Positions 1 through 64,000 of a stretch of 64,000 nucleotides of DNA are shown here, one piece after another. Both the position numbers and the translations under genes were made by a program. The stretch is from Bacteroidota bacterium (GTDB lineage: Bacteria > Bacteroidota > Bacteroidia > AKYH767-A > 2013-40CM-41-45). The stretch's first letter is position 1; each line of letters starts with the position of its first letter. The stretch lies in assembly GCA_003389385.1 (NCBI GenBank), contig QQVM01000012.1, forward strand, positions 62,001-126,000, given 5' to 3'. The notes beneath the pieces were generated by a model. It had not been told where the DNA came from, ran no database searches, and saw nothing but the letters and a program-made list of their open reading frames with translations.

Positions 1-248
1 ACATTCATGCTGCCGGTTTTTCGGGAGTCAGTTTTGTGAACATGAATGACGTGGGAATTTTGGATGCTTCATCACTCAGAACAGGATTTACATACATACG
101 TACATCTGGCACTGGAAATTGCCGCATTCATGTGGAAAAAGAATTGGGCGCGGAAATTTTTTATCATGGGAATATTTATTATTCCGGCAATCCATATAAG
201 ATTGAACAAACAATCACAGGTAGCGGGAATTTGATAAAAGCAGACTGA
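1..248 (+). CDS. C-terminal part of a head-GIN (DUF2807) protein
   Basis: The reading frame is open from the left edge to the TGA at 246-248, so this is the 3' end of a longer gene. The visible ~81 residues end in the pattern of DUF2807, the putative autotransporter adhesin head-GIN domain common in Bacteroidota: a short beta-rich run with GNIYYSGNP, then a closing TGSGNLI motif. Members are usually exported and form a beta-solenoid-like sheet; their function is not settled. A GTG at 36 could be mistaken for a start, but the fold clearly extends upstream. It converges on rnhA with only 5 bases between the two stops. Family recognition rests on the terminal repeat only. Confidence 0.6.
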   Translation, partial: IHAAGFSGVSFVNMNDVGILDASSLRTGFTYIRTSGTGNCRIHVEKELGAEIFYHGNIYYSGNPYKIEQTITGSGNLIKAD

Positions 249-253
249 GGATC

Positions 254-709
254 TCAGCTGTTATTCTGCTCGTACCAGGAATCAATCGAAAGATCCGGGT
301 TCGAACTGGCGGCTATCGCAAGTTCATCGCAACGATTATTAAAAGGATTATCCGCATGGCCTTTTACCCAGATGAATTTTACTTTATGCTTACGGAATAT
401 TTTCAGAAATCGCATCCAGAGATCCGGATTTTTTCTGTCTTTAAAATTCTTTTTCTCCCAACCAAAAATCCAACCTTTCTCAACCGCATCAACCACATAC
501 TTTGAATCCGAATACACTTTTACATTTTCTCCGGGGTTCTTAAGCGCTTCCAGCGCAACAATCACACTGAGCAATTCCATACGATTGTTAGTAGTGAGGC
601 GAAAGCCCTCGGAAATTTCTTTCCTGTGCTCACCTTTCATGAGAATCACTCCGTATCCACCCGGACCGGGATTTCCCTTTGCGCTGCCGTCTGTATATAT
701 TGTAATCAA
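254..709 (-). CDS. rnhA: Ribonuclease HI
   Basis: Cytoplasmic endonuclease that cuts the RNA strand of RNA-DNA hybrids (R-loops, Okazaki primers). The 151 residues match the usual size of bacterial type 1 RNase H. The TDGSAKGNPGPGG opening carries D7; E45 lies in NNRMEL, D67 in YSDSKY, and the final acid D127 in NRCDELA, so the four-carboxylate metal site is complete. H117 in WVKGHA is the loop histidine, also present. No extra N-terminal hybrid-binding domain is seen. The ATG starts right at the beta-1 strand, as in the family. It converges with the preceding partial gene. Confidence 0.97.
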   Translation of the reverse strand: MITIYTDGSAKGNPGPGGYGVILMKGEHRKEISEGFRLTTNNRMELLSVIVALEALKNPGENVKVYSDSKYVVDAVEKGWIFGWEKKNFKDRKNPDLWMRFLKIFRKHKVKFIWVKGHADNPFNNRCDELAIAASSNPDLSIDSWYEQNNS

Positions 710-1009
710 TGGTATTATTTATCGGGGGTAATGATAAAGGATTTTTTATGAATAGAACTATTGATTATTTGGAATAAAGCAAAAGTTATAAATGCTTTCA
801 CCGAAAATAAGATTGCGAATTGACTGGGTGTTTGATATCATTCGGACATTGGATCGAATTCCTAAAACATATTTTAAACACATTGAAGCAACAAATTTAT
901 ACGAAGTTAGAATCCTGGCTTGAAAACTTTCTTTTGAAATAAACAATCACTGTATTAATAAGAAAAGGCAGCCTGTTTTGAAACAGACCGCCTTTTGAAT
1001 AAAAAGCTT
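710..1009. other. Intergenic stretch without a convincing gene
   Basis: Short open frames here (for example 758-946 on the minus strand) have no recognisable domain, signal peptide or coding bias. The only structure I can support is the hairpin at 959-997, which fits a terminator for the minus-strand gene ending at 1010. The part near 710 must hold the rnhA promoter, but no clear Bacteroidota promoter element stands out. Confidence 0.5.
959..997 (-). terminator. Hairpin terminator of the minus-strand secreted-protein gene
   Basis: AAAAGGC (963-969) pairs with GCCTTTT (990-996), and inside it CTGTTT pairs with AAACAG, giving a two-tier stem. Read on the minus strand the stem is followed by a T-rich run (TTTTCTTATT). 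It lies just after the stop of the gene ending at 1010. Confidence 0.6.
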
Positions 1010-1453
1010 TTACTTTTTAAAGATATACCTCGTAATAAAGATTCCTTTTCCGTCGTTCCCACCTGCATCACTCTCCACTCCGCTGGTAACGAACACGAGC
1101 ACCCATCCGTCCTTCGACATTTCGGTAAGCTTGGAACCGATGATGGCATCATTAGAAGCGATGTTCTGGAAATTGATCCCCACTCCGCTGTAAAAGTTCA
1201 GCAGCTTGGTTTCTTCCATCCTGTCAATCTTGGCTTCCGAACGGTCAATCTTACCCTGATCTGAATCTTTGCCTTCCTTACGGTCAGTGGTGAATTTCCT
1301 GTAATCCACTGTTTCCTGATTTTCCACAAGTCGGGAACGCCCGATTCCCATCGGAACAATGGACTCCACAGTGGTGATAATTTTGTACTCCTGCGCGAAC
1401 AGATCAGCACAGGCTAAGTATGCAATGCATGCAGCAAGAATTAGTTTATTCAT
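1010..1453 (-). CDS. Small secreted protein of unknown function
   Basis: About 147 residues with a clear N-terminal signal peptide (MNKLILAACIAYLACADLFAQ) and probable cleavage after AQ, so the product is periplasmic or outer-membrane associated. I chose the ATG at 1453 because it puts the signal peptide at the N-terminus; an ATG nine codons upstream (1480) also exists. The mature part has a charged segment rich in D/K/R near residues 55-80 and a C-terminal part (SKDGWVLVFVTSG) reminiscent of the DGWELV motif of DUF4177-type proteins, which is only a loose resemblance. It is monocistronic, with its own terminator. Confidence 0.7.
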   Translation of the reverse strand: MNKLILAACIAYLACADLFAQEYKIITTVESIVPMGIGRSRLVENQETVDYRKFTTDRKEGKDSDQGKIDRSEAKIDRMEETKLLNFYSGVGINFQNIASNDAIIGSKLTEMSKDGWVLVFVTSGVESDAGGNDGKGIFITRYIFKK

Positions 1454-1639
1454 AAATTTTCTGATTGTAAATTTTCGCAAAGAATGCGAGTTTTTTTCTT
1501 TTTAGAAAAAAATTTATACGACTTTAACAATCAGACATTGCATCAGCCTAAAATACATTTTGCAAAATCTGGATTTTATGCCCGGCTGAGGTTAAACTAA
1601 AGTAATGGATACATGAATAAATATAAAACCCGAATCTAG

Positions 1640-2617
1640 TCAATTCTGCAGCCAGAACACTCTTCCATTTTTATCGATGTAGGCATTTTTACCGGCAGAC
1701 TTCACTGCTGCCACTCCATTATTGAATGAAGCCGCACTGCTGAATTGCGGATTAATAACAATGTTGCCCTGTTTGTCGATATAACCCCACTTGCCATCAA
1801 TGCGAACAGCAGCAAGACCATCTGAAAAATCTTTTTCATCCCCGCCGAAACCTGCATCCGCTTCGAATTTCGGATTGATGTGATACTTCCCTTCCACATT
1901 AATATAACCCCAGAGATTACCTATCCTCACCGCTGCCAGGCTGTTGTTAAACCCCCGCGCATCACTGAACTGATATGGAATTATCATCTCTCCCTGAGTA
2001 TTCACGTAACCCCATTTGCCCTTGAGTTTTACCGGAGCAAGTCCGTCACTGAATATGCCTGCCTTTTCAAACTGCGGATTAATGATGTACTTTGCCTGCC
2101 TGTTGATGTATCCCCAAGCCAGACCGATTTGTACCGGAGCAAGTCCGTTGCTGAATTCCATGGCATTGTTGAATTGCGGATTCACTACGATCTTCCCTTT
2201 CGCGTCAATGAAAGCCCAGGAAGTACTGATCTTCACAGCGGCTAAGTCTTCTGAGAAATCACCGGCCTCTGAAAATTGGGGAGCCACTGCAAATCCTCCT
2301 TCCTTATTGATGAACCCCCATTGTCCGTTTTGCTTTACCGCGGCATATCCATTCCTGAATTTCCTAACATCCTGAAACTGTGGATTCACTGTGAGTTTTC
2401 CGGAAGTATTGACATATCCCCAGAGATTTGCTGTCTTCACGGGAGCAAGTCCGTCGGTAAATTCCTTCGCATCATCAAACTGCGGATTGATGGTCATCTT
2501 TCCTGCAGCATCAAGATAGCCCCACTTCGCACCTAGCTTGACGGGAAATAAAACGTGCTGCGCACAGAGGTTCAGACTAACAAATGCCAGAAGTAATACT
2601 AAATATGTCTTTTTCAT
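1640..2617 (-). CDS. Secreted WG-repeat protein
   Basis: 325 residues with a signal peptide (cleavage near LCAQ) and then eight full plus one partial WG-type repeats of ~34 residues, each with a WGYI/WGYV start, a PQF centre and a DGLAPV/AAV end. WG (KWG) repeats are thought to form beta-rich interaction surfaces in exported proteins; no catalytic activity is expected. The ATG overlaps the TGA stop of the upstream kbl gene by 4 bases (ATGA), so the two are almost certainly co-transcribed and translationally coupled. Why a surface repeat protein rides with kbl is unclear. No T9SS sorting domain is seen. Confidence 0.85.
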
Positions 2618-3810
2618 GCGGTGAGTTTCAAAACATTTAGTTCCTTGCCTACTTTCACAAAGGCTTCAATCGCTTTATCGATGTGTTGCCTTTCATGACC
2701 TGCTGAAAGCTGTACACGAATGCGTGCATTTCCTTTTGCAACCACAGGAAAAAAGAAACCGGTGACATAAATTCCTTCTGCAAGTAATTTGGATGCAAAA
2801 TCCTGAGCGAGTTTTGCTTCATATAGCATGATCGGTACAATCGGATGATCACCCGGCTTAATGTCAAATCCGGCCTCAGTCATTTTCTTCCTGAAGTATG
2901 CGGTGTTATCCCAAAGTTTGTCACGTAATTGAGTAGTGCTGCTAAGCATGTCGATTACAGCAATGGAAGCGCCTACGATTGCGGGAGCAAGTGAGTTTGA
3001 AAAAAGATAAGGTCTTGATCGCTGCCTTAGTATTTCAATTATTTCTTTGCGACCGGAAGTGAAGCCGCCCATGGCGCCCCCTAAAGCTTTGCCAAGTGTT
3101 CCCGTGATGATATCGATTTTCCCCATCACACCGCAATGCTCATGAGTGCCTCTCCCGCTCTTTCCCATGAAACCGCTCGCATGGCATTCATCAATCATTA
3201 CCAGTGCGCGGTATTTCTCTGCGAGCGCAACGATCTTATCAAGCTGTGCGATTGTTCCATCCATACTGAAGACACCGTCTGTCACAATCATTCTGTGACG
3301 CAGATGCTGCGTTTGGGCAAGTATATTCTCCAGCTCCTCCATGTTATTATGCTTGTAACGAAAACGCTGGGCCTTGCATAATCTTACTCCGTCAATGATG
3401 CTGGCGTGATTCAGCTCATCACTGATGATAGCATCCTGATCATTCAGCAATGGTTCAAATACCCCTCCGTTCGCATCGAAAGCTGCCGCATACAGAATTG
3501 TATCTTCAGTTCCGAGAAATTCGGAGATTTTCTTTTCGAGTGTCTTATGAATATCCTGAGTGCCACAAATAAAGCGAACCGAGGACATTCCGTATCCATG
3601 GCTTTTCAATGCATCAGCAGCAGCTTCAAGCACATTCGGGTGCGATGATAGTCCTAGGTAATTATTCGCGCAGAAGTTGAGAACATTTTTTCCGTTAGCA
3701 ATAATTTCAGCTCCCTGGGGAGTGCTGATTATTCTTTCTTCTTTGTATAGTCCTGCGGAACGGATTTCTTCCAGTTCTTTTCTAAGGACAGGCAGTAGTG
3801 TGTCATACAT
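2614..3810 (-). CDS. kbl: Glycine C-acetyltransferase (2-amino-3-ketobutyrate CoA ligase)
   Basis: PLP enzyme of the alpha-oxoamine synthase family. It interconverts 2-amino-3-oxobutanoate plus CoA with glycine plus acetyl-CoA in threonine breakdown. The 398 residues fit the family. Visible motifs are [10 protein letters not shown] near residue 50, the DECHASGF segment holding the PLP-ring aspartate, and [10 protein letters not shown] with the Schiff-base lysine K241. The related KAPA and ALA synthases share the fold; the overall match is to Kbl. No threonine dehydrogenase (tdh) gene is next to it here. It is the first gene of a pair with the WG-repeat protein. Confidence 0.93.
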
Positions 3811-3866
3811 GAGGGTAAAAGTCCGAAAAATATTTTAAACGACATCTGCTCATCTATTCCATTCAT

Positions 3867-5030
3867 TTATGAAACAAATTCAAAGCGCTTGCCGGGAAGA
3901 GCCCTGATCAAACCTTCAAATTCGAGTCGCAACAAGATGGAAGATAGCTTACCCAAAGGGACAGAAAGACTCAACGCAAGCTCATCAATATGCAAAAGTT
4001 TAGATTCCCGAAGACGATTCAGAATCCTTTGCTCTTCTTCGCTCAGGCTTGTAAAAATATTTAACTGCACAGATTTCTCAGGCTTTTTCAAGGGACCTTC
4101 AATGTCCCAATTCAAGGCTTTTGCAATATCATCGGCAGAACATACCAGCATAGCCTTATTTTCCTTTACCAGAGAAAGGCAACCTTGAGAGAATGCATCA
4201 TGAATGCGACCAGGAAATGCGAACACGTCACGGTTGTAAGAATTCGCTATGTCAGCTGTAATCAATGCTCCTCCCCTTTGTGCTGATTCAACCACAATTG
4301 TCGCATCGCACATACCTGCCACTATTCTGTTTCGGGCGGGGAAATTTTCCCGATCAGGCATAGTGCCGCTGATGTACTCGCTTAGTACTCCACCTTTCAT
4401 AGTCATCTTCTCTGCCGTGCATTTATGCAAAGAAGGATAAATTCTGTCAAGGCCATGTGCTGTGACAGCCACCGTGCCAAGTCCGGCTTCCATCGCTGCT
4501 CGGTGAGCTATGATGTCAATACCATAAGCCAGTCCGCTTACAATTGTGACTCCGAAGGCAGCAAGATCAGCTATGGTTTTTTCTGTGACTTCACGACCAT
4601 AGGAAGTTGCATGCCTCGTTCCCACCACGGCTATGAATCTTCCGGCATTCAGATCACAATCGCCTTTGAAGTACATCAGGATTGGAGCGTCCACGCAATG
4701 GCTCAGCCTTTGGGGGTAAGCCTTATCCAGATAAAAGAGTGATTTGATTCCATATTTACGTATGAATACAAGTTCCTCTTCAGCTCTTTTCATGATGATT
4801 GAATGACGTATCATTCCGGCTCTTTCCGGACCGATTCCTGGTATGCGTTCAAGCTGTATTTTGCTTCTGTTAAAAACCTCCCTTACACCTCCGCAATAAC
4901 TTACGAGATTTTTGGCAAGCACCGGACCAATACCGGGAACAAGGCTCAGAGCAATCTGGTATTTTAAACTTTCATCATCTGATTTCAAAACTTCTGGTAT
5001 TGTCTTATTTGGTATAATTGCATGAATCAT
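3867..5030 (-). CDS. dprA: DNA-processing protein DprA (Smf)
   Basis: Cytoplasmic protein that binds incoming single-stranded DNA and loads RecA during natural transformation. Domains in order: a helix-hairpin-helix region (PGIGPVLAKNLV and PGIGPERAGMI), a central Rossmann-like DprA domain with GTRHATSYG, SGLAYGID and the later GALITAD segment, and a C-terminal winged-helix (DML1-like) domain. I placed the start at the ATG at 5030. An in-frame ATG at 5075 would leave 3 bases to the divergent receptor gene, and the extra 15 residues do not look like the family. comF, also linked to competence, lies at 51.2-51.9 kb. Confidence 0.93.
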   Translation of the reverse strand: MIHAIIPNKTIPEVLKSDDESLKYQIALSLVPGIGPVLAKNLVSYCGGVREVFNRSKIQLERIPGIGPERAGMIRHSIIMKRAEEELVFIRKYGIKSLFYLDKAYPQRLSHCVDAPILMYFKGDCDLNAGRFIAVVGTRHATSYGREVTEKTIADLAAFGVTIVSGLAYGIDIIAHRAAMEAGLGTVAVTAHGLDRIYPSLHKCTAEKMTMKGGVLSEYISGTMPDRENFPARNRIVAGMCDATIVVESAQRGGALITADIANSYNRDVFAFPGRIHDAFSQGCLSLVKENKAMLVCSADDIAKALNWDIEGPLKKPEKSVQLNIFTSLSEEEQRILNRLRESKLLHIDELALSLSVPLGKLSSILLRLEFEGLIRALPGKRFEFVS

Positions 5031-5078
5031 TGTTCGCGGCAAGATTAACATGACTGTCCGGAAGATACAATTCATTAT

Positions 5079-7433
5079 ATGCTGAAAAATTTTTTATTCA
5101 TCTTCATTTTAATTTTCATAGGTCTGAATGCAGAGGCTCAAAAGGCATCTCTTTCAGGAAAAATATTCAGCATAGACACAGGAGAGCCGGTTCCTGGAGC
5201 GAGCGTATTTCTGAATAATAACATTGCTGCTATCAGCAACATGGAGGGCAGATTTGACATACTTGCAAATCCAGGGAATTACACTCTTCGTATCAGCATG
5301 ATCTCATTCGCCGACACAATTCTGGAAATTACTCTCAATGAAAACCGCCCCCTTCAAATTCAGGTCGGATTGAAATCTGAGGCAAGAGAGCTTGATCTGA
5401 TCGTAATCAGCGCCGGGAAATTCGAGCAAAAAATTGAAGAGATCACAGTTTCCATGGAAGTGCTCAGACCGGAACTCGTTGAAGCACGGAACACCACCAC
5501 CATGGAAGATGCCATGAATTATATTCCGGGAGTGAACATTGTAGACGGACAAGCAAACATACGTGGCGGCAGCGGATGGACTTATGGAGCAGGCAGCCGC
5601 GTGCAGATTCTGGTCGACGACCTCCCAATGCTCGCCGCGGATGCCAATGATACAAAGTGGACTTTCCTTCCGGTCGAAAACCTCGAACAAGTCGAAGTGA
5701 TCAAAGGAGCATCATCCGTGCTTTTCGGATCATCAGCGCTCAATGGAGTGATCAATATCCGTACGGCATACCCAAAGGCAGAGCCGATGACAAAAATAAA
5801 TGTGTATCACGGTGCTTACGACAAAGCCGTGATTGAATTCGACAGCACATTCACAGTGAATACACCATCAGGTCCGGTTCAGCAAACTGAAAAACTGTCT
5901 TATCCTCAGAACTGGTGGGGAAGCATTCCTCAATTTTATCATGGTTTCAATTTTCTTCACAGCAGAAAGATCGGGCAATTCGATATTGTGAGCGGAGGAA
6001 ACATATTCATTGATGAAGGATACCGCCGTGGCGAATACGAACAAAGAGCAAGATTCAGTCTGAATACAAGGTATCGCTTCAGAAATCCTGACAGGATGTC
6101 TGCAGGAATAAACCTGAATACAATTACTACAAACGGATCATTATTTTTTGTCTGGAAAAACGACACGAGCGGAGCATTTATCCCTGCTGACAACACGCTT
6201 AGCGCTTATACAACTTATCGAACCAATGCCGATCCTTACATCACCTATTTCGACAAGAAAGGAAATTCACACAAGCTGAGAACACGTTGGTTTAATACCA
6301 CCAACCAAAACAATACCAACCAGAATTCAACTGCTAATCTGTATTATGGGGAATATCAATACCAGCATCGCTTCGGACAATATCTTCTGCTTACTTCAGG
6401 ATTTGTCAGACAGCAATCGCTTGTAAAGAGTGAATTGTATGGAGATCATGACGGCAGTCAGACTGCCTTATACAGCCAGGCGGATATCAAATGGAAAAAA
6501 TTTAATTTTTCTTTGGGCGGAAGGGTCGAACAAAATAAAGTGGATTCGGTGAAAGATAGTTGGACGCCGGTTTTCAGAAGCGGATTGAATATTGAATTGA
6601 CAGAAGGAATCAATTTCAGGATTTCATATGGGCAAGGCTACCGCTTCCCTTCCATTGCGGAAAAATTCATCCGTACCAATGTGGGCAACCTGGTGATCTA
6701 TCCAAACAATGACCTTGAAGCAGAGAACGGCTACAGCATGGAAGCCGGACTCAGGCAGATGATTCAGTCTGGTAAATTTTCAGGATTTCTGGATCTGGCT
6801 GTATTCGAAAACCGGTATGACAATATGATGGAATTTGTATTCGGCCAATGGGGAACATTCACTGATCCTCTGATCGGAAATGGTTTCAGATCCATCAATG
6901 TGGGTGACACACGCATTCGCGGATTTGAAATCAGCAGTCAGGTTCAGCTAAAAGTTTCTGAAAGCACAATCATCCGGGCAATCACAGGCTATACATTCCT
7001 CGACCCTCGCCAGCTCACTTATGACAGTCTCTATGTTGCTAAAGTTGGCACAAGCAATTTCATGGGCAGCGACTCGTCCGATTTTTTAAAGTACCGTTAC
7101 AAACATCTTCTGAAAGCAGATCTGGAAATCGAATGGAAAAGATTCAATATAGGTGCAACATACCGCTATAACAGCAGAATGGTAAACATCGACAAGATTT
7201 TCATTTCTGGCCTGCTGGATATTGCCTTTCCACCCGGACTTGGAATCGGACACTACCGAAACCTGAATCCCGGAGGGAGCCATACCTGGGATTTGAGAAG
7301 CAGTTACCGGACTGGAAATTATCTCACTTTGTCATTCATAATAAAAAATGCCTTGAACCGGTTACACATGGAAAGGCCGGGAGACATGCAGCCGCCGAGG
7401 ACATTTGTCCTTCAGGCAGGTCTGAAATTCTGA
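5079..7433 (+). CDS. TonB-dependent outer-membrane receptor
   Basis: 784 residues. Signal peptide (1-20, cleavage after AEA), then a carboxypeptidase-regulatory-like beta-sandwich (about 22-100, GKIFSIDTGEPVPGASV), a plug domain (about 115-230, including MEDAMNYIPGVNIVDG and VEVIKGASSVLFGSSALNGVINI) and a 22-strand-type barrel ending in a terminal phenylalanine. It imports a ligand across the outer membrane using ExbBD-TonB energy. The ligand cannot be named: no SusD partner is next to it, which argues against a glycan (SusC) system and leaves metal chelates, vitamins or peptides open. It is divergent from dprA, with about 48 bases for both promoters. Confidence 0.93.
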   Translation: MLKNFLFIFILIFIGLNAEAQKASLSGKIFSIDTGEPVPGASVFLNNNIAAISNMEGRFDILANPGNYTLRISMISFADTILEITLNENRPLQIQVGLKSEARELDLIVISAGKFEQKIEEITVSMEVLRPELVEARNTTTMEDAMNYIPGVNIVDGQANIRGGSGWTYGAGSRVQILVDDLPMLAADANDTKWTFLPVENLEQVEVIKGASSVLFGSSALNGVINIRTAYPKAEPMTKINVYHGAYDKAVIEFDSTFTVNTPSGPVQQTEKLSYPQNWWGSIPQFYHGFNFLHSRKIGQFDIVSGGNIFIDEGYRRGEYEQRARFSLNTRYRFRNPDRMSAGINLNTITTNGSLFFVWKNDTSGAFIPADNTLSAYTTYRTNADPYITYFDKKGNSHKLRTRWFNTTNQNNTNQNSTANLYYGEYQYQHRFGQYLLLTSGFVRQQSLVKSELYGDHDGSQTALYSQADIKWKKFNFSLGGRVEQNKVDSVKDSWTPVFRSGLNIELTEGINFRISYGQGYRFPSIAEKFIRTNVGNLVIYPNNDLEAENGYSMEAGLRQMIQSGKFSGFLDLAVFENRYDNMMEFVFGQWGTFTDPLIGNGFRSINVGDTRIRGFEISSQVQLKVSESTIIRAITGYTFLDPRQLTYDSLYVAKVGTSNFMGSDSSDFLKYRYKHLLKADLEIEWKRFNIGATYRYNSRMVNIDKIFISGLLDIAFPPGLGIGHYRNLNPGGSHTWDLRSSYRTGNYLTLSFIIKNALNRLHMERPGDMQPPRTFVLQAGLKF

Positions 7434-7476
7434 GCGAAAAATATCCTTTATGAAACGCGTCAGATATTTTTAATAT

Positions 7477-7484
7477 TAAATTTG
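7477..7484 (+). promoter_or_regulatory. Candidate -7 element of the kdsB promoter
   Basis: TAAATTTG matches the Bacteroidota -7 consensus TAnnTTTG exactly and lies 17 bases before the kdsB ATG. No good TTTG element was seen about 19 bases upstream, so only this half is supported. Confidence 0.4.
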
Positions 7485-7501
7485 CAATCATACCAAGCGA
7501 C

Positions 7502-8239
7502 ATGAATATCCTCGGCATTATTCCCGCACGTTTCGGTTCCACACGCTTTCCAGGCAAACCTCTTGCTCAAATAGACGGCAAAAGCATGATACAGCGCGTA
7601 TACGAGCAATGTATCAAATCCAAGCGTCTGAACAGAGTAATGATCGCAACAGACGACGAAAGAATAATGAATCATGTACGTGATTTCGGAGGACATGTAG
7701 CCATGACCTCTCCCCTGCATCAAAGCGGCACTGACCGCTGCGCGGAAATTGTCGGCAACGACATTTCAGTTGCCTGGGATGTGGTGATCAACATTCAGGG
7801 AGATGAACCTTACATACACCCGGAACAAATCGAACTTCTTTGTGATCTTTTTAGTGATCCCTCCACACAGATAGCCACATTGGTAAAAAAAATCACAACG
7901 ACCGACGAACTTTTCAATCACAACAATGTGAAAGCGGTGATGGACAAGAATAAGAAGGCAATGTATTTCAGCCGCTCACCAATTCCTTACAACAGAAATT
8001 TTCCTGACCAGGAATGGCTGAAGCATAGCAATTATTTCAAACACATCGGCATTTACGGATACAAAACGGAAGTACTTTTGGAAATCACGAAGCTTGCCAA
8101 GACCAATCTGGAAAACACAGAATCACTTGAACAGCTTCGCTGGCTTGAAAACGGTTATTCAATCCGCGCAGAAATCACTTCTCTGGATAGCATTTCCATT
8201 GACACGCCTGAAGACCTGGATCGGGTCAAAAACATGTGA
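7502..8239 (+). CDS. kdsB: 3-deoxy-manno-octulosonate cytidylyltransferase
   Basis: Activates KDO with CTP to CMP-KDO, the sugar donor for the lipid A inner core, so the organism makes a KDO-containing lipopolysaccharide. 245 residues, normal for KdsB. The nucleotide-binding start PARFGSTRFPGKPL, the INIQGDEPYI segment with the metal-binding aspartate, and the late IDTPEDLDRV motif are all present. The start ATG follows a Bacteroidota-type -7 element. It converges with the next gene, one base apart. Confidence 0.96.
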   Translation: MNILGIIPARFGSTRFPGKPLAQIDGKSMIQRVYEQCIKSKRLNRVMIATDDERIMNHVRDFGGHVAMTSPLHQSGTDRCAEIVGNDISVAWDVVINIQGDEPYIHPEQIELLCDLFSDPSTQIATLVKKITTTDELFNHNNVKAVMDKNKKAMYFSRSPIPYNRNFPDQEWLKHSNYFKHIGIYGYKTEVLLEITKLAKTNLENTESLEQLRWLENGYSIRAEITSLDSISIDTPEDLDRVKNM

Positions 8240-8240
8240 A

Positions 8241-9959
8241 TTAATTAGCAGTCTTAATAAAAGACCCGCTGCTCACCCGGTTGCCGCTTCTCAATTTTAT
8301 CAGGTAAATCCCCGAGTTAAGTTCGGAGATCTTCAAACGTATTGTTTCATCAGGCGATACAAACATTTCAGATAGAATCATTTTACCTTTCGTGTCAAAA
8401 ATCTCTGCACTGAAACCTGACCTGAAGTCATTGGACACGTTGATAAATATTTCCTCGTCAGCAGGATTGGGATAAACATTCAATTCATCTTTTCTGATTG
8501 ACCCGGCAATTCCAACTCCTGTAAATTCATAGGCTCCGATATCAGGCTGAGGACTGCGAGTATTGAATAACACATCCTCAGTAACATCAGGAATTGAGAT
8601 TCCCATGTTGTCCATGGCGAGATTGGTGGGAACCGGATTACTCACAGAAACAAACATGGGATCAAGGCTGAGACTGTTCGCATCTTGTGTGCTTGCGGTT
8701 TTCCAGTCGGAAAGAGTCGGATACATCACAGTCGGAGTTGCGCTTTTAACAGCGACATTTCCGCTAGGTACGTAAATATTATTGTAATTACTGTTAAATG
8801 CTGAAGTTACAGTGGACGTTGATCCAAGCGCTAGACCGCTTCGGACACCGGTTCCCGGCTGTGTGATGCTGATCATGTTGTTTCTGAGCTCTGAATTTGT
8901 GTTCGACAACTCCTCCCTGATGCCATACATATTTCCTGAATTGGGATCATTATAATCCATGGAAATTGTGTTGAACCAGATTTTGGGTGCGCTGCCGGCA
9001 GTTCGTACATCAATGGCTGTGAAGTTTCCGCTGGTAAGGCCAATGTCGTGAATCACATTATTATAAACCTTGTGTCCGGTACCATTGAAAAGATAGATTC
9101 CTCTGAGCGTCATGGTTCCGTTATTCCTCTGCGAAACCTTAATGAAATTACCGTAGATACTTGCGTTTACATTCGCGTTTTGGGCTATCTGAATCGCGTT
9201 GGCGCTGGTCACATTGGAAGTTCTCTTGTCAATTTCATTATAACTTATGATGGCACCATCAGTTTCTCTGAGGTAAACACCATTGCTGTGATAATCATAA
9301 ATCCTGTTTTCAGAAATGAGTATATCGGAGGCCAGATTTCCGAGCAGTCCGAATACAGACACTCCGTAGCCACCTCCTACGGTAGTATTATTTACGATTG
9401 TCAGTCTGTGAAAATTACCCGTTTCCAGAATGCTGGTTTCCGATCCCGATGCGACAATTGAACCGTAAAGTGTGCTTGTAGTTCCGCTGATGTCTATGTC
9501 ACAATTGCTGATAGTAATATCGCTGCCAGATCCGAAAATGTGAATCCCGTAAAAACCTCCGCTTGATGCAGAATCCCAGGCTACACGCAGATGATCAATG
9601 TTGAAATGAGTAAGATTGGACAAACGAATGATGTGCCTGTTCGTCGAAGAAGTAGTATCGCTGATTGTTTCTCCATTGCCGGTAATTAGAACCGGATTGG
9701 ATGCACCGATTCCAGAGATGTTGCTGAAAACTACTTTCTCCCTGTAAGGACCTGAACCCGGCTCTACAGTAACCAGCACCGGTCCGGAAACACCAAAGGT
9801 GCTCAGGGCATTTGAAAGCGCATTGAAAGACTGAAAATTCGTAGCGCTCGAAGGAGATCCGGCATCAATGGTATAACTTCCGCTCAGCGGCTGTGCAAAT
9901 GAAAGCAACGAACTAAAAATTACACCTAGAAATGGAATAAGAAATCTGGATGTTTTCAT
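8241..9959 (-). CDS. Secreted right-handed beta-helix protein with T9SS type A sorting domain
   Basis: 572 residues. Signal peptide (1-22, ending SFAQ), a body of parallel beta-helix repeats (about 90-400) with short ladders such as ISNCDIDIS and ISENRIYDYHSNGVYL, and a C-terminal ~75-residue T9SS type A domain (VYPNPADEEI... ending GSFIKTAN). Proteins of this build are exported across the outer membrane and anchored or released by the PorSS machinery. The beta-helix fold occurs in polysaccharide lyases and in surface adhesins; no catalytic residues can be assigned, so the function is open. The plant-type opening GSYTIDAGSPSSATNFQSFN is common in Bacteroidota cell-surface proteins. Confidence 0.88.
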   Translation of the reverse strand: MKTSRFLIPFLGVIFSSLLSFAQPLSGSYTIDAGSPSSATNFQSFNALSNALSTFGVSGPVLVTVEPGSGPYREKVVFSNISGIGASNPVLITGNGETISDTTSSTNRHIIRLSNLTHFNIDHLRVAWDSASSGGFYGIHIFGSGSDITISNCDIDISGTTSTLYGSIVASGSETSILETGNFHRLTIVNNTTVGGGYGVSVFGLLGNLASDILISENRIYDYHSNGVYLRETDGAIISYNEIDKRTSNVTSANAIQIAQNANVNASIYGNFIKVSQRNNGTMTLRGIYLFNGTGHKVYNNVIHDIGLTSGNFTAIDVRTAGSAPKIWFNTISMDYNDPNSGNMYGIREELSNTNSELRNNMISITQPGTGVRSGLALGSTSTVTSAFNSNYNNIYVPSGNVAVKSATPTVMYPTLSDWKTASTQDANSLSLDPMFVSVSNPVPTNLAMDNMGISIPDVTEDVLFNTRSPQPDIGAYEFTGVGIAGSIRKDELNVYPNPADEEIFINVSNDFRSGFSAEIFDTKGKMILSEMFVSPDETIRLKISELNSGIYLIKLRSGNRVSSGSFIKTAN

Positions 9960-9993
9960 GGCTGAATGGATTAAATTTAAAAGATGTGATTTT

Positions 9994-10021
9994 TAAAGTT
10001 AAGAATAAAAATAAAATTCAA
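9994..10021 (-). promoter_or_regulatory. Possible promoter of the beta-helix protein gene
   Basis: Reading the minus strand, TTG (10021-10019) is followed after 17 bases by TAACTTTA (10001-9994), one base off the Bacteroidota consensus TAnnTTTG. It lies about 35 bases upstream of the ATG at 9959. The region is AT-rich, so chance matches are likely. Confidence 0.3.
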
Positions 10022-10033
10022 CATCAAAAATAT

Positions 10034-10414
10034 TTACAATGGCTTCTTAAAGATAAAAAACACCGCGAGCATGATAAAACACATTCCAATGAAATGATTG
10101 ATATTAAAATTCTCTGTGCGAAAAAACAAAGTGGTAAATATCACAAACACAGTTAGTGTAATAGCCTCCTGAATAATTTTCAGTTGCCAGAGATTGAATG
10201 GCCCACCATGTTCTGTAAATCCGATTCTGTTTGCAGGAACCTGAAATAAATATTCAAAGAAAGCAATGCCCCAACTGATAAGTATGATGCTGAACAATCC
10301 CAGCTTACTGAACCACGGAATATCTTTGAACTTAAGATGTCCATACCAGGCGAAGGTCATGAAGATATTGGAAACAGTAAGAAGGAAGACAGTATATATT
10401 CCTTTCATTGACAC
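10034..10414 (-). CDS. DUF486 (DMT-like) small membrane protein
   Basis: 126 residues, nearly all hydrophobic, with four predicted membrane helices. The signature FAWYGHLKF, the FFEYLFQVPANRIG segment and the QLKIIQE motif identify the DUF486 family of the drug/metabolite transporter clan, four-helix inner-membrane proteins that probably work as dimers. The substrate is unknown. The gene sits 7 bases after the TIGR01777 epimerase stop, so they are likely co-transcribed. Confidence 0.88.
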   Translation of the reverse strand: MSMKGIYTVFLLTVSNIFMTFAWYGHLKFKDIPWFSKLGLFSIILISWGIAFFEYLFQVPANRIGFTEHGGPFNLWQLKIIQEAITLTVFVIFTTLFFRTENFNINHFIGMCFIMLAVFFIFKKPL

Positions 10415-10421
10415 ATATAGA

Positions 10422-11339
10422 TTAGTGGTATTTTAAAAGACTCTGCAATGTGGAAAATAAATTTTCATGCTTGAAATTAAAATTTGCCTGATGCAGTTTC
10501 TCATTCGACACTCTTTGACCTTCCAGAACAATTGCTGCTTTCTCTCCTAAGATTGCCTTCAGCATAAGGGACGGAACATTGACCGGCCACAAAGGCCGGT
10601 TCAAGACTTTTGCGAGTTGCCTGAAAAACTCACGGTTGCTGACAGGAAAAGATGCCACAGCATTATACACTCCGTTCATGTGTTCATTCTCTATAGCATA
10701 CTTGAAAATCCCTGACAAGTCATCAATATGTATCCAAGACATATATTGATTCCCTGATCCCAGTGCTGCACCTGCAAAATATTTAACCGGCAAAGCCATT
10801 ACAGGCAATGCTCCTCCTTTTTCCGAAAGCACAATGCCTATCCTGAGGATCACCACACGAATTCCAAGATTTTGAAACTGCAGAGCCGCCTTCTCCCACT
10901 CCCTGCATGTATCAGGAAGAAATCCTTCTCCTCCTTTGTCATCTTCTTTTAACCATTCATCATCTCTGTCACCGTAATAACCAATGGCAGACGCAGAAAC
11001 AAGGGTGTGGATGCTATGCTTCTGCTTACTTAATTCATCATATAAAAAATTCAAACTTTCGGTTCTGCTCTCCAGCAAAACCTGCTTTCTTGATTGTGTC
11101 CATCGTTTATCAGCTATTCCTGCTCCCGCCAGGTTGATTATGACTCCGGCATCTTTAAAAACTGACTGATCAATTTCAGCCTTGGCAGGATTCCAGTGAA
11201 AGAAACTTTTGCTTACATTTTTTTGCATTCGGCTAAGGATTCTCACCTTATAGCCTGTATTTTTTAACAGTAATCCCAGCTCAACACCTAGAAAACCGCT
11301 TCCACCACTTAAAACAGCAATCTCCAATTTTTTATTCAT
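10422..11339 (-). CDS. TIGR01777 family NAD(P)-binding epimerase (YfcH-like)
   Basis: 305 residues of the atypical short-chain dehydrogenase family that includes E. coli YfcH. An N-terminal Rossmann motif GGSGFLG, the NLAGAGIADKRW segment, SASAIGYYG (active-site region with YYG) and RIGIVLSEKGGAL are characteristic; the C-terminal DUF1731 part (about 255-305) is present. The natural substrate is not known for this family. It is the upstream gene of a pair with DUF486. Confidence 0.9.
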   Translation of the reverse strand: MNKKLEIAVLSGGSGFLGVELGLLLKNTGYKVRILSRMQKNVSKSFFHWNPAKAEIDQSVFKDAGVIINLAGAGIADKRWTQSRKQVLLESRTESLNFLYDELSKQKHSIHTLVSASAIGYYGDRDDEWLKEDDKGGEGFLPDTCREWEKAALQFQNLGIRVVILRIGIVLSEKGGALPVMALPVKYFAGAALGSGNQYMSWIHIDDLSGIFKYAIENEHMNGVYNAVASFPVSNREFFRQLAKVLNRPLWPVNVPSLMLKAILGEKAAIVLEGQRVSNEKLHQANFNFKHENLFSTLQSLLKYH

Positions 11340-11987
11340 AGATTAACCATACCAGAGTATAAAATTAAATATCGATATATCTGTAACATTTAGAACAGGA
11401 TTTTCAAAGACATGCAAATAAATGCTAACACATTGGCGACAATCATGTGATAGAGAGAATCTTACAAATCAAACTTAATATTGTCTATAAATTACATCAG
11501 GTTCAAGGTTTAAGTTATAATACACCGATGCAATTCTCGATTAGGCCATTATCAGGATTTAATAAATTATAGTCTTAACAAATTGTTGAACGTTTTAATA
11601 CTGCCCACAAAGTAAAGTAACTTCTTTTCCTCAATATCCCTATCCTTTATCATGAATCGAATCAAACACAAATTTTAATTGCAATTTAATTCTTACAGTT
11701 TCTATACACTCCGAATTACGGTTTAATTTTAAAACCCAAATGTAATTAGCCAACAATATGTAACATTTCTATATCAAACAGGACTACTTACTTCTTCAAA
11801 CATACAAACATAGTTATTTTCATTGTTTTCAAACTCGGACATGAAACGATTTACGCTTTAGAGATATACATCACATTAGTCACATAGTTTTAGTTTATTT
11901 CAACATGTCTATAGTTCTACTGGCTGCTGAACCTCATTTTTAATCTATATCATGTAACTAACCCTATTGTTAAATGTATAAAGCTGA
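11340..11987. other. AT-rich gene-poor stretch
   Basis: About 650 bases with visibly lower G+C than the flanks and stop codons in all frames. I see no intact gene, tRNA or mobile-element end. It leads directly into a decayed histidine kinase tail, so it probably contains the eroded 5' part of that kinase gene, but no further kinase motif could be recovered by eye. Confidence 0.5.
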
Positions 11988-12212
11988 TTATCTATAAAAT
12001 CAAGAAAACATATGCTGTGTAAGCCCCTCCAGAGAATGGGAATCATGATTTTAGGTCTGCTATCACAAACGAGCGGCCTTGGGTTATACATAGTCAAAGA
12101 AACAGTTGCAAAACTGAACGGTTCAATTTTGTTGAATTCACTTATAAGATTTTGGACAGAATTTACTCTTTATTTACCAAATTATATTCCAACCAAAGTA
12201 AACAATGGCTGA
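11988..12212 (+). pseudogene. Remnant of a histidine kinase ATPase domain (C-terminal end)
   Basis: The frame is open from 11988 to the TGA at 12210-12212. It translates to the far C-terminus of a sensor kinase: a KPLQRMG segment (normally the F box), then TSGLGLYIVKETVAKLNG, the G2 box of a HATPase domain, and the final strand TEFTLYLPN. No HisKA region, N box or G1 box is present upstream, and a TGA at 11985 blocks the frame, so this is a truncated relic. It overlaps the following response regulator by 8 bases, the usual arrangement for a kinase-regulator pair. Confidence 0.75.
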
Positions 12213-12633
12213 AATCAAGAAGCTCAAATTAGTGATGATTGTGGATGATAATGAAATAGATCGTTACATCGCAAAAAGGGTCATATTAAAAAATAACTTT
12301 GCTGAAAAAGTACTTGAGATGGATTCAGCCATGACAGCAATTGACTATTTCAAAAAAATTAACATAAGTGAAGACAATCTGCCAGATCTTATTTTCCTTG
12401 ACATTAGAATGCCTGCGATGGATGGGTTTGAATTTCTCAAGGAATATGAAAAGTTGGATTAATCAATACGAAACAAATGTATCATTATGATGCTATCAAC
12501 ATCATTGCATCCAAATGACTTGAGCAGAGCAAATTCCAACCCATTTGTAAAAAAGTTTCTAAACAAACCTTTAAATCAGGCTGCACTTAATCTTTTAGGA
12601 AAGACAGAAAATGAGAATACAGAAACGACTTAA
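12205..12633 (+). pseudogene. Response regulator (receiver only) interrupted by an in-frame stop
   Basis: A single-domain receiver of 142 codons. The first half (12205-12462) has the acidic pair in VDDNEID, the phospho-acceptor aspartate in FLDIRMPAMDG and GFEFLKEYEKLD, then a TAA at 12460-12462. Translation continues in the same frame without any indel: IIMMLSTSLHPND (the switch Thr/Ser strand), NPFVKKFLNKPL (the conserved lysine) and a second TAA at 12631. A single C-to-T change (CAA to TAA) would explain the stop. Either it is a recent pseudogene, a sequencing error, or read through. The upstream kinase is also broken, which favours decay. Confidence 0.8.
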
Positions 12634-12816
12634 ATTTCATCGCCAACATTAAGGATCACTTAAACTTTATTTTACTTCCCTTATTTTCAATGTTTTACGA
12701 GCATAGGTATACATTTCTGCATAGAATCAATCTTTTATAAAATGCCAGTCCGCAGGCCAAAGATCTGAGAGCCATTAGACGAACATTTTCACCTTTATAA
12801 TATTATGTGCCTGCTG

Positions 12817-12847
12817 TTTGCAGGATTAGAAAAATGTCCTACTTTTG
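12817..12847 (+). promoter_or_regulatory. Promoter of the rplM ribosomal operon
   Basis: TTTG (12817-12820), 19 bases, then TACTTTTG (12840-12847): an exact match to the Bacteroidota primary sigma promoter pattern TTTG-N17-23-TAnnTTTG. The expected transcription start is near 12853, leaving a leader of ~50 bases before the GTG start of rplM. The segment 12634-12816 upstream holds nothing I recognise. Confidence 0.6.
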
Positions 12848-12902
12848 CAACCCCTTCTGGGAATAGTATTTTCTCGAGTAAAACCTTAAAAATCATTGAA
12901 AA

Positions 12903-13349
12903 GTGGACGCTATCACTTATAAGACAATAAGTCTGAACTCCAAAACGGCGGAAAAAAACTGGGTTTTGGTGGATGCTACGGATATGGTCGTAGGACGTTT
13001 ATCATCTGAAGTAGCAAAAATCATTCGCGGCAAGCACAAGCCGGGTTACACTCCTCATGTTGATTGTGGAGACAATGTGATCATCATTAACGCTGAAAAA
13101 GTGCGTTTTACAGGCAATAAAATGGAAGAAAAGGAATATGTACACCACACTGGATATCCTGGTGGTCAGCGTTTCGCATCTCCAAAAGATTGGATGAGAA
13201 AGAATCCGGCTCTGATCCTGGAAAACTCAATCCGCGGCATGCTGCCTAAAAACCGTCTTGGACGCGAATTATTCAGAAACCTTCATGTTTATGTAGGTGC
13301 TGAACATCCGCATACAGCTCAAAAACCAAAGCAAATCACAATTTCTTAA
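12903..13349 (+). CDS. rplM: 50S ribosomal protein L13
   Basis: 148 residues of the large-subunit protein L13, an early assembly protein. The conserved core (WVLVDATDMVVGRLSS, KHKPGYTPHVDCGDNVIIINAEKV, HHTGYPGGQR, and AVRGMLP-like IRGMLPKN) is intact. The start is GTG at 12903, giving the MD-x-x-x-YKT N-terminus typical of Bacteroidota L13; no ATG lies upstream in frame at a sensible place. It is the first gene of rplM-rpsI-rpsB-tsf, behind a good Bacteroidota promoter. Confidence 0.97.
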   Translation: MDAITYKTISLNSKTAEKNWVLVDATDMVVGRLSSEVAKIIRGKHKPGYTPHVDCGDNVIIINAEKVRFTGNKMEEKEYVHHTGYPGGQRFASPKDWMRKNPALILENSIRGMLPKNRLGRELFRNLHVYVGAEHPHTAQKPKQITIS

Positions 13350-13364
13350 TCACATTTATAAATC

Positions 13365-13751
13365 ATGGCAATTATCCACGCTATTGGAAGAAGAAAGACC
13401 TCAATCGCCCGAGTTTATGCTGAACCCGGGAATGGAGATATCAAAGTAAATAACCGCGACTTCAAGGAGTACTTCCCTACAGGTCCGCTGCAGTATATCG
13501 TGACGCAGGCTCAGTCTGCCGTCAATGCCGTTGAAAGCTGGAACATCACTGTGAATGTCGACGGAGGTGGTATCAAAGGACAGGCTGAAGCAATCCGACT
13601 CGGTATTGCAAGAGCACTAGTTCAAAGCAACGAAGAACTTAAACCCGCTCTGCGCAAGGAAGGCCTCCTTACCCGCGATCCAAGAATGGTGGAAAGAAAG
13701 AAGCCGGGACAGAAAAAAGCACGTAAGCGCTTCCAGTTCTCTAAACGTTAA
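13365..13751 (+). CDS. rpsI: 30S ribosomal protein S9
   Basis: 128 residues, normal for S9 (uS9). The GRRKTSIARV start, the GGGIKGQAEAIRLGIARAL centre and the C-terminal basic tail ending KKARKRFQFSKR, which reaches to the P-site tRNA, are all present; S9 always ends in the KR or equivalent seen here. It lies 15 bases after rplM and is co-transcribed with it. Confidence 0.97.
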   Translation: MAIIHAIGRRKTSIARVYAEPGNGDIKVNNRDFKEYFPTGPLQYIVTQAQSAVNAVESWNITVNVDGGGIKGQAEAIRLGIARALVQSNEELKPALRKEGLLTRDPRMVERKKPGQKKARKRFQFSKR

Positions 13752-13832
13752 TCTGTTTTCACAATCATTCCCTGCCGAATGATTGTGAAACGAATAAATA
13801 AATTATCAAAAACAATCTTTCAAATCAATAAA

Positions 13833-14690
13833 ATGTCAAGAGTATCATATAACGATTTACTCGAAGCAGGTGCCCACTTCGGCCACTTGAAGAGCAAGTG
13901 GAACCCTAAAATGGCTCCTTATATTTTCATGGAGGCCCGTGGCATCCACATCATTGACCTGAACAAAACAGTAGCTAAGCTTGAAGAAGCTGCAAATGCC
14001 ATCAAGCAGGTTGCAAGATCAGGAAAGAAGGTCCTCTTCGTAGCTACCAAAAAACAGGCTAAAGACATCGTTGCCGACGCGGCAAACAGAGTTGGAATGC
14101 CATACATCGTAGAACGCTGGCCGGGCGGAATGCTCACCAACTTTGCGACTGTGCGTAAATCAGTGAAGAAAATGGCTGGTTTCGACAAAATGGCTACTGA
14201 TGGTACATTCGCCATCATCTCCAAGAAAGAACGTCTCCAGATTACACGTCAGAAAGCGAAAATGGAAAAATTCCTCGGAAGCATCGTCGACCTTGGCAAA
14301 CTTCCTGCTGCTCTTTTCATCGTTGACATCAACAAGGAACACATCGCCGTTGCAGAAGCCAAGAAGCTGAACATCCCGACTTTCGCTATCACTGATACCA
14401 ATACAGATCCTACTCAGGTTGATTTCGCGGTTCCTGCGAACGACGACGCTACAAAATCGATCGCACTGATTGTTGACACAATGGCGAAAGCGATTGAAGA
14501 AGGTCTTGCTGAAAGAAAACTGGATAAGGAAGCTGAGAAGGATCGTGAAGAAGAAGGAACAACTGCTGATGGAGGTATCAATGTAGAATATGTAGGCAAA
14601 GATGAGGCTGGCGCAGATGAAGACACCGATTCTGTTCAGACTGCCAAAAAGCCTGGCCGTAAACGCACTACCACGGCTAAGAAAAATTAA
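13833..14690 (+). CDS. rpsB: 30S ribosomal protein S2
   Basis: 285 residues from the ATG at 13833. I chose this start because the family begins S-x-VSYNDLLEAGAHFGH; an in-frame ATG at 13779 would add 18 residues not seen in S2. Core motifs are GAHFGHLKSKWNPKM, FVATKKQAKDIV, VERWPGGMLTNF and DTNTDPTQVDF. Beyond residue ~235 there is a ~50-residue tail, first rich in D/E, then ending in the basic KKPGRKRTTTAKK; E. coli S2 stops near 241. Such tails are known in Bacteroidota S2. Part of the rplM operon. Confidence 0.96.
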   Translation: MSRVSYNDLLEAGAHFGHLKSKWNPKMAPYIFMEARGIHIIDLNKTVAKLEEAANAIKQVARSGKKVLFVATKKQAKDIVADAANRVGMPYIVERWPGGMLTNFATVRKSVKKMAGFDKMATDGTFAIISKKERLQITRQKAKMEKFLGSIVDLGKLPAALFIVDINKEHIAVAEAKKLNIPTFAITDTNTDPTQVDFAVPANDDATKSIALIVDTMAKAIEEGLAERKLDKEAEKDREEEGTTADGGINVEYVGKDEAGADEDTDSVQTAKKPGRKRTTTAKKN

Positions 14691-14725
14691 TCCGTTTACA
14701 GTTAAACTAAAAAATTAATATTGAA

Positions 14726-15562
14726 ATGAGTACAGCAACAATCAGCGCTTCAGATGTAAACAAACTCCGCCAGCAAACAGGCGCGGGAATGATGGATTGC
14801 AAGAAAGCCCTTACTGAAGCTAATGGTGATTTCGAAGCTGCAATAGATATCCTCCGCAAGAAGGGACAGAAAATCGCAGCAAACCGTCAGGATCGCGAAG
14901 CGAAAGAAGGATATGTTTATGGAAAAGTGACTGCTGATGGTAAAAACGGTGTTGTGGTAGCAGTATGCTGCGAAACAGATTTCGTAGCGAAAAATGCTGA
15001 CTTTGTAAAATACGGTGAGTCAATCCTCGACCTTGCGCTTCAGCACAAGCCTGCAAGTATCGATGACCTCAAAGCTTTGAAACTTGGAAACACTACTATC
15101 GGAGAATCTTTGGTTGACCAGATGGGCAAGATCGGAGAGAAAATTGATGTAGTGGACTATCAGGTTGTGAGTTCAGAAAAAGTAATCGTGTACAATCACC
15201 CAGGCAATAAACTCAGTTCTATGATAGGTTTCAACTCAGCTCCTGCAGGAATTGATGATGCCGGCAAGAATGTGGCTATGCAGGCAGCTGCGATGGCTCC
15301 TGTTGCAGTCGATAAAGATGATGTGGACTCGAAAATCCTTGAGCGTGAAATCGAAATTGGTAAAGACCAGGCTCGCCAGGAAGGTAAGCCTGAGAACATG
15401 ATCGAAAAGATTGCGATGGGCAAGTTGAACAAATTTTACAATGACTACACTCTGCTCAATCAGGTTTACATCAAAGATGATAAGAAAACGGTGAGACAGT
15501 ATCTCGAAAGCATCAGCAAGGACCTGCGGGTGACAGCGATGAAAAGAGTGCTGATCGGATAA
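14726..15562 (+). CDS. tsf: Translation elongation factor Ts
   Basis: 278 residues. EF-Ts is the guanine-nucleotide exchange factor of EF-Tu. The N-terminal UBA-like module (VNKLRQQTGAGMMDCKKALTEANGDFEAAID) and the core segment VCCETDFVAKN with the conserved TDFV that displaces the EF-Tu magnesium are intact; the C-terminal dimerisation region is present and of normal length. It follows rpsB at 35 bases, the almost universal order, and is closed by a strong terminator, so pyrH and frr downstream probably have their own promoter or depend on read-through. Confidence 0.97.
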   Translation: MSTATISASDVNKLRQQTGAGMMDCKKALTEANGDFEAAIDILRKKGQKIAANRQDREAKEGYVYGKVTADGKNGVVVAVCCETDFVAKNADFVKYGESILDLALQHKPASIDDLKALKLGNTTIGESLVDQMGKIGEKIDVVDYQVVSSEKVIVYNHPGNKLSSMIGFNSAPAGIDDAGKNVAMQAAAMAPVAVDKDDVDSKILEREIEIGKDQARQEGKPENMIEKIAMGKLNKFYNDYTLLNQVYIKDDKKTVRQYLESISKDLRVTAMKRVLIG

Positions 15563-15565
15563 TAC

Positions 15566-15595
15566 AAAAAGAGAACTTAGGTTCTCTTTTTTTTT
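15566..15595 (+). terminator. Rho-independent terminator after tsf
   Basis: GAGAAC (15571-15576), loop TTAG, GTTCTC (15581-15586), extended by flanking A/T pairs and followed by nine T residues. It lies a few bases after the tsf stop and ends the rplM operon. Confidence 0.85.
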
Positions 15596-15660
15596 GCCAT
15601 GATGTGGCGCTGACAGAATTCAATCAATTTATCTAAATTAGCCCTCGGAAATCTCAAAGC

Positions 15661-16371
15661 ATGAAATACAAACGCGTACTTCTAAAACTCAGCGGTGAGT
15701 CACTGATGGGCGAAAAAGACTTCGGAATTGACCACAAAAGACTCAAGCAATATTCCGAAGACATAAAGAAAATTGTGGACAAGGGTGTGGAAGTGGCTAT
15801 TGTAATAGGAGGCGGAAATATATTCAGAGGTGTTGGCAATGATGCTGAACATGTAATCGACAGAGTCCAGGGAGACTACATGGGGATGCTCGCCACAGTC
15901 ATAAATTCCATGGCTCTTCAGTCGGCCCTTGAAAGAATCGGAGTGAATACAAGACTTCAGTCTGCCATTAAAATGGAACAGATCTGTGAGCCCTATATCA
16001 AAAGACGTGCAGTAAGACACCTTGAAAAAGGAAGAGTTGTGATTTTCGGCGCTGGAACAGGCAATCCGTATTTCACTACAGACACAGCCGCAAGCCTGAG
16101 AGCAATAGAAATCGGAGCAGATGTAATTCTGAAGGGAACACGCGTCGACGGAATCTATGATTCAGACCCTGAGACAAATCAGGATGCAGTGAAATACAGC
16201 ACAGTTACTTTTGATGAAGTGTATGAAAAAGGCCTGAAGGTAATGGATCTGACAGCCTTCACTCTTTGCAATGAAAACAAAGTGCCAATAATAGTATTCG
16301 ACATGAACCGCTCAGGCAATCTGCTGCGGGTAATGGAAGGAGATCCAGTGGGCACTCTTGTGGAATTCTAA
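15661..16371 (+). CDS. pyrH: Uridylate kinase (UMP kinase)
   Basis: 236 residues of the amino-acid-kinase family enzyme that phosphorylates UMP to UDP; bacterial PyrH is hexameric, GTP-activated and UTP-inhibited. Motifs are [13 protein letters not shown] (phosphate-binding start), [10 protein letters not shown], and [13 protein letters not shown]. Normal length. It sits 98 bases after tsf, behind a terminator, and 46 bases before frr, with which it is probably co-transcribed, the standard order. Confidence 0.97.
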
Positions 16372-16417
16372 GAGTCAGCTAAATATTCTGTTTAAATCAA
16401 ATTAAAATATTGCCATT

Positions 16418-16975
16418 ATGCTGGACGCCAACCAAATTCTAAACCATGCCAAAGACCGCATGCAGCATGCGATTGATCACCTGGAAGCAGAGCTTGCTAA
16501 AATCAGAGCAGGACGAGCCAATCCTTCCATGCTGGAAGGATTGCATGTAGATTATTACGGAACGAATACTCCTGTCAGCCAAGTCGCCAACATCACAGTT
16601 CCTGATGCTAAAACACTAATGATTCAGCCCTGGGAGAAAAATATGATCGCTCCAATTGAAAAAGCAATTCTTGCTGCGAACCTGGGTTTTACTCCGCAAA
16701 ATGACGGTCAGGTAATCCGCATTAACATACCTGCGCTCACTGAAGAGCGGAGAAAAGATTTAGTAAAAAAAACCAAGGCAGAAGCTGAGCATTGCAAAGT
16801 GTCCATTCGGACAAACAGGAAAGATGCAAATGATCACATTAAAAAAGATTCCAAAGGCATGCCTGAAGATGTGGTCAAGGATATTGAAGATAAAATTCAG
16901 AAGATGACAGATCACTACATCTCCATCGTAGACAAACACCTTGAAACAAAAGAAAAGGAAATAATGACCATTTGA
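16418..16975 (+). CDS. frr: Ribosome recycling factor
   Basis: 185 residues, the standard length of RRF, which with EF-G splits the post-termination ribosome. The ELAKIRAGRANPSML helix, the VDYYGTNTPVSQVANI hinge and domain II region, IQPWEKNMI, and LTEERRKDLVKK are conserved. The gene ends the translation cluster rplM to frr. A GC-rich hairpin lies about 25 bases after the stop. Confidence 0.97.
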   Translation: MLDANQILNHAKDRMQHAIDHLEAELAKIRAGRANPSMLEGLHVDYYGTNTPVSQVANITVPDAKTLMIQPWEKNMIAPIEKAILAANLGFTPQNDGQVIRINIPALTEERRKDLVKKTKAEAEHCKVSIRTNRKDANDHIKKDSKGMPEDVVKDIEDKIQKMTDHYISIVDKHLETKEKEIMTI

Positions 16976-16998
16976 CTTGTTTCCCTCATGAGTACACA

Positions 16999-17034
16999 GA
17001 GCCGGGCCCTGATGAAGTCCGGCTCATTCGTTTC
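16999..17034 (+). terminator. Probable weak terminator after frr
   Basis: GAGCCGG (16999-17005) pairs with CCGGCTC (17019-17025) across a 13-base loop. The downstream run ATTCGTTTC is only partly T-rich, so termination may be incomplete or Rho-assisted. Confidence 0.45.
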
Positions 17035-17127
17035 ATGTCCCTGTTCAGAAGACCAGATGTCCCACTCAGCAAGTCTTTCAGGCCGATTGTCCGGTGTTTT
17101 ATTATCTTTAACGGTAAATAAAAAAAC

Positions 17128-17556
17128 ATGAAAAGTTTAGGCCAATTATCCTTGATCTTCACATTTTTTCTTCTTCTGTTTTCTGCATGTAAAAAGGACG
17201 AAGGAACTTCGCCTTCAAACGATCCCGGAAATATTATTCAATCTGGCCAATGGAGAATATCACTGTTCATGGAAGATGGCAATGATGAAACATCGCATTT
17301 CAGCGGATACGTGTTTACATTCAGCTCTGACGGGAGTGCAAAAGCAGAAAAATCAGGAAGCAGAGTGAACGGCAGTTGGTCTAAAGGAACAGATAACAGT
17401 ACTCCTAAACTTAATTTACACTTTGGAAATAATGATCCCTGGCGTGAATTGAATGAGGACTGGCATATACTTGAGGAAAATTCCTCGATCATTCGCCTTG
17501 AACATGTGAGCGGTGGAAACGGTGGCATTGATAATTTGAACTTCACAAAAATCTGA
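17128..17556 (+). CDS. Small lipoprotein, lipocalin-like
   Basis: 142 residues. A type II signal peptide ends in the lipobox FSAC at residues 18-21, followed by KKDE, so the product is lipidated and faces the periplasm or outer membrane. The mature part is beta-rich with a GQWRISLFMEDGNDET opening, a GYVFTFSSDG strand and a NGSWS motif, the pattern of lipocalin-like proteins of Bacteroidota. Binding partner unknown. It lies alone between frr and the next exported protein gene. Confidence 0.75.
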   Translation: MKSLGQLSLIFTFFLLLFSACKKDEGTSPSNDPGNIIQSGQWRISLFMEDGNDETSHFSGYVFTFSSDGSAKAEKSGSRVNGSWSKGTDNSTPKLNLHFGNNDPWRELNEDWHILEENSSIIRLEHVSGGNGGIDNLNFTKI

Positions 17557-17632
17557 TTCGGTTGTCTCAGCATTCATTTTCTGGCTGGCAATTTTTCCGT
17601 AATTTTATTCTCCAGCTTTTAATTCAGATCGA

Positions 17633-18154
17633 ATGCGAAAAATTGTTTTTTTCATCACGCTGATGATTTTCTGTATTTCAGCACATGCACAATATCAAAT
17701 TACGAGCAATGTCATCAAGGCCGACAGTATTATTCCTGATAAATCTACTGACATCAGCCTCTTCAGTCCGCTAATCGGAAGCTGGAAAGGAAAAGGCATG
17801 GGAGGATATTGCGATGAAGTCTGGCTTGCTCCAATCAAGGGACGAATGCACGGTATGTTTCGTCTGGAAAGGGAAGAGGAAATTTATTTCACTGAGTTTA
17901 TGACTCTTTATCACGATTCAATTGGACATGTTTTGAAGATTAAGCATTTCAGTGCCGACTTTATTGGATGGGAATCGAATGACAAATCGCTGGAGTTCAG
18001 ATTTCTCAAGGCTGAGAAGGACAAATTGTTTTTCAGCGGAATCACATTTCATTTTCCGGATCCTGAAACATTACATATCTATCTTGCATTCAGGCAAAAA
18101 GACAAAAGTTATCGGGAAGAAGAGTTTATCATGAAACGTTTCGCTATTCATTAA
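17633..18154 (+). CDS. Exported DUF6265-like protein
   Basis: 173 residues with a signal peptide (cleavage near AHAQ). The mature part begins LIGSWKGKGMGGYCDEVWL and holds GRMHGMFRLE and EEFIMKR, the layout of the DUF6265 family, which resembles a short lipocalin-like barrel. No function is known for the family. The spacing to the preceding lipoprotein gene is 76 bases, so the two may or may not share a transcript. Confidence 0.7.
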   Translation: MRKIVFFITLMIFCISAHAQYQITSNVIKADSIIPDKSTDISLFSPLIGSWKGKGMGGYCDEVWLAPIKGRMHGMFRLEREEEIYFTEFMTLYHDSIGHVLKIKHFSADFIGWESNDKSLEFRFLKAEKDKLFFSGITFHFPDPETLHIYLAFRQKDKSYREEEFIMKRFAIH

Positions 18155-18310
18155 AAAAATTCACCTGAGCTGAATGAGATTGAAATGCTTTTTTTAGAGA
18201 TTTCGACCTGAATTGGGTTAAAACTTGACTCAAAAGGATGAAAAAAGTATGAATCAGGGTTTTAAAAATGCAGAAATTTCACCAAAATTGAGGATTTTGA
18301 AAAAAGTTTT

Positions 18311-18331
18311 CAATTTTTCAGATAAAAATTG
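18311..18331. repeat. Perfect 8-bp inverted repeat
   Basis: CAATTTTT, 5-base spacer, AAAAATTG. It is all A/T apart from the outer pair and is not followed by a T tract, so it is more likely an RNA hairpin or binding site than a terminator. Confidence 0.4.
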
Positions 18332-18411
18332 CAACAAAGTTTAAACGCCTCCGTTAGAATAGGTGTGTTTCATGTTAAGTTTTAAGTTAAGTTACTTGAA
18401 TTGTTGATCAG

Positions 18412-18441
18412 AAAGCCCCGGAGTAAAACCCGGGGTTTTTT
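18412..18441 (+). terminator. Strong rho-independent terminator
   Basis: CCCCGG (18416-18421) pairs with CCGGGG (18430-18435), loop of eight bases, followed by TTTTTTGTTTT. It terminates plus-strand transcripts coming from 17633-18154 or from a small RNA in between; read on the minus strand the T run is poor. Confidence 0.8.
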
Positions 18442-18458
18442 GTTTTCCGCTCTTTCAT

Positions 18459-19370
18459 TCAGCTTTGCATGATTTTCCAGGCCATTATTTTCCTGTCATC
18501 TCCGGCAGATAAAAGCAGATTGTCTGACTTAAGCCAAAGCAGCGTATTCACACTGTGAATATGACCTCCACATTTTTCCAGATCTATTCTGATCAAAAAA
18601 TCAGCCTGCTCTGAATCCCATATCTTAATTGTTTTATCCCTGCTTGCAGAGGCGAAAAATTTGCAATCGGGTGAAAACACAATGCTATAGACGGCATAAT
18701 TGTGAGCCGGGATTGAGTGAAGTAGCTTTTTATCATTTGCATTCCAAATCCTGATCATAGCGTCACGACCACCACTGATGAGCCAGGGTTTGAATGGATG
18801 ATAGCAAACGGTATTGACAGACATTTCATGGGCGGAGAAGGTATTCTTCAAAACAAATGTTTCAGCATCCAAAATTCTGATCTGGCCGTCACCACAGGCA
18901 AGAGCGATTTCACCAAGATCTTTGTGTAAAGTTGCTGATCTGATTTTCTCATCGCAATACTTCTGAGAAAATACCAGTGAGAAGTCATCAAAGTTCCATA
19001 CAGCGAAGAAACCATCGGCGCCTGTTGTAAAAATACGATTGGCATTTTCATCTATCATGATGCTGAAGACACTCTTAGTATGAACCCTGAGATTTCTTGT
19101 TTGCTTTCCTTGCTGAAGGTCAACTACCAACATAGAACCGTTCGAATCACCAATCAGAAGTTGTCTTTTATCAGGGCTTAACTTCAGAGAATATATTGTG
19201 TATCTGGCATTCACAAATCCCCTGGCTTCAGTTTCGGAAAGAAGGCCCCAGTCGGCCACGAGCTTGTCACCACCTGCTGAAAAAAAATGACCTGATTGCA
19301 CACTTTCTTCGAGGGCATAAACCGGGGCATCATGTCCTGAGAACACCCTTACTCTTTCTGCTTGTATCAA
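18459..19370 (-). CDS. WD40-repeat beta-propeller protein
   Basis: About 303 residues forming a seven-bladed WD40 propeller. Typical blade ends are FAVWNFDD, IRIWNANDKK, IKIWDSEQ and IMAWKI, with GH or AH at the blade starts. There is no signal peptide, so it acts in the cytoplasm, presumably as a protein scaffold. I prefer the TTG start at 19370, which gives the M-x-x-E...FSGHDAPVYAL opening of bacterial WD40 proteins; the ATG at 19424 would overlap the upstream radical SAM gene by 37 bases and add a non-family segment. It is probably co-transcribed with that gene. Confidence 0.85.
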   Translation of the reverse strand: MIQAERVRVFSGHDAPVYALEESVQSGHFFSAGGDKLVADWGLLSETEARGFVNARYTIYSLKLSPDKRQLLIGDSNGSMLVVDLQQGKQTRNLRVHTKSVFSIMIDENANRIFTTGADGFFAVWNFDDFSLVFSQKYCDEKIRSATLHKDLGEIALACGDGQIRILDAETFVLKNTFSAHEMSVNTVCYHPFKPWLISGGRDAMIRIWNANDKKLLHSIPAHNYAVYSIVFSPDCKFFASASRDKTIKIWDSEQADFLIRIDLEKCGGHIHSVNTLLWLKSDNLLLSAGDDRKIMAWKIMQS

Positions 19371-19387
19371 TACCTTTAGATTAGATT

Positions 19388-20422
19388 TTAAACTTCCGCC
19401 CAAATGCGTGTACCCTCTGTGCAATTACGACAAATTTCAATTTCATTTCTGTTTTTAAGGAGATTATTCCTGAATTTTCGGTACTGTTCCCCTTGCCAGA
19501 TTTCTTTGAAACTCTCATACTTCAGATTTCCCATTACGTGCTTGGCATCCTTGTCAAAACAACAGGGAACAAGCGATCCATCCCAGGTAATTACACAAGA
19601 ATGCCATAATTTCCAACAACGATTTTCCAATCGGTTTTTTATTGTGAAATTCCCTGTATCATTCTGTTCATATCTGGCAAAATCTTTATTCTTGGGAATA
19701 AGTTCATTCCCATTACTGAAATCGTAAACCTGAGCTGTTTTAAATACAACTTTATCTACGTTTAATTCTTTCCCGAGCTTTTTCATTTCTGAAATTTCAT
19801 GCTCATTATGCTTGAAAATGATAAACTGTAAAATCAGAAATGGGCTTGCAGAACTGATTTTTCCCTTCCATGAATTGATGTTTCTGACACCCTGCAGTAC
19901 TTTTTCAAGTTCACCTCCTATCCTGTATTTTTCATAGCTGCCCTGTGTGGTACCGTCAATGGAAACTATCAGTCTGTCAATTCCGCTTTCAACTGTTTTT
20001 CTTGCACATTCTTCATCAAGAAAGTGAGCATTAGTAGACGTTGCCACATATATTTTCCGGGACTTGGCATAGCGAATCATTTCAAAAAGATCCTTGTTCA
20101 AGAATGGCTCCCCTTGAAAGTACAAAGTCAGATAGAATAAACTGTCTTTGATCTGGTCGAGGACTGATTTAAACAAATTCAGATTCAGCATTCCGGTTGG
20201 ACGGGAAAAAGATCTGAGTCCGCTTGGACATTCCGGACATCTGAGATTGCAGGATGTGGTAGGTTCGATAGAAACTGCCGAAGGCATTGATGGATGCCAT
20301 GAATTTCTTCTCACTCCTGAAAAATGATAGCTGAGATATACTCCTAAGAGGTTTCGCAGTCGTTTGAAATTTAACTTCGACAGCAGATTGATCCGGTCTC
20401 TGAAAGCAGTAGTCATTTTCAA
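19388..20422 (-). CDS. Radical SAM / SPASM domain protein
   Basis: 344 residues. C58, C62 and C65 (CNLRCPEC) bind the SAM-cleaving [4Fe-4S] cluster; the TIM-barrel follows with FQGEPFLNKD and SIDGTTQGSYEKYRIGG. After residue ~260 a SPASM region holds further cysteines (NRCWKLWHSC, LVPCCFDKD, and CRNCTEG at the end) that bind auxiliary clusters. Such enzymes modify peptides, proteins or carbohydrates. No precursor peptide gene is visible next to it. The N-terminal ~50 residues are basic. The next gene is a WD40 protein, with the two starting almost end to end. Confidence 0.9.
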   Translation of the reverse strand: MKMTTAFRDRINLLSKLNFKRLRNLLGVYLSYHFSGVRRNSWHPSMPSAVSIEPTTSCNLRCPECPSGLRSFSRPTGMLNLNLFKSVLDQIKDSLFYLTLYFQGEPFLNKDLFEMIRYAKSRKIYVATSTNAHFLDEECARKTVESGIDRLIVSIDGTTQGSYEKYRIGGELEKVLQGVRNINSWKGKISSASPFLILQFIIFKHNEHEISEMKKLGKELNVDKVVFKTAQVYDFSNGNELIPKNKDFARYEQNDTGNFTIKNRLENRCWKLWHSCVITWDGSLVPCCFDKDAKHVMGNLKYESFKEIWQGEQYRKFRNNLLKNRNEIEICRNCTEGTRIWAEV

Positions 20423-20585
20423 GCATAAAGATGAGGATAATTTTTCTCTGCAAGAGCGTAACCTTGCAGTAATTCATAGGAAGATTTGAATTGTTTTACA
20501 GGAATTAATTGTTAATAATTAGAATGATTGAAGAAAATTTCAAATTAGAAGCAACTTATATTTATCAACTCAAATAAAAATTTTT

Positions 20586-23500
20586 ATGAGGGAAATTCTA
20601 TCAATCTTTATTCTTTCACTGGCTATCACCAGAGTCAATGCTCAGGACAATTGCGCAAGCGCGGTCAATCTTTGCGCCAACACACTTTTAAGCAGAACAA
20701 CCCAAGGTGCTACTGCAGACCCTTCTGATCCGGCAATCTCCTGCGGCGACAATACTGTAAACAACAGCGTATGGTTTACAGTGATTGGCATCAACAATGG
20801 CAATACGACCATTACAGTAACTAACATTGACAACAATCCCGGCCTGGAAATGGAGGTATATACAGGATCTTGCGGTTCATTAGTCCCTTTGGGAATTTGC
20901 GCAAGCGGAAGTTCAGCCACTGGAAGGCAGATGAGCATGACATTTCCTACAAACCCGGGGGTGACTTACTACATTATGGTGGATGGCACATCCGGTAATC
21001 AGGAAACCTTCAACATCATCGCCAATGCCACCAACAATTCAATAGTAGCAAGGCCTGATGCTAACTTCAGCACGAACATCTCCTACGGCTGTGCTCCCAT
21101 CACAGCTGATCTGTACAACACGACAGTGCTGTACGGAGGGAATAATATCACCTATGAATGGAGAATTAACACCGGCCCTTACATTCCAGCCAGCGGAGCT
21201 GACACATCCATTACATTCAACACTGCTGGAGTGTACAATGTGACATTAAGGGTTTGTAACACCGAATGCGGTTGCAAAACAGTTACACAGGAAATCATTG
21301 TCCAGGATCTTTTCCCTTCCATCATTTACAACCCTGTAAATTCCTGCACGGGCGTAAACATCAATTTTTCGGGCGCAGCTGTAGTCCTGCCTGATCCTCC
21401 TTACATAAACCCCAACGTCACAAGCTGGGAATGGGACTTTGGTGATCCAGCATCTGGAGCGAGCAATACAGCTTCCGGCCAGAATGTGAGTCATACTTTT
21501 TCAAACACAGGAACTTCATTTCAGGTTACCCTTGTTGTCAACGGAACCTGCGGTCCAGACACAGCAAGAACCACAATCAACTTTCGCCCTCCCATCACCG
21601 CAAGCGCGGGATCCGATAGAGATGTTTGCGAGGGAACTCCACTCGTTTTAGCCGGTACGGCTCCAGGCTCAATTAATCCGGTTACATATAACTGGACGGG
21701 ACCAGGAACTTTCTCCTGCAATCCATGTCAGTCTCCAAGTGTAACCGGGCTCACTCCCGGTGGACCTTATACATACAATCTCAGTGTAACAGACGGAGGT
21801 GGTTGTACCGCTACATCCTCCGTAAACATCATTGTGAACCCTAGACCCTCTGTCAGTGCCGGTCCTGATCTGACAGTTTGTAATTACAGTACTGTTGCGC
21901 TCAATGCGACACCTTCAGGAGGTACTCCTCCGTATGTAGCTTACAACTGGACTCCGACTACAGGCCTTAGCAGTGCAACTATTCAAAATCCTGTTGCCAG
22001 CATCACGGGCAATGTGACTTACTGTGTTACTGTAAGAGATTCCCTGAATTGCACCTCTGTACCAAGCTGTAAATTTATCAATGTATACCCAAGACCTACA
22101 ATTTCCTCTTCGAATCCAGCTTTATGCGCCACAGATCCGAATCTGCAAAACACATTTACGGTGAATGGAGCAGGACCTGGTTCGACTTATTCCTGGACAA
22201 CTTCGCCGAGTTATTCGCTGATTACCTCAGCCAATGCAGATTCATCGTCAATCACAGCTACATTCCCAAGCGGCGTAACCGGAACATACACCTTTACAAC
22301 TATTGTGGTAGACGGAGTGACAAGCTGCCGTGACACTGTAACAAGAATATTCAACGTTGTTTCCGGACTGAACATGTCTGTGAGCGGACCTGATGTGACA
22401 TGCCGGGGAGATTCTGTGACACTGACTGCTAACGGAGCTTCCACTGTCACCTGGACAGCTAATCCGGCCTATGCATTTTCAAATCCGAATCAGGCAACTC
22501 AGATTGTAGCACCAATGTCTACCACTGTGTTTACAATCACCGGATCGGTTGGCTCTTGTAGTCAAATGATAACAGATACATTGGTTGTAAACCCCAAACC
22601 GAATATCGCTGCCTCTCCGATACCTACAATCTGCGGCTGCGGAACCGTTTCACTTAACGGCACAGGCAGTACTCCCGGGATGATTTACAGTTGGACAAGC
22701 GCTTCAGGCGGCTTGATTACCTCGCCTTCTTCACTCGTAACAAGCGCTGCACGTTGCAGCAGTGACGTATTCACTCTAAGGGTGACCGATACATCCACAA
22801 ATTGTTTCCGTGACAGCTCTGTAACATTCACATCCATACAAATTCCTGCCGCGGTGGCTAATGTCACACCTGACATTATTTGCAACGGCACAAGCACCGT
22901 AGTGAATCTGGACGGAACCGGAAGCAATACCGCACCGGGAACTACATACCACTGGTCGAGCAATAATCCTGGAACCCTTATTACTGATACTACAGCTATG
23001 GTGACTACTGCTACAATCAGCACATCAACTGTGTTCTATTTAAGGATTACTGACAGCTTTGGCTGCGACTCACTTGTAACAGACACAGTGTTTATTCATC
23101 CGATGCCGACTATCACAACAAACAATCCTTATCTCTGCACCAGCGACCCAGTTCTTGAATCGCTCATCAGTATCACAGGTGCTGCACCTAGTTCCGTTTA
23201 CACCTGGACTAATGTACCAGCTTGTACCTCTCCTAATTTTGCAAACAGTGATTCGCAAAACTTTGACTTTGCATCATGTGGCGCAGGCACATATGTTTTT
23301 GATGTTGAGGTGACGGATGGCAACACGGGTTGTGTGACCAACCTTTCTCAAACAATTACGGTTGTAACAGGAGTTACATTGGTGGTTTCCAATGACACAA
23401 CCATTTGCGAAGGCGGAGTAGTAAATCTCAATGCCAGCGGAGCCAACTCCTATGGCTGGTCGAACGGAGCAACATCAGCTTCAATTAGTCTGCCTTCGCT

Positions 23501-25595
23501 CACAGCTACTGGTTCGCCATATAGTTATACTGTAACAGGCACCATCGGCTCATGTATGGCTTCGCGAACAATCAATGTCATTGTAAACCCTGTTCCAGCC
23601 ACTACAGTTATTGCAGGACCATCCACAGTTTGCAGATACGATTCGCTGGTTATTTACAATGTAAATCCTGTGATGGGTAATTATACCTGGACAATTAACG
23701 GAGGAACGATAACTAATGGTCAAAATACTAACGAAGTAACCGTAACCTGGGGTACTGCCGGGCCGGGAAGCCTGACTGTCATTGACACAAACAGCTTCGG
23801 TTGCGCGGGACCGCTTAGAACCATTTCAGTTACAGTGAATCCGGTCCCGGATTCTTCGCTCGCAATCAACGGCCCTACTACAGTATGTGCCACGGATAAC
23901 GTGACTTATTCTGTAGTTTCAACCGCAGGATCTACGTACAACTGGACTGTTGCCGGAGGAAACATCAATGGAAGTCCGGTTGGAACTTCAATCAATGTTA
24001 CCTGGCCATCAAACGGCAGCGGGACAGTAACTGTTCAGGAAGTAAACGCTGTAAACTGTATCGGTCCGATTATTCAGAATAATATCACGATCAACCCAAG
24101 ACCAGCGGCTCCTGTAGCAAGCGGAATTCAGCTTGTATGCAACAATACCACTCACGATTATTCCGTTCCATTCACTGCTGGTTCAACTTACAACTGGATA
24201 ATCAGCGGTGGAAACAGCAATCCTTCCTCGAACACCGATACAAATAGCGTATACTGGACTACAGCAGGAGCCATGATGGTAAGTGTAAGCGAAACCAACT
24301 TATACGGTTGTACCGGGGACACCACAGATCACCCAGTACAGGTATCGGGTATTCCTGACGCGATTATCACACCGGACTCCGCAGTGGTTTGTCAGCTCAG
24401 CACAATCCTGATCAACGGTACGGCAATTAACGGAACCGTAAACTGGATTACCAATGGAGGCGGAACTTTCAACGACCCTACACTTGCAACACCAGTATAT
24501 TCTCCATTGCCTAGTGATCTTGGTTACTATGACCTTCACATGATCGTGAGCAATGCTCCATGTCCGGATGACACTGCTAAGATTGTGATGCTTGTAAATC
24601 CGAATCCGGTAGTTACGGTAACAGGAACACAAGCAACTATATGCTACGGTGAAACTGATACTCTCACGGCAACCGGAGGCGGCACTTACATGTGGACGCC
24701 GGGGAACTATACCACACCAGTCATTATGGTTACGCCTACCATGCTTACAACTTATGTTGTAGCTGTGACCAACAGCTTTAATTGTACTACGCTGGATTCT
24801 TTTACAGTGGCCGTGAACCCGGCTGGAGTTCCCTATGCAGGTATCGACCAGCTGCTTTGCAAAAATGATAACGCATCATTAGCAGGTACACAACAAGGTG
24901 GTGGCGGCTTCCTCTGGTCAACTCTTGGAGACGGCCAGTTCCTGCCTTCTGTAACAGACCCTATGGCTACCTATGTCCCAGGAACTGCAGACACCAGCAG
25001 CGGCTCTGCCACTCTCGTTCTAACAACAACCGGATTCTGTCTGAATCTCACTGATACAATGATATTGTCCATTGTAGATGCGCCGATATTGGACGCCGGT
25101 CCGGATCTGATTATAACATCTGCTCCGGGATATTTATCCTCCATTCCGTTGAAGCCGGTTCTGTTTAATGCTCCCGGAGTGGTCTGGACCACTTCAGGTA
25201 CAGGTTATTTCATACCAAACAATACAACACTGAATGCGAAGTATGTTCCAAGTAATGAGGATTATGACTTAGATTCACTCGTCATTACAGCCAGCAACAC
25301 AGGAGGGTGTATGACGGTAACAGATTTCTTTGTAATTGACTTTGTACCGCTTGTTGTGCCAAACGTGTTCACGCCTTATCCTGGCTCACCCGGACTGAAC
25401 GACTATTTCTACATTCCAAATCTCCCTGCCGGCAGCCGTCTTAAAATATTCGACCGTTGGGGACTGGTTATATTCAGCAGTAATGACTACCTGAACAACT
25501 GGGATGCGGAAGGCCTTAAATCAGATATATATTATTATGTACTTGAAAGCGGTAACAGAGAATATAAAGGATGGGTGCAGGTTTTGTTTGAATAA
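20586..25595 (+). CDS. Giant PKD/Ig-like surface protein with gliding-motility (T9SS type B) C-terminus
   Basis: 1669 residues. Signal peptide (1-19), then a pre-peptidase-C-like beta-sandwich (about 20-150, GLEMEVYTGSCG and GVTYYIMVDG), a PKD domain (about 155-235), a second PKD domain (WEWDFGDPASG, SHTFSNTG), then some 12-14 Ig/PKD-like modules of ~85 residues with repeated GxxxYxWT and VNPxP linkers. The last ~85 residues (VPNVFTP... KIFDRWGLVIF... KGWVQV) are the gliding-motility-associated sorting domain of the T9SS type B (CHU_C) class. It probably acts as a cell-surface adhesin; no enzyme domain was found. Serine, threonine, glycine and asparagine are strongly enriched. Confidence 0.9.
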   Translation: MREILSIFILSLAITRVNAQDNCASAVNLCANTLLSRTTQGATADPSDPAISCGDNTVNNSVWFTVIGINNGNTTITVTNIDNNPGLEMEVYTGSCGSLVPLGICASGSSATGRQMSMTFPTNPGVTYYIMVDGTSGNQETFNIIANATNNSIVARPDANFSTNISYGCAPITADLYNTTVLYGGNNITYEWRINTGPYIPASGADTSITFNTAGVYNVTLRVCNTECGCKTVTQEIIVQDLFPSIIYNPVNSCTGVNINFSGAAVVLPDPPYINPNVTSWEWDFGDPASGASNTASGQNVSHTFSNTGTSFQVTLVVNGTCGPDTARTTINFRPPITASAGSDRDVCEGTPLVLAGTAPGSINPVTYNWTGPGTFSCNPCQSPSVTGLTPGGPYTYNLSVTDGGGCTATSSVNIIVNPRPSVSAGPDLTVCNYSTVALNATPSGGTPPYVAYNWTPTTGLSSATIQNPVASITGNVTYCVTVRDSLNCTSVPSCKFINVYPRPTISSSNPALCATDPNLQNTFTVNGAGPGSTYSWTTSPSYSLITSANADSSSITATFPSGVTGTYTFTTIVVDGVTSCRDTVTRIFNVVSGLNMSVSGPDVTCRGDSVTLTANGASTVTWTANPAYAFSNPNQATQIVAPMSTTVFTITGSVGSCSQMITDTLVVNPKPNIAASPIPTICGCGTVSLNGTGSTPGMIYSWTSASGGLITSPSSLVTSAARCSSDVFTLRVTDTSTNCFRDSSVTFTSIQIPAAVANVTPDIICNGTSTVVNLDGTGSNTAPGTTYHWSSNNPGTLITDTTAMVTTATISTSTVFYLRITDSFGCDSLVTDTVFIHPMPTITTNNPYLCTSDPVLESLISITGAAPSSVYTWTNVPACTSPNFANSDSQNFDFASCGAGTYVFDVEVTDGNTGCVTNLSQTITVVTGVTLVVSNDTTICEGGVVNLNASGANSYGWSNGATSASISLPSLTATGSPYSYTVTGTIGSCMASRTINVIVNPVPATTVIAGPSTVCRYDSLVIYNVNPVMGNYTWTINGGTITNGQNTNEVTVTWGTAGPGSLTVIDTNSFGCAGPLRTISVTVNPVPDSSLAINGPTTVCATDNVTYSVVSTAGSTYNWTVAGGNINGSPVGTSINVTWPSNGSGTVTVQEVNAVNCIGPIIQNNITINPRPAAPVASGIQLVCNNTTHDYSVPFTAGSTYNWIISGGNSNPSSNTDTNSVYWTTAGAMMVSVSETNLYGCTGDTTDHPVQVSGIPDAIITPDSAVVCQLSTILINGTAINGTVNWITNGGGTFNDPTLATPVYSPLPSDLGYYDLHMIVSNAPCPDDTAKIVMLVNPNPVVTVTGTQATICYGETDTLTATGGGTYMWTPGNYTTPVIMVTPTMLTTYVVAVTNSFNCTTLDSFTVAVNPAGVPYAGIDQLLCKNDNASLAGTQQGGGGFLWSTLGDGQFLPSVTDPMATYVPGTADTSSGSATLVLTTTGFCLNLTDTMILSIVDAPILDAGPDLIITSAPGYLSSIPLKPVLFNAPGVVWTTSGTGYFIPNNTTLNAKYVPSNEDYDLDSLVITASNTGGCMTVTDFFVIDFVPLVVPNVFTPYPGSPGLNDYFYIPNLPAGSRLKIFDRWGLVIFSSNDYLNNWDAEGLKSDIYYYVLESGNREYKGWVQVLFE

Positions 25596-25614
25596 ACCAA
25601 AGCACACCGAAAAG

Positions 25615-25650
25615 AAAAAGCCCTGTACTTTCCGGTTCAGGGCTTTTTTA
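25615..25650. terminator. Bidirectional terminator between the giant surface protein and the prenyl synthase
   Basis: AAAGCCCTG (about 25617-25625) pairs with CAGGGCTTT (about 25638-25646) around a 12-base loop. A T run follows on the plus strand and an A run precedes it, giving a T run on the minus strand, so it can serve both converging genes. Confidence 0.85.
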
Positions 25651-25671
25651 ATTCTATTTGTTGTGAAGATA

Positions 25672-26646
25672 TCAGGACTCTCTTACCATAAGGTTCTCAG
25701 CCAAAAGGAAGAATTCCTTTTTATTATTTGCATCCACAGAAATTTCTGACAATGCATTCATGGCTGCATCGAAATAGTTTTCCATTACATTCTCTGCATG
25801 TACTCGAACATTGAGAGAATCAAATATTGAAAGCATAGTTTCCACTTTCTGATCCTGATTCTTTTCCTTTTCATTGAGGAGACGTATTATTTCCCTGCCT
25901 TGCTTTTCACCGCCAAGCTCAAGTGCTTTCAGCACCAGAATTGTTTTTTTCCCGGCCAGGATATCACCACCGGTTTTCTTCCCTGTTTTAACCGCATCAC
26001 CATATAAATCCAGAATATCGTCATGAAGCTGGAAAGCAACACCTAAGTTTTTGCCGAAATCATAGGCAAGATTACATTGCTGTACAGAAGCCCCTGCCAA
26101 TAGGGCCCCGATTTTCATCGAAGCTCCCAGAAGCACTCCCGTTTTCAAGCTTATCATTTCAAGATACTGGGAAATCTTTACTTCATTTATTGATTCAAAA
26201 TTCATGTCCATTTGCTGGCCCTCGCAGACCTGTGTGGCTGTAATAAGGAAATGATCCATTACAGACTCAAGATGTTTTTGCGGCACGGCCATCATGAGCT
26301 GGCAGGACTTTACAAACATCGCATCACCGGAAAGGATGGCGATATCTGGATTCCATTTTACATGTACAGTACTTTGCGCTCTTCGAAGAGGCGCATTGTC
26401 CATAATGTCATCATGCAACAGGGTGAAATTGTGGAAAACTTCTATTCCCAGCGCTGGGCCCAGCACTTCGCAGGAATCGCAGCCGAACATTTCGTTGCTC
26501 ATCATCAGCATTGCCGGCCTGATTCTTTTCCCTCCGAGCGCAAGCATATACCTTACCGGATCGTAAAGCTCTGCGGGATTAGCAGGAAAAGAAAGCCCTG
26601 ACAAACCTCTTTCAATTTCAATCTGATAATGTTTAAAGTTATGCAT
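25672..26646 (-). CDS. Trans-isoprenyl diphosphate synthase (polyprenyl synthetase family)
   Basis: 324 residues. Both aspartate-rich motifs are present: DDIMD at 79-83 (first) and DDILD at 209-213 (second), with GGKRIRP at 38-44 for IPP binding and KTG at about 168. It adds IPP units to an allylic diphosphate in the cytoplasm. F74, five residues before the first motif, would limit chain length, pointing to a short (C15-C20) product, but chain length cannot be read reliably. It is the last gene of a minus-strand run with the sugar epimerase, rmlA and RND exporter. Confidence 0.92.
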   Translation of the reverse strand: MHNFKHYQIEIERGLSGLSFPANPAELYDPVRYMLALGGKRIRPAMLMMSNEMFGCDSCEVLGPALGIEVFHNFTLLHDDIMDNAPLRRAQSTVHVKWNPDIAILSGDAMFVKSCQLMMAVPQKHLESVMDHFLITATQVCEGQQMDMNFESINEVKISQYLEMISLKTGVLLGASMKIGALLAGASVQQCNLAYDFGKNLGVAFQLHDDILDLYGDAVKTGKKTGGDILAGKKTILVLKALELGGEKQGREIIRLLNEKEKNQDQKVETMLSIFDSLNVRVHAENVMENYFDAAMNALSEISVDANNKKEFFLLAENLMVRES

Positions 26647-26678
26647 CAGGACAGAGAATGCAATGCGTTAAAGTTTTG

Positions 26679-27620
26679 TCAGGAAATGACAAACTGATTG
26701 CTCTTGATTATTTTCAGGAGTCCGCTTTCAAGATCTGTGAAATCACGGTTAAGCAGCTCCTTCATTTTTGTAACATCTGGTTTTCTTCTTGTCATGTCTC
26801 CTTCTTTCAAAGAGGGAAGATGCACAATCTTGGATTTCGACTGAGTTACATCTATGATCACCCGAGCCAGATCGAGAATTGTAATTTCCTGGTCAGTACC
26901 AATATTGGCCACATCATTCAGAACAAGGTTTTCATAAAATGCCCGGCAAGTTGCGTCAAGATGATCTTCTATGTAACAGAAGGTCCTGGTTTGGCTGCCA
27001 TCTCCGTAAATAGTGATGTCTTTATCCTTAAGAGCTGCCGTTAGAAATTTTGTGATGACAAAATCCGCGCTTTGTTTTGGTCCGTAGGTATTAAAAAGAC
27101 GGAAAATTGTAAAGTCAAGATCGAATTCTCTTTTGAAAGATCGGAGATAGGCTTCACCCACATTTTTCACTATCGCGTATGGGAGACGGCTGTTCAGTGG
27201 AGTTGTATGCTCATTTTGTGGGTACTCAACCGGTTCGCCGTAAACTTCAGATGAGGAAGTGTAAAACACTCTTTTCACTCCGGTATTTTTAGATAAACTG
27301 AGAATATTATTAATTCCCTGAATGTCTGTAAGAACCATCACAGGATTAGCAAGAGTCCTTTTTACTCCGACTACAGCCGCATAATGGAAAACATAATCAA
27401 AGCGGTAGGCCAGAAAAATACTGGAAATATCATTCAGATCGTTCACATCAGCTTTGATAAACTTTACGTTTTGATGGACTGATCTTGGAATTTTACTCTG
27501 ATTGCTGGTCAGCAGGTTGTCTACGATGACTACATAATTCTCAGGATTTGAGGAAAGTCTTTCCGCCAAACTGCTTCCGATGAATCCGGCACCGCCTGTG
27601 ATTAAAATTTTACGGGTCAT
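26679..27620 (-). CDS. NAD-dependent sugar epimerase/dehydratase
   Basis: 313 residues of the extended SDR family. TGGAGFIGSS (8-17) is the NAD-binding motif, SSSEVYGEP (122-130) holds the active-site serine, and Y148-x-x-x-K152 is the catalytic pair. RLFNTYGP and the later GDGSQTRTFCYIEDHLDA motif are characteristic of UDP-sugar epimerases and UDP-glucuronate decarboxylases. The exact nucleotide sugar cannot be fixed from sequence. With rmlA 124 bases upstream it fits surface polysaccharide or lipopolysaccharide precursor supply. Confidence 0.88.
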   Translation of the reverse strand: MTRKILITGGAGFIGSSLAERLSSNPENYVVIVDNLLTSNQSKIPRSVHQNVKFIKADVNDLNDISSIFLAYRFDYVFHYAAVVGVKRTLANPVMVLTDIQGINNILSLSKNTGVKRVFYTSSSEVYGEPVEYPQNEHTTPLNSRLPYAIVKNVGEAYLRSFKREFDLDFTIFRLFNTYGPKQSADFVITKFLTAALKDKDITIYGDGSQTRTFCYIEDHLDATCRAFYENLVLNDVANIGTDQEITILDLARVIIDVTQSKSKIVHLPSLKEGDMTRRKPDVTKMKELLNRDFTDLESGLLKIIKSNQFVIS

Positions 27621-27646
27621 ATACGCTAAGATGAATCATGAAAATC

Positions 27647-27666
27647 AATGCCTAAAGATTGGCATT
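27647..27666. repeat. Inverted repeat between rmlA and the epimerase gene
   Basis: AATGCC (27647-27652), 8-base loop, GGCATT (27661-27666). On the minus strand the stem is followed by GATTTTC, so it may be a weak terminator after rmlA; it could instead be an operator for the epimerase gene, whose ATG lies about 27 bases downstream. Confidence 0.35.
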
Positions 27667-27744
27667 TATTCAGAATGCAAGATACAGATTACATCAATGC
27701 TGTTCAAGTGTTGGCTAATGAGGGATTTCCGGAGATTAATTGCT

Positions 27745-28605
27745 TTAGTCCAGTAAAGAAAGCAGGTATTTTCCGTATCCGCTCTTGGTAAGATCCTTTG
27801 CCAACATTCTTAATTGATCTGCATTGATAAAGTTCATTTCAAAAGCGATTTCTTCTATGCAGCCGATTTTAAGTCCTTGTCTCTCCTCAATGACCTGTAC
27901 AAATTGGGCAGCCTGCATCAATGAAGAAAATGTTCCCGTGTCGAGCCATGCAGTGCCTTTGTCCAGTATTCCTACCTTCAGTCGTCCAAGCTTAAGATAT
28001 TCTCTGTTTACGTCAGTAATCTCGTATTCTCCTCGTGCGCTTGGTTTCAACTTTGCCGCAATATCAATTACGGAATTGTCATAGAAATACAAACCGGGCA
28101 CAGCGTAATTGGACTTGGGCTGTGAAGGCTTTTCTTCTATGCTGATCGCATTGTTGTCATTGTCGAATTCAACCACACCATATCGCTCAGGATCCTTGAC
28201 ATGATATGCAAACACAACACCACCATCAGGATCAACATTTTGGCGAAGCAGCTGGTTAAGGCCTGTCCCGTAAAAAATATTATCGCCTAATATCAGGGCC
28301 ACCTTGTCATTGCCGATAAAATCTCTTCCAATTACAAAAGCCTGAGCGAGTCCGTTGGGAATTTCCTGTTCTGCATATTCGAACCTGCATCCGAGTGATG
28401 ATCCGTCACCCAATAGCCTCCTGAAGTGCGGAAGGTCATGAGGCGTAGAAATGATGAGAATTTCATTGATCCCGGCCATCATCAACACTGATAGCGGATA
28501 ATAAATCATCGGCTTGTCATAGACTGGCATCAGTTGCTTGCTCATCGCCAAAGTGAGCGGATGTAATCTTGTGCCGGAACCTCCGGCCAGGATAATGCCC
28601 TTCAT
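27745..28605 (-). CDS. rmlA: Glucose-1-phosphate thymidylyltransferase
   Basis: 286 residues. Makes dTDP-glucose from dTTP and glucose 1-phosphate, the first step towards dTDP-rhamnose and other dTDP-sugars for surface glycans. [11 protein letters not shown] (nucleotide binding), [18 protein letters not shown] and the [19 protein letters not shown] segment are near-identical to the RmlA/RfbA consensus; length is normal. rmlB, rmlC and rmlD are not in this window, although the downstream epimerase might supply one step of a different dTDP-sugar route. Confidence 0.95.
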
Positions 28606-28667
28606 CGAATCAGTGTTTTATTGCGATTGTATTGTTTATAATCATTCTTCAGTTCATTACAGAAGAC

Positions 28668-31091
28668 TCAATGAGTTTTTTCCGTCTCCTCTGATATCTT
28701 CTTGTTTTCATCACGTTTTACAACAAGATTTTCCAGTTCTACGTCTTCTTCTTCGTCAAACACTTGTATCAATGGCTCCTTCAGAAATGCCTTAGTGATA
28801 ACTCTTTTTTCAAGCGAAAGCAACAGTGTAGGAAGAAAAACCAGATTGCTGCACAATGCAATAAGAAGGGTGACAGAGATGAGCACCCCGAGTGCAGAGG
28901 TGCCTCCAAAACTTGAAGCAGTGAATATGAAGAAGCCGGAGAAAAGTATAATTGCAGAGTAAATCATGCTCACACCGGTTTCCTGGATGGCATTTGACAC
29001 GGTCTTAGAAATGCTGCCACCGTATTTTCGAAGTTCCTGCCTGTACTTGGTGAGAAAATACATTGTGCCGTCACTCGCGATTCCAAATGCAATGCTGAAA
29101 ATAAGAATAGTGGATGGCTTTAGGGGAATATCAAAATATCCCATGATAGCGGCGGTAAGTAAAAGCGGGGTCATACTCGGAATAAGAGCGATAGCTACCA
29201 TTCTGAATGACATGAAAAGAAAAAACATCACAGAACCGATCAGTAGAATAGCCAGTAGTACACTCTCCTTCAAATTCAATAGAAGGTAATCATTGTTCTT
29301 AAGGAATATAATTGAGTTGCCTGTAAGCTTAATGTTATATTCTTCAGGATCAAATATGCTGTCAATTCTGGGCTTCAACTCCTCCAACAATGCTTTCATT
29401 TTGATGGAGCCGATATCTGCAACCTGGAAACTAACGCGTGTTACCTGCTTTGAGCTGTCAATGATTGACTTGAACATTCTTTGATTGTCCTTGGCGCCGG
29501 TAGCGAATGACGACAGTCTGGCCATTTCTTCCACATTGGGGATGATGTAATATTTTGGATTGTTGTCATTCAGCCCCTGATATGAAAATTTAATTCCTTC
29601 AGCAACTGAAACAGGCTCGCTGAACTCCTGATAATTTGCAAGCAATTTTTGAAGTCGGTTAATCTTGTAAAGCGTTTTGAGCTCAAGAGCTCCGCCTTCA
29701 TTTTTAGTATCCACGGCGACTTCAAATGGCAATACTCCTTTGAAGTTGCTTTCAAAAAACTTCAAATCCTTGTAAATGATGTCTTTCTTCGGAAGATCAT
29801 CCACCACGTAGCCAACAGTAGTGATTTTAGTCATTCCATAAAGACTCCCTGTTACAAGAACGGCTACGGTAAGATATATCCACTTGCGCTTGTAATGCGC
29901 TAAATAGTCAATCTTATCCAGGAAGTATTGCAAGGCTCTTCTTTCCAGATGCTGTACTTGTCTCTCGGAAGGAGCTGGCAGAAAACTATAGACAATTGGA
30001 ATAAAAATCAGGGAAATTATAAAGGTCACCATTACATTGATGGAAGTAATAAGACCAAATTCTATGAGTACATCACTGTGCGTGAACGCGAAGACTAAAA
30101 ATCCGAGTGCAGTAGTGACATTAGCAAAAAAGGTACTGACGCCGGTTCTGTAAATCGTTCGCACCAAGGCCTTGATTTTGTTTCCATGTTTTGCGAATTC
30201 CTGCTGGTACTTATTCAGAAGCAGGATACAATTGGGTATACCGATGACAATTATCAATGGCGCTATCAGGCTGGTGAGGATGGTGATTTTAAATCCGAAA
30301 AGCACCAGGGTGCCGAATGACCAGATCACTCCGAAAAGCACCACTATCATAGGCCAGAGAACTGCATTGAAACTTCTGAAAAAGGCCAGAAGAATGAGAG
30401 ATGTAACAATGAAAGCAAGGACTACAAACATTTTCATCTCCCCTACTATTTTTTCAGTCACAGCTGTCCGAATGTAAGGAAGCCCGGAATAATGCAGGTC
30501 TATCTTGTGAGTTTGAGCGAATTCGTCGGCATATGCCTTTATCTCGCGCACCATACTTATCCTGCTCTTGGTATTCAGCTTTGACTGATCAAAAGTGATT
30601 GCCACAAGGGTGCTGTTGGTTTCCGGATTATAAAGCAAGCCTTCATAAAAAGGAAGATTCATGAACCTTTTGCGAATCGAATCTACCTCTGCCTGAGAAC
30701 TTGGCCTTTGGCTGATCAGCGGCTTGAAGTCGAGCCGGTGAGAGGAATCATTTCTTTCTACATAAAAGGAACGGCCAATGGAAACAACTTCCTGAATCCC
30801 TTCCACATTTTTAATCCGGTTCGTAAGATCATACCAGTCGCAGAAAACCGCTTTATCCCAGATTCTTTCATTCTGGAATCCGATTACCATCACCGTTCCG
30901 TCCTCTCCAAACTTTGCTTTGAATTTCAGATATTCGGAGTAAGTCGAATCTGTTGGCGGAAGAATCTTCGCACCTTCATAACTCAACTGCACTTTACAGG
31001 CAAAAAAGGCCATCATGCCGGTGAGGGCCAGCAAGGTGAAAAGCGTGGCATAACGATAGCGAATGATTATTCTTGCTGTGGCTTCCAACAT
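28668..31091 (-). CDS. RND/MMPL family exporter
   Basis: 807 residues with the RND duplication: an N-terminal helix (about 15-35), a periplasmic domain (about 40-210), six helices (about 215-400, with a VIGIPNCILLLN segment), a second periplasmic part (about 430-610) and six more helices (about 615-760, with FSIAFGIASDGTMYFL). This is the shorter MMPL/SSD type, which moves lipids, hopanoids or other hydrophobic compounds from the inner membrane, rather than the ~1040-residue AcrB type. No membrane fusion protein or TolC is adjacent. It heads a minus-strand run with rmlA, an epimerase and a prenyl synthase, so lipid or glycolipid export is a reasonable guess. Confidence 0.88.
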   Translation of the reverse strand: MLEATARIIIRYRYATLFTLLALTGMMAFFACKVQLSYEGAKILPPTDSTYSEYLKFKAKFGEDGTVMVIGFQNERIWDKAVFCDWYDLTNRIKNVEGIQEVVSIGRSFYVERNDSSHRLDFKPLISQRPSSQAEVDSIRKRFMNLPFYEGLLYNPETNSTLVAITFDQSKLNTKSRISMVREIKAYADEFAQTHKIDLHYSGLPYIRTAVTEKIVGEMKMFVVLAFIVTSLILLAFFRSFNAVLWPMIVVLFGVIWSFGTLVLFGFKITILTSLIAPLIIVIGIPNCILLLNKYQQEFAKHGNKIKALVRTIYRTGVSTFFANVTTALGFLVFAFTHSDVLIEFGLITSINVMVTFIISLIFIPIVYSFLPAPSERQVQHLERRALQYFLDKIDYLAHYKRKWIYLTVAVLVTGSLYGMTKITTVGYVVDDLPKKDIIYKDLKFFESNFKGVLPFEVAVDTKNEGGALELKTLYKINRLQKLLANYQEFSEPVSVAEGIKFSYQGLNDNNPKYYIIPNVEEMARLSSFATGAKDNQRMFKSIIDSSKQVTRVSFQVADIGSIKMKALLEELKPRIDSIFDPEEYNIKLTGNSIIFLKNNDYLLLNLKESVLLAILLIGSVMFFLFMSFRMVAIALIPSMTPLLLTAAIMGYFDIPLKPSTILIFSIAFGIASDGTMYFLTKYRQELRKYGGSISKTVSNAIQETGVSMIYSAIILFSGFFIFTASSFGGTSALGVLISVTLLIALCSNLVFLPTLLLSLEKRVITKAFLKEPLIQVFDEEEDVELENLVVKRDENKKISEETEKTH

Positions 31092-31296
31092 GAAATTTGA
31101 GTTGTGGTAAAAGTACTATTTTCCTGAAAATGGTTGTTGCCGGAGATAATACACAATCCGGTTCAAGGAATGATAAATTTCAAAACTCAGGGTGTTATTT
31201 CATGTCCCAGGATTGTCCGGGAATGAATAATAACATATATTTCTTTGCTGATATTCAGGACCTGGTAGGAAACGGTCCGTACTGAAAATTTTTCTG

Positions 31297-33390
31297 ATGC
31301 CTGCATTTAAATTCTTTATATCCATTTTCATTGTGCTTGCCGGCTGCGCCATTTCTCTCAGGGCTGAACAAGGCATTGCTGTTATAGATCCAGGCAAAGG
31401 GATCCAGAACGTAAGTTTCAACGTGCAGATTGCCACCCGAAGCTCTGCTGTCTTTGCTTGCAATAATTTCGACAAAGAAACCTGGAGTTTGATCGGTAAG
31501 TCCAGTATCGATTTTGGAATCAGTTCTAAGACGAAACTGTACAAGCTAAAACTGGTCAATTTTGGAGTAGAAAACCTTTGTCTTGAACTCGATAAGTCCA
31601 TTATCGATGTGATCAACTTTTGCATACCCGATTCAAACGGCAATTACCGGTATTTTCTTACGGGGGACTCATACCCTTCACACTCTAAACCAGTTCCTCA
31701 CCAGAACTTTCTATTCCCGACCGGTATAAAATCCGGAGACACAGCTACGGTATTTTTTTCAGTCAAATGCAGTGATCCACTTCAATTTTCAGTTAATGCA
31801 GGATCACATGAAGATTTTGTCAGGAAGGAAAGTGTTGTAAATATTTTCTTCGGTTCCTTTTACGGCTTGATGTTCGTGATGATACTGCTGAACCTTTTTA
31901 TATACGCTTCATTAAGGGACAAGTCGTATATGCACTATGTATTATATGGCCTGACGATGATTCCGGGTTTTTTATACCTAAATGGTTATGCACAAAGGTA
32001 CATTTGGCCGGATTTACCGGAAATTAATTCATTTGCTGGAATATTTTTCTGCGCTCCCGGAGTATTCGCGATCACATTCGCGTACAATTTTCTTCACCTG
32101 AAAAGCTATTCGCCTTCCTCAAAGCGTATCTACATTGGTTTGATATCAGCGTATCTAATCACCATTGCGCTCAACCTTACAGGAATAAACAAGCCTGTGC
32201 CGTACCTGATCAATGTAATCACCCTGATTGGAAGCGGAGTAGTTATTTATTCAGGCATTTTAACATACAGGAAAGGATATTCGCCGGCTTTTTATTACCT
32301 GACCGGCTGGGGATTGTTTATAGTATGCATTTTCGTTTTCCTTTTTAAAAGTTTCGGATTGTTCCCAAACAATCTCTTTACGGAGAATGCCCTACAAACC
32401 GGATCAGCGCTGGAAACCATTTTGTTTTCTATTGCTCTGGTTAGCCGCATATCATTTTATAAAAAGGAAAAAGAAAGAGCACAGGAGGAAACTATAAGAC
32501 TGCTGAATGAAAAGAAAGAAATAATAAAGAAGCAGAACATCATTCTGGAAGAGAAAGTCAGTTCTCGTGCAAGAGAATTACAAAATTTAAACAAGGATCT
32601 GGAATCTGCTATACATGATTTGCATAAAACACAAGACCAGCTGATACACAGCCAAAAACTAATTTCATTGGGACAGTTCAGTTCCGGAGTTGCACATGAA
32701 ATCCAAAACCCTCTCAACTTCGTGAAAAACTTCTCAGAACTTTCAGTTGATCTTATCAGTGAATTGCTGCAAAGTCCGGATGAGGAGTCCAGAAAAATAG
32801 CTGTTCAGCTAGCTGAAAACATGAATGCGATAATCAACCATGGAAACAGGGCTGATCAGGTGGTTAAGAGTCTTCTTTATCAAAGTAAACCATCGAATAA
32901 TCTGAGAGAGCTGGCTGATATAAATAAAATATGCAGGCAAATGGCACTTGTAGCATATAAAAATATGCAATTGAAATTTCCTGAATTCATATGCAATCAC
33001 AATGACGAACTTGACAGTGGAATTCCGGAAGTTTCTATAGTAATTCCGGATATGGGTCGTGTTTTTCTGAATGTATTCAACAACGCACTGTATGCTTGTT
33101 TGCAAAGAATCAAAACGCAGGCAAACGGATATCAGCCTTCCATCTCTTACAGATCCTTGGTAGCAGATAATTTGGTAACCATAGTTATATCAGATAACGG
33201 AACAGGTATTCCATCAGAGTCAATTCCGAAAATCTTTGAGATGTTTTATACGACCAAAGCTCCCGGAGAAGGAACCGGACTTGGTTTATATGTATGTCAC
33301 GATATCATGAAAGCTCATGGAGGACATATTAAAATTACCAGCAATCACGGATATGAAACCTTTGTCGAAATTTCGCTGCCGTCGATTTGA
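31297..33390 (+). CDS. Sensor histidine kinase with 7TMR-DISM input domain
   Basis: 697 residues. Signal peptide (1-23), an extracellular DISM-type beta domain (about 40-180), seven membrane helices (about 188-400), a coiled coil (about 405-450) and a transmitter. The phospho-acceptor is H467 in VAHEIQNPLNF; the N box lies in NVFNNALYA, G1 in DNGTGI, and G2 in GTGLGLYV. The transmitter belongs to the Bacteroidota group with the NPLNF(V/I)xNFSxLS signature, shared with the two other kinases in this region. The external domain probably binds a carbohydrate-like ligand by analogy with DISM families. No receiver or output is in the same chain, so a partner is needed. Confidence 0.92.
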   Translation: MPAFKFFISIFIVLAGCAISLRAEQGIAVIDPGKGIQNVSFNVQIATRSSAVFACNNFDKETWSLIGKSSIDFGISSKTKLYKLKLVNFGVENLCLELDKSIIDVINFCIPDSNGNYRYFLTGDSYPSHSKPVPHQNFLFPTGIKSGDTATVFFSVKCSDPLQFSVNAGSHEDFVRKESVVNIFFGSFYGLMFVMILLNLFIYASLRDKSYMHYVLYGLTMIPGFLYLNGYAQRYIWPDLPEINSFAGIFFCAPGVFAITFAYNFLHLKSYSPSSKRIYIGLISAYLITIALNLTGINKPVPYLINVITLIGSGVVIYSGILTYRKGYSPAFYYLTGWGLFIVCIFVFLFKSFGLFPNNLFTENALQTGSALETILFSIALVSRISFYKKEKERAQEETIRLLNEKKEIIKKQNIILEEKVSSRARELQNLNKDLESAIHDLHKTQDQLIHSQKLISLGQFSSGVAHEIQNPLNFVKNFSELSVDLISELLQSPDEESRKIAVQLAENMNAIINHGNRADQVVKSLLYQSKPSNNLRELADINKICRQMALVAYKNMQLKFPEFICNHNDELDSGIPEVSIVIPDMGRVFLNVFNNALYACLQRIKTQANGYQPSISYRSLVADNLVTIVISDNGTGIPSESIPKIFEMFYTTKAPGEGTGLGLYVCHDIMKAHGGHIKITSNHGYETFVEISLPSI

Positions 33391-33458
33391 ATTCACCGAT
33401 CCTGAGGAACAAGGGCACAAGGAAATTCGGCAATGATTAAGTAATTTTACCTGATCTC

Positions 33459-34775
33459 ATGGCCCAGGAAGAATTTTCATTGCAAAGATGTGAACGCATA
33501 CTGAAAAGGGTGGAGTTTTTTCGCCGCGTTCCTGAGAATAACATCCGCGATCTGGCTTCGAGGATGACAATCACCCATCATCCTGCAGGGAGCGCTGTGC
33601 TTGTTAAAGGTGAAAGCGGCAAAAGCATGTTTGTCATTCTTGAGGGACAGGTAAAGATTCATGACGGAGAGCACATTGTGGCTGAAATGTCCGCCGGGAA
33701 TTATTTCGGAGAGATGAGCATTCTCGATTCGGAGCCCCGATCCATGTCAGTCACAACTTTGTCCCCAACAACTACAGGAATGATTTCGCTGGAAGACTTC
33801 AACTCTGTTTTTCAGTCTAACCCGGAGGTCAGCTGGGATGTAATCGCATCACTTGTTGGCCGTCTCAGGTCTCAGAATCATACAATCATCTCTCAGTTGA
33901 AAAAGAGAGAAGAAGAGTTGGAAGAACTTGTCAGGCAACGCACCAAAAGTCTGCTTGAAAAGAATCAGGAGTTGACAGATTTGCTTAACCGGCTGCATAA
34001 AACCCAGCAGCAGTTGATTGTACAAGAGAAGCTGGCAACAATCGGGCAGTTAACTGCCGGGATCGCACACGAAATCAGAAACCCTCTGAACTTCATCAAT
34101 AATTTCTCGTCTGTATCACTTGAACTGATGGAGGATTTCAAGGCAAGTGCCGACGAAGAAGAAAAAGAAGAACTTTTAAAAAATCTTGAGCATAATCTTT
34201 CCAAAATTCTCGAACACGGAGGTCGGGCAGAAAGTATTGTGAAAAACATGCTTTTATACAGCAGATCCGGCCCTTCTGAAATGATTCTGACTAACATCAA
34301 CACACTTGTTTCGGAATACCTTCAGCTTGCGTTCCAGGGAAGGAAAATGCGTGACCAGACATTCGAGTGCAATAACATAATGCACCTTGATCCGGACATC
34401 CCGCCTTTCATGACTTTCCAGCAAAACCTGAGCAGGGTACTCCTGAACATTTTTTCAAACGCATTTTATTCGATTGCTCAGAAGAAGGCCAGCAATAAAC
34501 AGGGTTATAATCCACTGCTGGAAGTGGAAACATCCCTGAAAAATGATAACGCTATAATCGTCATACGTGACAACGGTACCGGTATTCCGAAAGAGTTTCT
34601 GGATAAAATATTTGATCCTTTTTTTACAACAAAGCCATCCGGTGAAGGAACCGGGCTCGGACTTTCAATCAGCCATGACATCATAGTAAAAGAACATGCC
34701 GGTGAACTCAGCGTTTCCAATAATGAACATGGCGGAGCCACATTCATCATTTCGCTACCTGTAAAATCTGCATAA
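33459..34775 (+). CDS. Cytoplasmic histidine kinase with cyclic-nucleotide-binding-like domain
   Basis: 438 residues without membrane helices. An N-terminal cNMP-binding fold (about 15-135, VLVKGESGKSMFVILEGQVKI and GEMSILDSEPRSMSVTTL; the phosphate-cassette arginine is present in PRSMSV), a coiled coil (about 145-190), and a transmitter with H204 in IAHEIRNPLNF, NIFSNAFYS, DNGTGIP and GTGLGLSI. It could sense a cyclic nucleotide or merely use the fold for protein contacts. It lies 68 bases after the 7TMR kinase, both on the plus strand. Confidence 0.92.
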   Translation: MAQEEFSLQRCERILKRVEFFRRVPENNIRDLASRMTITHHPAGSAVLVKGESGKSMFVILEGQVKIHDGEHIVAEMSAGNYFGEMSILDSEPRSMSVTTLSPTTTGMISLEDFNSVFQSNPEVSWDVIASLVGRLRSQNHTIISQLKKREEELEELVRQRTKSLLEKNQELTDLLNRLHKTQQQLIVQEKLATIGQLTAGIAHEIRNPLNFINNFSSVSLELMEDFKASADEEEKEELLKNLEHNLSKILEHGGRAESIVKNMLLYSRSGPSEMILTNINTLVSEYLQLAFQGRKMRDQTFECNNIMHLDPDIPPFMTFQQNLSRVLLNIFSNAFYSIAQKKASNKQGYNPLLEVETSLKNDNAIIVIRDNGTGIPKEFLDKIFDPFFTTKPSGEGTGLGLSISHDIIVKEHAGELSVSNNEHGGATFIISLPVKSA

Positions 34776-34795
34776 ACAAGGTTAAAATTCAATGG

Positions 34796-34822
34796 CAAAA
34801 AAAAAGCGGGGAATATCCCCGC
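34796..34822 (-). terminator. Terminator of the SWIB-domain protein gene
   Basis: GCGGGG (34806-34811), loop AATAT, CCCCGC (34817-34822). On the minus strand the stem is followed by nine T residues. It sits between the convergent cNMP-kinase and SWIB genes and acts mainly on the latter. Confidence 0.85.
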
Positions 34823-34844
34823 TCCAGCAATATCATAGCAGATA

Positions 34845-35240
34845 TCAGCTCAGGTGCTTGCTGACAAGCTTTGTCATTTCGAACATGCTAACAGTCTTCT
34901 TTCCGCCAAACACGCTCTTCAGATTATCATCAGCATTGATGTTACGCCTGTTCTTGGCATCCTGAAGCTTGTTTTTCTTGATGTAAGCCCAAAGACGCTT
35001 AGTCACTTCAGTACGTGGAAGCGGCTTGCTTCCTACGATTGGCTGAAGCATAGCGCCAATGTTCATCGGCTTCATGAATGCAGCATTCGGCTTACGCTTG
35101 GTTTTCGCTTTTGCTTTTTTAGGCTTCGCTTTCGCCTTTGATTTGGCTTTCGCCTTTGGTTTAGCTTTCGCTTTTGACTTAGCCTTCGATTTTGCCTTAG
35201 ACTTAGCCGGTGATTTTTTCTTAGCTTTTTTAGTTGCCAT
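34845..35240 (-). CDS. SWIB/MDM2-domain protein with histone H1-like basic tail
   Basis: 131 residues. Residues 1-50 are almost only K, A, S, P and R in KAKSKAK and KAKPKAK repeats, like histone H1 C-terminal tails. Residues ~52-131 are a SWIB domain (FMKPMNIGAMLQPIVGS, PRTEVTKRLWAYIKKNKLQD, and FEMTKLVSKHL), a small helical domain found in chromatin-remodelling complexes and in some bacteria. The tail should bind DNA by charge; the SWIB part should bind protein. It is monocistronic with a strong terminator. Likely a nucleoid-associated protein, but no function is proven for bacterial members. Confidence 0.9.
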   Translation of the reverse strand: MATKKAKKKSPAKSKAKSKAKSKAKAKPKAKAKSKAKAKPKKAKAKTKRKPNAAFMKPMNIGAMLQPIVGSKPLPRTEVTKRLWAYIKKNKLQDAKNRRNINADDNLKSVFGGKKTVSMFEMTKLVSKHLS

Positions 35241-35684
35241 GATCTTTAATTTAAGATTTGGTTTTGTTTGATAGGCAAATCAACAAAGTAAATCACTGTT
35301 TTCATCCCCGTACTCCCAGAAGTTATCCACAATGCATGTGGGTTTTCATAGGGAAGACAGGGACTTTTGAGGAGTTTACAATGAGAATTAGCCTTTGTCA
35401 TACACAAGATAAATATAAATTTCAATACTTACCGCTCCCAGAGCCACTTTCCGGCGTTTTCAAAGGTTCTGCAACAGCAATTTCCATAGTGCGATCCCAC
35501 TCTCACCCCGGTGATAATGATATACAACTTGAACTATTGCCTAAGATGAATATGTCAGGAATGTTAATTAAATTCCTTTGTCCTCCATGAACTGCCCTTC
35601 GCAAAAGCCTTTTGAGAAGCATTTGCCTCATACAGGTAAGTTTGATAATATTGTATTGGAAGCAAGATAAATCTTAATCTTTTC
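35241..35684. other. Long intergenic region between the SWIB and MORN genes
   Basis: About 440 bases with no supported gene; it must hold two divergent promoters. It contains the dyad and DnaA-box-like site at 35323-35341 and a second imperfect match at 35398-35406. Short plus-strand frames (for example 35258-35590) show no domain and are not considered real. Confidence 0.5.
35323..35341. promoter_or_regulatory. Perfect DnaA-box sequence overlapping a CCACA/TGTGG dyad
   Basis: TTATCCACA (35323-35331) matches the DnaA consensus exactly. It overlaps CCACA-N5-TGTGG (35327-35341), a dyad that could instead be an operator. A one-mismatch copy, TCATACACA, lies 67 bases further on. The site is about 85 bases upstream of the SWIB start on the minus strand. 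Confidence 0.3.
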
Positions 35685-36965
35685 GTGAATAGAATATCAG
35701 AATCCTTAGTATTGTTGCTCCTGCTGCTGAGCCTGTCAATGGGATCACTCGCACAGGTGACACCTGCAGAATCATCCCAAGGTAAAGTAGGGTGCATCAC
35801 TGGAGATTGCGTAAACGGGAAAGGCTCATTCAGAACTAACTCTGGAAATATTTATGAGGGCGAGTTCCGGAACGGAAAATTCAGCGGCGCAGGGGTGATG
35901 AAATTTCCTGATGGCGATATTTATCATGGAGAGTTCCTCAACGGGAAAATGCACGGATCCGGAATATACACCCAGAGTGAAGGAACGCGCTATGAAGGTA
36001 TGTTTCAGAATGGAAAAATGTCAGGACAGGGTACCATGTATTATTCTTCAGGCAATAAGTTTGAGGGCGTATACTTTAACAATCAAAAATCCGGTACCGG
36101 CACATTCTGGTTTACTGACAGCAGCAGATATGAGGGGGAGTTCAGGAATGATGTTATTGAAGGTAACGGAACTTGGTTTTATCCGAACGGGGACAAATAC
36201 ACAGGACAGTTTGCAAGAGGCAAACAGCAAGGGACCGGGGAATACATTTACCGAGACGGCAATGTCTATAGAGGTAATTTCCTGAACGGAAACTTTCACG
36301 GAAAAGGAGAGCTTGTTCTGAAAGATGGCAGCCATTATACTGGAGAGTTTAAATCCGATAACATGAATGGTTACGGCGTGTTCTTCTATGCCAGCGGGGA
36401 TGTTTACGCAGGACAGTTTTTAAACGGCAAATACCATGGATGCGGAACTTATCTGTATGCAAACGGAGACCGTTATGAAGGTGATTTTATGGACAATCTG
36501 TCACATGGCACAGGAACTTTCTACGAACTGGGAGGCAGTGCTACCCGCTATCATTATTTGAGAGGAGAAATCGCCGGGGAAGGAATGCAGCTGGCCGAAA
36601 CGACCAAGGAAAAAATAACTTCACTTGACAGCTACATTTCATCTGAAGCCAGAGCGGAAAGTAAGGTCCGTAATGAAGCTGTGACAACAACTTTGAAGAA
36701 ACAGGATGACCCTCCGCTGCAGACAAAAATTGAATCAGATCCACAGCCTATAGCTTCTGCAACTGTAGTTCCGTGTGACCTTTGCAACGGGAAAGGAAAA
36801 ATATACCAGGCTGAAATACGCAAGAACAAAATGATCACTAAAGATATTTCAAACGGACTAGGCCCAAGAAATTTTGTCACATACACGGTGAATGAAATTG
36901 TCAGGCCGGCAGGAAATGCAATCTGCGGAAAATGCGGAGGGAACGGAAACACCACAGGCAAATAA
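35685..36965 (+). CDS. Exported MORN-repeat protein with a DnaJ-like zinc-finger tail
   Basis: 426 residues from a GTG start, chosen because the signal peptide (LLLLLLSLSMGSLAQ) follows directly. Residues ~45-295 carry about eleven MORN repeats of 23 residues (YEGEFRNGKFSGAG type). After a polar linker the last ~70 residues hold two CxxCxGxG motifs, CDLCNGKGK and CGKCGGNGN, as in the DnaJ zinc finger but separated by 55 residues. MORN sheets bind lipids or proteins; the zinc-finger-like end may bind metal or substrates. The exported location of a reducing-type finger is unusual. It lies 25 bases before the propeller kinase gene, so they may be co-transcribed. Confidence 0.85.
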   Translation: MNRISESLVLLLLLLSLSMGSLAQVTPAESSQGKVGCITGDCVNGKGSFRTNSGNIYEGEFRNGKFSGAGVMKFPDGDIYHGEFLNGKMHGSGIYTQSEGTRYEGMFQNGKMSGQGTMYYSSGNKFEGVYFNNQKSGTGTFWFTDSSRYEGEFRNDVIEGNGTWFYPNGDKYTGQFARGKQQGTGEYIYRDGNVYRGNFLNGNFHGKGELVLKDGSHYTGEFKSDNMNGYGVFFYASGDVYAGQFLNGKYHGCGTYLYANGDRYEGDFMDNLSHGTGTFYELGGSATRYHYLRGEIAGEGMQLAETTKEKITSLDSYISSEARAESKVRNEAVTTTLKKQDDPPLQTKIESDPQPIASATVVPCDLCNGKGKIYQAEIRKNKMITKDISNGLGPRNFVTYTVNEIVRPAGNAICGKCGGNGNTTGK

Positions 36966-36990
36966 GCCAAAATCTTTTGCTAGCTGAATT

Positions 36991-39900
36991 ATGAAAAAAT
37001 CATATCTGCTTATATTTATTCTGGTTCTTCTGATTTCAGTCGGGGCATTCGGTTCCGGATACAGATTTGGACGGCTTATTCCGGAGAAAGGATTGTCGCA
37101 TCCAAAAGTATATTGCAGCTATCAGGACAGCAGGGGCTTTATGTGGTTTGGTACAGAAGACGGCCTGAACAAATATGACGGCTATACTTTTGATGTCTAT
37201 AAAAACAACCCGACTGACAGCACCTCTATTTCCAACAATATTGTAAGAGTAATTTTCGAAGACAGTAAAAGAAACTTATGGGTTGGAACTGACAATGGTC
37301 TGAATCTGTATAATCCTCTCAATGGAACTTTCTTCTCATTCTTTCACAGGGAAAACGAACCAACATCATTAAGCGGCAACATCATCTCAGCAATTACCGA
37401 AGACAAATCCGGCAAACTCTGGATAGGCACCAGCAGAGGGCTGAATATCTATGATCATTCCAGTAAAACATTTCAAAAATTTCAGGGAGGAGGAAACAAT
37501 TCTCATGGTTTAAGCAGCGAATTAATCTCCGCACTTTATTTAGATAAATCGGGGACTTTATGGGCAGGCACCGCGGATAAAGGATTGAATTCAATTCAGC
37601 CCGAATCCGGAAGAGTCAGTCAATTGATAAACTCCGAGGGAAGCAGGGGTTTTCTCTCAGAAAACGAAATCACTTGCATCAGCGGAGACAGCCGAGACAA
37701 TCTCTGGATTGGAACTGTAAACGGAGGAATCAACAAGTATAATCCGAAGAGCGGAGCCATAGAAATTTTCAATACGGAAAAAGGTCTTGCAAGCAACAGC
37801 ATTTTCGCTGTTATCGAAGATAAGTCAGGAAACATCTGGATCGCATCTTTGGGCGGAGGACTTCACACTCTGGACATGAAAGGTAAAATCATCGTGCATA
37901 AACATGATCCCCAAATCTCAGAATCCATCAGCAGCAACAAAGTATGGAGTCTGTTCGAAGACAATGCAGGAACTATATGGGCAGGCACATCTGAAGGAAT
38001 AAGCTTTTATAATTGGACACTGTCGAAATTCAAAACATACCGCACAGACAATTCAGTTGAATCAACATCCAACAACAGTGTCTTTGCGATATATGAAGAC
38101 AAGAATGGACATGCTTGGATCGGGATTCTCGGAGGAGGATTAAATGTATTCAGCAAATCAGAAAATAAATTTGTGAATGAAAAATATGCCGGACTCAACG
38201 ATCCGCTATTAAAGTATTCGAATATCTTTTCCATTGCCGGTGACCCTACAGGATTATTATGGCTTGGTACGGGAGACGGACTCCTGTCCTATAATCCAAA
38301 AACAGGTGCAGTAAGGCAATTTAAAAATCAACCTGGCGACAAGGAGTCGCTCAGTCATAATTACATCCGGAGTGTTTTCGCCGATCGGGAAGGAATTATA
38401 TGGATTGGTACTCACGGGGGAGGATTAAACACCTACAATACAGCTTCCGGAAAATTTAAAGGCTACACACACAATCCTTCGGATAAAAATTCAATAAGCA
38501 GCGATGTTGTTTTGAATATTGCAGAAGGGAAAGAAGGAATGCTCCTCATTTCGACATACGGAGGTGGCCTTAGCATCCTCAACAAAAGCAATATGCAATT
38601 TCATTCAGTCGGCCAGAAATCAGACAATGAAAAAGGCATCAACAGTAATTACATTCACACAGCATACACCGATAAATCAGGTAACATATGGATTGGGACC
38701 TATGGTGGAGGCCTTAGCCTGATCAATTCGAAAAATGAAATTATTCATTTCACAGAAAATGACGGCCTTCCGAATAATATCGTAAACGGAATTATTCCTG
38801 ATAAAAACGGAAATATCTGGGTTACCACCAATAACGGTGCCTGCAGACTCAGTATCAGTGATGACAACAGTCGAATAATCAGCTCCACCAGGATTTACAA
38901 TCAGCAGGACGGCTTGCAAAACAAGTTCAATGAAAACGCTTGCTATGCAGGCAAAGGAGGAATAATTTATCTGGGCGGAAATCGCGGGCTTAATGCATTC
39001 TATCCTGATGACATTAAAGAAAACACACTGATTCCACCGGTTGTGATCACACGTTTTTTCCTCTTTGAAAAACCTACAAGAATGGACACGCTCATTACCA
39101 CCGAACGAGTCCTAAAACTAAACTACAGGCAAAATTTCTTTTCGTTCGAATTCGCAGGGCTCAACTTTCTACTTCCTGAGAAAAACCGATACGCATACAA
39201 GATGGAAGGCCTGAATGAAGATTGGATTTATTCAGGAGACCGCCGCTATGTGGCCTATACGAATGTTGATCCTGGCCATTATGTTTTCAGAGTAAAATCT
39301 TGCAATAATGATGGAGTGTGGAATGAAGAAGGTATATCAATTGACATCACCATTACTCCTCCATTTTACAAAACCTGGTGGTTTACTCTTCTCAGTGCAT
39401 TAGGCATTTCACTCCTGATATTCTCCTATATCCGGATACGAACCAATACCCTGGTAAAACAGAACATTATTCTCGAAGAAAAAGTTAATACAAGAACACA
39501 TGAGCTGCAGGAAAAAAACGTGGAACTTACAATGACCATGGATCATCTCAAGTCGACGCAGAACCAGCTCATACAGTCTGAAAAAATGGCCTCACTCGGA
39601 CAGCTGACCGCAGGAATTGCACACGAAATACAAAACCCTCTGAATTTTGTAAATAATTTCTCAGAACTTTCTGTTGAACTGCTCAATGAAGCAGAAGGGG
39701 AAAGCGATCCTTCCGCAAGGAATGAATTGATAGGCGATGTAAAGCAGAATCTGGAAAAGATCAGGCATCACGGACGCAGAGCCGACAGCATTGTGAAAGG
39801 AATGCTGCAACACAGCAGAGCTTCATCAGCTGAAAAACAGTCTACTGACATCAATAAGCTGGTTGAAGAGTTTTTCACATTAGCATATCACGGCATGAAA

Positions 39901-40326
39901 GCCAAGGACCCAACTTTTAACTGTGAGATGAATAAAAACCTGGCAGCTGATCTTCCACTTGTAAAAATTATCCCTCAGGAAATCAGCCGGGTAATCCTGA
40001 ACATATTCAATAATGCCTTTTACGCAGTGGATGAAAAGAAAAAGCTCACTCAATCGAATGGCTATCAGCCTGACATTTCGATCAGCACTCGCAAAGAGGA
40101 TAATCGTGTTTTAATTAATATCCGCGATAACGGCACCGGCATCAAAGATGAAATTAAAGACAAGATCTTTAATCCATTCTTTACCACCAAGCCAACCGGA
40201 TCAGGAACAGGCTTAGGGCTTTCCATCAGTTACGATATAATTGTGAAAGGACACGGCGGGAAGATGCTGGTCGAATCTTTACCGGGAGAGTTTACAGAAT
40301 TCAAAATTGAATTACCGCTTTCTTGA
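36991..40326 (+). CDS. Sensor histidine kinase with two-component-regulator beta-propeller
   Basis: 1111 residues. Signal peptide (1-21), then about 14 Reg_prop blades (about 30-680, each with LWIGT or IWIGT), a Y_Y_Y beta domain (about 700-785), one membrane helix (about 795-815), a coiled coil and a transmitter with H878 in IAHEIQNPLNF, NIFNNAFYA, DNGTGIK and GTGLGLSI. This is the sensor half of a hybrid two-component system (HTCS), which in Bacteroidota detects glycan fragments in the periplasm, but here the receiver and AraC output are absent from the chain. A separate receiver overlaps or follows directly, so the relay is split. Confidence 0.94.
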   Translation: MKKSYLLIFILVLLISVGAFGSGYRFGRLIPEKGLSHPKVYCSYQDSRGFMWFGTEDGLNKYDGYTFDVYKNNPTDSTSISNNIVRVIFEDSKRNLWVGTDNGLNLYNPLNGTFFSFFHRENEPTSLSGNIISAITEDKSGKLWIGTSRGLNIYDHSSKTFQKFQGGGNNSHGLSSELISALYLDKSGTLWAGTADKGLNSIQPESGRVSQLINSEGSRGFLSENEITCISGDSRDNLWIGTVNGGINKYNPKSGAIEIFNTEKGLASNSIFAVIEDKSGNIWIASLGGGLHTLDMKGKIIVHKHDPQISESISSNKVWSLFEDNAGTIWAGTSEGISFYNWTLSKFKTYRTDNSVESTSNNSVFAIYEDKNGHAWIGILGGGLNVFSKSENKFVNEKYAGLNDPLLKYSNIFSIAGDPTGLLWLGTGDGLLSYNPKTGAVRQFKNQPGDKESLSHNYIRSVFADREGIIWIGTHGGGLNTYNTASGKFKGYTHNPSDKNSISSDVVLNIAEGKEGMLLISTYGGGLSILNKSNMQFHSVGQKSDNEKGINSNYIHTAYTDKSGNIWIGTYGGGLSLINSKNEIIHFTENDGLPNNIVNGIIPDKNGNIWVTTNNGACRLSISDDNSRIISSTRIYNQQDGLQNKFNENACYAGKGGIIYLGGNRGLNAFYPDDIKENTLIPPVVITRFFLFEKPTRMDTLITTERVLKLNYRQNFFSFEFAGLNFLLPEKNRYAYKMEGLNEDWIYSGDRRYVAYTNVDPGHYVFRVKSCNNDGVWNEEGISIDITITPPFYKTWWFTLLSALGISLLIFSYIRIRTNTLVKQNIILEEKVNTRTHELQEKNVELTMTMDHLKSTQNQLIQSEKMASLGQLTAGIAHEIQNPLNFVNNFSELSVELLNEAEGESDPSARNELIGDVKQNLEKIRHHGRRADSIVKGMLQHSRASSAEKQSTDINKLVEEFFTLAYHGMKAKDPTFNCEMNKNLAADLPLVKIIPQEISRVILNIFNNAFYAVDEKKKLTQSNGYQPDISISTRKEDNRVLINIRDNGTGIKDEIKDKIFNPFFTTKPTGSGTGLGLSISYDIIVKGHGGKMLVESLPGEFTEFKIELPLS

Positions 40327-40337
40327 AAATCCAAAAG

Positions 40338-40703
40338 ATGAATATACTTGTTGTGGATGATGAACGAGATGTGGAACAGCTGTTCCGTCAGCGATTCAGA
40401 AATGAAATAAAAAACGGACAGATTAATCTGACATTTGCCTTTGACGGTTTGGAAGCCATAGATTGGCTGAATAATAACCCTGATTCCGAATTTCAGGTTA
40501 TACTCAGCGACATCAACATGCCTAAACTTTCAGGACTTGAGTTGCTCAGGCAAGTGAAGAAGAACTTTCCAAAAATCCGCTTCATCATGGTTTCAGCATA
40601 CGGAGACAGCAACAATTATTCAAATGCGATGAGTTATGGCGCCAATGAATTCGTGACAAAACCGGTGGATTTTACAAAACTGAAAGAATTAATTTTCCAA
40701 TGA
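40338..40703 (+). CDS. Single-domain response regulator
   Basis: About 121 residues, one receiver domain only: VVDDERD (acidic pocket), LSDINMP with the phospho-acceptor aspartate, MVSAYG (switch residue) and TKPVDF (conserved lysine). No output domain. I took the ATG at 40338 (MNILVVDDE); a TTG at 40323 would overlap the kinase stop by 4 bases (TTGA), so translational coupling is possible. It is the natural acceptor for the kinase just upstream and could pass phosphate to the downstream Hpt protein. Confidence 0.9.
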   Translation: MNILVVDDERDVEQLFRQRFRNEIKNGQINLTFAFDGLEAIDWLNNNPDSEFQVILSDINMPKLSGLELLRQVKKNFPKIRFIMVSAYGDSNNYSNAMSYGANEFVTKPVDFTKLKELIFQ

Positions 40704-40764
40704 CGATAAAATTTAAAATTGAATATCTTTATACTTCTCACCTATAAATCTGAACCGAACAGGA

Positions 40765-42399
40765 ATGAATGCCCAGGCAAAAATACTGGTAGTGGATGAC
40801 GAACCTGATCTGGAATTATTGATCACACAGAGATTCAGGAAAAAAATCCGCGAAAATGAATTTGCATTTGACTTCGCGCACAACGGCACTGAAGCCCTGG
40901 AATTTCTTTCTGATGATCCGGATAAGTACGACATGATTCTGACTGATATCAACATGCCGGAAATGGACGGACTTACTTTACTTGTTAAGATTAAGGAAAG
41001 GTTTCGTCACCAGAGAGCGGTAGTTGTAAGCGCATACGGTGACATGGACAACATTCGAACTGCCATGAACCGAGGTGCTTTTGATTTTATCACCAAACCC
41101 ATAGATTTTGCAGATCTGGAAACCACTATTGAAAAAACACTGGAAGAGAACCGAATTCTCCGTATGGGAAGAATTGCCAGCGAACAGCTCAATCAGACAT
41201 TGAAAGAAAAGGAAATTGCGGAAATTGAAAGACACAAAGCTGAGCAGAGCGAGAAATTCAAGCAGCAGTTCCTGGCCAACATGAGCCATGAAATCAGGAC
41301 TCCCATGAATTCCGTCATCGGCCTTACTCATCTCCTATTGAAAACGCAACTTGACGATCAACAGCAGAAATATCTGAATGTGATCCGTAAATCATCGGAA
41401 AACCTTCTGGTTATCATCAATGACATCCTGGATCTTTCTAAAATTGAAGCAGGTAAAATGGATTTTGAAAAAATTCCTTTTCACCTGCACGATCACCTGG
41501 ACACTGTTTACCAAACTATGCTTTTCAAGGCTGAAGATAAAAACCTTGAATTCTCAGTAACTGTCGATGAAGGTGTTCCCCCTATTCTCATCGGAGATCC
41601 AGTACGGCTCAATCAGATTCTGATAAACCTTTCCGGAAATGCAATCAAGTTTACCAATGAGGGAAAAATCAAAATCAACGTGAAAGAGTTGAGCAGAAAA
41701 AACGAGCAAAGCATTCTGGAGTTTTCAGTTTCTGATTCAGGTATTGGGATTGCGCCCGAAAAACTGAACAAGATCTTTGAGAGCTTTTCTCAGGCAAGCA
41801 GTGATACAACAAGAAGATTCGGAGGCACCGGACTGGGCCTGACAATTTCAAAACAGCTGATTGAACTTCAGGGAGGAAGCATAGGTGTGCAAAGCGAGCT
41901 AAACAAAGGCACCACCTTTTACTTCAAATTACCCTTCATTATCGGAACCCAATCAGACTTAAAAAAATCAACAGATCATCAGGAAGAATTCAGCGCGGAA
42001 GAACTTCAGGGTATCAAGGTTCTGCTTGTAGAGGACAATCATTTCAATCAGATGGTGGCTGTAGACACTCTCACTGATCTTATCACGGGAATAAAAGTCG
42101 ATGTTGCAGACAATGGACTTGTCGCCTTTGAGATGCTAAAAACCGAAGATTACGATGTGGTGCTTATGGATATTCAAATGCCGGTGATGGACGGCTTCGA
42201 AGCATGCCGTAAGATCAAATCTGAGCTTCCTGAACCCAAAAACAGAATTCCTGTAATGGCCATGACAGCAAATGTCACTCAGGAAGAGGTTCAAAAATGC
42301 TTTGAATTCGGCATGAACGAGTACATCTCCAAACCCTTTGATCCGAAGAATCTGTTGAATAAACTGGGCAAACTTGTATTGGCCAAAAATATTCAATGA
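40765..42399 (+). CDS. Hybrid histidine kinase, REC-HisKA-HATPase-REC
   Basis: 544 residues, cytoplasmic. First receiver (about 5-125, D61 in LTDINMPEMDG), coiled coil (about 130-165), HisKA with H175 in ANMSHEIRTPMNSV, HATPase with N box NLSGNAIKF, DSGIGI and GTGLGLTI, and a C-terminal receiver (about 410-535, D469 in LMDIQMPVMDG). The HEIRTPMN type transmitter differs from the NPLNF type of the other three kinases. The N-terminal receiver lets another kinase control it; the C-terminal one can exchange phosphate with the Hpt protein encoded next. Confidence 0.94.
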   Translation: MNAQAKILVVDDEPDLELLITQRFRKKIRENEFAFDFAHNGTEALEFLSDDPDKYDMILTDINMPEMDGLTLLVKIKERFRHQRAVVVSAYGDMDNIRTAMNRGAFDFITKPIDFADLETTIEKTLEENRILRMGRIASEQLNQTLKEKEIAEIERHKAEQSEKFKQQFLANMSHEIRTPMNSVIGLTHLLLKTQLDDQQQKYLNVIRKSSENLLVIINDILDLSKIEAGKMDFEKIPFHLHDHLDTVYQTMLFKAEDKNLEFSVTVDEGVPPILIGDPVRLNQILINLSGNAIKFTNEGKIKINVKELSRKNEQSILEFSVSDSGIGIAPEKLNKIFESFSQASSDTTRRFGGTGLGLTISKQLIELQGGSIGVQSELNKGTTFYFKLPFIIGTQSDLKKSTDHQEEFSAEELQGIKVLLVEDNHFNQMVAVDTLTDLITGIKVDVADNGLVAFEMLKTEDYDVVLMDIQMPVMDGFEACRKIKSELPEPKNRIPVMAMTANVTQEEVQKCFEFGMNEYISKPFDPKNLLNKLGKLVLAKNIQ

Positions 42400-42439
42400 A
42401 AATTGTTTGTAATTATACAACTCCGCATTCAAGATAGTC

Positions 42440-42468
42440 TTTGTTTTTAAATTCTAATCTTATATTTG
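42440..42468 (+). promoter_or_regulatory. Promoter of the Hpt gene
   Basis: TTTG (42440-42443), 17 bases, TATATTTG (42461-42468): a full match to the Bacteroidota promoter consensus, 19 bases before the ATG at 42488. It shows that the Hpt and perhaps the tethered receiver can be expressed apart from the hybrid kinase. Confidence 0.6.
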
Positions 42469-42487
42469 TTCGTTAAATTCCAATCCT

Positions 42488-42829
42488 ATGACCCGGATTA
42501 CTGACCTTACTTTTCTAAAAACTTTCACGGGCGATAATTCCGATAAGATGAAAAAGTACATGAATATGTTTATACAGCATTGTCCCGGACAATTGGATCT
42601 GATGAACAATCATCTTCAGAGTCAGAATTACGATGCCCTGAGAGCCACCGCACATGCCCTCAAACCTCAGATCACTTACATGGGAATCAAACAGGGAGAA
42701 GATCTGATAAAAGGAATAGAACACCGAGCCGGCAATAAGGAAGAAGTGGAAAAGCTGCCTGTACTCTTAAATGAATTTTCAGATATTTGCCGCAAAGCCA
42801 TTGAGGAATTACGTCAGGAAGCAAGCTGA
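42488..42829 (+). CDS. Histidine phosphotransfer (Hpt) protein
   Basis: 113 residues, the size of a lone four-helix Hpt domain. H56 in ATAHALKPQITYMG is the expected phospho-acceptor (consensus AHxLKxxxxxxG). It has no catalytic ATPase part, so it only shuttles phosphate between receivers. Its place between a REC-HK-REC hybrid and a membrane-tethered receiver suggests it links the two. It has its own promoter. Confidence 0.9.
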   Translation: MTRITDLTFLKTFTGDNSDKMKKYMNMFIQHCPGQLDLMNNHLQSQNYDALRATAHALKPQITYMGIKQGEDLIKGIEHRAGNKEEVEKLPVLLNEFSDICRKAIEELRQEAS

Positions 42830-42905
42830 TCCCGGCACTGATTAATCATTAAACAAATTAAGGCTAGACAAGAAATAAACCCAATTTTGCTCCAAGACAA
42901 ATTCT

Positions 42906-43424
42906 ATGAAAACCGTTCAGAATATTTTTATTGTTGATGATGATGCTATTCAGGCAATGATGCTGCAGGATTATCTGAGCAAGTATTCGACCTTTACTAT
43001 TCATGTTTTTAATTCAGGGGAAGAATGCCTGAAAAACATGAGCATCAATCCGGATATCATTTTCCTTGACTTCAATTTTGACAAAGCAGGAAAGGACGCC
43101 ATGAACGGAATTGATATTCTCAAAGAAATTAAAACCCTTCGTCCCGAAACCGAAGTGGTAATGTTCAGCGGCCAGGATAAAATTGAAGTGGCTGTGAACA
43201 CAATGAAATACGGCGCTTTTGACTACATCGTGAAAAGCGAAAGCGCTTTTCACCGTTCAGAAAATGTGATTTATAACATCATCAAAAGAATGAAACTTGC
43301 CGGTGAGGCCAAATTATACAAGAAACTCACCTACTCCTTCGGCATCGCATTCTTGATTTTACTCCTTGTAATTTTATGGCTGTATAATGCGGGGCTTATT
43401 TCCAATAATCCCGGATGGATGTAA
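42906..43424 (+). CDS. Membrane-tethered response regulator (REC plus C-terminal helix)
   Basis: 172 residues. A receiver domain fills about 1-128 (VDDD acidic pocket, D55 in IFLDFNFD, MFSGQ switch region, and a conserved lysine in YIVKSES). After a basic linker, residues ~143-163 (YSFGIAFLILLLVILWLY) form one membrane helix, followed by a short polar end. It would sit with the receiver in the cytoplasm. There is no output domain, so phosphorylation probably alters a partner at the membrane. It is the last gene of the signalling block. Confidence 0.88.
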   Translation: MKTVQNIFIVDDDAIQAMMLQDYLSKYSTFTIHVFNSGEECLKNMSINPDIIFLDFNFDKAGKDAMNGIDILKEIKTLRPETEVVMFSGQDKIEVAVNTMKYGAFDYIVKSESAFHRSENVIYNIIKRMKLAGEAKLYKKLTYSFGIAFLILLLVILWLYNAGLISNNPGWM

Positions 43425-43573
43425 ATCTTTTTTTAACCACCAGAGCCAAAGAATCTGCAAGATTATTTTCATTTCCTTCTGTCTGAATATCAAGTATAAT
43501 TTGATATTATTCTCTCCAAATCCGGGCTGGAATTGATAAATTCACAATTTGTACAGGCAAATCCCACAACAAT

Positions 43574-44722
43574 ATGCAAGCAGAACAAGTTCAGTCTAAA
43601 CTTCCGGCTGTTGGCACCACGATATTTACAATCATGTCGGCTCTGGCAAATGAATATAAGGCGATCAACCTTAGCCAGGGCTTTCCTGATTTTGAAGTTT
43701 CTGAGGAACTCATTTCCCTCGTTCATGAATACATGAAAAAGGGCTTCAATCAATATGCACCCATGGCAGGACATCCTGCATTACGAGAGCAAATTGCCCT
43801 GAAAACAGATAAGATTTATCACAGAAAATACAATCCAGATACAGAGATCACAATCACAAGTGGCGGCACTCAGGCTATCTATACCGCAATCGCGGCAATA
43901 GTGAAACCAGGCGATGAGGTTATTGTGATAGAGCCGGCATATGACTCATATGTTCCTGCAATCCTTCTGAATGGCGGAATACCTGTTTTGTATTCCCTCT
44001 ATGGTCCTGATTTTAAAATCGACTGGACTGAATTTGCGAAACTGATCAGTCATAAAACGAAACTGATAATCATTAATACTCCGCATAATCCTGCAGGTAC
44101 AATTTTCACTGAGGAGGACCTGAACTCCCTCAGCATGCTGCTAAAGGACACAGGAATATTAATTATAAGCGATGAAGTTTATGAACACATCATATTCGAC
44201 GGACTGTCACATCAAAGCGTGATACGATTCCCTGAATTGCTCAATAGGAGTTTTGTGGTGTTCTCATTCGGAAAAACATATCATGCTACAGGGTGGAAAA
44301 TGGGTTACTGTCTGGCTCCGGAATATCTTATGAAAGAATTCAGAAAAGTGCATCAATTCCTTGTTTTCAGTAGCAACACTCCACTGCAGCATGCCTTGGC
44401 TGAATATATGAAAAACGCGAATTATCTCGAGCTTCCTTCATTCTATCAAAACAAAAGAGATTTTTTTCTAGAAATGTTGCATGGCTCTGGTTTTTCTTTC
44501 ACTCCTTCCAAAGGCTCCTATTTTCAGCTGCTTGATTATTCCGGCATCTCAAATGAAAAGGACACAGAGTTTGCCATTAAACTCACCAGGGAAAGCGGAG
44601 TTGCGTCAATTCCCCTCTCCCCCTTTTATAAAACTCCTCCTGACCAGCATTATCTTCGCTTTTGTTTTGCAAAGAAATCTGAAACGCTCGCCTCAGCGGC
44701 AGAAAAACTGAGAACATTATGA
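43574..44722 (+). CDS. Methionine/glutamine-type aminotransferase (class I, YbdL-like)
   Basis: 382 residues of the PLP-dependent class I aminotransferases. NLSQGFPDF at the start, NTPHNPAG around 168-175, DEVYEH at 200-205, and the Schiff-base lysine K234 in SFGKTYHATGWK; the R of LRFCFAKK binds the substrate carboxylate. The sequence resembles E. coli YbdL (methionine aminotransferase) and eukaryotic glutamine transaminase K. The next gene is an omega-amidase, the usual partner that drains alpha-ketoglutaramate or ketosuccinamate, which supports the glutamine-donor type. Confidence 0.9.
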   Translation: MQAEQVQSKLPAVGTTIFTIMSALANEYKAINLSQGFPDFEVSEELISLVHEYMKKGFNQYAPMAGHPALREQIALKTDKIYHRKYNPDTEITITSGGTQAIYTAIAAIVKPGDEVIVIEPAYDSYVPAILLNGGIPVLYSLYGPDFKIDWTEFAKLISHKTKLIIINTPHNPAGTIFTEEDLNSLSMLLKDTGILIISDEVYEHIIFDGLSHQSVIRFPELLNRSFVVFSFGKTYHATGWKMGYCLAPEYLMKEFRKVHQFLVFSSNTPLQHALAEYMKNANYLELPSFYQNKRDFFLEMLHGSGFSFTPSKGSYFQLLDYSGISNEKDTEFAIKLTRESGVASIPLSPFYKTPPDQHYLRFCFAKKSETLASAAEKLRTL

Positions 44723-44764
44723 GACTAATTGTTAACTTGAGTGTTTCATTATATCCCGTATCAA

Positions 44765-45550
44765 TTGTCTGCACTAAACATCGCTTTACTACAATCTGAT
44801 ATTGCCTGGGAAAATCCCGACAAGAACCTTGAGGCTTTCGACCAAAAGCTTGATCAGATTAATTCCCCATGCGATCTTATCATTCTTCCTGAAATGTTCA
44901 GCACAGGTTTTACAATGGATGCCAGGAGGCATGCTCAAAACATGGAAGGAAATTCAGTTAGCTGGATGCGAAACGCTGCTAGAAGAAAAGATGCTGTGAT
45001 TTGCGGGAGTCTGATTATTGAAGATGAAGGAAAGTATTACAATCGTCTCATATGGATGCAACCAAACGGGGCGCATACTCATTATGACAAAAGACATTTA
45101 TTCCGTCTGGCCGGTGAAGAGAAATTCTATACTGCAGGCACACATCAGTGGATAATGCATTTAAAAGGATGGAATATTTGCCCACTTATCTGTTATGATC
45201 TTCGCTTCCCAGTCTGGAGCAGAAGAAGAAAGGACTTTGATTATGATTTATTGGTATTTGTGGCCAACTGGCCTGAAAAAAGAGTATTTGCCTGGACGCA
45301 ACTGCTTGCCGCCAGAGCAATAGAAAACCAGTGCTTCGTGGCCGGGGTGAACAGGACAGGAATTGACGGGAATCATCACCCTTATACAGGAGATTCAGCA
45401 ATGCATGATTACACAGGAAAAAAAATAAGTTCATTTTCATCTTTTGAAGAGAAAACTGAAGTTTTCTCCCTTGACATTCAAGAAATGAAAGAATTCCGCC
45501 AACAGCTTCCCTTTTTAAATGATGCAGACGATTTCAAATTAATTATTTGA
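44765..45550 (+). CDS. Omega-amidase (nitrilase-family hydrolase, YafV-like)
   Basis: About 261 residues. The nitrilase triad is E43 (LPEMFSTGF), K109 (YDKRHLF) and C143 (LICYDLRFP). Omega-amidase hydrolyses alpha-ketoglutaramate to alpha-ketoglutarate and ammonia. I prefer the TTG start at 44765, which yields MSALNIALLQ, in register with the M-x-x-LKITLLQ opening of YafV; a GTG at 44741 adds eight residues and is preceded by a stop. It pairs with the aminotransferase upstream; overlap with the next frame is only apparent because that gene really begins at 45598. Confidence 0.9.
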   Translation: MSALNIALLQSDIAWENPDKNLEAFDQKLDQINSPCDLIILPEMFSTGFTMDARRHAQNMEGNSVSWMRNAARRKDAVICGSLIIEDEGKYYNRLIWMQPNGAHTHYDKRHLFRLAGEEKFYTAGTHQWIMHLKGWNICPLICYDLRFPVWSRRRKDFDYDLLVFVANWPEKRVFAWTQLLAARAIENQCFVAGVNRTGIDGNHHPYTGDSAMHDYTGKKISSFSSFEEKTEVFSLDIQEMKEFRQQLPFLNDADDFKLII

Positions 45551-45560
45551 ACCTGAGTCT

Positions 45561-45568
45561 TATATTTG
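45561..45568 (+). promoter_or_regulatory. Candidate -7 element before the deiminase gene
   Basis: TATATTTG matches TAnnTTTG exactly, 29 bases before the ATG at 45598. The nearest TTTG (45546-45549) is only 11 bases upstream, too close to serve as the partner element, so this is a half-site call. Confidence 0.4.
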
Positions 45569-45597
45569 TATCTTCCCATACTGTGAATTCAGTTTCC

Positions 45598-47331
45598 ATG
45601 CGAATTTTACCTGTACTTCTTTATCTGCAATTGGCATTTATGCCCTTTCTAGTTTCCGCACAGTTCCCACAACATAAAATGACGGAACAAGAAAAACTGT
45701 TGATGCCTCAATATCTCAGAGAAGCAAGGAGTCATAGTAACAGATTTAGTGTTCCTTTTTCTGCTGTCAGAGCAAGTGCTGAATGGGAAGAAATTGACGC
45801 GCTGACCATTACATGGACAGGATTTCAGTCAATACTTAAAGAGATTGTCCGCGCAGCTGCAGTCGAAACACGGGTGATCATTGTTTGTTCCGACTCCAAC
45901 ACCGTGAAGAATTACCTTACATCCAACGGAGTTTCACTTACCAATACAGAATATCTCATTGCCCCTTTCAATTCGATTTGGTGTCGTGATTATGGACAAT
46001 GGAATGTGTACACCAATGATGTGGATACCCTTGCTCTGGTGGATTGGATCTATAACAGGCCAAGGGCGAAAGACGATTCAGTTCCTGCTTCTGTGCAAAG
46101 ACATACCGGATTACCGATGTACACAATGACGCAAGCCCCTTTTGATCTCGTTCATACCGGAGGCAACTTCATGACAGACGGATGGGGAACCGGATTTTCT
46201 TCCCGGCTTATACTCGATGAAAACTCCGGCAAGACAGAATCTGAAATTGACTCGCTGATGCACCGCTTCATGGGCATAAACCGATACATTAAAATGAGCA
46301 ATCTTCCATACGACCAGATTCATCACATAGATATGCACATGAAACTATTGGATGAGGAAACAATTCTCGTTGGCGAATATCCTCCGGGTGTGGCAGACGG
46401 TCCGCAGATTGAAGCCAATCTTCAGTATGTCCTCAATAACTTCAATTCAGTATTCGGAACTCCATACAAAGTGATACGCATACCCATGCCCCCTGACAAC
46501 TTCAATGCTTATCCGAACACAGGGGGTGATTACAGGACTTATACCAATGCAACTTTCGTGAACAAAACTGTTTTGGTTCCTACTTACGAAGAAAGACATG
46601 ATACAACGGCCCTTAGAATCTGGAGAGAATCGCTGCCCGGATACAACATCGTCGGAATTAACTGTAACAGTATCATTCCTTCACTTGGTGCGATCCACTG
46701 CATCACTAAAGAAGTTGCTTCATCGGATCCATTATTAATCAGCCATCAGGCTTATCGTGACGCAATAGCTTCCACGTCAGCTTATCAAATAGATTCAAGG
46801 ATACTTCACAGGTCAGGAATCAGCAGTGCAAATGTCTGGTACCGGACAGACACTACGCAGTTGTATTCATCTGTTGCCATGACACTCACTGATACTTTAC
46901 TGAACTTGTGGACTGGATTTATCCCTCAGCAAAACCCGGGCAGCACAGTATATTATTATATTGAAGCCAGCTCCATATCCGGAAAAACGCAGACAAGACC
47001 ATTGCCTGCGCCTGCTGCATACTGGAAGTTTAACATCATTCTAAATACTGAAATTAATAATTCAATATCTTCTGTAATATTTGAAGTTGCAGACATCTTC
47101 CCGAATCCATCCAAAGGAATCACCTGCATTCCAGTTCAAAGCGAAAATATCAGACAGTTTGAGGTGGGGCTTTATAACATTCACGGACAAAAGATATCAG
47201 ATATTTTTACAGGCCAGATTTCAGGGGAGAAGAAATTATTCTTCGACAGCCGAGAACTCGCTTCAGGAGTGTACTTTATACGCATTCAGGATTTAGAGCA
47301 TTCTATACTCAAAAAAATTATTGTGAGGTAG
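45598..47331 (+). CDS. Secreted peptidylarginine-deiminase-like protein with T9SS type A domain
   Basis: 577 residues from the ATG at 45598, which puts the signal peptide first (cleavage near VSAQ); a frame upstream is open to 45547. The catalytic part (about 60-385) is of the PAD_porph/agmatine deiminase family. D131 (WCRDYG), H243 and D245 (HHIDMH) and C368 (LGAIHCITKE) fit the deiminase active site, and N153-R154-P155-R156 resembles the pair of arginines that in Porphyromonas PPAD recognise the C-terminal carboxylate of the substrate. A ~70-residue linker domain and the type A sorting domain (FPNPSKGI ... IIVR) follow. It probably citrullinates peptides outside the cell; agmatine as substrate is less likely for a T9SS cargo. 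Confidence 0.85.
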   Translation: MRILPVLLYLQLAFMPFLVSAQFPQHKMTEQEKLLMPQYLREARSHSNRFSVPFSAVRASAEWEEIDALTITWTGFQSILKEIVRAAAVETRVIIVCSDSNTVKNYLTSNGVSLTNTEYLIAPFNSIWCRDYGQWNVYTNDVDTLALVDWIYNRPRAKDDSVPASVQRHTGLPMYTMTQAPFDLVHTGGNFMTDGWGTGFSSRLILDENSGKTESEIDSLMHRFMGINRYIKMSNLPYDQIHHIDMHMKLLDEETILVGEYPPGVADGPQIEANLQYVLNNFNSVFGTPYKVIRIPMPPDNFNAYPNTGGDYRTYTNATFVNKTVLVPTYEERHDTTALRIWRESLPGYNIVGINCNSIIPSLGAIHCITKEVASSDPLLISHQAYRDAIASTSAYQIDSRILHRSGISSANVWYRTDTTQLYSSVAMTLTDTLLNLWTGFIPQQNPGSTVYYYIEASSISGKTQTRPLPAPAAYWKFNIILNTEINNSISSVIFEVADIFPNPSKGITCIPVQSENIRQFEVGLYNIHGQKISDIFTGQISGEKKLFFDSRELASGVYFIRIQDLEHSILKKIIVR

Positions 47332-47782
47332 GCGGGGCTTCAAGCAATGATTGAAGATTTTTCAATTCTTCCTCCCCCAGAATTTCCTGTACCATCTGAA
47401 AAAGAATTCTCTCCTCTTTCCTTATGTGCTCTTCGAGCAGGAGGGCGAACTGTTGAAGGATATTTTCATTGTCATCATCCTTTGTTATGCCAGAATATAA
47501 CGCTTTTAAATTATGGTGATCAGTGCGAAGCGAATCGGTCAGTTCGAGAAAACGCCTGTCTCGTTTTTCTAAATAAGGAAAAAGGAATTTTTCCTCCTTC
47601 CTAAAGTGCTCCAATATCAACTCTTGCATCTTTCCTTTCAAAAAATCCCTTTTCTCACTGGCAGTATTAGGCATACCCCTGTACCCGGGAACATCGCTCC
47701 TTAGCACCCGGCTAATCAAAAGCATTTTGTGATGTTCTCTTGAAAGTGATTGCAGCGCTGTATGTCTTTTTAATGGAGTCAT
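47318..47782 (-). CDS. Hemerythrin HHE-like protein
   Basis: 154 residues, all helical, with no signal peptide. Candidate iron ligands are H17/H18 (REHHKML), H59 and E63 (EHFRKEE), H88/H89 (DHHNLKAL) and H118 with E122 (EEHIRKEE). HHE proteins bind a di-iron centre and sense or carry oxygen, NO or peroxide, or repair iron-sulfur proteins. The C-terminal 14 bases overlap the convergent deiminase gene. It is the last gene of the run from comF, with 23 bases to the upstream hydrolase. Confidence 0.85.
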   Translation of the reverse strand: MTPLKRHTALQSLSREHHKMLLISRVLRSDVPGYRGMPNTASEKRDFLKGKMQELILEHFRKEEKFLFPYLEKRDRRFLELTDSLRTDHHNLKALYSGITKDDDNENILQQFALLLEEHIRKEERILFQMVQEILGEEELKNLQSLLEAPPTSQ

Positions 47783-47805
47783 TGTGTCTGCGTGAGCTGG
47801 GGTCT

Positions 47806-48960
47806 TTATAATTGCAATGCAACCTGCCGGATAATATCAATCCATTCTTCCTTTGCACGGTCCTTTCCCAGCCTGACAATCACGATATTTTTATCAGGCT
47901 TGATAAAAATATACTGGCCTCGGTGACCAACAGCAGAATAATGATTGTTCTGTTCAGAACCTATCCACCATTGCCGGTTGTAATACCATGCACCGCCTGA
48001 ATCGCGGTTGATTGATGTACTTTTCTCTATCCACTCCTCAGGAATGATGCTGGCTCCGTTCCAATATCCTTTGTTCAGATAAAGCCGGCCAAACTTGGCA
48101 AAGTCTCTTGCTTTTGCATTAATGCAGCAAAAGGCTTTCTCAATGCCGTTTTTCTTCTTGTCAATGCTCCAGCTTGCATCATATTCCATTCCAAGAGGCT
48201 TCCAGATCTTTTCATCAAGATATTCTGTTACTGTCCTTCCGGTTGCTTTTTCAATCACCATCGCAAGCAATTGAGTATTGATGCTGATATAATCAAACTC
48301 AGTCATTGGCTCCTTCTCTATTTCTGAACGCAAAACCATATTTCTTAGATTCCTGCCATAATAAAAGGAAGCTGCATCACTGAAAGGCGTGGTATATTTT
48401 TCAGAAAAACCGACACCACTGGTCATTTGCAGCAAATGATATATGGTCAGTTTTCTCCAATGTCCTCCTTTGTCAAGTTCCGGCAAATACCGAATTACAA
48501 GATCATGCTCACTGGTAATATATCCATCCTTTATTGCAATTCCAATCAGAGCCGACACGTACGATTTTGCGACAGAAAATGAAGCTACATCAGAAGATTC
48601 TGTATAACCATGAAAATACTTTTCATAAATCAAACTGTCGTTTCTGAGTATAAGGAAGGCAACAGTTGGAGATTTCTCTAAAAAAGACTTCATGCTCAGT
48701 GTGTCCTTCGCATGATTTACAATTCGAAGATGATTTTCAATCTCCGCATTTTTCAATGCTTCAATGAAACGGAACGGTTTATCAGAGGCATGCAGAGGCC
48801 GTGAGGGAAATATTTTATAATCTGTTATGTTGGCATAATTGTACCAGATAAAACGGCCAACCTTGCAGGAAGGAATCGAAGCAACAGCAAAAAAAACTAA
48901 GAGATAAAAAACTAAGGCTCTTAATTTGCTGACCGGTAATTTCTTTTTCCCAATTATCAT
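47806..48960 (-). CDS. Beta-lactamase-type serine hydrolase lipoprotein
   Basis: 384 residues. The N-terminal hydrophobic stretch ends in IPSC (C32), a likely lipobox, so it would be anchored in the periplasm. The class C/penicillin-binding fold shows S129-V-A-K132, ISIN for the second motif (the usual tyrosine position is shifted, YISIN), and GHRGQ in place of KTG. Such proteins are mostly esterases or peptidases rather than resistance enzymes; the substrate is unknown. It is 29 bases after the Ig-like lipoprotein gene. Confidence 0.85.
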   Translation of the reverse strand: MIIGKKKLPVSKLRALVFYLLVFFAVASIPSCKVGRFIWYNYANITDYKIFPSRPLHASDKPFRFIEALKNAEIENHLRIVNHAKDTLSMKSFLEKSPTVAFLILRNDSLIYEKYFHGYTESSDVASFSVAKSYVSALIGIAIKDGYITSEHDLVIRYLPELDKGGHWRKLTIYHLLQMTSGVGFSEKYTTPFSDAASFYYGRNLRNMVLRSEIEKEPMTEFDYISINTQLLAMVIEKATGRTVTEYLDEKIWKPLGMEYDASWSIDKKKNGIEKAFCCINAKARDFAKFGRLYLNKGYWNGASIIPEEWIEKSTSINRDSGGAWYYNRQWWIGSEQNNHYSAVGHRGQYIFIKPDKNIVIVRLGKDRAKEEWIDIIRQVALQL

Positions 48961-48989
48961 TGCCCTCTACTAAAATAGTTAACCTTAAT

Positions 48990-50621
48990 TTATTTACTCT
49001 GATCCGACAGATTCCACTTCAATTCTATATCCCAGTTAGCCCTGACAGTTACAGTCTCCGGAAAGTAAATGACTTTCTCAGGCTGTTCCCCTTGAAAATA
49101 ACTTCCAGTGTCCCATTGTCCGTTTTTATTCTCATCAAAAATTAATCTGAGAGTGTATTGTGATGGCAAAAGATTTTCAGCAAGCAGAACCTTATCTGAT
49201 TCGACAGTCATTTTTCTCACCACCTCACCTCTTTGATTAACAAATTCAATGTGATATACTTTCCCTGATGTGAGTCCGGAAAGATCGACAGAAGCGCTTC
49301 CATAATCTGTCTCCCTTCTGATCTGCATTGAAAATGAAATTGTATCATTTTCATTTCCGAATATATCACGGGCGAAACCAGGAAGCATATTTACATTGTA
49401 ATTCGCACCCTGTGTCCAATCGCCTTCGACAGCTAACATGCTTTTTACCGGTTCCACAAGGTTTATTTTTTTAACAGAGAAATCCATACTGTCTTGCTTT
49501 ATCAGCAGTTTCTCAGGAAAAACTTTCTCTACAGGATGCTTGAATGAAATATTTAGTGGAAGAAAGTAGTCCTGAAAAATTCCATTCTGAAGAACCGCTT
49601 CAGCGTTGAACTCCATGCTCCTTTTACCCCTTGCCAGTTGCTCTGTCTTTTTAGAGAAAAGGCGAACATATGTTGTGTCAACTGAACTTAAAAAGGGCAA
49701 TGTGAATGCTGCAGTATCAGAATCAGTGTTCAGGTACCAAACGCTAATCGTGTCTTTGTTTTCTGAATACTCAATCGTATGAAATCTGAGTTTTTCAGAA
49801 TTCCCCAACCAATTTATGCTTACAGTATCCGCACTGAATGAAAACACAAGGCTAAACTTGCCGGGAAATGATGAATAAGCTTTCATTAATTCATTTCGAG
49901 GTCTTTCAGTAAACATCCTGAGATTTATCTTTTCACTGCCTGATGGAATTTTATCCGGCAAGAATGCCAATCCTTCCGCCGGGCTGTTATACAGGTAATC
50001 ATAATTTGAATCTTTAAGGCCGAAAATCTTATAACTTCCCGGAGCGATGTTTCTCACCTTGAATCTGCCATCTTTTTCTGTGCGTCCGAAATAAAGCGGC
50101 TTTCGTTTCAAAGGCAGTGAATCTTCATTGTCTTTGTACAACATCACTAATGCACCCTCTACCGGTGTTCCGTAAAAGGCATCGGTCAGCTCTCCTGAAA
50201 TGAAAGCAGTGTCAATGAATTCTCCGGTAGAAAAAACAAATTGAAAATCTCCCAGAATATTCCCTTCATTGAAATCCCTGATTGCGTTTCCGAAATTAAA
50301 TGTATAGGTGGTGTTTCCTTCAAGTGAGTCTTTCCAACTCAGATAGAGATGCTTTTTCCTGACTTTCACTTCAGGAAATCCTTCAAGCGGAGGTGAAATC
50401 ACGAGCTGACTGCTGATGTTGTTCAGTTGAATGAATTCATCAAAGAAAAGATTCAGTTCATTTGATTTGAATGAAGTGGCCTGATTTTCCGGAACCGACG
50501 AAACCAGCTTCGGCGGCTCCTGGTCTCTATCCCCTCCAGATGGCGGAACTTGTATAGCACAAGAGCTGATTGACAACCAGAACAACAAAATAACGGAACG
50601 AATAGGCATCAAGTTATTCAT
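48990..50621 (-). CDS. Ig-like (Big_5) domain lipoprotein
   Basis: 543 residues from the ATG at 50621, which overlaps the stop of the upstream gene by 4 bases (ATGA), so translational coupling fixes the start. A lipobox SSC lies near residue 20 after a short hydrophobic run, followed by VPPSGGDRDQEPPKLVSSVPEN. A Big_5 Ig-like domain occupies about 30-130 (LNLFFDEFIQLNN, NTTYTFNFGNAIRD); a carboxypeptidase-like sandwich follows (about 145-205, GTPVEGALV and GSYKIFGLKD). The remainder is beta-rich. Function unknown; likely a surface or periplasmic structural lipoprotein. Confidence 0.85.
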   Translation of the reverse strand: MNNLMPIRSVILLFWLSISSCAIQVPPSGGDRDQEPPKLVSSVPENQATSFKSNELNLFFDEFIQLNNISSQLVISPPLEGFPEVKVRKKHLYLSWKDSLEGNTTYTFNFGNAIRDFNEGNILGDFQFVFSTGEFIDTAFISGELTDAFYGTPVEGALVMLYKDNEDSLPLKRKPLYFGRTEKDGRFKVRNIAPGSYKIFGLKDSNYDYLYNSPAEGLAFLPDKIPSGSEKINLRMFTERPRNELMKAYSSFPGKFSLVFSFSADTVSINWLGNSEKLRFHTIEYSENKDTISVWYLNTDSDTAAFTLPFLSSVDTTYVRLFSKKTEQLARGKRSMEFNAEAVLQNGIFQDYFLPLNISFKHPVEKVFPEKLLIKQDSMDFSVKKINLVEPVKSMLAVEGDWTQGANYNVNMLPGFARDIFGNENDTISFSMQIRRETDYGSASVDLSGLTSGKVYHIEFVNQRGEVVRKMTVESDKVLLAENLLPSQYTLRLIFDENKNGQWDTGSYFQGEQPEKVIYFPETVTVRANWDIELKWNLSDQSK

Positions 50622-51169
50622 AGTTTGCTTTCCGCCAGTTTGCAAATTTCTACAAGATACCTTTCATCGATTTCATCAAAGCATGCATAAATCTCGCTGT
50701 CAATATCCAAAACTGCCATCACTTCATTCTTATGCAACAGAGGAACAACCACCTCTGATTTAGAAAGGCTGCTGCATGCTATGTGATCTGGAAACTTGTT
50801 TACGTCAGTTACCCGGATTAATCGCTTCTCTTCCCAGGCTTTTCCGCAAACTCCTTTCCCGAAGGATATCCTTGTGCATGCCAGCGGACCCTGAAATGGT
50901 CCGAGAACAAGTTCCTTTCCAGTATCGGTATCTTTTACAAGGTAAAAACCTATCCATAAAAAACCGAAAGTTTCACGAATGGCTGCACATACATTGGCAA
51001 GGCATGCAATCAAATCATTTTCAGATTTCAGCAGGTTCTCAATCTGGGGAACAAGAAATTTATACTTTTCTTCCTTGCTATGACTATTTGATACCAGAAG
51101 CTCTTCCAAGTCTTTTTTTTGCAAAGATGTAAAAAAATGAACGAACGCTGAACCGAATGCTGAGGTCAT
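50618..51169 (-). CDS. msrC: Free methionine-(R)-sulfoxide reductase (GAF-domain, fRMsr)
   Basis: 183 residues, one GAF domain. C98, C108 and C132 show the spacing (10 and 24 residues) of the catalytic cysteines known in E. coli YebR and yeast fRMsr; the flanking motifs GPLACTRISFGKGVCGKAW and DHIACSSLSKSEVVVP are conserved. The enzyme reduces free methionine-R-sulfoxide, not protein-bound. It is cytoplasmic. It lies 11 bases downstream of comF and overlaps the following lipoprotein gene. Confidence 0.93.
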   Translation of the reverse strand: MTSAFGSAFVHFFTSLQKKDLEELLVSNSHSKEEKYKFLVPQIENLLKSENDLIACLANVCAAIRETFGFLWIGFYLVKDTDTGKELVLGPFQGPLACTRISFGKGVCGKAWEEKRLIRVTDVNKFPDHIACSSLSKSEVVVPLLHKNEVMAVLDIDSEIYACFDEIDERYLVEICKLAESKL

Positions 51170-51180
51170 TCACCAATCCT

Positions 51181-51894
51181 TCAGGCACAGGCTATGGCGC
51201 AAATACTGACCTGTGCACCTTTGCTTTTTAGGATTTCTTCAGCACACGCAACAAGAGTGGCACCGGTGGTAATAACGTCGTCCACCAGCAATACATGTTT
51301 ACCCTGAAGACAAATAACATCCTTGGATTGAAAAACACCTTCCATGTTTAAGTGTCGTTCATGCCTCTGTTTTTTAGTTTGTGTGGTTGTAGCAGCAATT
51401 CGCCTCAATAAACCGCTGCCCGAGGGAACACCCAGCTCTTTGGAAAGGCCGTCAGCAATACTATCACATTGATTAAATCCTCTTTGACGGAGACGGCTTT
51501 CATGCAATGGAACCGGAATTACTATGTCTATGCCAGAAAACAAATCGGTCGACATAATCTGAAAGGCCAAAAGTTCTCCAATCAGCTGTCCGATATCCGT
51601 GCGCTGATGATATTTCAGGTTATGTATCAGGTTCTGCACCTTTTCACCTTTACCGAAATGATAATACGATGTAGCTGCATTGACTTTAGTCTTGCCCCAA
51701 AAAAGCCTGACTAAGGTGTTATCAGCTACCAAATGATAATTAGTCTTTGGAAGCTTAAACCGACAGGATATGCAAATTACTTTCTCACCCTTGCTGAGAG
51801 ATTTATTGCATGCTCCGCAATATTCAGGAAAAACAAGGTTAAGGAGTCCGTCAATTGAAGCATGAATTGAATGAGACACTGATTTCTTTATCAT
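51181..51894 (-). CDS. comF: ComF family phosphoribosyltransferase-like protein
   Basis: 237 residues. An N-terminal zinc finger (CGACNKSLSKGEKVICISC) and a PRPP-binding motif LLVDDVITTGATL near residue 200, with the usual RGFNQCDSIADGLS segment, identify ComF/GntX. It works in natural transformation, probably with ComFA helicase; dprA in this window is part of the same process. It is the first gene of the minus-strand run comF-msrC-lipoprotein-hydrolase-hemerythrin. Confidence 0.92.
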   Translation of the reverse strand: MIKKSVSHSIHASIDGLLNLVFPEYCGACNKSLSKGEKVICISCRFKLPKTNYHLVADNTLVRLFWGKTKVNAATSYYHFGKGEKVQNLIHNLKYHQRTDIGQLIGELLAFQIMSTDLFSGIDIVIPVPLHESRLRQRGFNQCDSIADGLSKELGVPSGSGLLRRIAATTTQTKKQRHERHLNMEGVFQSKDVICLQGKHVLLVDDVITTGATLVACAEEILKSKGAQVSICAIACA

Positions 51895-51997
51895 TGTGTA
51901 TTATAAGATGATATGCATCATTTATAAACCGCAGATAAGCTGTTATTTTGATCATATTCATACATTATGATATTCTAATATTGTCATACGCGTGCCT

Positions 51998-54466
51998 ATG
52001 GAATTCCAGGGATTAAATAATATTCAGGTGGAGGAAAGCCGGAAGAAACATGGCATGAACATTCTCCACAAGAATCTTCCTGCCGGAATAAAAATTCTCA
52101 GGAAACTTCTCGGGGAACCCATGCTTATAATTCTACTTCTTGCTTCACTGATATACTTTTTCACCGGGCAGCTCACAGAAGGAATATTCATGGCTTTGGC
52201 TATTATTCTGGTCAGCGGCATTTCTGTCTTCCAGGAATACAGAAGTTCACGCGCTATTGGAGAAATAAAAAAACTTACAAAAGCTGAAATAAGCGTCTTC
52301 AGGAACAGTAAGATTGATAAAATCCCGAGTGAGGATCTGGTAGTAGGAGACATTGTACAGCTTTCAGAAGGAGAATTGATTCCAGCAGATCTGATGATAA
52401 TTAAAGCTGCAGACTGCAGTGTGGATGAATCCATATTGAGCGGCGAATCACTGCCTGTAGCCAAATCAGCCAGCGATTCGCTCTATGCAGGAACAAATAT
52501 TTTTTCCGGCATGGCGTATGCAGAAGTAAAACAAATAGGACTCGCAACTAAACTCGGATTACTTGGAAAAAGCATGGATGAAGTGGAGGGCGGCAAAAGT
52601 CCATTGCAGTATCAGATTGGCAGGTTTGTAAAATACCTGAGTATTTTCGGGCTGATCGCCTTTCTCTTTGTGTGGTATCATAACTATAAGATTAGCGGGG
52701 ATTACATTTTTGGATTCATGCGCGGCCTGACATTAGCCATGGCAGTGCTTCCCGAAGAAATCCCGGTAGCCTTGTCCACATTCATGGCACTCGGGGCATT
52801 CCGGATGTTGAAGCATAATGTACTTGTAAAAAAGGCTCAGGCAGTTGAAACACTTGGTGCTTCCACAGTAATCTGTCTCGATAAAACTGGAACAATCACG
52901 GAAAACAGAATGAGGCTTAGTCAGGTATTAACGGTAGAGGAAAAAGAAGTGAAAAACTTCAACCCTGACCTTGAATCAGTCGCGCTGCACGATCTTATCC
53001 TCTATGCAATGCTCGCATCAGAACCTATTCCCTTTGATCCGATGGAAAAAGCCATCCATGCGGCTTATCGGAAACTGAATTCCGGCCCAGCCGTCGAGTC
53101 ATTCAACATGTTGCATGAATATCCTCTGGGAGGGAAATTTCCGATGATGACTCACATTCACAAATCCGGCCAAGGAGAAATTTTCATTGCATGCAAAGGT
53201 GCTCCCGAAGGAATCCTCAACTTATGCATCAAGGATAATGAGGAAAAGAAATCATTCCTCAGAAGTGTTGACCAAATGACTTCTGAAGGGTCCAGAGTTT
53301 TAGCTGTAGCAAAGTCGGTCAAACAAAAGAATGAATGGCCGGTAGATCAGCATGACTTTAATTGGGAACTGCTTGGCCTGATTGCATTGAATGACCCTCC
53401 GAAAGAATATATTCGTGACACAATACATAAGTTTCAGGATGCAGGAATCAGAGTCAAGATGATTACAGGAGATTATCCTGGTACAGCAGCAGCAATAGGA
53501 AAGCAGATTGGATTGATAAACACGGAAAAATTTCTCACCGGGGAGGAGGTGCGAATGATGACAGAGATTGAACTGAAAGACACATCAGGTACAATTGACG
53601 TATATGCCCGCATGCTGCCTGAAGATAAGCTGAAGCTGATTCAGGCCTTGAAAGACAAAGGGGAAGTGGTTGCAATGACCGGAGACGGTGTAAATGATGG
53701 ACCTGCACTCAAAGCAGCAAATATTGGAGTGGCAATGGGATTAAGAGGAAGCGATATAGCCCGCCAGGCAGCATCAATCATTCTGCTTGATGACAACCTA
53801 TCATCCATGACTAAAGCGGTCGAACTTGGACGCAGAATTTTTTCAAATCTTCAAAGAGCGATTGGATACATAGTCTCAATTCACATCCCGCTTATTTCAA
53901 TGGTGACTCTGCCTCTCCTGCTTGGCTGGAAGTATCCTCACTTGTTCAATCCTGTCCATATTATATTTCTTGAACTGGTGATGGGGCCAACTTGCAGTAT
54001 TGTTTTTGAAAATGAACCTGCAGAAAAATCTACAGTAACAAGAGCCAACAGGCTCAAAAGTGGATTCCCCGGAATGATTCGTCTTGGAATATCTGCTTTG
54101 CGCGGACTGGTAATCACAGTTGCCTTGCTTCTCATTCTTCATTCAGGAATCAGCCAGGGATTTAGTGAAGACGAATGCAGGACTTTAGTTTTTACAGGCA
54201 TGGTGTTCTCAAACATCTTTTTAACGCTATCAGTGAGAAGCGATGTGCATAGCATTTTCAGCTCTCTGAAAAAGAAGAATTTTCTTGTTCCTCTTATCAT
54301 TCTCATCACTTCCTCAGTCTGGATTTTCACTCTGTTATCTCCGGCTATGAAAGAACTGTTTCAATTTGAATTGCCGGAGCCCGGCACAATAATTGGTGCA
54401 ATCGGGATTTCTATCGTTTCGGTAATCTGGATTGATTTTTTCAAAGTGTTCCGAAAGGAAAAATAA
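51998..54466 (+). CDS. P-type cation-transporting ATPase
   Basis: 822 residues from the ATG at 51998; a GTG at 51992 is also in frame. The A domain (LSGESLPVAK), P domain with phospho-acceptor D295 (DKTGTIT), N domain (ACKGAPEG), MITGDYPGTA and TGDGVNDGPALK hinge are complete. It is a P2-type (calcium/monovalent) pump by overall layout, with an N-terminal cation ATPase domain and PEEIP in helix M4. In M6 the helix reads FLELVMGP, where many related pumps have an aspartate (ELIIDP) that binds the ion, so ion choice is uncertain. No regulator is adjacent. Confidence 0.92.
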   Translation: MEFQGLNNIQVEESRKKHGMNILHKNLPAGIKILRKLLGEPMLIILLLASLIYFFTGQLTEGIFMALAIILVSGISVFQEYRSSRAIGEIKKLTKAEISVFRNSKIDKIPSEDLVVGDIVQLSEGELIPADLMIIKAADCSVDESILSGESLPVAKSASDSLYAGTNIFSGMAYAEVKQIGLATKLGLLGKSMDEVEGGKSPLQYQIGRFVKYLSIFGLIAFLFVWYHNYKISGDYIFGFMRGLTLAMAVLPEEIPVALSTFMALGAFRMLKHNVLVKKAQAVETLGASTVICLDKTGTITENRMRLSQVLTVEEKEVKNFNPDLESVALHDLILYAMLASEPIPFDPMEKAIHAAYRKLNSGPAVESFNMLHEYPLGGKFPMMTHIHKSGQGEIFIACKGAPEGILNLCIKDNEEKKSFLRSVDQMTSEGSRVLAVAKSVKQKNEWPVDQHDFNWELLGLIALNDPPKEYIRDTIHKFQDAGIRVKMITGDYPGTAAAIGKQIGLINTEKFLTGEEVRMMTEIELKDTSGTIDVYARMLPEDKLKLIQALKDKGEVVAMTGDGVNDGPALKAANIGVAMGLRGSDIARQAASIILLDDNLSSMTKAVELGRRIFSNLQRAIGYIVSIHIPLISMVTLPLLLGWKYPHLFNPVHIIFLELVMGPTCSIVFENEPAEKSTVTRANRLKSGFPGMIRLGISALRGLVITVALLLILHSGISQGFSEDECRTLVFTGMVFSNIFLTLSVRSDVHSIFSSLKKKNFLVPLIILITSSVWIFTLLSPAMKELFQFELPEPGTIIGAIGISIVSVIWIDFFKVFRKEK

Positions 54467-54496
54467 AATCCCGGAACACAAAACATGTTCCGGGAC
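54460..54496 (-). terminator. Terminator of the SBBP-repeat T9SS gene
   Basis: TCCCGGAACA (54469-54478), loop of seven, TGTTCCGGGA (54486-54495), a perfect 10-bp stem. On the minus strand it is followed by TTTTATTTTT. It overlaps the region just after the convergent ATPase stop and may serve both genes. Confidence 0.85.
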
Positions 54497-54519
54497 CGAT
54501 CATTGAATCTTGAAAGATA

Positions 54520-57500
54520 CTATCTTGATGTTTTGACAATGTGATAAACTCTGCGGAGTTCTCCTGCACTCACTTCAAGAAAATAAGTTCCGGCAGCAAG
54601 TTCCTTCCCTGCAGTAATTAATCCCTGCACTCCTTCTTTCTTTTCAAGCATCCTTCCACTCACGTCATAAATCCTGAGATCAATAACTTTCTCTGTCAGA
54701 ACTTTCATGAAGTCACTAAATGGATTAGGATACAGATAAACACCTATAAATTCAGTGGAAGGTCCGGCTATTCCGGCGCATGCATCGAATCTTATTTGAA
54801 TTGTATCGCGAGCGCTGCAGCCGAAGGAATTCTCTACACGAACGTGAACTGTTTTGATTCCAAATCCGACACCTGAGCTATCGACACTGATTGAATTTGA
54901 TGTTGCTCCCGTTGACCAAAGTACGGCTGAAAATCCGCTTCCCGCATTCAGCACTACAGCTGCGCTTGCACATACTACTGAATCAGGACCCAGATCGACA
55001 CTTGGAGAAGGGTTTACCGTCACATTGGTAGATGCACTAGCAGAACATCCCTGCGGATTTGTATATGTGTAACTGATTGAATGATTACCGACTCCTGCAA
55101 TACCAGGATTGAACATTCCGCCTGACACTCCTGTGCCGGTGTAAACTCCTCCTGAAGGAGAGCCTGCGGTCAGAGTGAAAGATCCCTGATTAGTACATGC
55201 ATTTGGAATTGGCGATGCGCTTACTGATGGAACAGGATTAACAGTTAACGGTCTGGATACATTTGCGAAACAACCGTTAGGATCTGTGTAAGAATACCAT
55301 ATCGTATAGGTGCCAGGACCAATGGAAGGATTAAACATATTTCCTGTGACTCCGGTTCCTGTGTAAGTGCCGCCGGACGGAGCCCCTCCGCTGAGAGTGA
55401 ATGCGGCAACATTTGAACATACCGGATTGAATGCAGACAGAGTAACATTTGATGCAGGCTTTACCACAATTGAACTCTGAGCGGATCCGCTGCAACCTTG
55501 TATATCGGTATATGTATATGTAATAGTATGTGTTCCGGCTCCGGCTGTATTAGGATTGAAACTTCCACCACTCACGCCATTACCGGAATAGACTCCTCCG
55601 GCCGGGTTTCCTCCACTGAGGGTGACCGGTTGTGCATTCGAACAAATGTCACTGAAAGATGACAGAGACACACTTGGAGTGTTGTTTACAACAATATTCC
55701 TGCTTGCTGTGTTGGAACATCCTGATGAATTGGTGTAGGTATAAGTTATGGCGTGTGTTCCCTGACCAGCAGAGCCCGGATTGAACATCCCTGCACTGAC
55801 ACCATTGCCGGAATACGTTCCGCCTGAAGGCGAACCTCCGCTGAGGGTAAATGATGCGGTATTCAGACAAACAGAACTGAAGCTGGCGAGTGATACGCTT
55901 GGAAACGCATTCACTGTTACGCTTGTATTAGCTGAAGCAGAACAACCATTAGAGTTGGTATATGTGTATGTCAGTGTATGGTTCCCAGGCCCTGCAATTG
56001 ACGGATTGAATTGTTGTCCGCTCACGCCGCTACCTGAATAAACACCACCAGATGGTGAACCGCTGTTCAGCTGAACCGGAGCGGCATTTGCACACAATGG
56101 GGAAAAGGAGCCGAATGAAACAGAAGGAAGAGAATTTACTGTGAACAAAGCTGTATCAGAACCTGAGCAACCCTGACTGTCAGTATATGAATAAGTGAGG
56201 ATATGGCTGCCTATTCCTGCAACAGAAGGATTAAAACTTCCATTGTTGACTCCGGGCCCACTGTATGTACCACCTGTAGGAGTAGCACCGGTGAGTTGGA
56301 AAGAAGGAGTATTTATACAAATCCCGCTCGTTGCAGTGAATAGTACTGGTGGTTCTGTATAAACTGAAATTGTCACAGAAGCCGAGGCCTGACATCCGTA
56401 TGCGTTTTCACCGTTAACTGTATAAGTTGTAGTTGAAGCCGGACTAGCCACCACGGTCTGATCCGTTGTAGATGAAAGCCCGTCAGCGGGAGACCATGTG
56501 AAAGAATTAGCGTTGCTTGCAATGAGGGTAGCTGATCCGCCCACACAGAATGACTGCGCGCTTGCATTGATGTTCATCAGCAATGCATTGTTAGTCCGGT
56601 TTGTCACCGGATTTCCGGAGCCGAGATAATTGCTCGATGGCCCGTAGCCATTGTATTCAATGACCGTAAAATGATATACAACCCCCGGATTCAGGTTCGA
56701 TATCACAAGGTTGTTTCCATTTCCGTTATACATCACATAATTTCCGCTTCCCAGATGAGGTCCATTTCCAAAGGATGGGTTACCGGTATATTCTGTGCCG
56801 TTAGAAGGAAAAGCGTTTACCGGAGCATTTGCGCGCGCAATAACCAGCCTGCGAGTTCCGTTTCCGTTTGTCCAATTAAGCTGAATGTTGTTGCAGCCTG
56901 AGCCTGAAGCTATGAGGCTGCTTGCAGCCATGGTGGGAGCTGATGCAGGTTGAGGAGATATCCTTGTAAGATAAAAATCTGCCAAGGGATAACCTTGCAA
57001 TGTTGTAGCACCGAATGTGGCAGTATCCGTGAAGAAACCGGTATTGTATATGTTTCCAAGAGTGTCCTGTGTCACAGCAAGACCAGCATCGCGCATCTTG
57101 CTTCCCGCGGCTCGAACCCACACAATGTTCCCGTTAGGATCATAGGCAGCTACAAATACATCTCTGTTACCTGCAGCACCGACATAGATGTTATCGAAAT
57201 ATCCGTGATCGTCTATCTGGCCCGTAACATATACGAGATTGTTTGTGGGGTCATAGGAGATACCATTAGCCATATCATCATATGGACCACCTGCGGACTT
57301 CAGCCACAATACATTTCCGTTGGGATCATATTTTGCGACAAAAATGTCGTTTGCACCCGCACTAGTCACAGAATTAGAACCAAAGACTGCAGTCTGTTTA
57401 TAATAGCCAGCGATATATGAATTTCCAGCAGGATCTGTTGCGATGGCATTTGATCTTGTAGTATCCGTTGTGTTCACTCCGGCTCTCACCCATTCAAGAT

Positions 57501-58314
57501 TACCGCTATTGGTGTATTTTGCCGTAAAAGAACTGAACGGTCCTGTTCCTGTGAGGGTAGTTCCGCTAAATGTGCAGGAATTGGTGAAGGTTCCGGTGAC
57601 AAGAATGTTTCCAGATCGATCCAAAGCTACCCCTCTTGGTCTGTCCTCCCTGGTGCCTCCGGCTTTTTTAGCCCACTGCACATCACCTGATGAATTGACT
57701 TTGAATATTGCTATATCATTGCTTCCCGAACTGCTCAGGTTAGTGGATCCAAAGCTAACTGAACTGGAAAAGTATGCTCCTATGTATGAATTACCAGCTG
57801 AATCCACAGCCAAGGCCCGGCCTTTATCGTCGCTTGATCCACCGTATCTTTTCACCCACACCAAATTTCCATTGATGTCATATTTGGCAAGAAAAATATC
57901 ATTTGATCCTGCGGAAATCACTGAATCATTTGAAGTGAAGTATGTGGATTTCTCGAACTCCCCTGTAGCATAAACATTGTAATTAGCATCCACACCAACC
58001 GAACGGCCAACATCACCCCCGACACTCCCTGCTTTTTTGATCCATTTGATGTCTCCGGAGGGACTGTATTTGCCTACAAATATGTCATGACTGCCTATGG
58101 CATATAACTGCAAAGTTCCAAAGTCTGTTGTGTATTCAATTTGACCTGTCACGTATACGTAACCTGAATCATCCGTACATATTCCGTTACCGTATTCGAA
58201 TCCTTGAGAAACTCCTTTTTTAGTCCATTGAAAAAACTGAGCATCTGCGGAAATAGAAATTCCCGAAAGCGAAAGCAACAGACAAAACAGTCTGATTTTG
58301 AAAGTAAAATTCAT
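54520..58314 (-). CDS. Large secreted protein: SBBP propeller, tandem repeats, T9SS type A domain
   Basis: 1264 residues from the ATG at 58314, chosen because the signal peptide follows (cleavage near ADAQ); an upstream frame is open to 58359. Residues ~25-430 carry about seven SBBP beta-propeller repeats (KYDPNGNVLW, DIFVAKYD, GNSYIAGY). A fibronectin-like segment (about 440-570) and an Ig-like module follow, then six tandem ~74-residue repeats (about 640-1085) with SGGVYSGNGVSGG and YTYTNxxGCS motifs, another Ig-like part and a type A sorting domain (YPNPFSDFM ... YHIVKTSR). No enzyme site was seen. It is likely a surface adhesin or scaffold. Confidence 0.88.
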   Translation of the reverse strand: MNFTFKIRLFCLLLSLSGISISADAQFFQWTKKGVSQGFEYGNGICTDDSGYVYVTGQIEYTTDFGTLQLYAIGSHDIFVGKYSPSGDIKWIKKAGSVGGDVGRSVGVDANYNVYATGEFEKSTYFTSNDSVISAGSNDIFLAKYDINGNLVWVKRYGGSSDDKGRALAVDSAGNSYIGAYFSSSVSFGSTNLSSSGSNDIAIFKVNSSGDVQWAKKAGGTREDRPRGVALDRSGNILVTGTFTNSCTFSGTTLTGTGPFSSFTAKYTNSGNLEWVRAGVNTTDTTRSNAIATDPAGNSYIAGYYKQTAVFGSNSVTSAGANDIFVAKYDPNGNVLWLKSAGGPYDDMANGISYDPTNNLVYVTGQIDDHGYFDNIYVGAAGNRDVFVAAYDPNGNIVWVRAAGSKMRDAGLAVTQDTLGNIYNTGFFTDTATFGATTLQGYPLADFYLTRISPQPASAPTMAASSLIASGSGCNNIQLNWTNGNGTRRLVIARANAPVNAFPSNGTEYTGNPSFGNGPHLGSGNYVMYNGNGNNLVISNLNPGVVYHFTVIEYNGYGPSSNYLGSGNPVTNRTNNALLMNINASAQSFCVGGSATLIASNANSFTWSPADGLSSTTDQTVVASPASTTTYTVNGENAYGCQASASVTISVYTEPPVLFTATSGICINTPSFQLTGATPTGGTYSGPGVNNGSFNPSVAGIGSHILTYSYTDSQGCSGSDTALFTVNSLPSVSFGSFSPLCANAAPVQLNSGSPSGGVYSGSGVSGQQFNPSIAGPGNHTLTYTYTNSNGCSASANTSVTVNAFPSVSLASFSSVCLNTASFTLSGGSPSGGTYSGNGVSAGMFNPGSAGQGTHAITYTYTNSSGCSNTASRNIVVNNTPSVSLSSFSDICSNAQPVTLSGGNPAGGVYSGNGVSGGSFNPNTAGAGTHTITYTYTDIQGCSGSAQSSIVVKPASNVTLSAFNPVCSNVAAFTLSGGAPSGGTYTGTGVTGNMFNPSIGPGTYTIWYSYTDPNGCFANVSRPLTVNPVPSVSASPIPNACTNQGSFTLTAGSPSGGVYTGTGVSGGMFNPGIAGVGNHSISYTYTNPQGCSASASTNVTVNPSPSVDLGPDSVVCASAAVVLNAGSGFSAVLWSTGATSNSISVDSSGVGFGIKTVHVRVENSFGCSARDTIQIRFDACAGIAGPSTEFIGVYLYPNPFSDFMKVLTEKVIDLRIYDVSGRMLEKKEGVQGLITAGKELAAGTYFLEVSAGELRRVYHIVKTSR
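55000..56345 (-). repeat. Six tandem ~224-bp repeats inside the SBBP-repeat gene
   Basis: Six successive units of ~74 codons share the order SxxSP-x-C, then LSGGxPSGGxYSGxGVSxGxFNP, then YTYTxxxGCSxxA. They differ by point changes throughout, so they are old duplications rather than recent copies, but long matching runs remain between neighbours. Confidence 0.75.
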
Positions 58315-58493
58315 AGTCTTTGCAATAATATTCCTAAGATCAGAACGACAGCAAATCATGTTGGTTCAAACAAAAAGCAGGTATTTCTGTCGCTCTGCTT
58401 ACAATTTAATAATTTACATTGCAAAAATCATCATAAAATCAGGAAGTTTGATGAATTTGAGTTGAATTAACACGTAAGAAAAACCAGTTTTTA

Positions 58494-59147
58494 TCAACAA
58501 ATTTTATGGATGAAGATTTTATAATTCATGTTTCCGAAATGATAATCAAAAGTATTGGAATTCAGCTCAAAACCAGCATTTACAAGGGCTTCAGGAAAAT
58601 CCCGGGCCATTGCACGGTTCGGCTCGGCTAGAAGAATCTTAGCTTCTGGCTTTAATAATACTTTAAATGTCTGAATCAAATTTTGGTATGACTTCCGTTC
58701 ATATGCCACATCAGAAGCAAGAATCAGGTCGAATTTCAAATGTTCTGGCGGAACCCTCCAGTCTACATGTAAGAATTTTGCAGACCTTGAGTTGTTAAGA
58801 TACCAGTTATTCTCTGCCACTTCAAGAGCTGCTTGTTCATAGTCGGAAAAAGTCAGGTCAGCACCGATGCTGCCTGCAACAATACCTGGCAATCCAAGCC
58901 CACATCCAATCTCCAAGACTCGCATTCCACTCATGTCTGAGTAATTGTCCAGTATAAATTCAGACAAGACAATTGAAGACGGCCATAAATCAGCCCAATA
59001 AGGAATCCTCTCATCAATGAAATCCGGATGCGACTCACCTTTTTCTACAAGGCGATTGAAAAGAACATCTACATCTTTTACTATAAACATAGAATAGAAC
59101 TTATCCCTAACAGTGATATTCTGTTTTTGAAAAAGCTTTTGATCCAA
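58494..59147 (-). CDS. SAM-dependent methyltransferase (METTL21/Nnt1-like)
   Basis: 217 residues from a TTG start four bases after the upstream stop; the next in-frame ATG would cut 19 residues. VLEIGCGLGLPG (about 75-86) is the SAM-binding motif I, followed by DLTFSDYE, DLILASDVAYERKSY (the DxxY segment), and KILLAEPNRAMA. The seven-beta-strand class with the IPYWADLWPSSIVLSEF opening is the PF10294 family (protein-lysine or nicotinamide N-methyltransferase-like). The substrate is not known; the family in bacteria is likely to act on ribosomal or translation proteins. It is co-transcribed with the FG-GAP gene. Confidence 0.85.
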   Translation of the reverse strand: MDQKLFQKQNITVRDKFYSMFIVKDVDVLFNRLVEKGESHPDFIDERIPYWADLWPSSIVLSEFILDNYSDMSGMRVLEIGCGLGLPGIVAGSIGADLTFSDYEQAALEVAENNWYLNNSRSAKFLHVDWRVPPEHLKFDLILASDVAYERKSYQNLIQTFKVLLKPEAKILLAEPNRAMARDFPEALVNAGFELNSNTFDYHFGNMNYKIFIHKIC

Positions 59148-59151
59148 AATA

Positions 59152-61398
59152 TTAATTGTATTTGATCAGTCGATGCACTTCCCTACCGTACTTATTATTT
59201 ATTTCTAGCATGTACACTCCGGGCATTACTCTTCCCAACTCAATTTTTTCTTCGGATGCCGAAATCATTTTTTCTATCAGAAGAATTCCTTTCATATCTG
59301 ATAAACGCATCGAATGTTTGTCATTCTCCGCTTGGCCAAGGCTTTTAACCATAACATACTCTGCAACAGGATTAGGATAGACTACAAATTTTTTATTCCT
59401 GCCCAACTCTTTAATTCCTGTCGGCGGAGAACCTTTGATGTGGATTTGAATCCCCCCGCCATAAAGCCCGAATAACAAATCAGTTTTTAAATCTCCGTTA
59501 ATATCACCTCCGGACACTGATATATTCTGCCTTGTCCGGACACCAAGAGACCTTTTGATTAGAGTGTCTTCAACAGTAAAAAATCCGTTTATATTACCGT
59601 CTATATTACCGAACAGTACCACGTCACCTGCCATGTTTGCTACTGCAATTCGCGTTTGCGCACTATCCCTGAAAGCAAATGGCACAGAGAATCCATCAAC
59701 AAAACCCGGAGTTTGGGTAACAATTCCACCCAGAGTATCGATAGTAGGTTGAGAAGAAAAAACAGGTGAGGACAAGGTTCCGGTATTTTCAAAATAATTA
59801 ATGAAACCATTTTTCTCTCCAATAAGTAAATCCGGCAGACCGTCTTGATTAAGATCGAAAAACTGTGGAGCGCTCGAAGATCCCACATCGATAGATGAAT
59901 AATTCGATCCGGTAAATACAAAGTTGCATGGAGCTGAAGGTCCGGCGGTGTTAGTGAAATGATATAAAGTTCCGTCTTCTGCTCCTAAAAGCATATCCTG
60001 ATCTCCGTCACCGTCGAGGTCAGCAAATGCCGGAAACAAAGGGCCACTGATGTTAAGAGAAGAAACTCCTGCATAATCTTCAGTAATAATTTCAAAAGAC
60101 GGAGATGAGTGACTACCTATATTTCGCAAGAGCGTCAAGCTCTTTCTCATCACACCGCCAGGCAATGTGGCGAAAACATTTCCAATCAAAATATCCGGCA
60201 GACCGTCTGAATTCTCATCAAAAAAAACAGGTGCGGCACCTTCTCCGACATCAATCATCTCAGACACCAAAAAATCATCGGTTTGAAAGGAGAAAACGGG
60301 TAGCTGAGTGCTTCCGGCATTACGATAGTACAATACTCCTCTCTTGTTTTCATTTTCATTATGTCCTACAAGCAAATCTTTCACGCCGTCGAAATCCACA
60401 TCCTGATAAGCATGTGTGACAAAGGAACGCACATTAACAGGTGTTGTGTTCGATGGGAACAAAGTATCCTGAGACACCATGTCAGCGAGTTGAGGAGTTC
60501 CACCATTGATAACAAGCAAACTGTTGATTGCCTGGCTGTCGCCGATGAGAGCATCTTTATCTCCGTCTCCGTCAATGTCAATGGTAAAGATACCTGCAAA
60601 GGTGTCATCCCTTTGCGCGATTTGGTATGAATTCATTTCAGCTTCCATATTGCTGAGACAGTTAATATGAAATTGCCCGACTGCAACATGCTGAAATGCT
60701 CCGCTTCTGAGAGAAAATTTTCCCCACGAATAAGTCTCGAGAACATATTTACTCAAAGAATCACAAACACCATAATTTTCCATCGACATATTTTTATAGT
60801 ATGCGAAGGTACCAACGCAAAAAAACTGCTGACCTAACACATCCATGTCACCATCTCCGTCTACATCATTTAAATGAGGCATGAGAAAAGCGCTGGCAAA
60901 TATGCTTGAAAAATTTCCGCCACCGTAATCTGCTTTCATCACTGAATCCACGGCTGTAAACAACAAAGATCCGGGCTGAGAGTCATTACGAAATTGCAGG
61001 ATGCCGTTGTTATTCACTGAAGTAGTGAACAGATCCGCTTTACCGTCGCAATTGTAATCATAAAGAAGCGCCCAACCTCGCAGTTCAGGCAACTGAGCGG
61101 CATATTCAGGGGCATAGCGAAATGAATTCGGACCCGGACCGGTACGAATGAAAGTCATCGCCCTGTCATTGCTTCTGTCAAAAACAAACAAGTCTTCCAT
61201 TCCATCACCGTCAAGATCGACGGAGGAAAATACCGGAAAGTTGATTCCGCCTGCCCAGGGATGCTTAAGCTGAACACCCGAATTGAAAACAGTAAAGTTA
61301 TTCTCAAAATACCACTGAGTGCGAGCTGTGATTGAAAAGACGAGAATAAGTAAGAATACAGTTGATACGATTAGATAATGCGGAGATTTAAATTTCAT
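59152..61398 (-). CDS. Secreted FG-GAP/VCBS repeat protein with T9SS type A domain
   Basis: 748 residues. Signal peptide (1-27), then about eight VCBS/FG-GAP calcium-binding repeats with DxDGDGxxD motifs (for example DLDGDGMEDL, DVDGDGDMDV, DIDGDGDKDA, DLDGDGDQDM, DLNQDGLPDL), which fold as an integrin-alpha-like propeller. The last ~75 residues (VYPNPVAEYVM ... HRLIKYN) are a type A sorting domain. Such proteins are surface adhesins or cargo; no enzyme is evident. A methyltransferase gene follows directly, four bases after the stop. Confidence 0.9.
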   Translation of the reverse strand: MKFKSPHYLIVSTVFLLILVFSITARTQWYFENNFTVFNSGVQLKHPWAGGINFPVFSSVDLDGDGMEDLFVFDRSNDRAMTFIRTGPGPNSFRYAPEYAAQLPELRGWALLYDYNCDGKADLFTTSVNNNGILQFRNDSQPGSLLFTAVDSVMKADYGGGNFSSIFASAFLMPHLNDVDGDGDMDVLGQQFFCVGTFAYYKNMSMENYGVCDSLSKYVLETYSWGKFSLRSGAFQHVAVGQFHINCLSNMEAEMNSYQIAQRDDTFAGIFTIDIDGDGDKDALIGDSQAINSLLVINGGTPQLADMVSQDTLFPSNTTPVNVRSFVTHAYQDVDFDGVKDLLVGHNENENKRGVLYYRNAGSTQLPVFSFQTDDFLVSEMIDVGEGAAPVFFDENSDGLPDILIGNVFATLPGGVMRKSLTLLRNIGSHSSPSFEIITEDYAGVSSLNISGPLFPAFADLDGDGDQDMLLGAEDGTLYHFTNTAGPSAPCNFVFTGSNYSSIDVGSSSAPQFFDLNQDGLPDLLIGEKNGFINYFENTGTLSSPVFSSQPTIDTLGGIVTQTPGFVDGFSVPFAFRDSAQTRIAVANMAGDVVLFGNIDGNINGFFTVEDTLIKRSLGVRTRQNISVSGGDINGDLKTDLLFGLYGGGIQIHIKGSPPTGIKELGRNKKFVVYPNPVAEYVMVKSLGQAENDKHSMRLSDMKGILLIEKMISASEEKIELGRVMPGVYMLEINNKYGREVHRLIKYN

Positions 61399-61556
61399 TC
61401 TATAAAATTACGAATAATTCATCCATGAATCTTATAACGAAACAATGATAAATATTTTAACAAAGTATGATCAATTGGCATCTGGAGTATTGCAGAAAAA
61501 TATAAAGGAATGGCTGCTGGGAATAATTCAATACTGATCCGAGAGTGAATCGCTTT

Positions 61557-61596
61557 AAAAAATCAAGGAACCGCCTTTCAGGCGGTTCCTTTGATC
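61557..61596 (-). terminator. Terminator of the RnfD-DUF2330 gene
   Basis: GGAACCGCCT (61567-61576), loop TTC, AGGCGGTTCC (61580-61589), a 10-bp perfect stem. On the minus strand it is followed by TTGATTTTTT. The rest of 61399-61602 shows only the upstream region of the FG-GAP gene. Confidence 0.85.
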
Positions 61597-61602
61597 AAAA
61601 TA

Positions 61603-64000
61603 TCAGCTTTGTTTTCGATTTATAAAAAACAGAATCATAATTATGCTAATCAGAGCAAGCAGCCACTTCTGATCTCCCTGAAAATGGCTTGCAGAAACTG
61701 TGGACTCAACTGCATCTTTATTTGTTGCGACAAGATTCAAATCAGGGTTCGAATCGGTTGGCAATACAGATGCAGCATTAAGCTGTTTTTTACCGACAGC
61801 ATCAATTATCTGTGTAATTTTTTGATTGACAATAGAAGTATCAAGCATGGCAGTTTTATCAATCCGATCTTTTCTATTTACAGGCATCTCATCAATTATT
61901 CCATAAGGCAATTGAAGATAATCGCGGTTCCTATCAATATCCCAGCCCGTTAGAAATGAAAGTTCCTGAAGCTCCTTGTATCTTCTTTGCCGCAGTTCTT
62001 TCAAATAGCGTTTCCCTTCTGCACAATCAAAGGGGCCCGGGGCTGGATGATTCATGACATATCGAAGTTGGAAGTTGTCTTTGTTGGGAGTTTCCTGGAA
62101 AATCAAATCCTGAGGGAAATTCTTCCTGTCATAACGAACATGAAGCCTGGTAATAAACAATTCACCTTCATAAGCACTGCCATTTCTTCCTGGAATTATC
62201 CAGTCAGCACCGGCCATTTTAATGTCGGCATACACAGGAGGATTACCTGCACAGGGATCACACTTCACAAAGTTTCTTCCTGAAATGTCCCATGAATATT
62301 CCAGGTAAACATTATTCTTTCCTTCCCTTTCAAAGGTTCTGTCAAAAACTGCTTTATAAAAGCCGCTGAAATCACTGGCGATAAACTCAGGGATGTTTCT
62401 GTCTGTCGGAACTTTTACTGTCCTGTAGTTTACAGTTTCTACCCTTCCCTTTGAAGAAAGGGCATACACAATCATTTCCTGGCTTCCACTTGCATTGGCC
62501 ATTCCAAGTCGAATAGGCAACATGAAGCGAGGAGAACTGAAAGATATTTGCAATGGACGTAAACTCCCCCTGCCTTCTGAGTTAAACTTTTCAAGATTAA
62601 TCTTCACAACAAAAAACTTAAGATTATTCTTTACATAAGGTTCAAGCACCTCCTTTGCTTTCTCAGGGATTTTATATCCATGATCAGTCAGCCATCTTTC
62701 CAGTCCGGAACTTTCTTCGGCGGATAAAATAAGAATGTCATATTCACCAACAGCATACTTTGCTTCGATTTTCACTTTATATGAATTCTCTTGTTTTATT
62801 TCAGAGGTTGTTGTACGTGACTCTGATTTAAACATTGTTGGAAGAGCGTCTTCCTGAATTTCCAACCTGTCCCAACACGGATTTTGATCCCAATATTCAA
62901 CCAGTCGAGGACCAGAATAAGCATCAAATGAATCGAACAACTTCTTCTCTACTATTTTTATGTCTGATTTTTTCAGCACAACTGGAACAGGCACTACCAT
63001 TGCGAAATGATTAGGCTCACCTGAATAATCGCTGCTCATTGTCACAACAGTTTTTTCTCCATCGCGTACGAGAATCACTTGTGATGCTTTATTGAACAGG
63101 GATGCGTCTGCTTTTGCTACATAAAATCCGCAAAATGCTTCAGATCGGGCAGGCAACATTAGAAAAGCTGTCAGCAAAATGAATGAGGGAACAATAAGTT
63201 TAAGAAATGCAGGAGTCTTAACCTTTGGCTTTAACAAACTCATTGCATGAAATGAATTCCATCTGAAAGGTTTTCCTGAAAATAGCTTATCAAGTAATGG
63301 AGTGAACAATGACAAGATAAACAAAGCATAAAGTGGTGCGCCATTAACCCAAAATTTAAATTGAAGAATGGCTGCGAACACTCCGGTTGTTGCAGCCCAC
63401 ACGATCCTGACAAACTTGTTAGACGGTGAACTGACAGGATCGGTGATCATGAAAAAAGTGAACAGCAAAAGAGTTCCGCTGCTGAACTGCTGAAAGAAAA
63501 AGTCGAGTGGCCAGCCTTGATAAATTATGGAACGAAAAAACATAACAGCTGAGAATGATAGCAGGAAAGCCATCGCTGTATCTACTCTTTTGACGTTTGC
63601 AAGGACAACAAATCCCAAAGTTCCGACAATGAAAATCCACATTCCATGACTTCCCCATTGTCCGGGCGATATCCAGGCATCACCGCTGAGCAGTACAGTG
63701 AGCACAATGCCGAAATTGGTCGGATTAAAAATGTGTTTTCCATTAATACGAAAAGCGAATTTACTTCCAATACTCAGAACAGAAGCCAATACAGCTGTTA
63801 GAGCGAAATTGCTCTTCATCATAAGGCAAATGCTCAAAGCTGAAATGAGCGCACTTTTAACTGATGAGTAATCTTTGTTGCTTAAAAGAGAAAGTAAAAG
63901 TTGTGTGCCAATGCATGCAAAAAAAGTGGCAGTAAAATTTAATGAATATTCAAACCAACCCAATCTGAAAAGTCCAAAAATTAAAAAGGACGACAGAAAA
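61603..64000 (-). CDS. RnfD-like membrane domain fused to DUF2330 (5' end beyond the window)
   Basis: The frame is open to the right edge; an internal TTG at 63963 is unlikely to be the real start because the extra residues continue as a hydrophobic helix. About 799 residues are visible. The first ~250 are membrane helices of the NqrB/RnfD type (GKHIFNPTNFGIVL, DAWISPGQWGS, FMITDPVSSPSNK). A hydrophobic segment at about 255-285 ends in ARSEAFCGFYVAKADASLFN, the start of a DUF2330 domain (to about 500: VRDGEKTVVTM, FAMVVPVPVVL, PRLVEYWDQNPC). A tail with one terminal helix (WLLALISIIMILFF) follows. RnfD normally carries covalent FMN; the flavin threonine motif is degenerate here. No other rnf gene is in the window. 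Confidence 0.85.
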   Translation of the reverse strand, partial: FLSSFLIFGLFRLGWFEYSLNFTATFFACIGTQLLLSLLSNKDYSSVKSALISALSICLMMKSNFALTAVLASVLSIGSKFAFRINGKHIFNPTNFGIVLTVLLSGDAWISPGQWGSHGMWIFIVGTLGFVVLANVKRVDTAMAFLLSFSAVMFFRSIIYQGWPLDFFFQQFSSGTLLLFTFFMITDPVSSPSNKFVRIVWAATTGVFAAILQFKFWVNGAPLYALFILSLFTPLLDKLFSGKPFRWNSFHAMSLLKPKVKTPAFLKLIVPSFILLTAFLMLPARSEAFCGFYVAKADASLFNKASQVILVRDGEKTVVTMSSDYSGEPNHFAMVVPVPVVLKKSDIKIVEKKLFDSFDAYSGPRLVEYWDQNPCWDRLEIQEDALPTMFKSESRTTTSEIKQENSYKVKIEAKYAVGEYDILILSAEESSGLERWLTDHGYKIPEKAKEVLEPYVKNNLKFFVVKINLEKFNSEGRGSLRPLQISFSSPRFMLPIRLGMANASGSQEMIVYALSSKGRVETVNYRTVKVPTDRNIPEFIASDFSGFYKAVFDRTFEREGKNNVYLEYSWDISGRNFVKCDPCAGNPPVYADIKMAGADWIIPGRNGSAYEGELFITRLHVRYDRKNFPQDLIFQETPNKDNFQLRYVMNHPAPGPFDCAEGKRYLKELRQRRYKELQELSFLTGWDIDRNRDYLQLPYGIIDEMPVNRKDRIDKTAMLDTSIVNQKITQIIDAVGKKQLNAASVLPTDSNPDLNLVATNKDAVESTVSASHFQGDQKWLLALISIIMILFFINRKQS

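Follow-up and report, generated by a model that had tools for sequence, protein, structure and literature searches.

The window analysed here is a stretch of 64,000 nt from a Bacteroidota genome of 24 contigs (contig positions 62001-126000). At its far end, the ORF list and the translation give an uninterrupted minus-strand ORF (61603-63999), open to the window edge, which encodes an RnfD-like membrane domain followed by a DUF2330 domain. In the host genome the fused gene continues past the window end. The likely start is the ATG of MENAIQ (L002:7114), 113 bases beyond window base 64000, resulting in a protein of 836 aa; an alternative GTG start further upstream would give 884 aa, and the ATG was judged likelier because the N-terminal lengths of relatives fit. 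The genes past the window end encode large secreted-type proteins.

A single uninterrupted frame with both domains had been proposed from the DNA letters alone (the original prediction), and this was borne out by the genome ORF and by Pfam searches. The motifs quoted at that time (NPTNFGIVL, ITDPVSSP, CGFYVAKADASLFN, RDGEKTVVTM and PRLVEYWDQNPC) were all found. The profile search that had been suggested recovered NQR2_RnfD_RnfE in the N-terminal half (PF03116; 1.9e-13, 50.9 bits, cut-off 27.7), the point on which the original prediction had staked its reading of this half, and DUF2330 in the rest of the protein (PF10092; 1.4e-69, 234.8 bits, cut-off 24.7). The latter match covers profile positions 3-278 of 279, in agreement with the complete DUF2330 domain that had been predicted. 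Besides these two families no credible match was obtained in the Pfam search of the fusion, including none to a C-terminal NAD-binding domain (PF00175), and the NCBIfam/TIGR rnfD model scored 31.6 bits, far under its cut-off of 207.05. The features of the gene are listed in Table 1.

Table 1. Features of the fused RnfD-like/DUF2330 gene within the window.
Feature	Position	Strand	Basis or remark
Fused RnfD-like/DUF2330 gene, in-window part	61603..64000	-	5' end outside window
Short RnfD-type membrane domain of about 10 TM helices (TM I truncated at the window edge)	63250..63999	-	Pfam PF03116 stretch 63265-63654; AF2; PDB matches
NPTNFG motif	63709..63726	-	Asn (63724-63726) corresponds to RnfD Asn124 of the riboflavin pocket (PMC9588780)
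QWGS motif just before TM VI	63649..63660	-	The 50-residue FMN linker would precede; absent
ITDPVSSP motif	63424..63447	-	Asp (63439-63441) corresponds to RnfD Asp248 (PMC9588780)
Internal hydrophobic segment, former signal peptide of DUF2330 gene	63136..63210	-	Ends ARSEA before FCGFYV; A-x-A type cleavage site retained
DUF2330 domain, complete by Pfam	62098..63144	-	Pfam; AF2 core pLDDT >90
KCDPC (CxxC) of DUF2330	62251..62265	-	With Cys 63130-63132, 62875-62877 and 62023-62025, the five invariant cysteines
C-terminal transmembrane helix of DUF2330 part, then basic tail	61624..61665	-	Translation, AF2

Directly downstream on the same strand, window positions 59152-61398 encode a secreted FG-GAP/VCBS-like protein whose C-terminus is Por-secretion-like. 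This neighbour is not kept beside the pair elsewhere and is probably a coincidence. Immediately downstream of it, again on the same strand, a class I methyltransferase-like protein of 217 aa is encoded (58494-59147).

The membrane domain

For sequence comparisons the RnfD-type and DUF2330 domains were aligned apart. The AF2 model of the membrane domain has pLDDT values mostly above 90, and its best solved matches in Foldseek were RnfD (8rbq_D; E 1e-6, TM 0.65 by target) and NqrB, with RnfD/NqrB matches at E 1e-6 to 4e-4; urea transporters came next in the list and were not significant. The RnfD/NqrB-type fold that had been recognised in the original prediction was thereby confirmed. As we read the DSSP string, the helices come in the order of the published RnfD elements (PMC9588780): I-V, VI-VII, a short helix, VIII, IX, X.

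RnfD holds riboflavin in a pocket with Asn124 and Asp248 and carries covalent FMN on the Thr153 linker (PMC9588780). The equivalents of Asn124, Asp248 and Gly237 are invariant in all 80 short RnfD sequences, and the pocket residues N, P, D and G are likewise kept in 80/80 across deep divergence. Between helices V and VI, however, there are about 13 residues instead of the roughly 50-residue FMN linker of RnfD, and the spacing from the NP-Asn to the TDP-Asp has a median of 95 residues in the DUF2330-linked and ASPIC-linked clades versus 135-145 in canonical RnfD, the odd minima and maxima looking like wrong motif matches. Words of the type [ST]GA[ST] occur in 3 of the 80 sequences, as chance occurrences outside any linker. 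At the position of the FMN-contacting Arg130 the residue is Ile or Leu (Ile in 69 of 77 scored sequences, Arg in none), and in the profile alignment the Asn90 equivalent is Leu, Met or Ile and the Glu185 equivalent mostly Ser or Asn. Since the linker, Arg130, Asn90 and Glu185 are gone while Asn, Asp and Gly are invariant, the periplasmic flavin site is lost and the pocket on the cytoplasmic side kept. The window protein therefore resembles canonical RnfD/NqrB in fold, helix order and the Asn124/Asp248/Gly237 equivalents, and differs from it in having neither the FMN linker with its Thr, nor the equivalents of Arg130, Asn90 and Glu185, nor the complex partners.

The own genome contains a single PF03116 protein; neither ApbE (flavin transferase) nor any other Rnf/Nqr subunit was found in it, including PF02508. 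Among 12 carrier genomes ApbE was not found in 7 and RnfA/RnfE-type subunits (PF02508) were not found in 10. The annotation 'RnfABCDGE subunit D' is thus misleading for the linkerless proteins, which are without the FMN site and, mostly, without the pump.

The DUF2330 part and the junction

Five cysteines of DUF2330, those of KCDPC among them, are invariant in 75/75 sequences. A Foldseek search with the DUF2330 model gave no significant relative in the PDB (best E 0.1), the insignificant matches being M1 aminopeptidases, inter-alpha-inhibitor and oligosaccharyltransferase subunits, and a literature search found no paper on DUF2330. Standalone copies possess a signal peptide ending right before FCGFYV and a membrane helix at the C-terminus. 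The internal helix of the fusion, which had been described as a likely signal anchor, derives from the signal peptide of the once separate DUF2330 gene. Because standalone relatives carry an N-terminal signal peptide and the C-terminus of RnfD is cytoplasmic (PMC9588780), the DUF2330 part should face the periplasm, judging from these sequence features, as originally proposed. In the AF2 model of the fusion, the way the domains lie relative to each other is predicted with low confidence (pTM 0.47).

Every fused junction retains a signal-like segment ending in Ala (-1) before FCGF. In most of these junctions position -3 is a small residue, and a Met close to the original start is mostly retained as well. 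As a signal-peptidase site is thus retained, the fusion protein may be split again into its two halves. Signal peptidase would then cleave between ARSEA and FCGF, and the fusion would add nothing except equal production of both parts. This explanation, which concerns the fusion only and is compatible with each of the functional readings below, has a reasonable chance of being correct, somewhat short of even: the conserved features of the junctions favour it, but the putative site is internal, located after ten helices, and the junction in genome G001, where position -3 is Met, makes a weaker site.

Fused and separate genes

The same fusion (826 aa) is present in another genome of the genus (record L018 is the same tree tip), five fused genes were counted among 80 named Bacteroidota loci that had been found via the RnfD-like part, and two further fusions came from other genomes of the class. 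A chance or frameshift fusion was rejected on the basis of this recurrence in the genus and in several lineages. The original prediction would have been wrong if the homologues were always separate genes and the window carried a frameshift; instead, fusions recur. On the maximum-likelihood tree the fused or separate state changed six times, a number in which gains and losses are counted together and which depends partly on weakly supported forks.

In nearly all unfused Bacteroidota loci the DUF2330 gene lies directly downstream of the short RnfD-like gene on the same strand. The exceptions among the 80 loci are three without DUF2330, though the locus continues, and three that stop near a contig edge. 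When loci from relatives were included, 63 of 76 unfused pairs overlapped or were at most 50 nt apart (17 overlapping, 46 within 50 nt). The window gene is therefore a true fusion, derived from a conserved operon of two genes. A survey of how often the two families are adjacent or fused had been suggested with the original prediction, and its outcome is that they are adjacent in nearly every Bacteroidota locus examined and are fused in several lineages. Within 6 kb of the 80 loci no other conserved gene was found, none being common to more than 8 of the 80; membership in a larger electron-transport operon was rejected for this reason.

Co-occurrence of short RnfD and DUF2330

Presence and absence of the two families match across genomes. 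In a sample of the order, DUF2330 occurred in 7 of 42 genomes and short RnfD in the same 7; in a phylum-wide sample, with short RnfD counted above 200 bits, DUF2330 occurred in 4 of 395 genomes and short RnfD in the same 4. The chance of an exact match would be 4e-8 (order) and 1e-9 (phylum) if genomes were independent, and these values are an indication of strength only because genomes are not independent. Short RnfD was present in all 12 DUF2330 genomes checked. One of these (G042) carries four tandem DUF2330 genes (L151, G042:C70, 5637-11706) and has its only short RnfD on another contig (C13); as the two are on different contigs there, the link between RnfD and DUF2330 is more than map linkage. 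The original prediction had assumed that the two parts work together, and adjacency together with the presence/absence match supports such a functional coupling: the RnfD-like and DUF2330 parts appear to act as a pair.

Outside Bacteroidota the pairing may not hold. On a plasmid of Deinococcus sp. QL22 a DUF2330 gene is broken in pieces with all five cysteine positions kept (L155 8001-9161), and no short RnfD was found within 8 kb of it in the 17 kb stretch examined.

Relatives with other extracytoplasmic partners

In the clade that is sister to that of the window's membrane domain (hhalign E 5e-35 between the two), Bacteroidota short RnfD proteins are likewise encoded next to a partner in all loci resolved. 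In contrast to the DUF2330 pairs, the partner gene lies directly upstream and encodes an FG-GAP/UnbV_ASPIC protein, from another Pfam family, with few or no cysteines. Since these partners are almost cysteine-free, thiol chemistry is not family-wide.

Relatives outside Bacteroidota were taken from plasmid records. On Metabacillus plasmid pB218 the end of the gene for a membrane-anchored AhpC/TSA redoxin with CQAC (L156 6318-7705) overlaps a linkerless RnfD gene at its start, which gives the same arrangement in two parts, here with an evident redox partner. The Mesorhizobium protein (L157) is also linkerless and aligns with the short RnfD clade; it carries a fused NAD-binding domain and is encoded beside FMN-binding and ApbE genes. 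It belongs to the Nqr/Rnf-like type, which has been described as one in which an RnfD-like subunit without flavinylation site is in direct contact with an extracytosolic partner in the model (PMC8238504, PMC10979944) and keeps an apparent non-covalent flavin site (PMC10979944). Such two-subunit systems are like the window protein in combining an RnfD/NqrB-type subunit devoid of the flavinylation site with one extracytosolic partner. They are unlike it in their fused NAD-binding domain, FMN-binding partner and ApbE, none of which the window protein has, its partner being DUF2330.

Proposed role of the pair

It is well established by the above comparisons that the RnfD-type and DUF2330 parts constitute a two-part membrane module independent of Rnf/Nqr. 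A physical complex of both is probable: short RnfD and DUF2330 would form one inner-membrane complex in which DUF2330 would lie on top of the RnfD-type domain, on its extracytoplasmic side, at the place of the former FMN linker. A redox step is possible by analogy, given the invariant cysteines of DUF2330, the Metabacillus redoxin and the Mesorhizobium FMN-binding partner. Least certain are two further steps: the retained Asn/Asp pocket of the membrane part might bind flavin or quinone non-covalently, and the membrane pool might exchange electrons with the invariant DUF2330 cysteines (KCDPC). The module would then work like the two-subunit Nqr/Rnf-like systems, with a thiol-type partner replacing the FMN protein, and the fused chain, if cleaved after insertion, would yield the same two proteins. 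Two relatives with redox partners, together with the Nqr/Rnf-like precedent, favour this reading. It is weakened by the cysteine-poor partners of the sister clade, by the absence of any observed cofactor, by a membrane part in which neither an invariant cysteine nor a recognisable electron-input module was found, by the lack of a confident structural relative of DUF2330 among redox folds, by the low-confidence domain arrangement in the fusion model and by the Deinococcus DUF2330 gene without a short RnfD nearby. Taken as a whole, including redox transfer and possible cleavage, it comes close to an even chance, on the lower side; electron transfer to the cysteines is in itself uncertain.

Alternatively, short RnfD could move a small solute or ion, with DUF2330 as a periplasmic binding or gating partner and no redox chemistry. 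The RnfD fold resembles urea/ammonium transporters (PMC9588780), urea transporters were among the insignificant Foldseek matches, covalent FMN and redox partners are lost, and the type of partner differs between clades. Transport nevertheless seems unlikely: the residues of the extracellular Na+ site proposed for RnfD (Asn90, Glu185) are replaced, so that the Na+ route proposed for Rnf is not kept, and two related systems have redox partners. No better a chance is given to a non-catalytic platform, in which short RnfD would anchor or assemble varied secreted domains (DUF2330, ASPIC/FG-GAP, redoxin) and its pocket would be structural; a single membrane family with interchangeable extracytoplasmic partners from unrelated sequence families agrees with it, but the strict conservation of N, P, D and G exceeds the needs of an anchor and DUF2330 has its own C-terminal membrane helix. 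The original assignment as a flavin-bearing Rnf/Nqr-type subunit, with covalent FMN and with DUF2330 as its redox partner, is highly improbable despite the RnfD family match and fold, and a covalent flavoprotein was rejected, given the absent linker with its TGAT site, the loss of Arg130 and the missing ApbE and Rnf/Nqr partners in the own genome and in most of the carrier genomes counted above.

Linkerless RnfD-type proteins in other contexts

DUF2330, a family without assigned function, gains a first testable role through its constant membrane partner in Bacteroidota. As the pair is connected with other linkerless RnfD-type proteins, among them a pair conserved in enediyne antibiotic clusters, a bench result on one pair would inform the others. 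On plasmids of S. globisporus C-1027 and Serratia, a linkerless RnfD has a CRTAC1/VCBS-ASPIC protein encoded next to it; in C-1027 the enediyne PKS adjoins the pair. The enediyne PKS cassette consists of E10/E/E5/E4/E3 (PMC5181780), and from gene order the RnfD-type and CRTAC1 pair is taken to be E4/E5. The literature search found nothing on RnfD together with ASPIC, on RnfABCDGE together with CRTAC1, on RnfD-like/NqrB-like or on UnbU/UnbV. With the window pair the C-1027 pair (CRTAC1/UnbV_ASPIC and 'RnfD') has in common that a linkerless RnfD adjoins an extracytoplasmic-type partner, and its motifs H-x-x-NPSNFG and TDPGTSP resemble those of the window protein; it differs in the partner, FG-GAP/ASPIC instead of DUF2330, and in its position beside a type I PKS and DUF1702 proteins.

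Our tentative suggestion, less likely than not to be correct, is that linkerless RnfD-type proteins, the unexplained enediyne membrane/CRTAC1 pair included, form a broad class of membrane modules that stand alone and combine with exchangeable extracytoplasmic partners (DUF2330, ASPIC/FG-GAP, redoxin, FMN-binding), a class that either arose from the Rnf/Nqr pump subunit or gave rise to it. If true, one mechanism would explain all linkerless RnfD pairs.

Two observations were made on the ASPIC-linked loci of Bacteroidota. In one of them (L146, G161:C1:4004000-4016000) an FG-GAP/ASPIC protein, a short RnfD and a type I PKS of 1817 aa (KS-AT-PP-KR-DH) follow each other in the order of the C-1027 cassette, and the locus is possibly an enediyne-like or related polyketide cluster. 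Moreover, many pairs of ASPIC and short RnfD (L133-L145) are located near SusC/SusD-like genes (clusters cl2 and cl3) and large TPR/FG-GAP proteins, which suggests a conserved surface-uptake locus.
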